Shown: in pieces, positions 1-64,000 of the stretch
Layout of the letters: every line of letters starts with the position of its first letter
Position numbering within the stretch: position 1 is the first letter of the stretch
Assembly: GCA_963930775.1 (NCBI GenBank)
Contig: OZ005693.1
Location: forward strand, 558,001-622,000
Origin: Cliona cf. orientalis
Taxonomy: Eukaryota > Porifera > Demospongiae > Clionaida > Clionaidae
Direction: 5' to 3'
DNA: 64,000 nt
Made by a program: the position numbers and the translations under genes
The notes under the pieces: generated by a model
What the model saw: the letters and a program-made list of their open reading frames with translations, nothing else
Told to the model about the DNA's origin: nothing
The model's database searches: none

Positions 1-608
1 TGCTTTGGTGAACTAAAAATGGATTAAAACAGTCGTTAATTTAGCTCACTAATTATATAACTAGGAATTCACTTCTCTGTATTTCTGTAGGTAGAGTTTT
101 AAAGGTTCTATGTAGTTGTCGAATCCTAATGTTGCCATGGCAACAAGTATGTCGTCTCCTGTGATGGTCTTTCGCTTCTCAGCGATGCACTTATCGCTAG
201 CTCTAGTGAACAAAGGGTTAAACATAATTAAGGAAAAAATCATTAGCATCATATCCAGGTCCATGTCAGCATGGAGATTTGGGAATGGGAATGGGCCTGA
301 GCATGACTCAGCAAAGTTTAATACATAATGGTGGTTTGTGTAGGTAGGATACTCGCTAGTGATGAAGCTGATGAACTCGGACACACACTCCTGCATGCAC
401 TCCTTGGCATCCTTCGACACCTGAGTCATGGTTATGCAGGTCATGAAAATGGATAAATGTGATGGTATTATGCAGAACCACTGTGATACAGAGACAGACC
501 TTGCCGTTCCGTGGTATCGCATTTCTCATGATTCTTGCCACATTGTGAATGGGGAGGAACCGATCCTGACAGCACATAAGAGAGAAGGAGAGAGAGATAG
601 AGGAGAAA

Positions 609-645
<37 letters not shown>

Positions 646-1657
646 AAGAGGAGAGAGATGGTCAATAACAAGAATTATCTTTCTGCCTCCAACATACTTG
701 TTCCCTGTAGACCTGCGGCTTCCCTCTCTTTGAGGTCTTGGGTGGGGCTGGCTCCGCCTCCTCCATTATGTCATACTGAAACCGAAGGTTCTCTGGATCC
801 ATGCTCACCTCGCCAGTCGCTATCGCACTCAAATCTACACCATACACAATAACAGGGACCACTCATAATCCAGGAATAATGATTACTTATGCAGCTCAGA
901 GTGCTCTAGAGCTGAATATGTGCTCCATAGTTTCCTGAAGTTTATGAAAATCTTACAATTTTTCCGCAAAAACATCTGACCAGCCAAATTAGGTTGCAAA
1001 GGAAATGGAAAAAAAAAAATTTTTTTTTGGCCAAAATGAACGATGATATATTATAGTAGCAAAAATTATTTTACTGGTGCATGAAAAGAACCCCTGTGGC
1101 TACAAAATTTAATAAAGAAACTTGATGCTTGCTCGTACCTTCCACGAGGTGAGGCTGTTGCTGGAGCACAGAGGTCAGCTCCCCGCTGTTCTGTAGACCA
1201 CTGAGAACTTGAGTGAGGTCCGTCGTGTTGGTCACTGTTGGAGTGATGATAGTAGCCACCCCACCAGACGCACCCTGACCTCCTTCCATCGCTAATACAA
1301 ACATGATTGAGCATTATAAATACTTTGCCATGATCAGCTAGCCTCGTCCTCAGGCCACTCACACGTTTTCAATGTTACACACAGAAAATTAATGTAACAT
1401 TGAAAACGTGGGAATGGCCTGAGGACGAGGCTTATGATCAGCTAATCGTATAGTCAAAAAAAAATTGGTAGGAATTGATATTTTGCTGATATTCAGATTT
1501 AAGCAATAAAAATTTTGAATTTTTACCGACTGTGGTGTGGAAATCAGTATCGAGCATATTGGAGCAAAATCACAGCAAAATATCAATTTAGAATGGATAC
1601 AAACGTATAAGACGACTATAATTAATTTTTATCACTGGCCAACGCACCCACTGAATG
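1..1657 (-). pseudogene. NFYB: NF-YB copy A, 5'-truncated and cut by the window edge
   Basis: Nuclear transcription factor Y subunit beta, the histone-fold CCAAT-binding partner of NF-YC/NF-YA. Exons on the minus strand, numbered as in copy C: exon 1 remnant 1636-1657, exon 2 1139-1291, exon 3 698-834, exon 4 500-565, exon 5 353-420, exon 6 73-202, exon 7 from 12 downward. Exons 4-6 give the conserved core ([16 protein letters not shown], then [21 protein letters not shown], then [20 protein letters not shown]). Splice phases agree with copy C and no stop interrupts the core. Exon 1 with its start codon is missing: at 1657/1658 the sequence switches to PUS7. A shorter product starting at the ATG of exon 2 (1287-1289) is still possible, so 'pseudogene' is an inference from the lost promoter and exon 1. 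Confidence 0.75.
1339..1433. mobile_element. 95-bp foldback MITE, TAG terminus, 9-bp TSD
   Basis: Near-perfect hairpin whose arms start TAGCCTCGTCCTCAGGCC. It is flanked by the 9-bp direct repeat ATGATCAGC (1330-1338 and 1434-1442). The same element is at 23277-23367; copy C has a single ATGATCAGC at the matching spot (about 53680), i.e. an empty site. Termini resemble those of the 5.6-kb transposon at 45789. It lies in the intron between NF-YB exons 1 and 2. Confidence 0.9.
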
Positions 1658-2094
1658 GGAAGAGTACATCGCCCCACAACTTCCTGGATTCTTTGCAATC
1701 CTCAAGCAAAGGTACGTCGATAGACTCTTCTCAAGATTCTGTTTAATTAAATATTTGCATGACTTCCTGTTTTTGTAGGTACTCTGATTTCCATGTTCAT
1801 GAATTGTCAATAGCCGGCACCACCGTACACTTGACTGATTTCTCTATACCAGACGAGAAGAAAAAGGTGCCACAGCTTTTAATCTCATTCTAATGAGTTT
1901 TGATTGTGTGTATAAATTTCTAGCAGGCAGCAGCGGCTAACCTTGAGAATGTCTTCAGCGCTGAAGATGTTGAAAAGCTACGCATGCTGAGCGAGAACTG
2001 TAATGTGGATGACATCGTCAGAATAAAAGTAACTAAATTTTATAGTCCACGTGCATGTACATGTAGTGCACATGTAAGCTGAAGTATTTTGTGT

Positions 2095-2243
2095 ACTATA
2101 TAGCCGGAAAATTTGGCGGTTTGGCAGTCTATATTACAACCACCAAATTATAATCTGCCAAAATTTCTTACTCACATATATACATATGGTGATCCCGTAC
2201 CGAACCGCAAAATTTAATTCCTGCCAATCCAGCTATACGGTAC
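2095..2243. mobile_element. Small foldback MITE in PUS7-A intron (TATAGCCGGAAA type)
   Basis: Imperfect inverted repeat: TATAGCCGGAAAATTTGGCG at the left and its complement ending CAGCTATACGGTA at the right. The same family occurs at about 24035-24180, at 25177-25396 and, as a single arm, at 58792-58835. Confidence 0.6.
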
Positions 2244-3410
2244 ATTCCATGTTTGATATTCTTTCATGTAAATTGTATGATCTCCTTCCTATAGGTGTCT
2301 GGTGATAAGGAGCAGCGTACAGTCGTACACAGGGCCATCCGTGAACACTTTCCCGGCTTGGATAGTAAGACGGAGGACGGGGAGGACCCTGAAGAAAAAG
2401 TAATCAGTGTTCGGTATATCGACAAGAAATCAACCAAACATGGTGAGAATGGTCATATGATAGTAATAATATTATTATATACGTAATCGTGGCAAAATAT
2501 TACTTTGGTTAAAGAGCTAGTGTTAGATAATACAATATTATATCCTTGGCAACTGCTGATTATTTAGTCAGCTTCAGGGGTAAAAAATCCTTGTGGTCCC
2601 CCCTATACATTCTCGAGCGTTGGCCCCTATGAGGCTACAGAATTGTCTGGCTCTAAACAGATCCAAAAATACTCATAATTTATATAGGTGGTCGAAGTCA
2701 GTGGCCCCCTGATTAATCAAGAAAATTAATGTTGTATTGTTACTTTTGTAGGTACGTGGCGGAGCCTCTGAAGTTGGGACATTTGAAGGGAAACAAGTTC
2801 ACAGTAGTTCTTAGGTAAGTATTTCTTTTCATATTCATCAATACTGTTCTTTTTCTCTTTGTAGACAGGTGTCATGTGACGATCATGTGATCAATGATGC
2901 AATTGGCTCACTGCGTGATTCTAGTTCTGGTGTCATCAACTACTTTGGCATGCAGAGATTTGGAACATCCACCATCCCCACCTACCAGATAGGAACGTGA
3001 GCACCATAATATCAATTCAGCTAGATTCTGTCAAAATATCATATTCTCGTTCTGTATTGTATACACAGGTGTTTGTTGAAATCAGATTGGCAAGGAGCAA
3101 TAGATCTCATTCTAAAGCCAAGACCTAATGGTGACCACATTGTACTGATATTATCTCTTCTGAAAGCTCAGAAGTACCACAATATTATTGATATAATGTT
3201 GTTATTTTGCAGAAAATGGGGAGATAAGGTGTGCAAGGCAGTACTACCTGGAGACTAAAGATGCAGCTGGTGCACTGGCCAAGATGCCAAAATGGCGCTC
3301 GGTGGAGAAGAGCCTGCTCCAAGGACTAGCAAAACATGCAGAGAAGGCTAACCTTCTGGGAGCATTGAACTTTGTGAGCACATGCGTAATGTTTCATGTG
3401 CAGCTAATTT

Positions 3411-3529
<119 letters not shown>

Positions 3530-5060
3530 AATTTCGTAGATTCCTCGAAATACTAGGATGATGTATGTCCACAGTTGGCAAAGTCTAGTCTGGAACAAGA
3601 TAGCTTCATGGAGAATCAGAGAGCTGGGGCGGACGATTCAGGTGGGAGACATAGTTAGAAAGCCAAGGAGCAAGCAGATCTCCAAAGAATCAGAATCCAA
3701 TGAATGTGGTGAAGATGGGGCAGAAAAGTGTGATGGCGGTGCCAGTGATAGGGAGGTTGAGTTCGTCACTGAAGATAATGTCAGTTCTTACTCCATCGAT
3801 GATGTGGTACTCCCCCTGCCCGGATGGAATGTCAAACTACCCAACAATCAATGTGAGTCGGTCACTGTCGATCATTGAATGCCAAGGCTACACATCATGA
3901 TCACATATCCTCAGTATACTATACATAATCCTCATTATACTATACATAATCCTCAGTATACTATAGGTAGCAAGGAACCTCTACGACATGCCCTACCTGT
4001 CTCTATAACTTATTATCATAATATTATTGGTGTAGGTGGAGAACAGTACCGTAGGCTGCTCACTGAGGAAGACTTCACACTGGAAGAGTTGAAACACAGA
4101 GTCAAGTGAGATTATCTAGAATCATAGTACACCTGTACACCTGGTCATTTTTATGATTATGTATGTACGGTTGTTGTCATAGAGATTTCTCGTTGACGGG
4201 AAGCTACAGATCTCTGATTGTAAAACCAACTGACATCACTTGGTAGGTCACAAAAGAGAAATTATGATACATGTACTTTTCACCCCTGGAAATCAATTTA
4301 CAATTGTTATTAATTTTGTGTCATTATATTATTATCGATCATGCATTTCAGGGACATGTTTCACTATGATGATGTCACCATACCTCAAGTGCTCAGTGAT
4401 GTCAATATAATTGAAGGAAAGGATCCACCACAATCATCACCAGGTACTATTGTGCTTACCGTACTTAATCTAATATAACGCATGGAAAAAATAATTTCAA
4501 TTTTGAAAACGTGCGGTTTTCTGGTAAAGGTCGTCAATCGCTCCATATAAACGTTATGAGAATTCGTAAAGTGCTAATTTATTGCATCAAGGGAAATTGG
4601 ATCATGCGTTGTATTTGATTAACTACGGTATATTATAAAAAAATCATGGGCATTGTACATGATAATGAATTTCATGCTGTTCCAGCTGCTTCGACTTCTT
4701 GCATTTATTCTTTTGTGATAATAATATTATTAATAATTCTGATGTAGGTGGCCAGTTGAAAGGTATTAGGCTTGAGTTCAGTCTTCCCCCGTCCTCCTAC
4801 GCCACTATGGTGATCAGAGAGCTGACTCACATGGACACCTCTTCTGCCTACCAGGCTACACTGAACCCCACCAGCAACAACCAACCTTCATAATACACTG
4901 TAATTAAATTTTATTATTGTGTGTGTCTCTCTCTATTATCGTAGACTCCATAAGTAGGGATGGGCTGGACACTCCATAATTACAGATCTACTGATTATTA
5001 AAACTTTATCTCTGCACTTTCCAACAATCATTTTTTTGCACTTAAATTGGGCAATCAATT

Positions 5061-5284
5061 GAAGGGCCGAGAACCATAGTGGGCTAACCCCAAATTAAAT
5101 GTGGGGAATTGTCTAAAAAGCACAAAAATGGACTAAAAACCATACATTGTACTCTACCAAGTTATTGAAATTTTCAGAAATGTGAATTTTCTGCAGCTCA
5201 TGAAACACATTTTAAACATATTTTCAAGATTCGGGGGGCTAAGTCAACATTTGTGGGTTAGCCCACTATGGCTCTCAGCCCTTC
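5061..5284. mobile_element. 224-bp foldback MITE downstream of PUS7-A
   Basis: Terminal inverted repeats start GAAGGGCYGAGARCC and continue with CATAGTGGGCTAACCC. It is flanked by AATT on both sides (5057-5060, 5285-5288). The equivalent place at about 21460 has no insert. Confidence 0.75.
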
Positions 5285-5526
5285 AATTGTGAAAATTAAA
5301 ATGCAATGTTAGTGGAGAAGGAAATTGGAGGGAATAAACATAAAAGATACAGAAATGATAACAACAGTAATAGAGCTAATTAATATTACTGAATAATTAT
5401 TAAATCTTGAGATCAAGTGGGATTGGTTGATAATAATTGCTGTTCAAGTAGCTAGTATCACAAGAATGGGAGGGAGAGAGCAATAGAATGAACCTTAATA
5501 TTATTAACCAATTATTAGCTCCTTAC

Positions 5527-5839
5527 CTTCATTGCGAACTCGTGCACCCTATCCCCCACCCAGACGGGGTGTGTGTGTGCGTCCACCAGACCTGGTACCA
5601 CGCTCATCCCTGATGCATCAATACATTGCTCAAATGAGCACCCATCCATTCTAGAGTCCACCTCATGGTCTGCACCAATGGCCTCTCTGTCCACAGCTAT
5701 GCTCAGCCCACTGGCCACGCCCACCTCCTGGATGTCGAGGATGGCCAGGTTCTGCCTTTTAGCGCCTTCTCTCTGCCAGAGCAGACCAACAGTACACCAG
5801 CTGAGAGGCATTCCTGATGCGAAGAAGGTGACTAGCCAT
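5527..5839 (-). pseudogene. AMDHD1: Orphan exon 1 of imidazolonepropionase (AMDHD1/HutI), frame-broken
   Basis: Imidazolonepropionase opens the ring in histidine breakdown. The minus strand contains MSVVPGLVDAHTHPVWVGDR followed by VHEFAMK and a GT donor at 5526-5525; the H-T-H of this motif is the amidohydrolase metal-binding signature. An upstream ATG at 5837-5839 starts MASHLLRIRNASQLV, but the two parts are in different frames. Compared with the fragment at 32156-32263 there is an extra 5 nt (near 5790) and a missing stretch (near 5757). No further AMDHD1 exons follow, so this is an exon-1 relic about 300 bp long. Confidence 0.8.
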
Positions 5840-7816
5840 CACTGCCTGCCTACTGGATCCAGGCACTATGGCGAACAGTAGCTTTGGTGGGGTCTGGGGA
5901 TCCGGGACGAGACTGCGCGTATCCGAAATCCGAGAGCACCCACGTCACGAGAATGAGCTCCGCCCCCTCTGTGGACCCAGCCACACCTCTTAGCTAGTTT
6001 CACTCGACGCGAGCGATAGTGAAGAGACGGTTTCTCGATCATTAATTGCACTGAACGGTATTAGATTCAAACTTCTCCGACGATACAAATCAATCGGTAA
6101 GAATCCCGGGCTGGGTAAAAAATAATTAAATTTTAGCTAATTTTGTATCGCGCGAGGAAGACGCTCCGATCAGGGCACACCCCCACCCCACCCACGATAT
6201 ACACGATTCGTGATACTAAAATTATAATAATTATTATATTATTACACCAAGTTACTTACTGCCAGCATAGATAATTATAATATTTTTTATATCTACGCTG
6301 CCAGAGGTGACGGTGAAAATGCTCTGATATTAATATGATGCAACTGATTCATGATATTAAACTTGTTTCGTACTTTCAGTGACTGAGTTTGGGTTTCATA
6401 CACAGACTAAAACAGAATATATTATAGTAATTGTATAGTAATATCATTATTATAGCTAATAATGATAATATATATGGACTGCCGGCACTGGCCATGTCCC
6501 AGCATGGTCTGCATGGGTGCCGTTTATAAATTGACTGTCCATTGCTAATAATATTATTGTTTTGTGTGGGTATAGGTATGCACTGACAGATATTCATGTT
6601 TATAGGGGTACACTACTCTGTGGTCATTCCATCCTGTCCACAATGGTTTGGTTTCCCATGACAGGCTGACCAATAAAGTAGCCTGTAGCTACATTCTTGT
6701 CTAGACGGTCTGGCTGGCCAGCCCCTTCACAAGAGGGAGGAGGAGGAAGGTTGAGGTTCCTCATACCAAGGGCTTATAGACTCCGAGGAGAAGAGGGCAC
6801 ATACTAACTGCATGCCATACTATCTGTTTTAATACCTAGCAAAATTTAAATCAGACCATGGTTTGTAACTAATTATAGTAACACTGTGAGCTGCTATCTG
6901 GCCATGGACTGCACTATGGGTATTGAGGATTTATATACTATTTTTAGCCTAGATATGAATATTGCCAGGTGCCTACTACACGCCCTCTTCTCCTTTAGGC
7001 CCTTGCCAGATACCAAACAAGTTACATGATCATGAATAATAGTGGTGGCCGAAAATCACATACCGTTATTTTCCTCCTTCTAGGCTATCCCTATCCTCGT
7101 TATCTTAGTGTGACCTTATTAGGCTTATATGGGGTGATAACGGTCACACATGATTAAATTCATGCGTGCATGAATAAAAATGTGTATAGCTGTATGCATG
7201 ACCTGTGTAGTATATATCAAACCATGCGTACTTTATTAATGATGTACATGTTTTTGTTATCCTGTGTGCGTGCACATGCGCATGCGGTACAATAATCGAC
7301 CGATGATCCTGTCATCGCCATACATTGTTATCGTGGACAGAGATTGCCAGTCTGGCAGATCTTGAGGCATAATTATGGCCAAGCTTGAAACTAAAATGGA
7401 GGTGAGTCAGAGATCGAACGGTCTGAGGCTAATAGTGAAAGAAACCTACCATGATGGACAAAATTATAATACGTTTTTCGGTGTTGTCATACAGAGAACT
7501 GACTCAGTTTGATTTGCAAGAAATTTGAGGGGTGGACGGGCGGGGTATGGCACTGGATCTTTCTTCTCATATACTTTAACATGCTTTCATGCACATTTTA
7601 CCAGTAGCTATAGCATGCTCGTAGAGTTTCCCATGCAGCATAGGCTTGTGCCAAAGGTTCTGATAAAATTAATGTGGTGGATCAAGATTAATCAGTACAA
7701 TAGGGGGGTTATAGTATGACCATCCGGTCCCCAGGTCTAGATCTGATATAATATAATGTCATCAGGTTATCATTATGACTGGTGACTAATTCTAGGTTTT
7801 GCTGTGACACTGAGAA
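5840..7816. other. Intergenic and 5' region of NLR-A
   Basis: No supported coding exon. The part around 5930-6110 is shared with 34660-35290 in unit 2, and 6240-7110 with about 35400-36280, so this is the conserved upstream region of the NLR copies. About 600 bp (roughly 7130-7730) is present only here. A small ATG frame at 7376-7402 ends in a GTGAGT donor but cannot join the NLR start in frame, because stop codons lie just before the ATG at 7817 in both copies. An untranslated first exon is therefore likely somewhere in this stretch. Confidence 0.5.
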
Positions 7817-10800
7817 ATGCCATATTGGAGCATTGGAGAGTGGAGAGCCCGCATTGGGTCTTCATGGTGTGCCCTGGGCCGCCCATTCAAGATGAGGTCA
7901 CCATTTAGAGGAAAGACTCACAGAGGTTTGACGCTGAGTCAAGGAGTAGCAACACTCTTTCTATTGATAATGTCAATTGGAATCAATCTTGGGCTACGCA
8001 CTTTAGTAGCAAGGGGACATCACCTCCCACTATTGAGTGAGTGGTATGCATGGTCAACATAATTATTTTTAGCTTGCCATAATATCTGCCTTACAGTCAG
8101 TTCAGTGCATGGCTCATGCTTTTTTGCAGATTTTTCCAAAGGTGACAGAATGTATTTGATCAATCTTGGCATGGTTCTCACCCCGATCCTTCAGATTACC
8201 TCTGCTCTGGTCTACCAACTATTATCCATGGTCATCAAACGATCAAAATCTGGTGTTGGTGGTGATTTATCAGAGAGCCTCTCTTTCAGAACTTGTTTTG
8301 TTTATTACTCGATCTTCGTGATCCTGAAAATGACTAATCCAATACATCCAGTTCACTGGCTGATCATCTCAGGTAGCTATATGCTCTGCGGTATAGTATT
8401 ATTTGAGTGTGTGCAACATGCATACATAATATTACGTGCATACTAATAATATTATGTATTATATTATTTGCATGTGTGTGTATTAATCTTCATGTACATC
8501 TATAAATTAAATATTATGCATTCAGTCATACAGACAGTGGACTGTCTGATATCTTTGAGTGTTCTATGGAAAGCCCTGGCCAATAAGCAGGACCTGGTGG
8601 AGAAGCTGCATTATGTTGATACTAAAGTAGAAGTTGTGATGATGACCAAGCTCCAGGGGACTTGGGTATTGGCAGTGGCAAAAGCGGTGCTGGATGTTGC
8701 ATTATCAGTAGCAGCTTCTGTCATCTTATCTCTGCTGCTGATATCTGGAGATGTTGAGGAGAACCCTGGACCTGTTGGAGGTATAATAATAATAGTACCG
8801 TATGATATTATAACAGTGCTTGATGATACAACAAAATTGATAGCCTGATACGTTAGCGTATGTTTATATCATGTTCATTTACAGATATTAATTTTGATGC
8901 CATTGATACAACTGAATTGAGTAAGCTAGTTATCAATAATATCAGCTGCATGATCTTAACGAACTAAATTAAATTTGCTTGTCCTAGATGAGGGTGATCT
9001 GTCTAATATCATCGAGGAGATACACCCCATAAAATCAAGGTACTACGATCTTGGTCGATCACTGAATTTGAAAATAACAGACTTGCGAAAGATTCGTGAT
9101 GAGCATCCCAGTGATTTGGATGGTCTCGAAGATGTATTGCTCCTGTGGCTTAATCAAGAGTATGACCAGAAGAAACATGGTCCACCCACATGGCGGATGC
9201 TGGTGGAAGCTGTCAGCAAAAAGACTGGTGGAGACAATCATGAGCTGGCCAAACAAATTGCAGTGAATCATCCAGCAGGTATAGTACAATAATAATTATA
9301 ATAGCTGATTACTTGGATTGTATTATAAGTGTGCACCTACATGCACTGAATGTGGCTTATATATTATTATACTGTAAAAAAATGAAATTAATGGCATACA
9401 TGCATGTATAATCACCCTATAATAAACAGCCCCGTTTTTCATGCCTATAGTATAATATTATTATAAAGCATGCATGCTTGCAGTAATTTGGATTGGTGTC
9501 AATGACATGTTTGCATGAAGCTCAGCAGTTTCTCCAGTTATTGGTTATCAATTTATTACTGCATGTTGTAGAAATGATTAGACATAGTATTTAATGTGTG
9601 ACTTGAAAAAGTTGGAACTGTATATATATAACAATTATAATAATATTATAGAGAGTGCATGTGCATGTGTACGTAGTCTATTAACAATTTCTACAACTCT
9701 TCAAGTGTTTCATGAAACACTTTTTGTACTGCCATCCTAGTATCAATTTTTATGTGCAATGATAATACTATACTTATTGCCATAGTAGAACGACGATACC
9801 GGGAAATATCACGAGTTCATTGCCGCGTATTGTTACGAGTGCGAAGCACGAGTAACAATGCAAAAGGCAATGAACGAGTGGTATTTCCGAGGTATCGTCG
9901 TTCTACTATGGCAATAAGGTATTTATCGTATATTTAAGAAGCCTATTCTGTACTGGAGCTTTAGTAGTTCGAGCGGTAAAGCCAAGAAGGGACTGCTTTA
10001 AGGTACCATTTAATTGCGTGGGCGTGAGCGTCAGGAATGGCTAATTCAATTAGCGAATCGTGAAGGGGCGTGGCCAAAGAGGCCATACGAGTGCTTTTGG
10101 TCGAAGGTGGGCGTGTCCAGAATCGGCCAGGGATGATTATGCGCGTGTAATTAGCGACCGGAAGTGGCCCCTGAAGAAAAGGCCGGTAATTGCCCACATC
10201 AAAGCAAGATCAAAGCATTCTTTCTTAACTATTAACCGCAACGACAAATTAAACACTAAGTAGAAAAAAAAAAAGATTTTTAATTTAATTAATTCAGGGG
10301 GGAACTGGGAGCACTTGGGGACATAATTTTTGCACCGGCGCGCAGAATGGATCGAATGCAGAAATAATAATAATTATTTGACCTTCAGGAATTTTGATTC
10401 ACGCCTTAGAATCAAAGTTACGGCCCTTTGAAGTTTCCCCATATGTTTGTACAGGGAAGCCATGCGTTTGCAATGTTTCCGCCCACGCGCTACGTGAGGG
10501 GCGGGGCCACGCGCGCACATAAACGTGACGACCTTTACCAACTTTTTGACAAAATTGAAATTTAGGCTGCCTGCTTGCATTGTATGGCTCCACTATGCAC
10601 CCAGCTCAATTATAATGGTGGTTTTTGGACAATTTTTTTTCTGCTTAGTGTTCAGGTCGCCTTGAAAAAAAAAAAAAAAAAAAAAAAAAGCTTATTAGGC
10701 CTAATTAAGCATGTGGGCGTGTTCCTGGCACTGTGTGGAGTGTGTGCGTGTGCGTTAATGCAGGTTTTATTGCTTCCGATTGGGCGTGGCTTCACGGGCC

Positions 10801-13800
10801 AGTGCTTGGACATCGGCGCCTGGGACTTGGCCTCGGCGATAGGTGGGCGTGTCCCGGAAGCGGTGGTGACCTTTGAACCCGGCGAGGAGGCTTTGGGGGC
10901 GTGGCAGGAGGTCAAAGGTGAGGCCATGTCTGTTAATGAGGCACTGTACGGCGGTGCGATCGAGGGGCCTGTACGGCTGGACGGAAGCTGACGATGGTTT
11001 GAAGCGGATGTGGTTGCGATGACGTGTTGTTACTCCGCCCACACAGGAAATGAGGTGAGCACTTGCGTGGGCGGTGTGGCAGAACGGCCTCCAAGTGTTT
11101 GTGTGTGTTTTGGCCTTGAGGAAGCTGTGTGTTTTAATTGGGATTGATTGTGGGCTTCCGGTGGACATCCGGTGGTTAGTAGGCACTTGATTGAGAATGG
11201 TGGTCCTTGGGGAACAGGGTGGGGCTGTTTTGGGCGTGGCCTGGCCCCTCCCTTCCGGCTCGGCTTCCGGTCCATGGAGGATATTAAATGAACACTTCCG
11301 GCTCTAGCAGCCACACCCCTGAGACCTGTGCAATTAAAAGGGCGTGGTTACACAACATGCACCTCACTAATGACTTTGATGTGGTTTAGGTGTCATATCC
11401 CCCACCTCACGCCCACGCAATTTAATGGTACCTTAAGTTTTGGCGATGGCCGCCGTCATTTCAGGCACCGAAGACTAAGGCGTATAGCTAAGTAAGGTAA
11501 GGGCAGCGGCACCGTGGCTCATTTATCTAACTCGGGCAACAAAAATGACTGATAGCAGCAACTCACTTTCTTCTCTGGCGCTCAACGTTCAACCATTGTT
11601 CAACGTTTCAACACTGTATATATGGCGATCATGTGACGAACACGACTGATACGGATTTTGCACGTGACGAACACGACTGATATGGGAAATTATCATACGT
11701 GTTTCCACCCACGCGTTTCCCATATGTTTGTATTACGGGTCAAAGTTCAATATACGATAATATAATATATTTTTGATGTATAGCAGGAACTTCAACTGCA
11801 TCCCTGCAGGAGGACACTGAAGGTGAGCATATTGAAACAGTATACTTACATGCAAGACATTATATCATGAGCCAGACCATAATATTATTATTATTATATG
11901 CATAATTTGCACTGTATACAGAATCGGATGCAGATGTCCTCAGTATTAACAATATAAAAGAAGTCCTTGATGAGATGTGGGACTATCGTGCCAGATGGAA
12001 ATCAATAGGTATCGAATTGCGTGTGAACACTGGTACACTTGATGCAATCGAGAAAGACCACAGAATGGTTAATGACTGCCTTCAAGAAATGATTAAGCAC
12101 TGGCTCAGAAACAGTCCAAGACCAACTAAAGAAATTATCAGAGTAGCTCTTCAATCTAAGCTTGTCTCAAATGCGGAAGGTATTAATATTATGCAAGCCA
12201 GCTTAATTATAATAATAATTATAAATGGTTCTATAATAATATTATTGTTATGAGCTTCTATAATGAGTACACGATGATGCTAAGCTCATGCATTGCATGA
12301 TGAATATAGCTTAGCAGGATGAAATTTATGCCTGTTTAATACCCTGTATGCTCTTATAACTGTAGCTGATGATGGAAAGTCTGGAGTCACAGAATCAGAT
12401 GACAAGTTAGAAGAGTTTACTGCATACTTGAAATCACTCTACAAAGCCAAGACTCAAGCTAGCTTCAGTGGCGATGACCACTGGCCTCCTCCGGTAACTG
12501 ATAAAGTATTTAGTTTGGCAATGATCATGCCGGAACAAGTGCAGCGAAGAAATATTGATGATCATTTCATACGTGAGACTATTACAGGCAAGATAGATGA
12601 TATTTTACGAAGAAAGGTTCCCATCACACTTGAACAAATCTTTGAAAAAACTAAACAAAAGAAAATATTGATTGAAGGAGCCCCAGGATGCGGGAAAAGT
12701 ACCCTCTCTCTGCACATTTGCCATGAGTGGGTAGCTGATCGATTATTGAAAGAGTACAGTCAAGTCATACTGGTGAAATTGCGTGAAGAAGTAGTTCAAA
12801 ATGCCAAGAGCATAGCTGATTTGTTACCAAAACGAGACGGAACAATGGGACAGAATGCAGAGAAGGAGATAACTGCTCGTGATGGAGAAGGTGTTCTCTT
12901 CATTTTTGATGGCTGGGATGAGCTACCAGAGAAAGTACCAGGCCATTCCATCATCAGAGACATACTAGACTGTAAACAGCTACACAAAAGCTCTGTGATC
13001 ATCACATCTCGCCCCATCTCGTCAATGAATCTTCATAAGCTTGTTAACATTCGAATTGAAATCTTGGGATTCACAAAAGCTGAACTGCAGAGATACTTTA
13101 CTGGATGCCTGGGAGATGATCATGGCAAGGTCAAGCAACTGCAACAAAGAATCAAAGAAAACCCAGTTGTAGAAGGCAGCTGCTACTTACCTTTGAATGC
13201 CAGCATCCTGGTCCACCTTTTCAAGTGTGATGGTGTACTTCCACATACTCAATTTGGCATTTTCTCTGCACTTATCCGTAACTGCATATTTCGGCATCTG
13301 AAAAAGAATGAGCAACATGATATACCTGGAATAAAGTCACTGAGTAAGCTTCCAACTGCTATTCAAAGTCAGTTCGAACGTATTTGTGAGATGGCATACA
13401 AGGGAGTGATAGAAGACCACATAACCTTTGACCTTGAATGCAGTTTCAACACTCTTGGTTTACTTCAAGGAGTAGAAAGCTTTGCTAGTGGAATGCCAAC
13501 ACACTCCTACAACTTCCTCCATCTCTCCATACAAGAACTGTTGGCGGCCATTCACATGGCTACCAAGATGGATCCGAGTGAGCAGGTGGCACAATTCAAG
13601 GAACTCTTTGGTCGGGCTCGCTTTAGCGCTGTGTTCCAGTTTTATGCTGCCAAAACTAAACTCAAAACACAAGGAATGGATGAAATTGTTACCTTAGCTG
13701 TACAGAAGTGTATGCGAGACAAGTACGGTAAAGTAACAGTATTAACACCTCGTTCTGGTACCAACTCTGGTCTGGATTCAGGAGGCTCCAGCTTGGGCCA

Positions 13801-16642
13801 CAAATCCCAACCGCTTCTTCTCTCATTGCTACACTGTCTCTTTGAAGCTCAAGATGAGACTCTGTGTCAGCTGGTAGCCAAGGAACTCAAAGGGGAGCTG
13901 CAAGGTCTACAGAGTATCAGCCTCAGTCCAGCAGATTGTCTGTCCATAGGCTACTTTCTCACCCATTGTAGACAATTCAAAGTGTACCTAGTAGGCTGCT
14001 CCGTGGGTGCTGATGAATGCAAGGCTTTATTCAGGAAGGATAAAAAATATGACCTTGAATATCTTAGGTACGTGAATTTGGCGCTAGTCTGGCCATAGGT
14101 TACTTGGTCTAAGGTCTGGTGTACTAGACTCACGCGCAAAATTGCGGAGGGTGTAGCTCGCCAGATATTGCTTGTGCATGTGTATAGATATAGTTTCTAG
14201 TTGGGTGGGGCTAGGTGGTCTTGGCCAATCAAATTTGATGTTACGTATGCGGTGGGAAGCTTAATTTCTGGCAGCTGCACGTTTACTGGCACTGTTTTAC
14301 TTGAAGTGAAAGTAGTTGGTGCAGCTGAAGTTCTGTGTCGTGATAGACGTGACACTGTACTGAACTGAGAGGCTCAATGATATAATATAAAGGAAAATGG
14401 TACGTGTATTAATTGTTTTGCCAGGTTGTATTAAAAATTTTTGAGCACGAATCTATTTATATTGTTCGACAAACTACCGTTCTTTTAGCTGTTTATTCAT
14501 CTATGAATAGCCACAAATGTCCCACTTGGGCACCTTTAGTTCACAGGCTGGTGCAATTCACCACTCGCAGTTTTACTGAAACAGCCTTAGGCTTAATTGT
14601 CACCTTCAGAGCCTACTATAAAAACTGTCTATTGACACCATACATACGTAACCTTCGTGGGAAGGCGTTAGTTGGGCGGAGCCCAACCTTCGCGGGGAGA
14701 GGGGGAAGGTTGGGAATCACGCGTATACCCGGATTTGTTCCACTGCCACTTATGTAACTTGTAATCTCAAGTATCGTCCTACTGGCAGCAACAGCCGCTT
14801 CCCGAACTGCGTTCGCCGTGAACATCACCAACCAGCCGATTCACGCTTCTCGCTAAGCTCGCGGTTAACAGCCACTTGAGCCACTTGAATCCTGCAATCT
14901 GATTGGACTGCAATTTTTCTGCAGTTGGAACAAATCCGGGTATACGCGTGATTCCCAACCTTCCCCCTCTCCCCGCGAAGGTTGGGCTCCGCCCAACTAG
15001 GAAGGCGTATGGCTAGCCAAGTGTAAAACGTACATAATTTGTCAGTCAGTAGCCTGCCATCCAAAGCAAGCTAGTCTGCTCCCACGTTACGCAGCGTTTA
15101 GTTCTTTCCACGCATTCATCCTGAAAGAACTGAACGCTGCGTTGGGAGCGGTCTGGTATGGAGCCTAAAAGCAAGCAGATGAACAAGTGTTTTTAAATTT
15201 AAAGTAGCCTCTACAAACCAGCCCTGCCTTTTAAACCAATAGCTTCGGGCTTCTTTTTGAAACCGCCATAGCCAAAGGCAACAGCTAGCCTTTGGCTAAA
15301 TGCAGCTGCTGCCTAGCGGCGTTAATTAACTTTAATAACATCCGGTAATTAATGTGGTTGCCATGATAACATCGAACTTTACCACAACTTGTACCTTGTA
15401 CAGTCCAGTCCTTCTTGCTATTACTTACTATTGTTGCCATGGTGATAAGATTAAAATTCCTGTCATTAACAATAACAACATTAATAAACACCTAGACTTA
15501 ATGCTAGTTACCTACTTATTATAATTAAACAGCTAGAGAGTAGCTACAATAATGTTGTCTACTTTAATACTAGACTAGCTAGGTGAGTTAGTGTGTCATG
15601 GTGATCGGTGTCTTCCTCTCTCCTTCCACTCACAGCTTCTGGGACAACTTCATGGGCACTGAAGGAGCCAAGGCCCTGTCCGACACCTTCAAGACAATGG
15701 CTAATCTTAAGACGTTGAAGTAAGTTGACCTAGCTACAATAATGTTGTCTACTTACTAGACTAGCTAGGTGAGTTAGTGTGTCATGGCAGTCGGTGTCTT
15801 CCTCTCTCCTTCCACTCACAGCCTCGGCCACAACTACATCGGCGATGAAGGAGCCAAGGCCCTGTCCGACGCCATCAAGACAATGGCTAATCTTGAGGAG
15901 TTGAAGTAAGTTGACCTAGCTACAATAATGTTGTCTACTTACTAGACTAGCTAGGTGAGTTAGTGTGTCATGGCGGTCGGTGTCTTCCTCTCTCCTTCCA
16001 CCCACAGCCTCCACAAGAACCGCATTGGCGATGAAGGAGCCAAGGCCCTGTCCGACGCCATCAAGACAATGGCTAATCTTCAGAGGTTGGGGTAAGTTGA
16101 CCTAGCTACAATAATGTTGTCTACTTACTAGACTAGCTAGGTGAGTTAGTGTGTCATGGCGGTTGGTATCTTCCTCTCTCCTTCCACTCACAGCCTCAGG
16201 GGCAACTCCATCGGCGATGAAGGAGCCAAGGCCCTGTCCGACGCCATCAAGACAATGGCTAATCTTGAGTACTTGAAGTAAGTTGACCTAGCTACAATAA
16301 TGTTGTCTACTTACTAGACTAGCTAGGTGAGTTAGTGTGTCATGGCGGTTGGTATCTTCCTCTCTCCTTCCACTCACAGCCTCAGGAGCAACTCCATCGG
16401 CGATGAAGGAGCCAAGGCCCTGTCCGACGCCATCAAGACAATGGCTAATCTTAAAGATTTGCGGTAAGTTGACCTAGCTACAATAATGTTGTCTACTTAC
16501 TAGACTAGCTAGGTGAGTTAGTGTGTCATGGCGGTCGGCCTCTCCTTCCACCCACAGCCTCTGGGGCAACCGCGCCATTACCGACGAAGGAAGAAGAGTT
16601 CTTAGAGAAGCTGCCAAAGAGAAAGGCATAACGTTTAAATAG
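7817..16642 (+). CDS. NLR-A: multi-pass membrane leader - 2A - Death - Death - NACHT - LRR
   Basis: Innate-immune type NACHT-LRR protein, 1181 aa from 14 exons: 7817-8036, 8130-8372, 8526-8780, 8885-8920, 8988-9278, 11787-11822, 11922-12179, 12366-14067, then LRR exons 15636-15719, 15822-15905, 16008-16091, 16194-16277, 16380-16463 and 16558-16642 (TAG). All junctions are GT-AG and the sum is divisible by three. The ATG at 7817 was chosen because TGA lies two codons upstream in both copies. Residues 1-236 have four or five hydrophobic segments (about 43-60, 82-104, 127-141, 149-172, 205-226) and end in GDVEENPG/P. Two Death-like domains follow (exons 5 and 7). The NACHT exon has Walker A GAPGCGKST, Walker B LFIFDGWDELP and sensor VIITSRP. 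The LRRs are 28-residue repeats. Death domains suggest adaptor recruitment; ligand unknown. Confidence 0.9.
8747..8773 (+). other. 2A ribosome-skipping motif in NLR-A
   Basis: Encodes GDVEENPGP, an exact match to the 2A consensus D(V/I)ExNPGP, preceded by a hydrophobic helix (LSVAASVILSLLLIS). In 2A peptides the bond between the last G and P is not formed, so translation would release a 236-aa membrane peptide and restart at Pro237 with the Death-NACHT-LRR part. Activity is inferred from the motif; the same nine residues are kept in NLR-B. Confidence 0.88.
9773..9918. mobile_element. 146-bp foldback MITE in NLR-A intron 5
   Basis: Arms start CTTATTGCCATAGTAGAACG; the 27-bp outer part is perfectly inverted and the similarity continues inward (TATTTCC, CGAGTTCATTGCC). 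No clear target duplication. Absent from the matching intron of NLR-B. Confidence 0.8.
10002..11432. mobile_element. 1.43-kb TTAA-flanked element in NLR-A intron 5
   Basis: Terminal inverted repeats of about 27 bp starting GGTACCATTTAATTGCGTGG, flanked by TTAA at 9998-10001 and 11433-11436. A TTAA target is typical of piggyBac and Kolobok elements. It is GC-richer than the surroundings and contains a poly-A run at about 10664-10689. No transposase is recognisable, so it is probably non-autonomous. It is missing from NLR-B. Confidence 0.8.
14669..14999. mobile_element. 331-bp MITE with TAG termini and 9-bp TSD in NLR-A
   Basis: Inverted repeats of about 72 bp starting TAGTTGGGCGGAGCCCAACC. 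It is flanked by the perfect 9-bp repeat GGAAGGCGT (14660-14668, 15000-15008). The NLR-B intron has one uninterrupted near-copy of this target at about 42200, an empty site. TSD length and the TAG terminus match the 5.6-kb transposon. Confidence 0.92.
15636..16642 (+). repeat. LRR exon array of NLR-A: six exons, 186-bp period
   Basis: Exon starts are 15636, 15822, 16008, 16194, 16380 and 16558. The first five steps are exactly 186 bp each apart from the last of 178, made of an 84-nt exon (28 codons) and a 102-nt intron (94 nt in the last). Introns are almost identical to each other. The exon core GDEGAKALSDAIKTMANL is nearly invariant, while residues around the beta strand (x-x-N and L-x-x-L) differ between repeats. 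The last exon ends the protein and is diverged. Confidence 0.95.
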
Positions 16643-17574
16643 TAAGTCCACAACTATTGTTTTCATGTACAGTAGAACATTTCCTGACCTAGCCACGCAC
16701 AAGTACACTACGCTGTCTCTCTCAGCTACTCACTGACATCAGTCGGTGACGCGCTACAAGCGTAGAGCTCGGGGAGTGGCCTGCATCTTCCTGAGAGCCG
16801 CCATAGCTTCTTTTATCCTCCCGCTCTCACCGCCGCCATTTTGTCGCGGCTATGTCGAATTTTGAACATCGACCTAGCCGCGCACAAGTAGTGTACACTG
16901 TCTCATTTAGTTTCTCACTAGTCTCTGGTGTAGTAGCACATTCCAAATAGCCGACTGTGAGGGAGAGAGCGCTCCTTTTCGAGCGCTGGGAGCCATCTTT
17001 GTCCGCGGCACCTGCTTCTTTGCCTCTGGCAGTTTACGGCTAGTTCATTGTCAAGTACCTTGTAAACTTTTTCTGTGTTTCCTAGTTTCTTCTTAACGAT
17101 GTCAACGACGTAGAACCTTCACCGCTGGCTCTCCTCACTTCAGTAGCTACTACCTCACTGACCGTAGCTATAGCTAGCTAGCTGTACTGTCTACAGCTGC
17201 ACGCTCAGCTTGTTGTCAATTATCGTTAATTAGGATAACTTCCGCATTTTTGTGGCTAGTTGTAGACTGGCATAGTGTGTATGTGTATGTGTATGTGTAC
17301 TTTTCTGGTGCATGGCATGGTGTGCATGGTGTGTGTACATGCTGTATCTATGGTACCTGGGACTGCTAATCCCTTTTACCCCAGACTATTGTTCATGTGT
17401 GGTAACAATTCCAAGTGTTAGTATTCTTACAGTGGTTGCGTTTAGGTGTTTCGGGGGGGGGGGGGTATTGTTCCTTGTACACGATGTGGTCTACCATTGC
17501 TAGCCAGCCACCCTCCAACCACCAGCATAGTTAAGTACATAAATAGGAAAGGTCTGGTCATATATCTATACATG
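16643..17574. other. 3' flank of NLR-A, no gene seen
   Basis: Contains the presumed 3' UTR and a stretch shared with 43318-43980 in unit 2. Two related blocks around 16682-16720 and 16868-16910 (GACCTAGCC-CGCACAAGTA) repeat inside it. A short poly-G run is at 17455-17464. Confidence 0.6.
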
Positions 17575-18255
17575 TAGCCTCAAACCCATGCAGGCTCACT
17601 TTCAGGAGGAGGGGAAAGAGAGCCTGGTACACACTATCTGCACATGTGCCAAAATTCCCAGAAATCCTGGAATTTGTACTTTTGTCCGTTTATCTGTCCG
17701 TAAACATGAACCTTGACCCCAAAAAATCATCTATGTTGGCCACAGTTCGGGCTAAATTTAGACACTTGTTGCGACAAGTCTAGTTGTCACAAGCGAGCAA
17801 CATTGATAGAGGAAGAATAAAGAAGCTACGAGAAGGAGTTCTCTACTCACTTTTAGTGAAAGTTTTTTGGTGAATAACCGCAAGGTCTGGGACTGTCGAT
17901 ACAGGTGGTTGTCCAATGGCAACAATTTAAGGGACTTTGTCAGGTCTTTGAAGCTCGTGAAAGTTTGCTTAAAGTGAGATGAGAGTGAATGAAGTCTTCC
18001 ATACAACAGCTGTCTTTAGAAATATTGAGTCTTTAAGCTTCACCGACTTCGGCTGCTTAGTGTACCTTGTCTGTACCCCAGCCTTCTCCCCCCCCCCCCC
18101 CCCCCCCCTGGACACGACATTGTCCGACTGCGTGGTACCGATTAGTATCTGGCGAATTATACTAGAAATTGGTCCATAAACTTTGCACATGCACAGACAG
18201 TGTGTACCAGGCTCTCTTTCCCCTCCCCCCGAAAGTGAGCCTGGGTTCAAGGCTA
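17575..18255. mobile_element. 681-bp non-autonomous relative of the 5.6-kb transposon
   Basis: Terminal inverted repeats of about 75 bp: left arm TAGCCTCAAACCCATGCAGG and, further in, GGAAAGAGAGCCTGGTAC; the right arm is its complement. The subterminal GAGAGCCTGGTAC block is identical in the 5.6-kb element. The target duplication is diverged. Unit 2 (about 45128) has no insert. A poly-C run lies at about 18088-18110. Confidence 0.8.
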
Positions 18256-19834
18256 ATCTGTGTACAAAAACTTTTAATTTGTTTTAGCAAATAATTATGG
18301 CAACATTAATGGGTATGTGATGTGTGCATTTCATTAATTTTGCAGTGTTTAAAGTCTGAAATATCAGTAATCTGAAAGTAGAAAAGGACAGTACTGTTAC
18401 AGTAGAGACTAATAGAGATGATAAAAATTAATGTTGTCTTGTTTGTATTGATCATGATTGATTTGTTGACCTATTTCTTGTGTTATTTTATCAAAGCATT
18501 GACAGTACATTTCCTGTTTTGTTGTTGTGTGAATATTATTATGCATTTGCAATAAATTGTCATTAACATTTTTTTTCCTTCAACTGTGCAAGTCACAGCA
18601 TGCATGCTTCCTGCAGATAGCGTGGGTTCAAAGCATGATGGATGATCGAGTGGTGAAGTGGGCCAGTGTCATGATCACCTAGGATACAGGATGTGAATTC
18701 AGCATAGAGATACCAACTACACAATAACATTATTATGGTAGTGGTCGTCACAGTCAAAAGTATAATTATGCTTACTATGGATAATGACATTATTTTAACT
18801 TTTGTCTGTGACGATCACTACCATAATTATTTATTATGACATATTGTAATTCCTCCTTTGCCACAATGATAAAGGAGGCATCAAAATAAAATCCAGACCA
18901 TTGAGTAGTTGAGGAGATATGCGTAATTATGGCTGTTTTTTGAACATTATAAATTACTTTTCTGCCACACATGATATGTGTTGTTTCAATCAGCATTCAG
19001 CACAGATAGAATAGAATAGTCAACTCAACTTACAAATGTAGATATAATAAAACTTATATAGAAAACCTAACAGAGTTCCAGAACATTCTAGAATGACTTG
19101 ACACATGATCTCACATAAATTGTTCACAGACACACTTGAACTCACAGACAGCATCACCATAATACCCTAATCAACAGCACAAATCAGACAGAAGGTTCTA
19201 GAATACTATTACTTAATTACTACCTAACAACAATAGCTAACTCTACTAATTTATAGTAATACAATTAACAGTACAAGAGTCACTGTTTCCAACAATAATA
19301 TTATGTGTATCATAGAGTCGGTAGACTCTATAAGTAGGGATGGCACAGATACTCCATATATATAATACATTACAAACATCCAAATATCTCAAAACAGGTA
19401 ACTTTATGAGATTTCTAAGTGTCAAAATCAGAATCTACAGCAAATTATCTATCTAACGAGACCAAGATCATTCATTAATTCAATTGTATATGCCAGAACC
19501 AGATGTTCAAAAAAATGGCCATTTCTCATTCTTTCTTTCTTCTTTCTTTCTTTCTTTCTTTCTGTTTTCCTGGGCTATCTCAAGACTACCATGACCGCTC
19601 ACCTTAGTTCGAGTATAAATCCACTCCATTTTGGAGCGCGCACGTCTGTAGCACGCTCGTTTTGTGTTATCGGGACAGCGATTTAATTGTGGGTGTGTAC
19701 AGGGCATTTTGCGAGTGGGTGTGTCTGATTAGCCATTTTGTCATTTAATGCGCATGCTCATAAGGTGTTGCCATGGTGAAGTCATGTGACCGATGTCAGT
19801 GGCGCGCATGCGTCGGCGCATCCACGATTGAGAA
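18256..19834. other. Intergenic, partly shared with unit 2
   Basis: 18256-18970 matches 45130-45680. From about 18975 to 20700 the sequence has no counterpart in unit 2. It holds a (TTTC)n tract at 19531-19564 and the text AAGTAGGGATGG at 19333, whose complement occurs at 20308. No coding region could be supported. Confidence 0.5.
18733..18826. mobile_element. 94-bp foldback MITE (TTATGGTAGTGGTCGTCACA)
   Basis: Arms TTATGGTAGTGGTCGTCACA are inverted with few mismatches. The same element sits at 45494-45583 in unit 2, so it predates the duplication. Confidence 0.8.
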
Positions 19835-20065
19835 ATGGAAGGTTTTCGTCGCTACTTGGTTCTAAACTACCTTCTAATCTTTCAAGTTTGCCAATCTAGC
19901 CAGCTTCAGGATCGAGCCTTTCGAGGGGCGTGGCTTCAATCGCAGGTCACTGGTTACCTGAGTTGTCTCGAGAATCACACTGATGCGTGTTCAATAGTGT
20001 GTAATGCAAAAGAAGACGTCCTAGCTAGCTATCAGAAGACTGCTAGGATTAGCAGGGATTACGTA
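19835..20065 (+). other. Possible first exon of an unknown secreted protein
   Basis: An ATG opens a frame beginning MEGFRRYLVLNYLLIFQVCQ, which resembles a signal peptide, followed by a segment with four cysteines. The frame continues into a foldback element, so an exon end near 20050 is probable. No downstream exon was found, and unit 2 has no counterpart. It may be a gene fragment brought in with the inserted block. Family not recognised. Confidence 0.3.
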
Positions 20066-20272
20066 TCACATCCACTATACATCCCTACGCTTACTTTTTG
20101 AGTAGCCGTGCATATACACGTATTATATATGGGACACATGCATGCAGGAATGGAAAATCAATACATGGATCAATATCAAAATATAGCGACACTTTACATA
20201 CTGAATCAGGAGTGTATCATGATGTTAGAAAAGCAAGCGTAGGGATGTATAGTGGATGTGATACGTAATCCC
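20055..20272. mobile_element. Foldback MITE (GGGATTACGTATCACATCCA)
   Basis: The 38-nt arm at 20055-20092 is repeated in inverted orientation at 20235-20272. A related single arm is at 21298-21346. It interrupts the tail of the reading frame that starts at 19835. Confidence 0.75.
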
Positions 20273-21036
20273 TACAAACCTTGTTTGTGTATTTTTTGGC
20301 ACTGCCATCCCTACTTCATCCTTCAATTTTATTCAGGCCATACCAATTTGATGTTTTGTTTCTCGGACAAACAGGAGCTGGAAACAGACCAGGGTGGTCG
20401 GCATGAAAATAAAAAAAAACTAATTAACAGGAGGTGTGGCCTAGTAAATCACCAGTCCACAGATAGCCAGCTATCATTTTAGTAGTGAATATTTACATTC
20501 TCGAGCAGTTTTGATGATCGTTTAGCTTATAGCACTATCAGTAGTAGACCAAGAGTGCTCTTTTTGAAAAGTACTCCTGGCCTGTCACTATCATAATGTG
20601 AGGAATATTAATTAAAAAATTTTTATTTTTTTTTCAAATCAGCCAAAAACAGACCCGCCGAATCCGAGAAACAAAAAATTAACTTGGTATGGCCTCAATT
20701 GTTTTTATACTTGTACCAATAGGGCCAGGGGCGGTTACAATTTGCTATGACAAAAGGGACAGACATAAATATATAGGAAGAGGATCTGGTGATGTGTGGC
20801 GTGGCTGGAGTATTGATGCAGCTGTGCTGTGGTCCACTGATGTGGGCGGGGCTGGTGGATGCTTTAAGCATAATAGAGAGGACATTTATGTGGTCCCCAT
20901 TGCTGTAGGCACACAAACTGCACTGATAGGAAGGGTGACCCGGCCGGTGATAGAGTGCATGTCCCTTGTTCTCACTCATTCAAAACTTGACTTGGCTTGG
21001 CTGACTGTGTTGCACGTTGCCATGGTGATAGTGAGT

Positions 21037-21172
21037 ATAGATTAGATGACCAGTGGCTTTGTGGCAAGTGCATGTCAACAAAACAACTTGTAGCCTTGCA
21101 TGAACAGCCACTGGCCGGGCTCATTCCCATTCCACCTAAATACAAAGCACTGCTGCTAAATCATCAGGCAAG
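21037..21172 (+). other. Exon-like fragment with a CGKC motif
   Basis: Between an AG (TATAG) and a GT (GGCAAGGTAGC) lies an open stretch reading LDDQWLCGKCMSTKQLVALH and continuing to LLLNHQ. The matching stretch in unit 2 (51630-51750) carries indels and stops, so it is decayed there. It could be one exon of a zinc-binding protein, but no neighbour exon supports it. Confidence 0.3.
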
Positions 21173-21593
21173 GTAGCTATGCATGATAAAGTGTTATGTG
21201 TGGGGCACATGCATGCAGGAATGGAAAATCAATACCGTAATACGGTATACCCATGGATTAATGTCAGAAGTGTATGATATTAATTATCGAGAAAAGCAAG
21301 CGTAGGGATGTATAGTGGATATAATATATACGTTATCCCTACAAATCTTGTTTTGGTACTGCCATCCCTACTTCATCCTCCCATAATTATATTATATCTA
21401 CTGATTATTAAAACTTTATCTCTGCACTTTCCAACAATCATTTTTTTGCACTTTAATTGGGCAATCAATTATGAAAATTAAAATGCAATGTTAGTGGAGA
21501 AGGAAGTTGGAGGGAATAAACATAAAAGATACAGAAATGATAACGACAGTAATAGAACTAATTAATTAATAATATTATTATTAAATCTTGAGA

Positions 21594-22546
21594 TCAAGTG
21601 GGATTGGTTGATAATAGTTGCTGTACATGTAGCATCAAGAGAATGGGAGGGAGAGAGCAATAGAATGAACCTTATGGTTGTCATGGTAATAATATTATTA
21701 CATCACTCACCAGTCTATCTGCTGTGTAGCTGTTCGAGTTACTTGTCACCTGCTGTACTGTAGTGGTACCAGTGGGAGGGGCACTAGCCCCACCCACTCC
21801 CGACTGCTGCAGCTGTGCTTGTGGTTGTTGAATTTGCCCCATGACTCCTCCCCCTGCTGCTCCCGTCAGACCTGACTGTCCTGTTGCTATGGCACCTGTA
21901 CTAGCAGCGGCAGTGCTGCCATTTCCAGATATTTTGTCTGCTTTGGTGAACTAAAAATGGATTAAAACAGTCGTTAATTTAGCTCACTAATTATATAACT
22001 AGGAATTCACTTCTCTGTATTTCTGTAGGTAGAGTTTTAAAGGTTCTATGTAGTTGTCGAATCCTAATGTTGCCATGGCAACAAGTATGTCGTCTCCTGT
22101 GATGGTCTTTCGCTTCTCAGCGATGCACTTATCGCTAGCTCTAGTGAACAAAGGGTTAAACATAATTAAGGAAAAAATCATTAGCATCATATCCAGGTCC
22201 ATGTCAGCATGGAGATTTGGGAATGGGAATGGGCCTGAGCATGACTCAGCAAAGTTTAATACATAATGGTGGTTTGTGTAGGTAGGATACTCGCTAGTGA
22301 TGAAGCTGATGAACTCGGACACACACTCCTGCATGCACTCCTTGGCATCCTTCGACACCTGAGTCATGGTTATGCAGGTCATGAAAATGGATAAATGTGA
22401 TGGTATTATGCAGAACCACTGTGATACAGAGACAGACCTTGCCGTTCTGTGGTATCGCATTTCTCATGATTCTTGCCACATTGTGAATGGGGAGGAACCG
22501 ATCCTGACAGCACATAAGAGAGAAGGAGAGAGAGATAGAGGAGAAA

Positions 22547-22583
<37 letters not shown>

Positions 22584-23594
22584 AAGAGGAGAGAGATGGT
22601 CAATAACAAGAATTATCTTTCTGCCTCCAACATACTTGTTCCCTGTAGACCTGCGGCTTCCCTCTCTTTGAGGTCTTGGGTGGGGCTGGCTCCGCCTCCT
22701 CCATTATGTCATACTGAAACCGAAGGTTCTCTGGATCCATGCTCACCTCGCCAGTCGCTATCGCACTCAAATCTACACCATACACAATAACAGGGACCAC
22801 TCATAATCCAGGAATAATGATTACTTATGCAGCTCAGAGTGCTCTAGAGCTGAATATGTGCTCCATAGTTTCCTGAAGTTTATGAAAATCTTACAATTTT
22901 TCCGCAAAAACATCTGACCAGCCAAATTAGGTTGCAAAGGAAATGGAAAAAAAAAAATTTTTTTTTGGCCAAAATGAACGATGATATATTATAGTAGCAA
23001 AAATTATTTTACTGGTGCATGAAAAGAACCCCTGTGGCTACAAAATTTAATAAAGAAACTTGATGCTTGCTCGTACCTTCCACGAGGTGAGGCTGTTGCT
23101 GGAGCACAGAGGTCAGCTCCCCACTGTTCTGTAGACCGCTGAGCACTTGAGTAAGGTCGGTCGTGTTGGTCACCGTCGGAGTGATGACAGCTGCCACCCC
23201 ACCAGGCGCACCCTGACCTCCTTCCATCGCTAATACAAACATGATTGAGCATTATAAATACTTTGCCATGATCAGCTAGCCTCGTCCTCAGGCCACTCAC
23301 ACGTTTTCAATGTTACACACGGAAAATGTAACATTGAAAACGTGGGAATGGCCTGAGGACGAGGCTAATGATCAGCTAATCGTATGGTCAAAAAAAATTG
23401 GTAGGAATTGATATTTTGCTGATATTCAGATTTAAGCAATAAAAATTTTGAATTTTTACCGACTGTGGTGGGTGTGGAAATCAGTATCTAGCATATTGGA
23501 GCAAAATCACAGCAAAATATCAATTTAAAATGGATACAAATGTATAAGACGACTATAATTAATTTTTATCACTGGCCAACGCACCCACTGAATG
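21594..23594 (-). pseudogene. NFYB: NF-YB copy B, 5'-truncated
   Basis: Exons: remnant of exon 1 23573-23594, exon 2 23077-23229, exon 3 22636-22772, exon 4 22438-22503, exon 5 22291-22358, exon 6 22011-22140, exon 7 21711-21950, exon 8 21594-21620 (QLLSTNPT and stop). The histone-fold core is intact and reads AIPQNGK where copies A and C have AIPRNGK; Q is the residue usual in other animals. Exon 7 is a Q/G/S/T-rich tail 9 nt shorter than in copy C. As in copy A, exon 1 and the promoter were replaced by PUS7 sequence at 23594/23595. A protein lacking the first 113 residues could still be made from the ATG of exon 2 if a promoter exists. Confidence 0.78.
23277..23367. mobile_element. 91-bp MITE, TAG...CTA ends, 9-bp TSD
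   Basis: Same insertion as at 1339-1433, with exact TAG...CTA ends and perfect ATGATCAGC duplications at 23268-23276 and 23368-23376. The shared position shows insertion before units 1 and 2 separated and after their split from copy C. Confidence 0.9.
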
Positions 23595-25176
23595 GGAAGA
23601 GTACATCGCCCCACAACTTCCTGGATTCTTTGCAATCCTCAAGCAAAGATACGTCGATAGACTCTTCTCAAGATTCTGTTTAATTAAATATTTGCATGAC
23701 TTCCTGTTTTCGTAGGTACTCTGATTTCCATGTTCATGAATTATCGATAGCCGGCACCACCGTACACTTGACCGATTTCTCTATACCAGACGAGAAGAAA
23801 AAGGTGCCACAGCTCTTAATCTCATTCTAATGAGTTTTGATTGTGTGTAGCAGGCAGCAGCGGCTAACCTTGAGAATGTCTTCAGCGCTGAAGATGTTGA
23901 AAAGCTACGCACGCTGAGCGAGAGCTGTAGTGTGGACGACATCATCAGAATAAAAGTAATTAAACTTTATAATCCACATGCATGTACATGTACATGTAGT
24001 GCACATGTAAGCTGAAGTATTTTGTGTACTGTATAGCCGGAAAATTTGACGGTTTGGCGGTCTATATTACAACCACCAAATTAAAAATCTGCCAAAATTT
24101 CTTACTCGCATATATACATATGGCGATCCCGTACCAAACTACCAAATTTAATTCCAGCCAATATTTCCAGCTATACGGTGCATTCCATGTTTGATATTTC
24201 TTTTGTATAAATTGTATAATCTCCCTCCTATAGGTGTCTGGTGATAAGGAGCAGCGTACAGTCGTGCACAGGGCTATCCGTGAACACTTTCCCGGCTTGG
24301 AGAGTAAGACGGAGGATGGGGAGGACCCTGAAGAAAAAGTAATCAGTGTTCGGTATATCGACAAGAAATCAACCAAACATGGTGAGATAGTAATATTGTA
24401 ATTGTGGCATAATATAACTTCCATTAAAGAATTATTTGCCTTAAGGTATGTCCTTGGCAACTGTTGATTCTTTAAAAGCTTATTAGCAGGGAAATCAGCT
24501 TCAGGGGTAAAAACCCCTGTGGTCCCCCCTATGCTGTAAACTGATCCAAAAATACTCATACATATTCTAGGTGGTCGAAGTCAGTGGCCCCCTGATAGGG
24601 GGAACTACTGCAAATTTGTCCTCTACAAAGAGAACAAGGACACAATGGAGGCAGTGAACTTGCTGGCTCACCTTCTCAAGGTCAAAGCATCGACGCTTCA
24701 CTACGCTGGGACCAAGGATCACCGTGCCATCACATCTCAGCATGTCACAGCGTTCAGGGTGACAGCTGAGAGGCTGCTCTGCTTGAACAAAACTTGTAGG
24801 AATATTAGACTTGGAAATTTTGAGTAAGTTTCATCTTTTTTTTCTAATTTTGTAGTTAATCAAGAAAATTAATGTTGTATTGTTACTTTTGTAGGTATGT
24901 GGCAGAGCCTCTGAAGTTGGGACATTTGAAGGGAAACAAGTTCACAGTAGTTCTTAGGTGAGTATATTATTATACTTTTCACATTGATCAATACTGTTCT
25001 GATAGACAGGTGTCATGTGATGATCATGTGATCAATGGTGCAATTGGCTCACTGCGTGAGTCTGGTGTCATCAACTACTTTGGGATGCAGAGATTTGGAA
25101 CATCCACCATCCCCACCTACCAGATAGGAACGTGAGCACAGTTACTTCAATTCAGCTAGATTCTGTCATAGTATCG

Positions 25177-25396
25177 TACCGTATAGTCGGAAATATTGGT
25201 GGGAATTAAATTTGGCGGTTGAGCCCAAAATCGCTATTGCAAGAATATTGGCGGATTTAAATTTGGTAGTTGGGTACCGGATAGCCATACGTATATATAC
25301 GAGTAGGAAATTTTGGCGGATTTTAATTTGGCGGTTGTAATACAGACCGCCAAATCACCAAATTTAATTCCCCGCCAAATTTCCGGCTATACGGTA
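25177..25396. mobile_element. 220-bp MITE in PUS7-B intron (TACCGTATAG...CTATACGGTA)
   Basis: Inverted repeats starting TACCGTATAGTCGGAAA. The body repeats the phrase ATTAAATTTGGCGGTT. The same intron of copy A (3000-3065) is short and lacks it, so this is a recent insertion. Confidence 0.8.
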
Positions 25397-26499
25397 GATA
25401 AGTTTTTATCATTCTGTATTGTACACAGGTGTTTGTTGAAATCTGATTGGCAGGGAGCAATACATCTCATTCTAAAGCCAAGACCTAATGGTGACCACAC
25501 TGGCTGTACTGACATAATATTATTATCTCTCCTGAAAGCTCAGAAGTACTACAATAATATTATTGATATAATGTTATGATTTTGCAGAGAATGGGGAGAT
25601 AAGGTGTGCAAGGCAGTACTACCTGGAGACTAAAGATGCAGCTGGCGCACTGGCCAAGATGCCAAAATGGCGCTCGGTGGAGAAGAGCCTGCTCCAAGGA
25701 CTAGCAAAACATGCAGAGAAGTCTAATCTTCTGGGAGCATTGAACTTTGTGAGCACATGCATAATGTTTCGCTTGTAGCTGATATTAATCTCTCTCTCTC
25801 TCTCTCTCTTTCAATTTTGTAGATTCCTCGAAACACTAGGATGATGTATGTCCACAGTTGGCAAAGTCTAGTCTGGAACAAGATAGCTTCGTGGAGAATC
25901 AGAGAGCTGGGGCGGACGATTCAGACAGGAGACATAGTTAGAAAGCCAAGGAGCAAGCAGGCATCCAAAGAATCGGAATCCAATGAATGTGGTGGAGAAG
26001 ATGAGGCAGAGAAGTGTTGCAATGGCGGCCCCGGTGATAGCGAGGTTGAGTTCGTCACTGAAGATAATGTCAGTTCTTACTCCATCGATGATGTGGTACT
26101 GCCCCTGCCTGGATGGAATGTCAAACTACCCAACAATCAATGTGAGTTGGTCACTGTCGATCATTGCTAATTAAGGCTACACATCATAATCACATAATTT
26201 TATACCCCATTTATCTCTATAATTATTATCATTATAATTATTTGTATAGGTGGAGAGCAGTACCTTAGGCTGCTCACAGTGGAGAGCTTCACACTGGAAG
26301 AGTTGAAACACAGAGTCAAGTGAGATTATATTCTAGAATCGATCATTGTACACCTGGTCATTTTTATGATCATTATGTACTGTTAATTGTTGTCATAGAG
26401 ATTTCTCATTGATGGGAAGCTACAGATCTCTGATTGTAAAACCAACTGACATCACTTGGTAGGTCACAAAACCAATGAGTCTGTAGTCTTATAGTCTAC

Positions 26500-26920
26500 A
26501 AGGAGTGAGCTCGCTCAGAGGAGGTAGGACACGCTTGACCTTTGGCTAATAATTCACTAATTAAATCGCTGGTATAGGCTTTTGTGAATGTTTTTAGAGA
26601 ATATATCATTGCGATTTTCGAACTCAGCGCTATTGATTTAGTGGGGGAGCCCCTCTTTGTTAGCACTGTAGAGTAATTTTTAGGTCCTTGGAATGTTAAT
26701 CAAAGTGGCTAATTGACATTCCAAAGACCTAAAAATTGCTCTATAGTGCTAACTAAGAGGGGCTCCCCCACTAAATCAATAGCGCTGAGTTCGCAAATCG
26801 CAACGATATCCTCTAAAACTCTTCACGAAAGCCTCTACTAGCGATTTAATTAGTGAACTATAAGCCAAAGGTCAAGCGTGTCCTACCTCCTCTGGAGCTC
26901 GCTTCGCTCGCTCACTCCTT
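26500..26920. mobile_element. 421-bp long-armed foldback element in PUS7-B intron 12
   Basis: Nearly the whole element folds back: arms of about 200 nt starting AAGGAGTGAGC, with internal blocks such as GAGGTAGGACACGCTTGACC and GGGGCTCCCCCACTAAATCA in inverted pairs. It is part of a 1.67-kb block absent from the matching intron of copy A. Confidence 0.85.
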
Positions 26921-27456
26921 TATCTCTGTGCTGCATATTATTGTGCATGTGACGTCGACGACCTTTACCTACATATTTGTGTGCATGCGCATGAGCAAGC
27001 TAGCGCACGTGTACATCCTGGTTGATCATGTGACTTTGCAATCAGCTAGCTCAAGAAATTCGTTAGTTGTCTTGCAGCTTCACTCGCAAGGGCTCAGAAG
27101 AGAAGATGCTTAGAATAGAATCGCCTTCTTCTGGAAAGCATCTATGGGCAACGTCGGCTCCAGAGTGTCATCCCTTTGCATTCTCCAGGCCCCCATTGTA
27201 AGTGGTACAGTTCACTGAGTCCTAGGCTAGTTTTGACCTGGCGGTTTTTTGAAGTAGCTCACTTTACTCGCTGCTGGGGCCATAGCCAGCTGTGTCAGTG
27301 GGCTATCTGTTGTATCGCCCCAAGTCCAGCGATGCCTAGAAATAATGGTATTTTAGCTCGGGTCAAATCGCTTCCGGTCACCTCCCGCTCGTACAGACGC
27401 ACGCACGCACGGACAACTATAATCTTAGTATAAGTAGTGACATGCAGGGCCTGTTT

Positions 27457-28139
27457 GGGGCGAGCCTGAGCTGAGCCTCTGTCAGTAGCTGCGACTAAAA
27501 AACTTTAATAAAGCCATAGCACGATAAATCTTGAAGACTACTGGTACAGATCCAAGCAAACAATGACAGACAGTCTCATAGTGCCGTGTAGGCCTGTAAG
27601 TCTACAGCTGCATGATAGTCCCCTTCCATCCTTCAGTACCGACAGTCAATACAAAGTTTTACCAGAGTCATCAGTGAGCAGTACGTCTAGTCTATCTTTA
27701 TCGTATTCTTAGCTGGTCCTTGCGCTATTGAGCTGATGACAGGCTCTATCTCGCTCAGAGTGTCCTCCTTTGGAGCCTTCTGCTTGCTTCTGTACGGCGC
27801 ACGATGCGCTCTCTCTCTTTCGCGCCTTCTTTGAAGCCTTTTCTCTCTCTTCGCTTCAGCAGATTGAGTGTTAGTAGAACTCATACTAAAACAGTAGCAA
27901 AGAACAAGTATAGTCGTAATAAAGTGGCCTTTGAAATAATTCAATGTGTCAAAAAAACACGAGACTATGCTGACGCAAATGTTTTCATGCGGCCTTTTGA
28001 AATATACCGCGCAGCGCTGTACAATGTCTATGGCGGTTCACGCGTGACGGACGTACCATACATAATAATAATAATATATGGATTGCGAGCGTTCACCTCG
28101 TCTATGTGGGGCTCGCTCAGGCTCGCCCCAATGATAGAA
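27457..28139. mobile_element. 683-bp element with GGGGCGAGCCTGAGC inverted ends
   Basis: Inverted termini of about 16 bp (GGGGCGAGCCTGAGC). Inside, the minus strand has an 85-codon frame with a very basic stretch (KREKRLQRRRERERAHRA) similar in character to N-termini of transposon-encoded proteins; it stops without further domains. CCAATGA occurs both at the left edge of the 1.67-kb block (26471-26477) and at 28138-28144, so the block may have entered as one unit. Confidence 0.55.
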
Positions 28140-29308
28140 ATTATGAAACATGTACTTTAATATTGTCTACAATTAATTTTATGTCATTATATTATTATTG
28201 AACATGCATTTCAGGGACATGTTTCGCTACGATGATGTCACCATACCTCAAGTGCTCAGCGATGTCGATATAATTGAAGGGAAGGACCCACCACAATCAT
28301 CACCAGGTACTGTTGTGCTTACCGTACTTAATCTAATACTAGTGACGCACGGAAAATGATAATTTCAATTTTGAAAACATGCGGTTTTCTGGTAAAGGTC
28401 GTCAATCACTCATATAAACGTTATGAGAATTCGTAAAGTGCTAATTTATTGCATCAAGGGAAATTGGATCATGCGTTGTATTCGATTAACTACGGTATAT
28501 TATAAAAAAATCATGGGCATTGTACATGACAATGAATTTCATGCTTCAACTTCATTCTTTTGTGATAATAATTATTATTATAATATTATTATTATTATTC
28601 TGATACAGGCGGCCAGTTGAAAGGTGTTAGGCTTGAGTTCAGTCTTCCCCCGTCCTCCTACGCCACGATGGTGATCAGAGAGCTGACTCACATGGACACC
28701 TCTTCTGCCTACCAGACTACGCTGAACCCCACCAGCAACAACCAACCTTCATAATAGTATACGACGTACATTGTGTTTCTCTCTCTCTCTCTTTCTCTAT
28801 TATCGTAGAATCGATAGACTCTATAAGTAGGGATGGGCCAGACACTCCCATAATCATAGATCTACTGATTATTAAAAATTTTAATATTATCTCTGTATTT
28901 TATTTTCCAATAATCATATTTTTGCACTTTCATTAAGCAGTCAATTATGAAAATTAAAATATAATGTTAGTGGAGAAGGAAATTGGAGGGAAAGATACAG
29001 AAATGATAACAACAGTAATAGAACTAATTGATTAATAATTATTAAATCTTGAGATCAAGTGGGATTGGTTGATAATAATTGCTGTACATGTGTGGGCGCC
29101 TATAGTAGAAATGGACCCTTCTGCCACCTATGTTCATTTAGCGTTTAAAGTTGGTGCATATATAAGTCATGATGTAATGGTGCTACAGGGTTAAAATTTA
29201 TACACATGGTGGAGTTGGGGTCAAAAAGTTTTTTGGTGGTTTCCATAGCAACGGCATCTTTATTTAATTAGCGTGCTTAGAGTAGAAAGGTTGAAGTGAG
29301 CACATGGT

Positions 29309-31208
29309 TGGGTTATGGAATAAGACGGCCTTTGGCCTTGTGGCTTTATGGCCAAATGGCCTTATTAAAGCTATAACTATTATGCAATAATTTGTCCCTG
29401 TTTAAAGGTACCATGGACTACTCTAACCTGTCAGCAGATCTCTTGCTAGGAATAGCTACTCATGACTCTGTGTCAATTTTGATCTGATATGAAATTTTAA
29501 TATTGAATATTGAACTATCCCATCAGTGAAAAGATGCACTTGTTTGATCATGCTGGTGCAATTAGATTCTTCCGAAATAAATGGTCCCCATAACAACAGT
29601 ATCCTATCCACAGTCGAGTCCAACTTGTATTTAAACATGCTTTTGTGTTCTGATAGTATCATTTAGCTCCACAACTGTGATTAGCTAAATACCGGTGCAT
29701 GTCTGAACTCTTGAATCTTGCCTCAGTCATTGCATGGGCATGGCGTATATATACTATTGATTTAGTATTTATATGGTATCAACATCCAATATTGTACTAT
29801 CACGCCATGATGGTCTGGCCCCTGGCATAAATTGTAATCCCTCCAGCCCGTGGTTGTCCACTGCACCTATATATATTATGGTCCCCCTGGACAAACCCTG
29901 GAGACTAACCCTGCCATACAGACCCTTGAGACTAATCTTGCTATAACCGAAACCCAGCCCTAAATGGTGAGGGACCTATGATGTACGGTTGCCATGGATG
30001 GTCCTCAATAGTATGACAGTACTCAAAGTGACACAAAATTGATGAGATGTCAAATAATTAGCTATTATTATTATTATTACTGTATGATCTAATCACAGGT
30101 ACAGTGGTGTCGCCAGGGGGGGTGCATGTGCAGGCCCGTAGGCAGGGGGGGGGTGCAGGGGGGTGCACGTGCACCCCCTTTTTTCAGCCTAATAATTGCA
30201 TGTCATTTCACAGAAAGTCTTAATTGCATGAGCAATAGACTGAGGCTGCATGCTACCCTCTTGACAAAACCACACTTAGTGCAGCTAATTAACATCACAC
30301 CTCAATCAATAAGCAGTTGTGACCAATACATGCATAAAAGCAAGCAAGAAATATTCCAACCCTTGTTGCGAGTACATTATAGTAATTAAACGCATACACA
30401 TGTGCACTCCCCTTTTAAAAAGTCTGGCTACGGGCCTGATGTGGGTTCATTTGCACCCAATCCATGCACCTGTGCACCCATCCTATGCATGATATTGTGT
30501 ACATGTAGTTTTGTTGCGCCCACACTATCACAGCCAGTGATGTAACATGTCATGTATACATCACTACATATTACATAGACTGTCTACATGGAATAGTACC
30601 TAGTTAGGTTATTACACTATTAATAGTACTACAATGTCATGTATACTATAGTACACTTCCGCTAGCTTTATGCATCCACCTGTGCGGCTACTTTCGATAA
30701 CTTGCACCCAGTTAAACAATTGCCTAGAGACGCCACTGCACAGGTGTGTAGTAAATTAATAGAGATACCCTGTCATATCGACACCCTGTCATATCGACAC
30801 AAGCATGTTACTGCCGTTAAGTTGGACTCAAATGTCGTGTACCAGGACAGGATACCGTTGTTATGGGGACTATTTATCTTGGAAGCATCATAATTGCACC
30901 AGCATGATCAAATGAGTGCGTGTGTACCTATTCTTTTCACTGATCTGATAGTTTAACATTCATTCAGCGTCAGATCAAAACTGACCCAGAGTCAATCATG
31001 AGTAGCTAGCTATTCATAGCAAGAGACCTGGGGACAGGCTAGAGTCACAGTCCAAACTAGTCTCGCGGAGCCAGACCCTCTCCCCCCCGCGTAAGGGTCT
31101 GGCTCCGCGAGACTAAGTCCAAACAGGGACAAATTGCTTGCTTTGCTTAAGGCCATTACCATAAAGCCACAAGGCCAAAGGCCATTAGGCCATCTTTTTC
31201 CATAACCC
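29309..31208. mobile_element. 1.9-kb element with about 380-bp terminal inverted repeats
   Basis: Left arm from GGGTTATGGAATAAG, right arm its complement ending CCATAACCC. Arms extend to about 29690 and 30760. Flanked by CACATGGT (29301-29308 and 31209-31216), an 8-bp target duplication as in hAT or P-type elements. Nested inside are a CAGGCCCGTAGGCAG...GGCTACGGGCCTG element (30131-30440) and the 58-bp MITE at 31058. A second copy of the same family is at 32340-34612. Confidence 0.75.
31058..31115. mobile_element. 58-bp minimal MITE with perfect 22-bp inverted repeats
   Basis: Two 22-bp arms starting TAGTCTCGCGGAGCCAGACC are exact complements around a 14-nt loop. The insertion is bounded by the perfect 9-bp duplication AGTCCAAAC (31049-31057, 31116-31124). 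It sits in the right arm of the 1.9-kb element. Confidence 0.92.
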
Positions 31209-31807
31209 CACATGGTCAGAAGATAATCAACACTGGAGTATCCCCAACAGCGCTCTTGAGGTGAGATCTGGCATTTATGACTGAACTATAAGATAGATAT
31301 AATGCCAACTGGTATAATAAGTCTACCTAAGCGCCTTCCCTTTTGTATTTTAGGTGTTTTATCACGACTGAGCCATCTGGCTCTGAGTGTGAGACCGATG
31401 AGGGTTTCCAAGGATTTTCTACCAACTAGCAGTGCTGTACTCACAGTTAATGACACTCACATACCCAAAAATCGGTTTAAGGACCTTGGAGGGCTAAAAT
31501 TATGATTGTGCTAATTTCATTCAGTGTAAAAACTGGCATGTACCTTTATCGTCATTTTGGCCATTAATGCATTTGTGTGTATGTATTTCCTTATTTACTT
31601 GTTTATATGTCAAAGTTTCTCTCCCACAAAAAATTAAGTCATACAGTAAGAGAATTATACCAAAAACTAAATTTTGGTACCAGTGGCAGAAGGGTCCATT
31701 TCTACTCTGGGCGCCCACATGTAGTATCACGAGAATGGGAGGGAGAGAGCAATGGAATATAAACCTTATGCTTGTCATGATAATAATATTACATCACTTA
31801 CCAGTAT

Positions 31808-32155
31808 ATTTTGTCTGCTTTGGTGAACTAAAAATGGATTAAAACAGTTGTTAATTAGCTCACTAATTATATAACTAGGAATTTACTTCTCTGTATTTCT
31901 GTAGGTAGAGTTTTAAAGGTTCTATGTACATGTAGTTGTCAAATCCTAATGTTGCCATGGCAACGAGTATGTTGTCTTCAGTGATGGTCTTTCTCTTCTC
32001 AGTGATGCATGCACTTAACGCTAGCTCTCTAATGAGGGTTAAACGTAATTAGAAAACTTATTAGCATCATATCCAGGTCCATGCCAGCATGGAGATTGGG
32101 GAATGGGAATAGGCCTGAGCACGATTCAGCAAAATTTAATACATAATGGTGGTTC
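31808..32155 (-). pseudogene. NFYB: NF-YB copy D, decayed 3' fragment
   Basis: Corresponds to the end of exon 7, exon 6 and part of the following intron of NF-YB. Exon 6 is damaged: extra bases in the UTR-proximal part (GTACATGTAG), and an insertion in the KCIAEKRK-coding stretch (ATGCATGCAC in place of ATGCAC) shift the frame. At about 32155 it is joined directly to AMDHD1 sequence. Confidence 0.8.
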
Positions 32156-32263
32156 GAGGATGGCCAGGTTCTTCATGGCTGTTCCTTTTAGCGCCTTCTC
32201 CCTGCCAGAGCAGACCAACACCAGCTGGGAGGCATTCCTGATGCGAAGAAAGTGACTAGCCAT
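32156..32263 (-). pseudogene. AMDHD1: AMDHD1 exon 1 fragment, frame kept but truncated
   Basis: The minus strand from the ATG at 32261-32263 reads an open frame with MASHFLRIRNASQLVLVCSG and then KALKGTAMKNLAIL, which matches the N-terminus of animal imidazolonepropionase. The rest of the exon, with the metal-binding His-x-His, is missing because NF-YB sequence starts here. Read together with 5527-5839 it shows that a complete AMDHD1 exon 1 was in the ancestral unit and decayed differently in each copy. Confidence 0.75.
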
Positions 32264-32402
32264 CACTGCCTGGATCCAGGCACTACGGCGCACGCGAATC
32301 CAGATCCACTGTGACAGTACATGTACAGTGCTTGCCTTGGGATTATGAAATAAGATGGCCTAATGGCCTCTGGCCTTGTGGCTTATGGCCAAATGGCCTT
32401 AA

Positions 32403-32917
32403 AGGCATTGTGCCACGATATAAGGGCTATTTTTAGTAAATTAGTGTCACACGTGATATAACCGCGCCCATTAGATTGAAATCTGGCAGCCACTTTTCAA
32501 TCAATGGTTGTAGTTCGCGGTAGCAGAACGCGATCGGTCCAAGAAAGGCTCAAGGGTTGGAGCTGGAAGGTCTTCAGCTAGCGGCGGAAGGTAAGAGGTC
32601 TACCAGGGGGACGGGCGAGAGTCGGCCTTGCCATAGTAGCGATGTCTATGTCTAGCTAGATCCACCACATGCGAGGTGGTATACCACGAGTAGATTTACC
32701 TTTAGCGAGGGCTAGTAGGTCGAGAAACAGACGGAGATACCAGTCCTATGGCAGCGCCACGAGTAGCTAAGTCCTTGCCTTGTCCTTCGATGGCGTTCTG
32801 GAGTCCACGAGGAGCGCGCGACAATATTTTTGTACGTGCGCGATTTATCACAACGCGAGCCCGTACACTAGATCTAAAAATAGTAACAATCACCACTTAT
32901 ATCGTGACACAATGCCT
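32403..32917. mobile_element. 515-bp TTAA-flanked MITE
   Basis: Inverted ends AGGCATTGTGCCACGATATA, flanked by TTAA at 32399-32402 and 32918-32921. It interrupts the left arm of the long-TIR element, so it is younger than that element. Non-coding. Confidence 0.82.
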
Positions 32918-33097
32918 TTAAGCTAAGCAAGCAATTTGTCCCTGTTGGAGGTACCATGGACTGTGACTTTCTGTATCAGTTTTGATCTGACACTGAATGA
33001 ATGTTAAACTATCAGATCAGTGAAAAGAATAGGTACACATGCACTCATTTGATCATGCTGGTGCAGTTGGATTCTTCCGAAATAAGTAGTCCCCATA

Positions 33098-33510
33098 AGG
33101 CCAGGAAAAGAAAATTTTTAGTTTCTCAGGCTTTTCCAGCTAAGAAATGATGCGGGCGGGCGGCTTTTTATTTTATTTTTTATTTTTTTGGGGCGTGGTC
33201 TATCACTAACCACGCCCACTTACAGCCGACCTCGTGCAAAAAAAGTTTGAAAAGTGACTGGTCTTAGTTAATCTATAGTGTTTTATAGCTTAGCCATCAA
33301 AGAAGCAGTTTTGAGAAGTCAGATGTCTGCCAGAGAGTGCCAAGGCTGATGCTCAAACACAGCCAGCCAACGACATGAACGAGATCGAGCGGTAAGCTAG
33401 CCGTTAATTTAATTACCACACCCACTTAATTAAAAAAAAAAAAAAAGGCCCAGCAGCCAAAAAGTGATGCGGGCGGGCCTGAGAAACTAATATTTTTTTT
33501 TGCCTGGCCT
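33098..33510. mobile_element. 413-bp MITE (AGGCCAGGAAAAGAAAATTT)
   Basis: Inverted ends AGGCCAGG...CCTGGCCT, with GTTTCTCAGGC and GCCTGAGAAAC as the inner pair. A direct repeat with GATGCGGGCGGGC is seen at 33149-33161 and 33467-33479. Non-coding. Confidence 0.65.
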
Positions 33511-34612
33511 AACTACGGGAGTATTATAGGCGCTTTCTCCATGTAACCTTCTTAACATTACTCATCATATATCCATAAGTACAGTATAATATAGCTTGCT
33601 ACAGTATTAAGCTGTATACAGGTGTCTTATGTGTCCTTGGTGACATAGGTGCACTTGGTGTCGTAGGTGCCCTTATGTATACATTGGTATAATTCCGAGC
33701 GAAGCGAGGTTTCTACTCGGGCTCGAGAGTCGTTTCGTATGGCTTCATGGCCTATCTTTCGCGTGCGTCTAAATTTTCTTTCCTACTCTCTTCGACGACT
33801 CAGGCCACGTCGCCATGTGCTACTGAGTCGAAAGTTGTGGGCTCCCTCAAGATGGTCATGCAGTGCCTACAAACTCTACGGTTCGGCTGGACTGTGCTTA
33901 CCGGGTAAATCAATTTTCGCGCGGCCAAAAACGATCGCACCTTCTTGGCCCAAAGTTGTTTGTCCTATCGCTGACGGTAAAGATGTTGCTAGATGTGGCC
34001 TGTCAATTGGTCTACTCTTGGCTTCATTCTTCCAAGACTGACGACATAATGGAGCTCCTTTTGCTGCTAATACTTCAGCATAGACAAAAGGAACCACTCC
34101 CTTGTCACGTGATCTACACGTGCAACACAAATTTAATTTACAGGGAAGGCGGGGGAATCCTAAATTTAATAATACAAATTCATCATGCATAAACAGGAAG
34201 TTCAATACAGGATATTGGTTGGCATAGTGGCTCGCTGAGCGAGGACTGCTACACAAAGTGTAACTCTAGTATTATATCTGAGTCAGAACAAAACAAGCAT
34301 GTTACTGATGTTAAGTTGGACTCGACTGTCGTGTACCTGGACAGGATACCGTTGTTATGGGGACTACTTATTTCGGAAGAATCTAATTGCACCAGCATGA
34401 TCAAACGAGTACACTGATTGGATAGTTTAACATTCAATGTTAAATTTCAGTGTCAGATCAAAACTGACAGAGTAATGAGTATATAGCTATTCTTAGCACA
34501 GACCAGAGTAGTCCATGGTACCTCAAACAGGGACAAATTATTACTTGCTTAGCTTAAGGCCATTTGGTCATAAAGCCACAAGGCCAAAGGCCATTATTTC
34601 ATAACCCCTTGC

Positions 34613-36371
34613 ATGCCTTGCCTTGTATATACTACATGCAATACATTACACATGTACGTCACGAGAACGAGCTCCGCCCCCTCTGGGGCCTGGGCACGAT
34701 CGAGACTGATCAGCGCCTAGCCAGCCTACGCCGCGGGTTCCTGAATAAGCTGGATTGCTTAGCTGCTGAAACTTTATACCACAGGAAAAATTTTCAGTTC
34801 ACAACCATTGCAATATCATCCAAATTTGATGTAAATTTACCAAAAATACAATACTTTTACATTGCTAAATTTTAACAAAATTGTACCAATACGATGGTTG
34901 TATTTTGGCACAAGAGCTCTGAACATTGTAAAATTGTTGTAATTTAAAACACATGGATTGTAGAGTCAATGTACAATCATTGTAAAATATGTGTCAATCA
35001 GGATGTAATCAGTGATAATTGCCTACAGATTTCTCCTACATTGTATTTTTATTGTATTTCAGAAATACATAGGTTGCAAAAAATTTCAAGGATAGCAAAT
35101 TGGCTGTAAATTTCTACATTACAATGGTTGTAAACACACTTTTTTTTCCTGTGTACTCAAGTGACAGTGAAGAGACGGATCATTATTTCTCGATCGTAGC
35201 CAGAGAATTACACCATAGATTCAGCACTCCGCAAACGGTAACTCGGCCGCGGATATCATATAAATCAATCGGTAAGCCTGATCCCGGACCGCGGTGAATC
35301 TGGGTAAAAATTATTAGCTAATTTGTATCGTGCGAGGGTATATGTAGCCTCTCTTCGTAAAGAAGCTACGGCTCGATCAGGGCAGCTATATTACATCAAG
35401 TTATTGACTGATAGCTATAATTTTATATCTAGATCTACACTGCCAGAGGGAGTAAAAATGCTTTGATATTTTAACTAGGATCTTGTTATTTGATTCATGA
35501 TATAAATATTAAACTTGTTTTGTACTTTTCAGTGGCTGAGTTTGGGTTTGGATTTCATACTCAGACTTGAACAGAATGTAGTGACAAAGTAGCACTACAC
35601 TGATGAAAATATGGATTTCATGACTTTAAATTCAATTCAATTCATGCAAATAGAAAATGTATAGGATAGGGCAAGTTCTCTACACATTTAATTCATTTTC
35701 AGTTAGCAAAAATTCTGCCCTATCCTCTGACAAACAAGTGTAGGAAATGTCACATTTCGGTAAACACTACACTGTCGAATCTTAGTATATATAATATAGC
35801 TAATTGAATGATATGGACTTGCCTATATTAATTTTAATAAGTGTGCCATGGTCCAGTATGGTCACTGCATGGGTGTCATTTATAAATTGACTGTCTATTG
35901 CTGAGATGACATGTACAACATGCAAGTTATCAGATCAGAAAAAAAACTTAGCTAGCTACCCTAAATTAAACCACGGCTTTCTGTGCGATTTAATTATAAT
36001 TGAATTTTGTGTTTTGTGTGGGTAGGTATATGCACTGACAGATGTTCGTGTTTGTAGGGGTACTACCCCGTGGTCATGCCATCCCATCCACAATGGTTTG
36101 GTTTCCCATGACGGGCTGACCAATAGCCTGTAACCACTGCATGTAGCTACATTCTGGTCATGGTTGAGGTTCCAGATACCTAACAAGTTAAGTTACACAT
36201 GAGTACACTGATAGTGGTGGCCGAAAATCACATATACCGGTTGTTTTCCTCCTTCTTGGCTATCCTATCCTCGATATCTCAGGTCTAGATCTGATATATT
36301 ATAGTGCCATCATGCAGGTTATATATATATCATTATGTCTGCATGGTGACTAATTTTAGTGACACTGAGAA
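34613..36371. other. Intergenic and 5' region of NLR-B
   Basis: Collinear in patches with 5930-7800. A small insert with inverted ends (CCACAGGAAAAA / TTTTTTTTCCTGTG) lies at about 34780-35155. An AG-GT bounded open stretch at about 35162-35271 (SDSEETDHYFSIVAREL) could be a non-conserved exon, but the unit 1 counterpart (6010-6100) is not open in the same frame. Confidence 0.45.
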
Positions 36372-37341
36372 ATGCCATATTGGAGCATTGGAGAGTGGAG
36401 AGCCCGCATTGGGTCTTCATGGTGTGCCCTGGGCCGCCCATTCAAGATGAGGTCACCATTTAGAGGAAAGACTCGCAGAGGTTTGACGCTGAGTCAAGGA
36501 GTAGCAACACTCTTTCTATTGATAATGTCAATTGGAGTCAACCTTGGGGTACACACTTTAGTAGCAAGGGGACATCACCTCCCACTATTGAGTGAGTGGT
36601 ATTATGCATGGTCAACATAATTTTTAGCTTGCCACAATGTCTGCATGCCTTACAGTCAGTAACTGTTCAGTGATGTGTGCATTTCTTACAGATTTTTCCA
36701 AAGGTGGTACCATCCCTGACGAAATGTATTTGATCAATCTTGGCTTCGTTCTCACCCTGATCCTTCAGATTACCTCTGCTCTGGTCTACCAATTATTATC
36801 CATAGCCATCAAAAGATCAAAATCTGGTGTCGGTGGTGATTTATCAGAGAGCCTCTCCTTCAGAACCTGCCTTGTTTATTACTCGATCTTCCTGATACTG
36901 AAAATGATTAATCCATCAATGCATCCAGTCCACTGGCTGATCCTCTCAGGTAGCTACAGGAGTGCTCGCATATTAATAATTATTTTGAATGAGTTGTATG
37001 CAACATGCATATGTATAATTATTATGCATAATGTAACACGTATTAATTTTGTGATGCATAGTTTGTGTAGGTATACGTCTTCTTCATGTACATGCATCTA
37101 TAATACTATTATGCATTCAGTCATACAGATAGTGGACTATCTGAGATCTTTGAGTGTTCTATGGAAAGCCCTGGCCAATAAGCAGGACCTGGTGGAGAAG
37201 CTGCATTATGTTGATACTAAAGTACAAGTTGTGATTATGACCAAGCTCCAGGGGACATGGGTGTTGGCAGTGGCAAAAACGGTGCTGGATGTTGCGTTAT
37301 CAGTAGCTGCTTCTGTCATCTTATCTCTACTGCTGATATCT

Positions 37342-37368
37342 GGAGATGTTGAGGAGAACCCTGGACCT
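37342..37368 (+). other. 2A motif in NLR-B
   Basis: Encodes GDVEENPGP after the same hydrophobic helix as in NLR-A. All nine residues are identical in both paralogues although other positions of this exon differ (KVQVVIM against KVEVVMM), consistent with selection on the motif. Confidence 0.85.
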
Positions 37369-40300
37369 ATTGGAGGTATAATCAATATGTTACATTGCTT
37401 GACGATAATATAATATTTACAAAAATAGCCAGATAATAATATTATATATCATGCGTAATGTTAATGTCTGTTCACATAGATATTGATTTTGATTCCATTG
37501 ATACAACAGAATTGAGTAAGTTATTAATAATTTATGTACCAACTGCACGATGTTGAGAAATTAATATTATGCTCATCCTAGACGAAGGTGATCTGTCCAC
37601 AATCATTGATGAGATACTGCCCTTAGAATCAAGGTACTACAATCTCGGTCGATCACTGAATTTGAAAATAACAGACTTGCGAAAGATTCGTGATGAACAT
37701 CCCAGTGATTCTGATGGTCTTGAAGATGTATTGCTCCTGTGGCTTAATCAAAAGTATGATAAGAAGAAACATGGTCCACCCACATGGCGGATGCTGGTGG
37801 AAGCGGTCAACCGGAAGAGTGGTGGAGATAATCACGAGCTGGCCGAACAAATTGCTTTAAATCATCCAGCAGGTAGTAGCTAATTATTTGGATTGCATGA
37901 AGTGTGATGCACGCACTGGTGATGATTAATGTCATTATAATATTATGCCATGTATATATGTAATAAAGATGCCTCCTTAATACCTTGGCATGGAGAATTG
38001 TATCCTATAGTATATAGCCCTAGTATATATTATACTCTTTACCGAAGTTTTGTTGTAATATTATTGTAAACTATAATGGTGATACATTCTGTTTCCAGCA
38101 AAGAAAAGACGTACTGATAAAGGTGAGTAAAACAATAACTAGCAGTATTAAGTTTCTAGTCACCATCTGTGTTCGTTCATACCTACCACTTCTGCCTACA
38201 AATAGTATATTATTATTATAGCTAGTTATTTGGATCGTATCAAGTGTGTACCTGCATGCAAATGGGATACAATAATTGGTAATGCATCAGGCATTATGGA
38301 AATGTGGCTAAATTAATGACAGCCTGATTTTTATCCCTATAAAGACTCGTGATTTACGACTTAGAAGTGCATTTTTTTGTTCATCAATATAGAGGGGAAT
38401 TATATATAAGCACACATGCCAAGGAAGTGACCAATCTATTACTGTATGGTGGGTAATTTTTGGGAGTGCTGATTTTCGTGGAAATTTAGAGAAGGCCCTC
38501 AGAATTAAATTTTATGGTTTTAAATTTCGTGACAGTAATCCAGTCCAGGGTCGTGGTGCTGCACTAACGATGATATAATCGATACACGCACTTGATCTCG
38601 CTCGCGCTCTTCTTTGTTTAACTAAGCCACATCTGCAAAGAGAGAGCATGAGAGAGAAGAATATTGTGTCAAAGATGCCATCAGCTGGATGGCAGTGGCT
38701 ACTGTTACTTGCTGAAAACAGTTGATCGTGCTGCGTTGCCAGCCTTGATGTTTTGGCCACACCCATCATCGATATCTGGATTCATGTGGATAATATCACC
38801 ATAGGTACTAGCTTTCGTGGGTGCGAAATTTTCATGACTGCCAAGTCAACCATGCACGAAAATAACGAAAATTAGCACCCCACGAAAATATGGTATTTGA
38901 TCCTTGCACTCCAGCTTCAAAAAATTAGTAGTTATAGAAATAATTGACCAGATGCATCCCTATATAGGTTTTACCACATCCCTAGTAGCTTCATTGTATA
39001 TAGTAAAGGGTCACTATATATGCATGTAAGTAGTATACTTAGTATTATGTAATGCTTTAAAGTGCCAAAACTTGAAGATGAAACTTTGGGACAGATGACA
39101 AACTTTAAAATATTTATAGAACCATTCATATTCACCTGTATCTGTGCCAAATTTCACGATTTGATACCCTTAGCTTACTGGGCAAATATTGCTTGTTTCA
39201 GAAAAGTAAATTGCTACTATAGGGATGTAACCTGTTAGTACACTTGGAATGTACAGTAGTCTGTAAATTTAATTTTGGCATATCACCTTTCAATGCACAT
39301 TAACATTTTTAGCAGGAAGTTTGACTGCATCCCTTCAGGAGGAAACTAAGCCAAAGCATTGTGACACTGAAGGTGAGCATCTTGAAGCTGTATACTTGCA
39401 GACATTATCATGACTAATTGCACTGTAGAATCGGATGCAGATGTCCTCAGTATTAACAACATAAAAGAAGTGCTTGATGAGATGTGGGACTATCGTGCCA
39501 GATGGAAGTCAATAGGTATTGAATTGTGTGTGGACACTGGTACACTTGATGCAATCGAGAAAGACCACAGAATGGTTAATGACTGCCTTCAAGAAATGAT
39601 TAAGCACTGGCTCAGAAAAGGGTCAAGACCAACTAAAGAAATTATCAGAGTAGCTCTTCAATCTAAGCTTGTCTCAAATGCAGAAGGTATTAATAATTAT
39701 TATAATATCATGCAATCAAGCTTAATTATAATAATTGTAATAATATTATGGTTCTGTAATATTATTATGAGCTTCTATAATGAGTGCACGATGATGCTAA
39801 GCTCATGCATTGCATGGTGAACATAGCTTAGCAAGATGAAATTTATGCCTGTTTACTACCCTGTATGCTATAACTGTAGCTGGTGATAGAATGTTTGAAG
39901 TCACAGAATCTGATGACAAGTTAGAAGAGTTTACTGCATACTTGAAATCACTCTACAAAGCCAAGACTCAAGCTAACTTCAGTGGCGATGACCACTGGCC
40001 TCCTCCGGTAACTGATAAAGTGTTTAGTTTGGCAATGATCATGCCGGAACAAGTGCAGCGAAGAAATATTGATGATCATTTCATACGTGAGACTATTACA
40101 GGCAAGATTGATGATATTTTACGAAAAAAAGTTCCCATCACACTTAAACAAATCTTTGAAAAACCCGAACAAAAGAAAATATTGCTTGAAGGAGCCCCAG
40201 GATGCGGGAAGAGTACCCTCTCTCTGCACATATGCCATGAGTGGGTAGCTGATCGATTATTGAAAGAATACAGTCAAGTCATACTGGTGAAATTGCGTGA

Positions 40301-42685
40301 AGAAGTAGTTCAAAATGCCAAGAGCATAGCTGACTTGTTACCAAAACGAGACGGCACAATGGGACAAAATACAGAGAAAGAGATAAGTACTCATGATGGA
40401 GAAGGTGTTCTCTTCATTTTTGATGGCTGGGACGAGCTACCAGAGAAAGCACCAGGCCATTCTATCATCAGAGACATACTAGAATGCAATAAACTACACA
40501 AATTTAAAGCTCTGTGATCATCACATCTCGCCCCATCTCGTCAATGAATCTTCAAAAACTTGTTAATACTCGAATTGAAATCTTGGGGTTCACAAAAGCT
40601 GAACTGCAGAGATACTTTACTGGATGCCTGGGAGATGATCATGGCAAGGTCAAGGAACTGCAGCAAAGAATCAAAGAAAATCCATTTGTAGAAGGCAGCT
40701 GCTACTTGCCTTTGAATGCCAGCATCCTGGTCCACCTTTTCAAGTGTGATGGTGTACTTCCACATACTCAATTTGGGATTTTCGCTGCACTTACCTTTAA
40801 CTGCATATTTCGGCATCTGAAAAAGAAGAAGGAGCAACATGCTGGAATAAAGTCACTGGATAAGCTTCCAACTGCTATTCAAAGTCAGTTTGAACATATT
40901 TGTGAGATGGCATACAAGGGAGTGATAGAAGACCACATAACCTTTGACTTAGAACGCAGTTTCAACACTCTTGGTTTACTTCAGGGAGTAGAAAGCTTTG
41001 CTAGTGGAATACCATCACACTCCTACAACTTCCTCCATCTCTCCATACAGGAACTGTTGGCGGCCATTCACATGGCTACCAAGATGGATCCGAGTGAGCA
41101 GGTGGCACAATTCAAGGAACTCTTTGGTCGGGCTCGCTTTAGCGCTGTGTTCCAGTTTTATGCCGCCAAAACTAAACTTAAAGCACAAGGAATGGATGAA
41201 ATTGTTATCTTAGTTGTACAGAAGTGTATGCAAGACAGTAAAGTAACAGAATTAACACCTCATTCTGGTATCGACTCTGATCTGGATTCAGGTGGCTCCA
41301 GCTTGGGCCACAAATCCCAACCGCTTCTTCTCTCATTGCTACACTGTCTCTTTGAAGCTCAAGATGAGACTCTGTGTCAGCTGGTAGCCAAGGAACTCGA
41401 AGGGGAGCTGCAAGGTCTACAGGGGATCAGCCTCAGTCCAGCAGATTGTCTTTCCGTGGGCTACTTTCTCACCCATTGTAAACAATTCAAAGTATTCCTA
41501 GAAAGCTGTTCCATGGGTGCTGATGGGTGCAAGGCTTTATTCAGGAAGGATAAACAATATGACCTTGAATATCTTGAGTACGTGAATTTGGCGCTAGTAG
41601 TCCAGCCATATGCCATAGTAAGGTCTGGTGAACTAGACTCTCCTCTATGCGCGCACGCGCAAAATTGTGGAGGGTGTAGCTCGCTAGGCTAGGCATGGCA
41701 TTGCTCGTGCATGTGCATATGTACCGGTAGTTGGGTGGGGCTCGCTGGTATTGGCCAATCAAATTTGATATCACGTACGCGGTGGGAAGCTTAATTTCTG
41801 GCAGCTGCACGTTTACTGGCAGTGTTTTATTTTGCAAGTACAAAGTGAAAGTAGTTGGTGCAGCTAAAGTTCTGTATCGTGATAGACGTGACACTGTACT
41901 GAGAGGCTCGACTATATCGCACTATTCGTGGACACATTTATTAAGGAAAATGGTACGTGTAAGCTTAGTTATTTTGCCAGGTTGTATTAAATTATATAAT
42001 TTTGAGCACGAACCCCCCCATTCTTTTAGCCGCGCATGTATTATCCAGCTATTTATTTAATAGCCACAAATGTAACGTAAGCTTAGTCTAAATTACCTAT
42101 GGTGCAATTCACCAATCGCAGTTTTAAAAAGCCTTAGGCCAGAGCCTATACTATAAAAACTGCCATTTAACTGCGTACATACGTACCGTCGCTACCTTCG
42201 TGGGAAGGGCGTCGTTGACAGCAGTAGCCTGCCCTCCAAAACAAGCAGACCATAAGATATTTAGACTACGCAAATTATCTATGAGCAGATGAACAAGCGT
42301 TTTTAAATTTAAAGTAGCCTACGAACCAGCTCTGCCTTAAACCAACAGCTTCGGGCTTCTTTTTGAAATCGCTATAGCCTAAGGCAACAGCTACGCCCTT
42401 GGCGAAATACGGCTGTTGCCTAGCGGCGTTAATTAACTTTAATAACATCCGGTAATTAATGTGGTTGCCATGACAACATTGAATTTTACCACCACTTGTA
42501 CCTTGCCCAGTACAATAATTAATCAATTACTATTCCTCACTATTGTTGCCATGGTGATAAGATTAAAATTCCTTTAAATTGTTTTTATTAACAATAACAA
42601 CATTAATAAACACCTAGACTTAATGCTACTTACCTACTTATTATAATATGGCGGTCGGTGTCTTCCTCTCTCCTTCCACTCATAG

Positions 42686-43317
42686 CCTCATTGACAACTC
42701 CATCGGCGATGAAGGAGCCAAGGTCCTGTCCGACGCCATCAAGACAATGGCTAATCTTGAGACGTTGAGGTAAGTTGACCTAGCTACAATAATGTTGTCT
42801 ACTTACTAGACTAGCTAGGTGAGTTAGTGTGTCATGGCGGTCGGTGTCTTCCTCTCTCCTTCCACTCACAGCCTCAGGAGGAACTCCATCGGCGATGAAG
42901 GAGCCAAGGCCCTGTCCGACGCCATCAAGACAATGGCTAATCTTGAGGTGTTGGAGTAAGTTGACCTAGCTACAATAATGTTGTCTACTTACTAGACTAG
43001 CTAGGTGAGTTAGTGTGTCATGGCGGTCGGTGTCTTCCTCTCTCCTTCCACTCACAGCCTCAAGGTCAACTCCATCGGCGATGAAGGAGCCAAGGTCCTG
43101 TCCGACGCCATCAAGACAATGGCTAATCTTAAGGTATTGAAGTAAGTTGACCTAGCTACAATAATGTTGTCTACTTACTAGACTAGCTAGGTGAGTTAGT
43201 GTGTCATGGCGGTCGGCCTCTCCTTCCACTCACAGCCTCGGCTGGAACGACGCCATTACCGACGAAGGAGAAAGAGTTCTTAGAGAAGCTGCTGAAGGGA
43301 AAGGCATAGACGTATAG
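42686..43317 (+). repeat. LRR exon array of NLR-B: four exons, 186-bp period
   Basis: Starts 42686, 42872, 43058, 43236 (steps 186, 186, 178), with the same 84-nt exon and 102-nt intron as in NLR-A and the same shortened last intron. The copy number therefore changed by two whole units since duplication. Confidence 0.95.
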
Positions 43318-44273
43318 TAAGTCCACAACTGTTGTTTTCATGTACAGTAGAACATTTCCTGACCTAGCCACGCACAAGTACACTACGCTGTCTCTCTCAG
43401 CCACTCACTGACATCAGTCGGTGACGCGCTACAAGCGTAGAGCTCGGCGAGTGGCCTGCATCTTCCAGAGAGCCGCCATAGCTTCTTTTATCCTCCCGCT
43501 CGTACGGCCGCCATTTTGTAGCGGCTATGTCGAATTTTGAACATCGACCTAGCCGCGCACAAGTAGCGTACACTGTCTCATTTAGTTTCTCACTAGTCTC
43601 TGGTGTAGTAGCACATTCCAAATAGCCGACTGTGAGGGAGAGAGTGTTCCTTTTCGAGCGCTAGCAGCCATCTTTGTCCGCGGCACCTGCTTCTTTGCCT
43701 CTGGCAGTGTATGGCTAGTTCATTGTCAAGTACCTTGTAAATTTTTTTCTGTGTTTCACAGTTTCCTCTTAAACTTAATATAACGATGTCAACGACGTAG
43801 AACCTTCACCGCTGGCTCTCAATTCAGTAGCTACTACCTCACTGACCGTAGCTTTGGCTAGCTAGCTGCAGGGCGGCTCATATGCTCCTGCTAGCTGTAC
43901 TGCTCTGTCTACAGCTCAGCTTGTTGACAATTATCGTTAATTAGGACAACTTCCGCATTTTTGTGGCTGGTTGTAGACCGGATGTGCTGCATAGCAGTGG
44001 CGTGAGAAGATATTTTGGAGTATATAGGGGGCTGAGAATTGGAAGTTGGGTAGCTGTGCCAATGGTGGGCCGTGCCTAGGGGGTCTGGGGGCATGCTCCC
44101 CCAGGAAATTTTTAATTTCACATCGTTTTAGAGTGATTCTGGTGCATTCTAAGCACATTGGTTGACATAGCTATTACAAATTTTCGAGATTTTGTTGGGC
44201 CAAAGTTCAACTGCTACACTCCAATTTAAAACCTGCTCATCCAAAACACTTGAGACAGCAAATTATGTGTATA

Positions 44274-44651
44274 GAGGGATTCCACAAAACGATTGGCCAA
44301 TTAACGCTTCATAAATTGATGACACCCCTTGTGGGCAAAAGATGTCGTAGCCCAGTAGCTTGCGTGTAAATGAGCGATCCTTTTTTTTTTAGAAAGTAGG
44401 CATGTTGAGCCTCCTTTTGTTCATGGGTGGAGTGTATTAAGTAAGAAATTTGGGTTTTGTGCAACGAAATTACTCGAAACCCCACGATATCTCACTGACC
44501 TTGCTTGCTTTTTACACAGGAGGCAATGGGGCTTATCGAACTCTTGCCCACAAAGGGTGTGGTCAATGTGGGCGTGGTACCGCCGATCTAGCGCAGTGCT
44601 AATTGACACTTCACAGAGTGTTAATTGGCCAATCGTTTTGCGGAATCCCTC
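44274..44651. mobile_element. 378-bp MITE flanked by TATA
   Basis: Inverted ends of about 35 bp: GAGGGATTCCACAAAACGAT, then TGGCCAATTAAC. Flanked by TATA at 44270-44273 and 44652-44655, suggesting a TA or TATA target. Nested in the insert at 43983-44850. Confidence 0.75.
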
Positions 44652-45493
44652 TATATACAGAATCGAGGCTACATGCATAATAATGTCCTAGCACAAAACC
44701 AGTGTAAATCCTATTCAAGTGTGCACAATTAAAATTTCTGGGTGTAGGTAGTACATAATTTACTGGGTAGGCTGTAGGGGGGGGTGGGCTGAGCCCCCCT
44801 ATATTTTGAACTGTTCAGCCCCCCTGGTTTTTATGCCAGTGCATAGTGTGTGTGTGTACATGTATTTTTCTGTACTAAGTTTATGGTACCTCTTCTAAAA
44901 GGAACTATGTACCCCAGACTATTGTTCATGGGTGGTAAACCAATTCCAAGTGTTAGTATTCTTACGGACAATTTTGGGATGTTTTGGAGGGGGGGGGTGT
45001 GATGGAAGGAGTATGGGAGTATTGATTGTTCCTTGTACATAACATAATATTATGGTCTAGCATTGCTAGCCAGCCACCCTCCAAGCACCAGCATAGTTAG
45101 CACACAAATAGGAAAGGTCTGGTCATGTCTATGTACAAATAATTTTGTTTCAGCACATAATTATGTCAACATTTACGGGTATGTGATGTGTGCATTTAAT
45201 TTGCAGTTTTTAAAGTCTGAGATATCAGTAATCTGAAAGTAGAAAACCACAGTACTGTTCACTGATAGAGACCAATAGAGACGATAAAAAATTAATGTTA
45301 TCCTGTTTGTATTGATCATGATTGATTTGATTTCTTGTGTTATTTTATCAAAGCACTGACATTACATTTCCTGTTTTGTTGTTGTGTGAATATTATAATG
45401 TATGCACTTGCAATAATTGTCAATAACAAGTTGTTTTTTTTTCCCCTTCAACTGTGCAAGATAATGTGGGTTCAAAGCATGACAGACGCAATA

Positions 45494-45583
45494 TTATGGT
45501 AGTGGTCGTCACAGTCAAAAGTATAATTATGCTCACTATAGACGGCATTATTTAACTTTTATCTGTGACGACCACTACCATAA
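45494..45583. mobile_element. Unit 2 copy of the TTATGGTAGTGG MITE
   Basis: Same position and ends as 18733-18826; only point changes and a few deletions separate the two. Confidence 0.8.
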
Positions 45584-46044
45584 TTATCTGCATCAAAATA
45601 AAATCCAGACCATTGAGCAGTTGAGGAGATATACGGCTGTTTTTTGAACATTACAAATCATTTTTCTGCCACATGTATACCAACAGAGCCAGGGGCAGTT
45701 ACAATTAAAATTTGTTATGACAAAAGGGACAGACCTATAATATTATTATTATAATTAAGAAGAAGGTCTGGAAGGTCTTGATGCAGCTTAGCCTCGTGCC
45801 CAGGCTCTCGGGAGGGGGGAGGGGGAAAGAGAGCCTGGTACAGACCGTTCGCGCATGCGCCTAATTTATTCAAACTTTTGTGGCTTATGATGTCATACAC
45901 CAAACGCGTGATATGGTCTTACGCGAATATACGTAAATGGAACTGGACACGCCCATTATCATGAATATTAAGATTGCGCTCGCGAATGGCAAATTGCGCG
46001 AAAGCGAAGCCACGTGTATGACCATCGTTTGTTCCGTGGTTAAT

Positions 46045-49000
46045 ATGGCTGGTCAAGTTTGTCGTTTGTGCAGATCTACGGTTTCACCAACACACTACTG
46101 CTCTTTAGTTAGCCCATGGGCACTCCAGAATAACTTAAGTTCTCGACTAGAAAATTTGATAGGGATACAAGTGGATTCGACCGATGGATTGCCTCATCTT
46201 ATCTGTAGCAAGTGCAAGAGGCAGTTCTTGACATTGGAGAAAGCATCAGAAAATCTGACTGCATTTCGAAAGATGGCACAAGAGTCTTTCCATGCATTTA
46301 GTGTCAGAGGTGAATTGAAACGTAAAAAGGAATGTAGCACAGCTATTGGTGTTTCACCAGATATAGTAAGAGCCAGACCACCCTTGAAACGATTGACAGC
46401 AAAAAGATTGGAATTCAACAGTAAGCTGACAAGAATTAATAATAATTATTATTAAAAGCAATAACTCTTAAAATTTATAGTAGATGAAAATTCAACCAGT
46501 ACTGTCAAATCGCAACTAGACTGTACTATTCCAGTTCAAGCTCCGCTGATTGTTGAAGATCCTCTCCCCCTGCATGAATGTGGTAAATATTCAACAAAAA
46601 TATTCAATCACAGTAGTAGTGTAGCCAACAATAATATCTTTTTTGGAAGGTAATGTGGCCAAATCAGGAAACATGGAGACTAAATCCTCCTCGGGTGTGT
46701 TAAAGGAAGTCACAGTAAGGCATTAAACCATTAATTAATTCTTAATAGCATCTCCTACCCACTCCCTTCCCCAAACTAGGTGTGTGTATCAACTCCTAGT
46801 CGTTCAGTCCCATGGAAGACAGTACTAGCTAATAATGAAGGGAAAATAGGGAGAGCCCTTGCAGGTGGTCATCTTCCATCACTAGCAAAGAGTATTGTAT
46901 CACACAATGAGCTGCGTGAGTTGGTATTTTTACACTTTCTAGACGAAGTTAATGCAGAATGTAGCAAACTATGCCAACTCAAGCCCCAGCCATCACTATT
47001 TAGGAAGATACCATCAAGCATGTATGATAATTTCACCTGGAATGTTATTGTAGAGCATCTGAAAGAAAGGGCTCCCACTTTTTTCCGAGTGCTGTCCACA
47101 GTTGCATCTCACAGCGATCACCGTAACAAGAAGAAAGCAGGCAATGCACACAATCCAGGAATTTCAATGGCAGCTGCAGTGATCCTGAAAGAGCGCAATA
47201 GAGAGATGAATGGAATACAGTCGCTGGTATCCCTTACAATGTTTGCTACACATGTCAATAAGCAGGTATAGTACAACTATATAATATTATAATTATAGAC
47301 ATACACTTACTACAAGCACAATACAGGTGTATACTCGGCTTAATCACTTGAAGGTGTGTGTCAGCTATAATGCAACACTCACTCTTATTAAGGAAATAAG
47401 TCAGCATCATGCATCTCCGTTACAGCAGTGGATAGCCGATGGTGTCATATTCAAATTCTGGGGTGATAATGTAGATCGCAAACGGAAAGTCCGAGATGTT
47501 CGTTCAGACCATCAAGGTGAAATGCTTCATATGTACAGCATCCTAGTAGGGAGAAGCCGCACGCAAACACAAGCTGAAGCACTTTCCAGAACTGGCTCTG
47601 TGGGCAGTCTAAGGTCCATGAGTAGTTCCTTGTTTTTGCCTTCTGCAGAGGATATACAATGTGTAAAAAATAATTTGGTTATACTGGTCAGTAGAGTATT
47701 AACACAGTATATTAAGGAGCTTCAACCCCTATCTAAAGTAGTTCCAAAGCATATCATGCATGAATATTCAGCTGAAATGTCCAAAAAATCCGAAGTTGTA
47801 GTTCTGGATGTGCTGATGAAAAATGAAAACTGCAGCAGTGACATGGTTGACATTATGAAGACCATGCAAGAGTATCTGGGAGAAAGTTATCCCAGTGAGC
47901 ATCGGGTGGCATCAGGAGGGGATCATCTGACTTGCGAGCGTCAATTGGGTGCACAGAGGCATATGATGGATGGAGACACTCCAGTAGAGAGGCTGGAACT
48001 TCTAGAACCTCAAGTGGAAGATTGGCACTGTCTAGTGTGCATGCTGGGAGTAAGTAGACAATTACAATGACATTGTGTTTCTAATTAGAGAGCCCTAATC
48101 ATGTGGCCTGATGAATCAGCATAATATAGCCAATGTAATATTATGCATGCACACACACACACACACGACACATACATGTACACACACATTTTTGTCCACT
48201 GTACACATGCACAATAGGTCATTTGGAAACAATTGTACAAGCAATCATCAGCCAGTGACCATGGCACACTTGGATTTTTCCGGTGTAAGCTTAATCGTAC
48301 CACTGTAAACGTAGATGTGAAAAAAGATGTGAATGCCACACTGGACTTCTTTCTCACAGTCGTTAAGGGTCACTTACTTGCAGTGGCGTGTGAAATATTG
48401 GGCATCACAAAGCTTGATTCTAAGGTGAATCTGCCACCCAATGTTAAGCATGGTCAGGAGAGCGATAAAAGCCAGTATATTAGGAATCTAGCCTCCCAGG
48501 TAGTAGGAAGATGTACCTTAATAGACAAGGCAATCACTGGTGAAGTAGTTACGACTACAGATGATCACAAATACAACTATGCCCGAACACTGTGCCACTA
48601 TGGGGCCTTGATAATGGAATACCTAGATACATGGGAGCATGCAGATGGAAAGCGATCATTTCGATGCTGGCGACTCTTCCTGCCCCACTTTCATGCATCA
48701 GGACGCACTAAATACTCTCTACAAGCTTTGTGCCTACAATTTCAGGTGAAATGTGTTCTTTCCCCACAACTTGCTCACGAAATAATGTGGCATAGGTATG
48801 TTAATACAAGGGGAGGTTTAGGCAGGAACATACCATGTGATTTATATAATGAGCATGTAAATAAGCTTATCAAACAAATTATAGTAAACATGGGGCCTAA
48901 CCTAACAAAAGAAGCTCTGCAAAGGTCAGCCCGCTCTGTTAGCACTCTTCAGCGCTTATGTGCACAATTTGACAAAACCAGTGACCTTCCTATTGAAGGT

Positions 49001-49258
49001 GGGAAGCATTCCACATACAGTGACGCAAAGGATGTCAGCACGGTAGTATCTACTGTCCTAAGTAATAATCTACTTTCAGTATCAGACAAGAAAAGGCAAC
49101 ACACAACATTTCCAAAAATGAATTTGAATCCCCTTAAAAGCTGGAGTAAAATCAAGTGTGAACAATGGATAGACAAGAAAAAGCAAGACTACCTTAAGTT
49201 CAAAGGCTCATTAGAGGAAGACTCAAGTGGATCTGACACTGATTCTGATGAACACTAG
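46045..49258 (+). CDS. Transposase-like protein with N-terminal zinc knuckle (DUF6589-like)
   Basis: Six exons: 46045-46420, 46481-46582, 46650-46714, 46780-47265, 47327-48049, 48218-49258; sum 2793 nt, 930 aa, all GT-AG. The start was taken at the ATG giving MAGQVCRLC; an in-frame ATG at 45937 would add 36 residues. The N-terminus has C-x2-C and C-x2-C pairs (CRLC, CSKC) like ZAD zinc domains of DNA-binding proteins. The C-terminal two thirds has FWGDNVD, GGDHLTCERQLG, EDWHCLV, and RCWRLFLPHFHASGRTKYSL, the kind of pattern I associate with the uncharacterised DUF6589 family common in cnidarians and sponges. The conserved acidic residues could form a DDE-type centre; this is inference. Its place between intact inverted repeats makes it the transposase candidate. 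Confidence 0.8.
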
Positions 49259-49295
49259 GGAAATTTATGCTTACATAACACTATTATTATTACAT

Positions 49296-51103
49296 TCATG
49301 TATCAATATTAATTGAATTTGCACATATATCACAACATAACAGTTTGTCATCACCTGGTGTAGCACAACCAGGAGCAAAAAAGTCAAGCAACCACTTTCG
49401 ACGGCAGACTGTGGTATTCTCCAAGTATTTCCGAACATCGATAACTTCTCTATCATGAAGGCACTTGGGCTCTTTCTTAACTGGACAATCTGAAGGCTTC
49501 CAGAAAACAACAGAACGTGCATTATCACCACTACGACCACTTCTTCCACTTTCCTGGAAGTAATCATCGATGCTATGCGGAGCACCATAGTGAACTACTA
49601 AGTTAACTTCTTTAATATTGACCCCCATGCCTAAAGCCACGGTAGCAAAAACAACACGAACAAGGCCATCACTTTGAGTTAGACTCTTTAAAATAACGTC
49701 TTTGTTATGCTGTGGTGTACAGGAATGAAACATCCCAAATATCCGATTATCACTAATCTTTTGGGCTCCATCTGGGAAGTACGATTTATCGCCAAGCTCA
49801 GAATGGAAGTAGGCATACAAATCAGCACAACTATTTAGGGTGCGACAGTACACAATTGCTCGTGGGGCTTTGTTTCTCCTTTTATTCAGTTGTTCAATCA
49901 AGAACTGCAAATCCTTACTGATTTCAGTTCGTGAAAGTACCTCATAGTAGATATTTGCTCGATCAGGTGATGTCATTACTGTTGCACAAGCATGCATTTC
50001 CAGATTGGAAATTACCTCTTCCTTGATAGAACGTGTAGCAGTAGCAGTGCATGCCACGTAAGGTGTGCCATGAGGAACCAGTGCCCTTAGCTCATGTAGT
50101 CGGCCATACTCTGAACGAAATTCTTTGCTCCTATTAAAAAAATGAAGAGCAGGGAAACGTAATTACGATAACTATTATAGTTCAGACTTAGCCTAACATG
50201 TATAGGGTCTTAGTATTCATATTGTGTTGATAGCAGCCAAGCTGTACTAGAGCACCACAGATCTTTCACCCCATACACAGTAGTAAGCTAGCAGAAAGAG
50301 AAAGTAACCAGGACAGCCGCTGGGAATCGACCCCAGCGCCTCCATCTACAGGGTATACAAATTCACAGGTAGCGTCTTACCCGCCTTTAACATAGAAACC
50401 CTGGGAAGAGATATGAGCTCTCATATACAAGCACATGCACACACTTGCGTGTGCACACATGCACACTGGCACACGCAAAGACGCACACACACACACACCC
50501 ATAAAAAATTTCACCTCGTGTACAGTAGTGTATCATAATATTGAAACAGAATTTTTATAGTTCTTACCATTTGGACACACAGTGGGCTTCATCAATGACT
50601 ACAGCTACAATTCTGTCAGCTATTGTTGGTGTATCAATGTGTTCTCTCCACTTCGAACTGATAAGTGCCTCTGGAGATCCAAATAGAAAGCTGCATGTGT
50701 AGAAATCTCTCTCGGTGGCAAGAAAATTCATCACACTGGCACACTTTGAGGACATAATTGCTGCCTCCACTCCTCTGTGACGAAGACTTGAGACTTGATC
50801 TGCCATCAAGGATACAAGTGGTGACGCGATTATCACTAAGCTTTTAGTTTGCCCGTGCACTCTTCCCAGCTTGTGATCGAACAAGAAAGGTAACACTTCA
50901 TAGATAATAGATTTGCCAAAGCCAGTTGGTAGGAGCACGAACACGTCCTTGCCATCCCACACGTGCTTCACAGCCTCTTTTTGCTGGGCTTTAAGAGTGA
51001 AGTCTTTGTTCTCTAACTGACATAAAGCAAAAGACAGGGCCTCTTCAAAATCGATTTCGTTAGCTGTAGCGTTTCCAGGGATCAGTCCTCGATCGGTAGC
51101 CAT
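49296..51103 (-). CDS. RecQ-type DNA helicase carried by the transposon
   Basis: Superfamily 2 helicase, 456 aa from two exons (50568-51103 and 49296-50130) joined in the VSKW/S codon. Motifs in order: Q-like region, Walker A LPTGFGKSIIYE, LVSLMADQ (motif Ia), DEAH box VVIDEAHCVSKW, motif III CTATAT, motif IV AIVYCRT, and motif VI QESGRSGRSGD. It ends with cysteines (CCDIC) like the RecQ zinc-binding subdomain. No HRDC domain, so it is shorter than cellular RecQ proteins. It is transcribed towards the transposase and starts 200 bp inside the right terminus. Probable role: unwinding during excision or repair of the element. Helicases linked to DNA transposons are known (e.g. the AcademH lineage, from memory); relation to those not tested. 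Confidence 0.88.
50308..50392 (-). ncRNA. tRNA-like sequence in the helicase intron (possible SINE head)
   Basis: On the minus strand a B-box-like GGGGTCGATTCCC sits in a stem GCTGG/CCAGC, preceded by TTAAAGGCGGGTAAGACGC resembling a tRNA D-arm. No clean acceptor stem or anticodon arm is visible, so it is not a functional tRNA. It may be a tRNA-derived SINE that was inserted in the intron. A (CA)-rich stretch follows at 50430-50500. Confidence 0.35.
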
Positions 51104-51381
51104 GACCAGGAACTTGCCTTGTTGACACTCGCACGATCTCACACGCGAACTAATATGCGCGATCAGCCTTGCGCGCGTTCGATTTGTGGTGCAATGCGCA
51201 ATATATCCCGCGATTAGGATGACGTCACAGGACTTACATATACGGAAAGTATCTCCAGTGATATACAAAATTACCGGAATGTTGGTAAATTAAGCGCATG
51301 CGCGAACGGTCTGTACCAGGCTCTCTTTCCCCCTCCCCCCTCCCCCCTCCCGAGAGCCTGGGCACGAGGCTAGATGCAGCT

Positions 51382-52118
51382 GTGCTGTGGTGCACTGACG
51401 TGGACAGGGTGGATGCTCTAGGTTATATTATTATTATTATTACAGTGATGAGAGGATATTTTTTGTGTTCCCCCATTAATTGCTGTAAGCACACAAAGGA
51501 CTGCACTGATAGGGAGGGTGACCCACCCGCCCGGTGGTAGAGTGTGTCCCTCGTTCTCATGTGAGACACCCATTCAAAACTTGACTTGGCTGTACACATG
51601 TGGCTGTGTTGCCATGGTGATAGTGAGTATAGATTAGATGACCAGTTGCTTCGTGGCAAGTGCGTATCAACAAAACAACTTGTGAATAGCCAGCAGGGCT
51701 CATTCCCATTCCACCTAACTACAAGGCACTGCTGCTAAATCATCTGGTAAGGTAGCTATGCATGATAAAGCGTTATATTATGTGGGGCACATGCATGCAG
51801 GAATGGAAAATCAATACCGTATACCCATGGATCAATATCAAAATATTATTATAGTGACACTAATCTTGTTTGCATTTTTTTTTGGTACTACCATCCCTAC
51901 TTCATCCTCCCATAATTACAGATCTACTGATTATTAAAACTTTATCTCTGCACTTTCCAACAATCATTTTTTTGCACTTTAATTGGGCAATCAATTATGA
52001 AAATTAAAATACAATGTTAGTGGAGAAGGAAGTTGGAGGGAAATAAACATAAAAGATACAGAAATGATAACAACAGTAATAGAACTAATTGATTAATAAT
52101 TATTATTAAATCTTGAGA
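51382..52118. other. Spacer between transposon and NF-YB copy C
   Basis: 51382-51900 is the decayed counterpart of 20830-21390 in unit 1. From 51910 it is the 3' UTR side of NF-YB (shared with 4980-5500, 21400-21590 and 28860-29040). No other gene seen. Confidence 0.6.
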
Positions 52119-54210
52119 TCAAGTGGGATTGGTTGATAATAATTGCTGTACATGTAGTATCATGAGAATGGGAGGGAGAGAGCAATAGAATGAATCTTAA
52201 GGTTGTCACAATAATTGTTATTCCATCACTCACCAGTCTATCTGCTGTGTAGCTGTTTGAGTTACTTGTCACCTGCTGTACTGTAGCGGTACCAGTGGGA
52301 GGGGCACTAGCCCCGCCCACTCCCGATTGCTGCAGCTGCACTTGTGGTTGCTGAATTTGTCCCATGACCCCTCCCCCTCCCCCTCCTGCTGCTCCCGTCA
52401 GACCTGACTGTCCTGTTGCTATAGCACCTGTACTAGCAGCGGCAGTGCTGCCATTTCCAGATATTTTGTCTGCTTTGGTGAACTAAAAATGGATTAAAAC
52501 AGTCGTTAATTTAGCTCACTAATTATATAACTAGGAATTCACTTCTCTGTATTTCTGTAGGTAGAGTTTTAAAGGTTCTATGTAGTTGTCGAATCCTAAT
52601 GTTGCCATGGCAACGAGTATGTCGTCTCCAGTGATGGTCTTTCGCTTCTCAGCGATGCACTTATCGCTAGCTCTAGTGAATGAAGTAATTAAGGAAAATC
52701 ATTAGTATCATATCCAGGTCCATATCAGCATGGGGATTTGGGAATGGGAATGGGCCTGAGCATGACTTAATACATAATGGTGGTTTGTGTAGGATACTCG
52801 CTAGTGATGAAGCTGATGAACTCGGACACACACTCCTGCATGCACTCCTTGGCATCCTTCGACACCTGAGTCATGGTTATGCAGGTCATGAAAATGGATA
52901 AATGTGATGGTATTATGCAGGACCACTGTGATACAGAGACAGACCTTGCCGTTCCGTGGTATCGCATTTCTCATGATTCTTGCCACGTTGTGAATGGGTA
53001 GGAATCGATCCTGACAGCAAACAAGCGGGAAGGAGAGAGAAGGAGAGAGAGATGGTCAATAATAAAAAATCATCTTTCTGCCTCCAACATACTTGTTCCC
53101 TGTAGACCTGCGGCTTCCCTCTCTTTGAGGTCTTGGGCGGGGCTGGCTCCGCCTCCTCCATTATGTCATACTGAAACCGAAGGTTCTCCGGATCTATGCT
53201 CACCTCGCCAGTCGCTATCGCACTCAAATCTACACCAGGGACCACAGGAATAATGATTACTTATGCAGCTCAGAGTGCTCTGAATATGTGCTAGTTTCCT
53301 AAAGCTTATAAAATTTTTCCGCAAAAACATCTGATCAGCCAAATTACGTAGGTTGCAAAGGAAATGGCAAAAAAACAAACTTTTTTTGGCCAAAAATGAA
53401 CGATGATATATAATATTATTTTACTGGTGTGAAGAGAACCCCCTGTGGCTACAAAACTTAATAAAGAAAACTTGATGCTTGCTCGTACCTTCCACGAGGT
53501 GAGGCTGTTGCTGGAGTACAGATGTCAGCTCCCCACTGTTCTGTAGACCGCTGAGAACTTGAGTGAGGTCGGTCGTGTTGGTCACCGTCGGAGTGATGAC
53601 AGCTGCCACCCCACCAGATGCACCCTGACCTCCTTCCATCGCTAATACAAACACAATTGAGCATTATAAATACTTGGGCATGATCAGCTAGTTATGTAGT
53701 CATAGGAATTGATTTTCAAAATTAGTATTATTTTGCTGATATTCAGATTTGAGCAATATTTTATCAACTGTGGTGTGGAAATCAGTATCTAGCATATGGG
53801 AGCAAAATCACAGCAAAATATGAATTCAGAATGGATACCAATGTGAGATGACTGACTATAATTCCATCACTGGCCAACGCACCCACTGAATGTTGCTGAG
53901 AGGCATCTCTCGATGTGGCTACATCAGCCACACCACGGTGAAGAGATTGCGGGTCCGTTTGAAGGGAGCTACCGAGATTGGCGTTATTTAGAGGGGTAGC
54001 CCCTGGCTGTTGTTGCTGTAATTGCGGCTGGGTGGGAGTAGGAGTGGGGGTGTACGCTATCGTAACCGTATTCGTCTGGGGTGTTGATTTCTGTGGGGTG
54101 GAGGGGGCTGAACGATAAGACTCCGATGGCTGCTGGACAAATTCCACTGGTATTGACGCTCCAGGGACACTTTCGGTAGTTCCTAGTAAAGATGTGGCCA
54201 TGTTGGCCAT
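52119..54210 (-). CDS. NFYB: Nuclear transcription factor Y subunit beta, complete copy C
   Basis: Histone-fold subunit of the CCAAT-binding factor NF-Y, nuclear. Eight exons: 53871-54210 (ATG), 53489-53641, 53093-53229, 52945-53010, 52798-52865, 52543-52672, 52234-52482, 52119-52145 (TGA); sum 1170 nt, 389 aa, phases consistent. The N-terminal 205 residues are rich in T, P, Q and S (activation-type). The core spans about residues 206-298: [51 protein letters not shown] and [11 protein letters not shown]. The tail (exon 7) is Q/G/S/T-rich and exon 8 adds only QLLSTNPT. Vertebrate NF-YB is about 207 aa, so both tails are longer here. It shares a divergent promoter with the gene at 54875. As the only copy with exon 1, it is probably the functional gene. 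Confidence 0.92.
52471..53870. repeat. Start of tandem unit 3 (carries the intact NF-YB)
   Basis: Collinear with 1-1657 and 21939-23594 as far as NF-YB exon 1, where units 1 and 2 switch to PUS7 sequence and this copy continues into the genuine NF-YB exon 1. It lacks the 91-95-bp foldback element that both other copies carry, so it represents the older arrangement. Confidence 0.8.
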
Positions 54211-54874
54211 AAATTTAATGACAGGGGTAGCCCTTTTAATATGAGCAGTCTGGAAGGTTCAAAGTGTAGCATAAAAGTTGACAGCTGCAAGTGATTCTGA
54301 GATTCTGAACAAAATTGTGTGCATAATATTTGTCACAAATTATGAACTTTGAACAAACTAAATGGTTATCACTAATAATATACGCCCAAATTTATATTGA
54401 AAGGGACACAATATCGGCCCGAGTAACATACGCACGCGCAAAACACCGTAAAATTTGAGCGTTCATTTTTTTGCGTAAGTACGTATGGCCTCGCAAAGGC
54501 CCCCCGGCCCCAAGGCGCTGGCTTACAAAGCTGTGGAGTGGCGTAAAGTGGTGTGCCGGCTTTTAAATCGTACCTGAAGGTGATCTGGTTGGCTGGTCGG
54601 AAAGGACCAATCACTGCGCCCTCAAACTGTCACCAGCCCACGGCGACCAATCAGCAGCTAGCTTCTCCCTCGAGCTCCCTACTAGTTTACGGAGATAGCC
54701 AACTAGAACTTCTCCGTATACTGTAACCTCGTGGTAATGGACAGGGAGTTCCCCAATGCAATGGGCAGACCCCCACTACTTGAAATAACGGGCGTTTCTC
54801 AGGTACAAGCTCTTTCAAGAACTGAATAGAGACTGCTATTAAAAAGGCGATAAATTCACTTATTTATTGATACT
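54211..54874. promoter_or_regulatory. Divergent promoter with two CCAAT boxes
   Basis: 664 bp between the ATG of NF-YB (minus) and the ATG at 54875 (plus). Two GACCAATCA motifs, CCAAT at 54607-54611 and 54647-54651, lie exactly 40 bp apart in the same orientation. The region is locally GC-rich (54480-54600). The position suits NF-Y control of both genes, including self-regulation of its beta subunit; that is inference. Confidence 0.55.
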
Positions 54875-55668
54875 ATGGCGACTCCTCCAAGCATAAAAAT
54901 TAGTGAAGAGGGTCTGGCCAAGCTCAGAGAAGAGCTGTCCTCTGAAGAAATGAGAATTGGACTAGCCAGGATCCAGGAGCTGATTGTTAGTATGAAGGCG
55001 ACTGAGCACAATAAAGAAGCAGCTAAGAAAATGTTAGGACTAACGGATGAAGAATTGGAGAAAATTGACGATGATATCGATATGGATCATGGTGCTCTCT
55101 ATTTGAAAATCGAGCTCACCCTAAAAGATCAGTTCAAAATGACTGATACGAAGAATTTAAACCGTGTCATTCGATTAGTGAGTGACCAGTGTGTGTTGTC
55201 TTTACCTTATTATGTCCGAATTATGATTTAGGGGGTGTGTCCTTAAACTATATCCCATGGTATACAGTAAGTAGAGTATACAGGCAATTTTATTAATCAA
55301 TGGCAGTTTAAGTCAATATTTGTGTATGCAGTTGGTTTTAATTTAGAGGGGTAACCTGCCAGAGTTTGATAATTACCTCAAGATATCATATTTGTGGAGA
55401 TTAAGACTATAATATAATAGTGTAAGGTAGTGACTGTAACTTCCATGTCATTGTGTATGTGTACATCTCTCTTTCTCTCTCCCCCCTCCCCCTCCAGGAT
55501 GTTGCTCGTAGCGTAGAGTCATTCAGCCTTAGCATGATCGATGAGCTAGCCAAAAAGAGTCTAAAAGTTCACGAAGAGAACCTGGAGAAGTTCCGTCGAG
55601 ACTACTACCATGATGTGGAGCAGAAAGGGTTACAACCACAAAGCGAAGCTGAAGTGACCTCAAAATAA
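54875..55668 (+). CDS. Small acidic helical protein of unknown family, 157 aa
   Basis: Two exons, 54875-55177 and 55498-55668 (TAA), joined in frame (RL/DVARS). Begins MATPPSIKISEEGLAKLREE. Composition is charged and mostly helical, with no signal peptide, membrane segment or recognised motif. The upstream side is shared head-to-head with NF-YB. The intron of 320 bp carries a pyrimidine tract before CCTCCAG. It is single-copy in the window. Both exons are fully open and the splice sites good, so the gene is probably real. Confidence 0.75.
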
Positions 55669-56081
55669 ACGAAATTATTTTTGTATCTGTATACACACCC
55701 AATAGCAACAACACAATAGTACATTGCACAAGTTTACTTGCACAATAACACGATCATACAGTATGTCATACACTCAACTCAGGTGATGTGTATGATAAAA
55801 TTTAATTTGCCACGACTTTTCTACAATGTCATGTCAAAATGATCTAGTCTTGAACCAGGGGCTGAGTTCATGGGGATCAAGGCTATTTTTAAGAGTATAC
55901 TCTTGCTAATACTGATTATGCTTCAATTTTAGCATACTAGATAGCTTGCACTTGCCAATGCAATCAATATTATAATAATAATGCTGCAGTCCAGTCACAT
56001 GCCCCAAGGGGAAATCCCTTGACCTGGCGTAGCTGCACTTCCAGTATACCATACAAGGTATACGGAGGATTTGTCAGCAAA
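55669..56081. other. Intergenic spacer
   Basis: AT-rich, no frame, no foldback element seen. Holds the 3' UTR of the gene ending at 55668 and the promoter of the next plus-strand gene. Confidence 0.5.
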
Positions 56082-58872
56082 ATGGACGGGTCCGTGGTGA
56101 ATATAACGATGGAGAACACAAGGCCAGACATCGAGGAGGTGCTTAAAAAGCTAATCTATTTACTCAAATTAATTGCGCAATCGAAACAAGGTATCGATAA
56201 CCTAACGATTTTATCATCGCGCACAGGCTCGGAATAAACCTGCCGAAGTGAAGTCGAAGCTGGTATACAGGGATGAAGATGAGCTGGATACAGGCATGCA
56301 GAAGGTCCAGCCCCTGCCATTTCTAGGTACCGACTGAAAATTAATAAAAAATTTGTAGTGATTGTACAGTAATATCACATCACGATGACATAATAAATGC
56401 AGATGAAGAGATCCAAAAGCACAAGAAGGAGATTGAGGATTCAATTGGAGGAGCAAGACCCACACAAGATGGTGCATAATCTCAGATATTCCTATACACT
56501 GATGCACAAAATATCCTATTACTAAGGTACAATCACATAGTATTCCTGCTTGCCATACACACAGCTGTCCCAGGCCAGGTATCAAGCCAGGTGAATGGTG
56601 TCATCGACGTGGCAACGAAGGGTCAGACTACGCTATTCAAAGCCAGCGAGGTCCTGGAACAGACCATGGAGGCGTATCGCTACGCACGGTTCGCCGAAAG
56701 GGACGATTTCGATCTGAAGCGTCGATCGGGACAGCTGCTCAGAGACTACGACGAGACTCTCAAGGCCATGATCAGGTGTCGACTGGACTCACAGCTGGAC
56801 GAGGCTTCACAGAAGGAGGAGGAGTGCTCAAGACAGCTCAGTGAGTATGATGATAATATAGGCTGGATGGATGGCTGGAAAAGATACCTTAAGGATGCGG
56901 GTACTAAATTTAGCGAAATTAGTGATTTGCCTAATTTTCGCTAACAATTGTACCCGCAAATATTATTTTTGAATAAATAGAATGTTAATTTTGAAAAAAT
57001 CGCTAAAATAAGTACCCGCTAAATGCGCTATTTACGAAATTCGCTAAAATTTGTACCCGCAAATAATCGTAGCCCTAAGGTAAGAAGTTTTTTTACAGTT
57101 TTGCTCACTAGTTAAGTGATCTCAGGTCTCTTCTCTCTCTCTTCTCTCTCACTCTTTCTCTTTCTCTCTCTCTCCCATACACCCCAGTTGAGGCTGTGAA
57201 AGTGGCAGAGGCTGATTTGTCCTCCCTACAGACGCGCTCCAAGACTGAAGAAGACAAGATGGCCAAGGACCAGCTGATCGAGGTCCACTCCACTATCAGG
57301 GAGATGATAAAAGATGAGACTAGCGAACTGGAGATGATCAAACAACAGTGCAGTGGAGACCTACGCGCCATTGGTGAGTAAGATAGAGAGGAGGGAGGGA
57401 GAGAGAGAGAAAGAGAGAGAGAGGGAGGGTGGGAGGGAGAAAGGTTTCTGACTATCTCTCTCTACTCAGATGAGGAGGTGGACCAGTTCCATGAGAAAAT
57501 GGGCGACGCTACAAACAGTCACATGCAACACGAGGATGATAAAAAAGCCGAGCTCGAGAAGAACAGAGAGAACCAGCGTCGATTGGAGGAGGAACTGAGG
57601 CAGCTCAGAGAGAAGGAGAGGGAGCTGGTGAAGAGGATTGAAGAAGGAGAGAAACTGCAGAAGAAGTCGGAGGAGGTCTGGGTGGAGGCTACTGATCAGA
57701 TCAACGACTGGAAGGGAAAGATTGAGGAGCTGCAGCGAAGGACAGAGGTCTCCCTCGAGGTCATGACACAAATGACAAGTTAGTACAAAGTGTGAGAGAG
57801 AGACACACACAGATAGGTGGGGGGGGGGGGGGGGGGGGGGGGGAATATTGAATCAAGTTGTGTGATGTCTTAGTCACTTACAACATTTTGTTGGATTGAC
57901 CCCTTACCAACTTGAAAAACAGATACATGTACGTACTACATGGGAGTATTGTTGATATTCTATACCTAGCTCTTTCTGTGCATGTTATTTTTATTATTCT
58001 TAATTTTCTATCTCATTCTTTATATTGCCAGGATGCACTGACCTGATAATGGAGGATGCCAAGAAGAAGAAGGACGAGTGGACTCAGCGTCTCTCCAGCT
58101 ATGAGGTGGAGAGTCTTCTCTTGCTGAGGGACACCCTCCTTGCCCGAGGATCCATGCTCACCATGACCTCCGCAGACATCAAGGAGATCATCAGGGACAT
58201 CAAATCAACTGTGAGTTGAGTTGGACAAGTCCACTTCTACATGTATAGAGGGTGGGAGGGCCCAGGGCCCTGGGGACCCCCCACCCCCAAAATATTATAC
58301 AACTACCCTGCTCCGCCATAATATCAAAGGTACTGTGTTTATACTGATAGAATGCACGCTAAAGATTACAATTTAAGGTCGTCACACGCTCCACTATGAA
58401 AAATCCTGGAACGCACTTTTTCTTGTGCTAATTAAATCATGCATTTTATTAGCATAAACACAGTATCAGATCCTGGCGAAATACTTTCAGCAGAATTAAT
58501 TTCGAGTGAAAAGTTTCAACTGTACTACATAACTCTTTTTTAATTATATAGCTTGACAAAGACACCCGTGACAAGAGGGAGGCGGCAAGGAAGGGGTTCA
58601 AGATGAGGGTGGACGAGATCACGCAGAAGATGGAGCGCTACACGGACGAACTGAAGCACAAAGAGGGCAGCCTGGGGGAGATGACCCACAACCTCGACGT
58701 GGTCAAGACTCGACTGAAGCAGGTCGACGAGAGACTGAGGCAGCTGCGCCCTGGGATGAGGCTGGACTCACTGGAAGACAGATGTAAGTACTGTATAGCC
58801 AGAAATATTGGCGGGAATTAAATTTGGCAGATATTATTATTATTATTATGCCATGCTGATCTATATTACTTC

Positions 58873-58910
<38 letters not shown>

Positions 58911-59003
58911 GCAGATACCCAGTGTAAGAAGCTAATAGAGAAGGCATGGAACTCAGGGTCTGTTGATGGAATTGACTTTAAGTCAACCGGAAGCTACCAA
59001 TAG
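56082..59003 (+). CDS. Coiled-coil protein of unknown function, 498 aa
   Basis: Nine exons: 56082-56138, 56227-56326, 56403-56471, 56565-56840, 57188-57373, 57470-57778, 58032-58210, 58552-58783, 58915-59003 (TAG); sum 1497 nt. The first junction uses a weak donor (GAG/GTGCTT); the stronger-looking site at AAACAAG/GTATCG would put exon 2 out of frame. Exons 5-8 encode long heptad-rich helices (for example RRLEEELRQLREKERELVKR), typical of an extended coiled coil. No motor, membrane or nucleotide-binding motif is visible. The tail is short and polar. Family not recognised; a cytoskeletal or scaffolding role would only be a guess. Confidence 0.78.
56897..57060. mobile_element. 164-bp MITE in coiled-coil gene intron 4 (GCGGGTACTAAATTTAGCGA)
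   Basis: Inverted ends GCGGGTAC...GTACCCGC with internal repeats of TAGCGA/TCGCTA and GTACCCGC (four copies). Non-coding. Confidence 0.65.
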
Positions 59004-59960
59004 ATCCAGCTAGTTAGCTAGCTAGCATGATGCATTCTACTAACAAAAGGTAGTGTGGTTGTGAACTACAGGACTATGCAGACATAATATACATTATTGT
59101 GTATGCATTTGATATAGACATGTGACTAAGTCACATGACATTCTGTTGTATCATGTGATCTTTGTGTATACACATTCTGTGAATGTCATTCATCCAAAGT
59201 TGATATTTTCATGCTTCATCTATTAGATAACTTCCCTCAGCCCGGGGTATATTAAGCGTTGAGAAAGGTTACTGCAATTAAGTTTGATCAGAATAATGTT
59301 CTTTTTTTATCTGAACTTCCAAAGAACAAAAAGTATTGCTTTCAGTCAACAGGACATGACCATGGATGTACTAGGTACATAACACAAGATAAGGAGGTTT
59401 GACAATGCAAAAAAAAAAAGTATAATCATGGAGAGAAAAAAACTGCCTTTCATTAATTCTAGTGTGCAAACATTGCAATACATATAAGCAATTCATTGGT
59501 AACAGCTCATCTACATGTACATGTGTAGATCGATCGGTTTGACACACACAAGGCAGAAAAAGAAAAAAATAATGATAATGCTCACAAATGCATCAGGAGG
59601 AGAATCCTTGAAGACAACTATGGACAATAATATGATAAATTGAGATTGATGAGAGGGGCAGCTGTATTAACACATGGCGGGGAGGGAGGGGGTGATGGAA
59701 GAAAGAGAGTGAGAGAGAAAGAGTGAAAATATAAATCAATTCTCATCTAAATACAAGAGCGAGATAGTGCCATATTTTTGATTCCTATGAAATTGTTCGT
59801 CGTTAGGCTATACATCTTCCACACACACACATATACGTACGTACAATAAATACACGCAAAAATAGCCATAATATAATTGCCGAAACATACAAATAATTAT
59901 ATCACATAACAATCTTGGAAACATACATGTACACGCACACACGCAAGTGCCATCATGTTG
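59004..59960. other. Convergent 3' spacer
   Basis: Lies between the stop codons of the coiled-coil gene (plus) and the large minus-strand gene. AT-rich UTR-like sequence with a purine-rich stretch at 59675-59730 and a CA/TA-rich stretch near 59820-59845. No gene seen. Confidence 0.6.
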
Positions 59961-62900
59961 CTACGTTCTGTGTTTAAAGGGAGGCTGAGGTTGCTGCAGT
60001 TCACTAACGGGCATAGGGCTCCCGGAGGAGGTAGCAGCAGCTATGGGATCAAACTCCGATAAGTCTGCCCCTCCCACCACCTTCTGCTGCGGCGGCTGAT
60101 GTTGATGATGATGGTGGTGGCTATGCCCTCCAGCGAGTAAACCCCCACTCCCAGAACTCGTTAGCGTACATAGTGCAGGGGTACTGTGCGAAGCAGTGAA
60201 GCCATCAGAAGGCAGAACTACTCGTAGCGTCGAATCTTGTCCTCCCACACCGAAAGGAGCTGATGCAAATTCTGTCCATTCACCACTGTCTGAATGATAA
60301 AAACCCTGAGACACTGTAGTAGCTGGCGCATTCTGTTGATGCTGGTGCTGTACATTATGATGGTGAGCCTGGTGGTGGGGTTGCGATCGACTCGTCCAGA
60401 CAGACTGACGGGAAACTGGAGGAGGTGACGTTGCGAGCATGAACGTGGCAGTAGGAGGCAAGGTAGGCGATTGTGGTACTGGGGACTGGCTGCTGGAGAG
60501 GGGAGGGGGAGGGGATAGCGGACTCCCCTCGGCTCCTCTATGGTGATGGTGATGTAGATGGGAGGCTTGTAGCTGCTGGGGATGAGGATGGTGGTGGTAA
60601 GCCTTCGATGATGATGATGAGCCATGTACATGTACGTGCGACATCGATTTGGCATGCAAGTCCTGAACACTACTGGTTAAGTGACGTGGGCTACAAACGC
60701 CGGGAGGCGATGTATAGTTACGAGTCGATAGCGCCATATCTGAGGTGGTAGCGGAGGGCTCCTGCTGACTATGGCTGTGATCAAATTCAGCCATTAGCTC
60801 GTCTCTCACCTTCTTCTCCATATCTGCAGCTGGATCTCTCTTCAGAGGTGGCAGGGAAGGAGGTAGCTCTAGGCCCGAGGAAGAAGAGTGCGAGACGGTT
60901 CCTATTCTCCCAGCTTCCTGATAGTTCTCGAGGTCAACAACTGGTGCCCCCCTTCTAGATTGGTTCGGTGATTGAGTCAGGGGGATGTCGTGCGAGTCCA
61001 TCGATGACTTCCGACTGGTGGGGAGAGGACCGGAGTTGTCGAGACTACTGGCGCTCGAGGTCAGCTTCTTTTGATGGTATTCTTCCAATGCTCGTCTCTT
61101 CCTCTTCTCCAGCTCGCGCTGCTCCTCATCAAACCTGTGCAGTGAGAAAAATACCATGAATAGGATGTGGGCATAATAATTAAAGGGCTCAGAATCTCTT
61201 CCCCAAAGATGATAATGAGTTGGGGGAAATCACTGAATTTGGTGGTGGTACGGTTTTCTCCAGTGCCACCCCCGAGCCCCGCCCCCCAACACTAATGCAG
61301 TTGCCGTTGTCTACCAGCAGCCTCAGTCTGGCCAAGCTGTGACATGCCATCTACCTCCAGGCCAGAATAGTGACGACCTTTACCAGAAAAGGAAATTTAA
61401 AATTTTTAGCTTGCAGTCTATTAGCATAAACATGGTATGTATGTTACACACTACTGACTTACTTCTTCATAATGCTGTTGTATTCATCGTCTTTGCTCGA
61501 GTGTCTCAGAAGTGCCGGTTGGGTGTTACACCGCGCTACGCTGTGTTCTCTCTCCGTCTCCTCAGTCGGCAAAGTGGGCGGAGCCGAGTAGGGTGGAACT
61601 TCCGACGACGTAGAAAATCTTTGACCAAACTGTTGGTCCAGCGAGTGCACGAGAGGTTCATACTTTGGGTCACGGAATATAGTACTCATCGAGTACATGA
61701 ACTGCATGAAGGCCTGTGAGAGCAACTCGGCCTGAGGGAAGTCATGGATGGTTAGGGCACGCGCTGGAGAGTGTCTCTCCGTTGAAATCGTGCGACTCAG
61801 TGGCGCTACAGGTTGAGTTCTATAAGCTTCAGCAGTCGCATCTTGGGCCAGATGAGTAGCCGCTTCTTGCTGCTGCAAATCTGCCGTCGTCGTCGTCGTC
61901 GTCGTCGGGTGTACATGTACGTGGTGAAGGTGGTGTGCATGAGCGTTCTTTGCATGCTGTTGCTGTTGCGATGACTGTGATTGCTCGGCCTGCTGCTGCT
62001 GCAGGAAAGGCCTCGCCAGTGGGGAGAAGTGTTGCTGGTGAGTTTGCGTGCCGTGGTAGGTGTGCTGTTGGTTGTAGCCAGACGGCGGCGGAAGGTAAGT
62101 GTCCCCGGCGAGAGGCGGTCTACTGACGTAGTGCGGCTGGGGAGCAGTGTTGTAGTGATAGTAGCCACTCGGCCAATCAGAGGAGGGGGGATGCCCAATG
62201 GATATGGACCGATTCTTTATGACGCTGGCATCAGCAGGTGGTGGGAATTGCACTGATATGGGGGGCATAGTTGGAGGAGCTCCACTGTGCAAGATATCGC
62301 CACAATTTTGACCTGGAGGTAGATGGCACGTCACAGTTTGGCCAGACTGAGGCTGCTGAAAGACAACGGCAACTGCATTGGCGTTGAGGGGCGGGGCGGG
62401 CTCGGGGGTAGCACTGGAGAAAACTGTACCACCGCCAAATTCAGTGATTTCTCCCACAACACCAACCCCCGTCCCCGTCCCTGGCCCCCTTGGATGTGGT
62501 CGTACACTAATGCAGCTATCGGATCTACTTTCCAGAGGACTAGAACGACCTACTGAAGAATTGCTGACATAGACATTTTTTGGCACACTGATTTCAGCCG
62601 TATACGTAGTAGTAGTAGTAGCAATAGAGGTAGAGTGAGTCTGCTGGCTGTTTGCATCGGGCTCTATCGATAAGCTTTCGGTTGAGCTGTGGATAGACCC
62701 CTCGCTGTGATCAGGGGTAGGGGAGTCAGTTTCAGTCACCGCTGTAGCAGTTTCATTGACGTTCTCAACTTCAAACACTTTTCTCTTCTTGGCAGACTGA
62801 GTAACTTCTGTAGTCGTTGTTGTTATGCTACTCGAACTAAGCGATGCTAGATCAGACGACGTAGCGGCGGCAGCAGTAGTCGTAGTAGTAGCTACTGTTA

Positions 62901-63579
62901 CAGGGCAAGTCGGTAGAGAGACAGCTGTGGGGGTAATACTGCACGTAGCGCTGCCCGTTTGAGTGAACATTGGAGCTGTGGACATTGGCACAGTGCTAGC
63001 CTTCGCAGCTGTGCCGTTGATGACAGCCTGTGAGTAGGTAGGTTTAGCAGCAGCGGATACAGCAGCACTTGAAGGAAGAGTAGAAATTCCTGACTCCGAT
63101 TGAGAATCTTGAGCGTGCTCTGATATTGCTACCGAGGACGTCACGACCTTCGTAGACTGCGATGTATCTGTGAATGATATCTTGATGCTGTCCGAGGGAG
63201 GGGAGGGGGGTTGGGAGGACGGTCGGGATGATGATGTGCCAGCCGATGCTGATAAAGTAAGACCCCCTCCCCCTCCACCCGTGGCCCCTGTCGTTGCTGT
63301 AGAAATTGTGGGAGCAGAAGAAGAACTGGTTGAAGAAGAAGGTGTTGTTTCTAGAGGGTGCTTAGCAGCGTCAAGGGGAGCACCGATCTTCACCTCTGCT
63401 TGCTCATGGATGGGAGTAGCTTTACTGCCGTCTTTTGCAGCAGAGGGTGTGGCTCCAGATGTTGATGGTGCTGACTCGGTAGAACTGAGCTTCTTCGCGG
63501 CGCTCGTACTGCTGAGGACATTTCTGATTTGTTTGACAAACTCATCTTCCTGCTGGGCTGCAAGGTGTCCAGCCTTCAC
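59961..63579 (-). CDS. C-terminal part of a large low-complexity protein (5' exons outside window)
   Basis: Two exons in frame: 61463-63579 and 59961-61134 (stop 59961-59963), together 1097 codons; an AG acceptor precedes 63579, so upstream exons must exist. The visible part starts VKAGHLAAQQEDEFVKQIRN, followed by S/T/A-rich sequence, then Q/H-rich stretches, a more ordinary segment (AFMQFMYSMSTIFRDPKYEP, then VHSLDQQFGQRF), a charged helix (FDEEQRELEKRKRRALEEYH) and a final S/P/H/Q-rich tail. There are serine sites such as RKSSMD. This looks like a large regulatory or scaffold protein; I could not assign a family. The segment around FRDPKYEP is the best probe for a homology search. Confidence 0.72.
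61219..61375 (+). repeat. Inverted partial copy of the neighbouring exon inside its own intron
   Basis: About 157 bp on the plus strand match the coding strand of 62296-62462 (minus-strand exon): both read AVTCHLPPGQN-like sequence and FSSATPEP. Point changes and small indels (e.g. CCGCCCCCCAACAC against CCGCCCCTCAACGC) show it is no longer coding. The intron (61135-61462) therefore contains sequence complementary to the upstream exon. Confidence 0.88.
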
Positions 63580-63644
63580 CTACACAGGAGGGAAAAAAAT
63601 TGGCATTAAGCTTAAGCCAATTTCACCCTCTCCCTTCAGTATAT

Positions 63645-63825
63645 ACTGTAAATTACGAATATTTCGTGGAAAAAATATTTCGTGTGATAATTTTTAATTT
63701 TCGGACAAACGTTCCTGTTACCACATCATTGTTAATAATAGTGTGCACATACATGTATTTAATTTTCGCACAAGTCAGGCTGTCCGAAAATATTTTACCA
63801 ATGAAATATTCGCGATTTACGGTAC
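63645..63825. mobile_element. MITE-like inverted repeat upstream of the large minus-strand gene exon
   Basis: Left arm TACTGTAAATTACGAATATT, right arm CGCGATTTACGGTACATA; inner pair TTTTCGGACAA / TGTCCGAAAA. No other feature is evident from 63580 to the window end except a run at 63890-63960 where GGTCC-type ends and AAGCAAGAGAGG recur in inverted form. Confidence 0.6.
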
Positions 63826-64000
63826 ATACATACACACATGCATACACATCCTCCAACCACCCCACACTCTCTCCTATTAGGGTCCTCTCTTAGCATCCAC
63901 CTCTCTTGCTTTTGCCAAGCAGGAGCGTGAGTAACTCAATTTGTTTGGCAAAGGGGGGACCCTTATATATAGCACGTTTAGGCTAATGCAAGAGAGAGGT

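Follow-up and report, generated by a model that had tools for sequence, protein, structure and literature searches.

A leader-2A-NLR gene and a second copy in the window

The window analysed here is a 64,000-nucleotide stretch (C5:558001-622000) of the Cliona cf. orientalis genome, of which 216.8 Mb in 149 contigs were searched. On its forward strand we found a gene model of 13 exons (7817-16642) with GT/AG borders and a single open frame of 1153 codons, which begins just 3' of an in-frame stop at 7811 and ends in a TAG stop at 16640-16642. The first seven introns are phase 1 and the rest phase 2. By frame, residues 1-236 form a leader ending in GDVEENPG, and residues 237-1153 an NLR of 917 residues, the first of which is P. 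The features of this gene are as follows.

7817..8036, + strand: leader exon 1, with the start ATG, the conserved N-terminus (MPYWSIGEWRARIGSSWCALGRP...) and hydrophobic segment 1
8130..8372, + strand: leader exon 2, with hydrophobic segment 2 and the weaker segment 3
8526..8780, + strand: leader exon 3, with hydrophobic segments 4 and 5 and the 2A site
8747..8773, + strand: 2A/StopGo peptide GDVEENPGP (core match 8750-8772), predicted to separate between residues 236 (G) and 237 (P)
8885..8920, + strand: exon 4, a short linker (INFDAIDTTEL and split codons)
8988..9278, + strand: exon 5, first Death domain (23.2 bits against a cut-off of 22.6; Pfam, exon alone)
11787..11822, + strand: exon 6, a short linker (from the gene model)
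11922..12179, + strand: exon 7, second Death-like domain (17.1 bits, E = 0.0059, under the Pfam cut-off; exon alone)
12366..14067, + strand: exon 8, NACHT (70.6 bits) and an NLRC4_HD2-like region (22.1 bits, below the cut-off of 33.1)
15822-15905, 16008-16091, 16194-16277, 16380-16463 and 16558-16642, + strand: five LRR-type exons of the 84-nt type, the last ending in the stop

A preliminary description of this DNA had placed a membrane leader, a 2A site, two Death domains and a NACHT-LRR part in one reading frame. Its first five exons and their junctions proved correct (7817-8036, 8130-8372, 8526-8780, 8885-8920 and 8988-9278, with phase 1 GT/AG introns between and after them), and the frame is open through leader, 2A and NLR over all 13 exons. 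The 236 codons said to lead into GDVEENPGP hold as a residue count only if the 2A is included; 228 precede the last eight, so that the figure was off by the length of the motif. The first Death domain passed its cut-off, while the second fell below it on its own; taken together, the two Death exons reached 29.8 bits (Pfam). NACHT and the five LRR-type exons lie downstream of the 2A as described, with NACHT at 70 bits against a Pfam cut-off of 26.7 and NPHP3_N also just over its own cut-off. With NACHT over its cut-off, an N-terminal Death domain and C-terminal LRRs, the downstream product has the composition of the NLR class, and its matches among solved structures included NLRP3 among the best for exon 8, and NLRP3 and ribonuclease inhibitor over the LRR part. 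Stretches of the form DLDYxxxD that resemble the exon 4 linker were found at several distant loci.

The intron between exons 5 and 6 contains an element (9998-11436) with 31-nt terminal inverted repeats starting TTAAGGTACCATT. Elsewhere in the window, RecQ-like helicase exons lie on the reverse strand (49296-51289; DEAD 1e-16, Helicase_C 2.5e-16, RecQ_Zn_bind below cut-off), and a zf-AD ORF and a DUF6589 ORF, possibly a domesticated or mobile element, on the forward strand (45937-49258).

The window also holds a second copy of the leader, followed by its own Death and NACHT sequence.

36372..37375, + strand: second leader copy (exons 36372-36591, 36692-36949 and 37121-37375; 2A core 37345-37367; start of exon 2 placed by eye)
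37480..37872, + strand: linker exon (37480-37515) and first Death exon (37582-37872) of the second copy, from exon matches
39840..41692, + strand: NACHT region of the second copy, in two overlapping frames (39840-40517 and 40508-41692)

Since the inverted repeat had only two matches in the window, the second copy is without the intron element. Its NACHT frame changes relative to the first copy at 40500-40520, which is an assembly error or a broken gene.

Predicted membrane topology of the leader

The leader had been described as having four or five hydrophobic segments, and both numbers were recovered in the window copy, with four segments at Kyte-Doolittle values of at least 1.6 and five, one of them weak, at values of at least 1.2. 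Across 20 leaders, the lower threshold gave five segments in 19 and six in one, and the higher threshold gave three segments in 3, four in 14 and five in 3. At the higher threshold, composition-shuffled sequences had four segments in 50 of 1000 trials and five in 1 of 1000. Segments 2-4 are only moderately hydrophobic (scores of +2.2 to +2.9 on an approximate scale of membrane insertion), which, together with the shuffle and threshold counts, makes the number of passes uncertain. Hydrophobicity peaks in the last segment, directly ahead of the 2A.

Basic residues favour the cytosolic side of a membrane (positive-inside rule). Counts of K+R in the successive non-membrane stretches of the window leader, with boundaries cut by hand, were 8, 3, 3, 0 and 5. 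This pattern suggests that the N-terminus is cytosolic, which would put loop 4 in the cytosol as well and the end after segment 5 in the lumen. The membrane-tethered unskipped receptor of the preliminary description is therefore doubtful, as a cytosolic N-terminus and five passes would place an unskipped NLR in the lumen, and tethering would be expected only with segment 5 uninserted.

2A sites in the window and across the genome

With up to two mismatches allowed, chance would give the window 0.02 occurrences of the 2A pattern; two are present, both exact, at 8750 and 37345. The core octapeptide D(V/I)ExNPGP is exact in the window gene, and the hexapeptide directly upstream of it is LLLISG. 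Viral L-rich upstream motifs end in (A/S/C)G before D, and one of them (motif 6) proved active when assayed in vitro (PMC12846837, available portions). Judged by motif comparison, LLLISG fits this L-rich class with its tested active member. In one leader copy (L050, C1:1618 kb), the site reads GNVEENPGP instead of GDVEENPGP, so that p12 is naturally N; according to the available part of PMC12846837, sites with N at p12 showed activity in the viral contexts in which they were assayed.

Genome-wide, we detected 105 DVExNPGP and 47 DIExNPGP matches and none for either reversed-pattern control, the totals being DNA counts that include sites in likely mobile elements. Of 147 listed 2A sites, 70 lacked both an upstream leader exon and a scored Death match in the 6 kb downstream. 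Three of six inspected members of this class (L053, L054 and L057) had Death- or NACHT-like sequence by eye, indicating that the class is mixed. At three sites (L056, C9:3682 kb; L052, C1:21263 kb; L055, C16:748 kb), the 2A starts what appears by eye to be a mobile-element ORF, with PHD-finger-like repeats, also by eye, in that of L056. Copies of GATATAGAAGTGAACCC or GATATAGAAGTAAACCC are dispersed across C1 at 18-36 Mb. A retrotransposon origin of the leader-linked 2A is unsupported, since Death and NACHT sequence, and not a retrotransposon ORF, follows the 2A there.

Linkage of leader, 2A and Death exons

The first-exon core W-R-(A/V)-R-I-G-x-x-W matched 44 genome sites (reversed control, 0), and three further exon-1 matches from the leader search brought the number of first-exon places to 47. 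Linkage was counted with 100 listed of the 105 DVExNPGP matches, all 47 DIExNPGP matches and 150 scored of 293 Death candidates. Among the 2A matches listed, an exact 2A lay within 10 kb downstream on the same strand at 45 of the 47 first-exon places (within 6 kb at 44; median distance over the 45 places, 942 bases), and none lay on the opposite strand within 10 kb. One of the two remaining places, C1:1619413, has the GNVEENPGP of L050, and the other, C4:11324395 (L051), had no exact 2A in the stretch examined. At the latter locus (C4:11324k), sequence like the window's intron transposon was seen by eye between the leader exon and the Death exon.

From the Death side, the best 45 matches of the 150 scored among 293 candidates had a 2A within 6 kb upstream in 40 cases and downstream in 0, although the query came from a 2A-led gene, which biases the top of this list toward 2A-led loci; over all 150, the 2A lay upstream in 71 and downstream in 6. 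For three 2A sites with a leader exon (C4:4066793, C11:8374519 and C11:8430395), none of the scored Death matches lay within 6 kb. Eleven distant loci all showed the first exon (MP, then W or LA, then the WRxRxG core) with D(V/I)ExNPGP downstream, in stretches cut from known exon-1 matches to mostly known 2A sites and thus not an independent test.

Two 2A sites lie in consecutive exons at two loci (L041, C10:760 kb, positions 1226-1618; L042, C10:774 kb, positions 1072-1298; reverse complement), and these exons can be joined in frame in phase 1, with junctions placed by eye. Such loci are predicted to encode a single-segment peptide of 46 and 49 residues, respectively, between leader and NLR, and hence three products per mRNA. 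Different long open exons, several with hydrophobic segments, end in SGDVELNPGP and are followed by Death-like exons at L001-L003, L008, L053 and L054; 2A sites of this type are clustered on C13 and C18, and the leader type of L001 occurs at four loci.

Conservation of the leader family

The genome search with the leader returned 115 exon-level matches. What had been described as one gene is instead a gene family with dozens of loci in this genome, and the observation of a leader, a 2A and an NLR in series is confirmed and extends wider than first noted. We tried 23 close leader loci, including both window copies, and counted 20, leaving out C5_3784k and C5_5392k (exons missing from the stretch taken) and C5_1037k (internal duplication). 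In this last copy (L033, C5:1037k), the leader is duplicated around hydrophobic segment 5, and its Death match contains stops. In all 20 counted leaders, the three exons join without a stop, the frame is kept and D(V/I)EENPGP is present; the start of exon 2 was assigned with a simple AG rule, which sets it a few codons too late in some of the copies.

Pooled over the 20 copies, dN/dS was 0.42 for the leader and 0.33 for exon 1 alone, and the first Death exon gave 0.24 (11 of the 20 loci). The first 20 codons had the lowest pN/pS of 13 stretches compared (0.14), and a value of 1.82 was reached in one 20-codon stretch that opens exon 2, an exon whose start is placed with some uncertainty. Variable columns in the 20 leaders were distributed 83/67/112 by codon position (p = 0.003). 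For the genomic alignment, 16 of the 20 loci were taken and one longer one was dropped, leaving 15. Divergence of the 14 paralogues in it from the window copy was 7.3% of sites in leader exons compared with 21% in introns, and 9 of 11 distinct exon gaps were multiples of three compared with 21 of 83 intron gaps; the other 2 exon gaps were not, although exon-wise extraction kept the frame in 20 of 20 leaders. The direction of these substitution and gap counts is that expected from coding sequence, with shared ancestry and perhaps gene conversion making the trials non-independent.

The leader had no match in Pfam (E up to 10), PHROG (E up to 1) or solved structures. Searches of viral contigs gave no relative, and neither prokaryote nor viral contigs contained its N-terminal motif as an exact DNA pattern. 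A viral or prokaryotic origin is unsupported by these searches. The conserved N-terminal motif appears to be the best candidate for an interaction site of the leader.

Predicted products and alternative explanations

The anatomy, frame, conservation and linkage of these genes, from which we infer splicing, skipping, topology and a partnership of the two products, probably reflect a host gene family in which one spliced mRNA with one frame encodes a five-segment membrane protein, a 2A/StopGo site and Death-Death-NACHT-LRR, the 2A separating the polytopic protein from a cytosolic NLR. In such a gene, the leader would be synthesised first and inserted co-translationally in the ER membrane with its N-terminus cytosolic. 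With the ribosome at NPGP, segment 5 and the 2A would still be within the exit tunnel, because segment 5 is less than 30 residues from NPGP, and the last exposed part would be loop 4, on the cytosolic side. Skipping of the Gly-Pro bond would release the leader to insert, and translation would resume at Pro, yielding a free cytosolic NLR. The 2A would in this way keep a soluble receptor out of the ER, and each receptor would be made beside, and with, one membrane protein. Where skipping fails, the NLR would go to the lumen, or be membrane-tethered if segment 5 fails to insert.

It is possible, if still doubtful, that the two products form a two-subunit receptor, in which a polytopic membrane subunit would serve as sensor, guarded target or anchor via its conserved WRARIGSSWCALGRP end, and StopGo would deliver the cytosolic NLR one-to-one and side by side with it, adding a third peptide (~46-49 residues) at tandem-2A loci. 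We compared leader and Death identities over 19 loci falling into two Death-exon length classes (12 and 7 loci). Leaders were about 92-94% identical both within and between the classes, Death exons were about 73% identical between them, and leader and Death identities showed no correlation over the 19 loci (r = -0.13), so that tight co-evolution of the two products is not favoured. As leader identity is independent of Death class, the leader cassette seems to have been homogenised or swapped independently of the downstream part. A uniform leader can be read as a membrane module shared by different NLRs, or as counting against a co-adapted pair.

The same uniformity, which is as expected for a generic module, bears on the view that the leader is a by-product that brings the mRNA or ribosome to the ER or loads the translocon, and is then discarded by the 2A. 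Elsewhere in the genome, 2A and Death sequence follow long open exons of other types, as this view would allow, but purifying selection on the leader and its strongly conserved N-terminal motif suggest a role for the protein itself, and we regard a mere by-product as unlikely. We give similarly little credence to dual targeting as in the sea urchin, with the leader as an elaborate targeting sequence and partial skipping producing a cytosolic NLR together with a membrane- or lumen-delivered fusion. The multi-pass leader far exceeds a signal sequence, and five passes with the N-terminus inside would leave an unskipped NLR lumenal. Partial skipping has a precedent in S. purpuratus NLRs (PMC4981915, available portions), and canonical octapeptides can act in this way too, but the hexapeptide upstream of the window 2A fits the L-rich class whose one tested motif was active in vitro (both from the portions available of PMC12846837).

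An internal start in exon 3 would give a short signal-anchor-2A resembling the sea urchin form and leave the upstream exons to an alternative transcript. In-frame ATGs do lie about 40 codons before NPGP, ahead of segment 5, in the window copy and the paralogues inspected. This explanation is nevertheless very improbable in view of exons 1 and 2 that are open in 20 of 20 counted leaders, an exon 1 dN/dS of 0.33 with the lowest pN/pS of 13 stretches in its first 20 codons, and a first exon followed by a 2A at 45 of 47 places among the 2A matches listed. That the leader exons are a separate upstream gene and the 2A a coincidence can be dismissed almost entirely, as the pattern was expected 0.02 times per window and is exact at both copies, 45 of the 47 first-exon places show the linkage, against none for the opposite strand (among the 2A matches listed), and the intron phases match.

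Relation to known systems and implications

The proposed host gene family, in which a 2A would separate a polytopic leader from an NLR, has its nearest counterpart in S. purpuratus, where a 26-residue N-terminal signal-like 2A was reported for about 35% (85/241) of NLRs (Roulston et al. 2016, PMC4981915, available portions). In that system, according to the same portions, skipping yields a cytosolic protein and its failure an exocytic fusion. The sponge genes resemble these SpNLR2A in placing a 2A-like sequence before the Death, NACHT and LRR parts of an invertebrate NLR, in being multigene and in the predicted ER targeting by a 2A-bearing N-terminus. They differ from SpNLR2A, as far as the available portions of that paper describe it, in having a leader of 236 residues over three exons, which carries several hydrophobic segments and a conserved N-terminal motif of its own, and in the tandem 2A at two loci; the SpNLR2A position of the 2A within about 26 residues of the N-terminus contrasts with 236 residues in the window gene model. 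A 2A before NLRs is thus already known from S. purpuratus, and the polytopic leader before the 2A appears to be the new aspect. Such a leader was not found in the titles and abstracts of the 2A, StopGo and sponge-NLR literature searched; Rao et al. 2025 on eukaryotic 2A, outside this scope, may list some such genes.

With viral StopGo/2A of the L-rich type, the genes share the DVExNPGP core and an LLLLSG-like upstream hexapeptide, here LLLISG, with SG before D (PMC12846837, available portions). Unlike the viral sites, they are cellular multi-exon genes and encode no viral polyprotein. APE-type non-LTR retrotransposons are also said to carry 2A sequences, reportedly described by Odon et al. in 2013. 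These likewise have D(V/I)ExNPGP, and some 2A sites in this genome resemble mobile-element ORFs (L056, by eye), whereas at the leader-2A-NLR loci the splice sites match and the 2A is followed by Death exons.

Expansions of Death/NACHT/LRR genes with predicted transmembrane domains have been described for the NLRs of Dysidea avara, and for A. queenslandica as cited there (PMC12909245, available portions), and the present genes share with those models, as described in these portions, both the expansion and the membrane segments. The text of PMC12909245 on Dysidea avara contains 0 occurrences of '2A-like' and 0 of 'NPGP'. NLR models of this kind, with predicted transmembrane domains, could be unrecognised leader-2A-NLR genes.

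Cellular use of StopGo has been called never or only rarely seen (PMC12846837, 2026, available portions), with which the 105 and 47 exact D(V/I)ExNPGP DNA matches in this one genome contrast. If the two-subunit reading is true, cellular StopGo would, with dozens of such genes, be a mainstream route to immune receptors in this sponge. Should skipping prove real, gene models of animal NLRs whose N-termini are predicted to be transmembrane may be fusions that have been described incorrectly. The family would then offer a natural system for studying the switch of an ER-bound ribosome between a membrane product and a cytosolic product, and for asking whether an immune receptor and its membrane partner come at a fixed ratio from one message.
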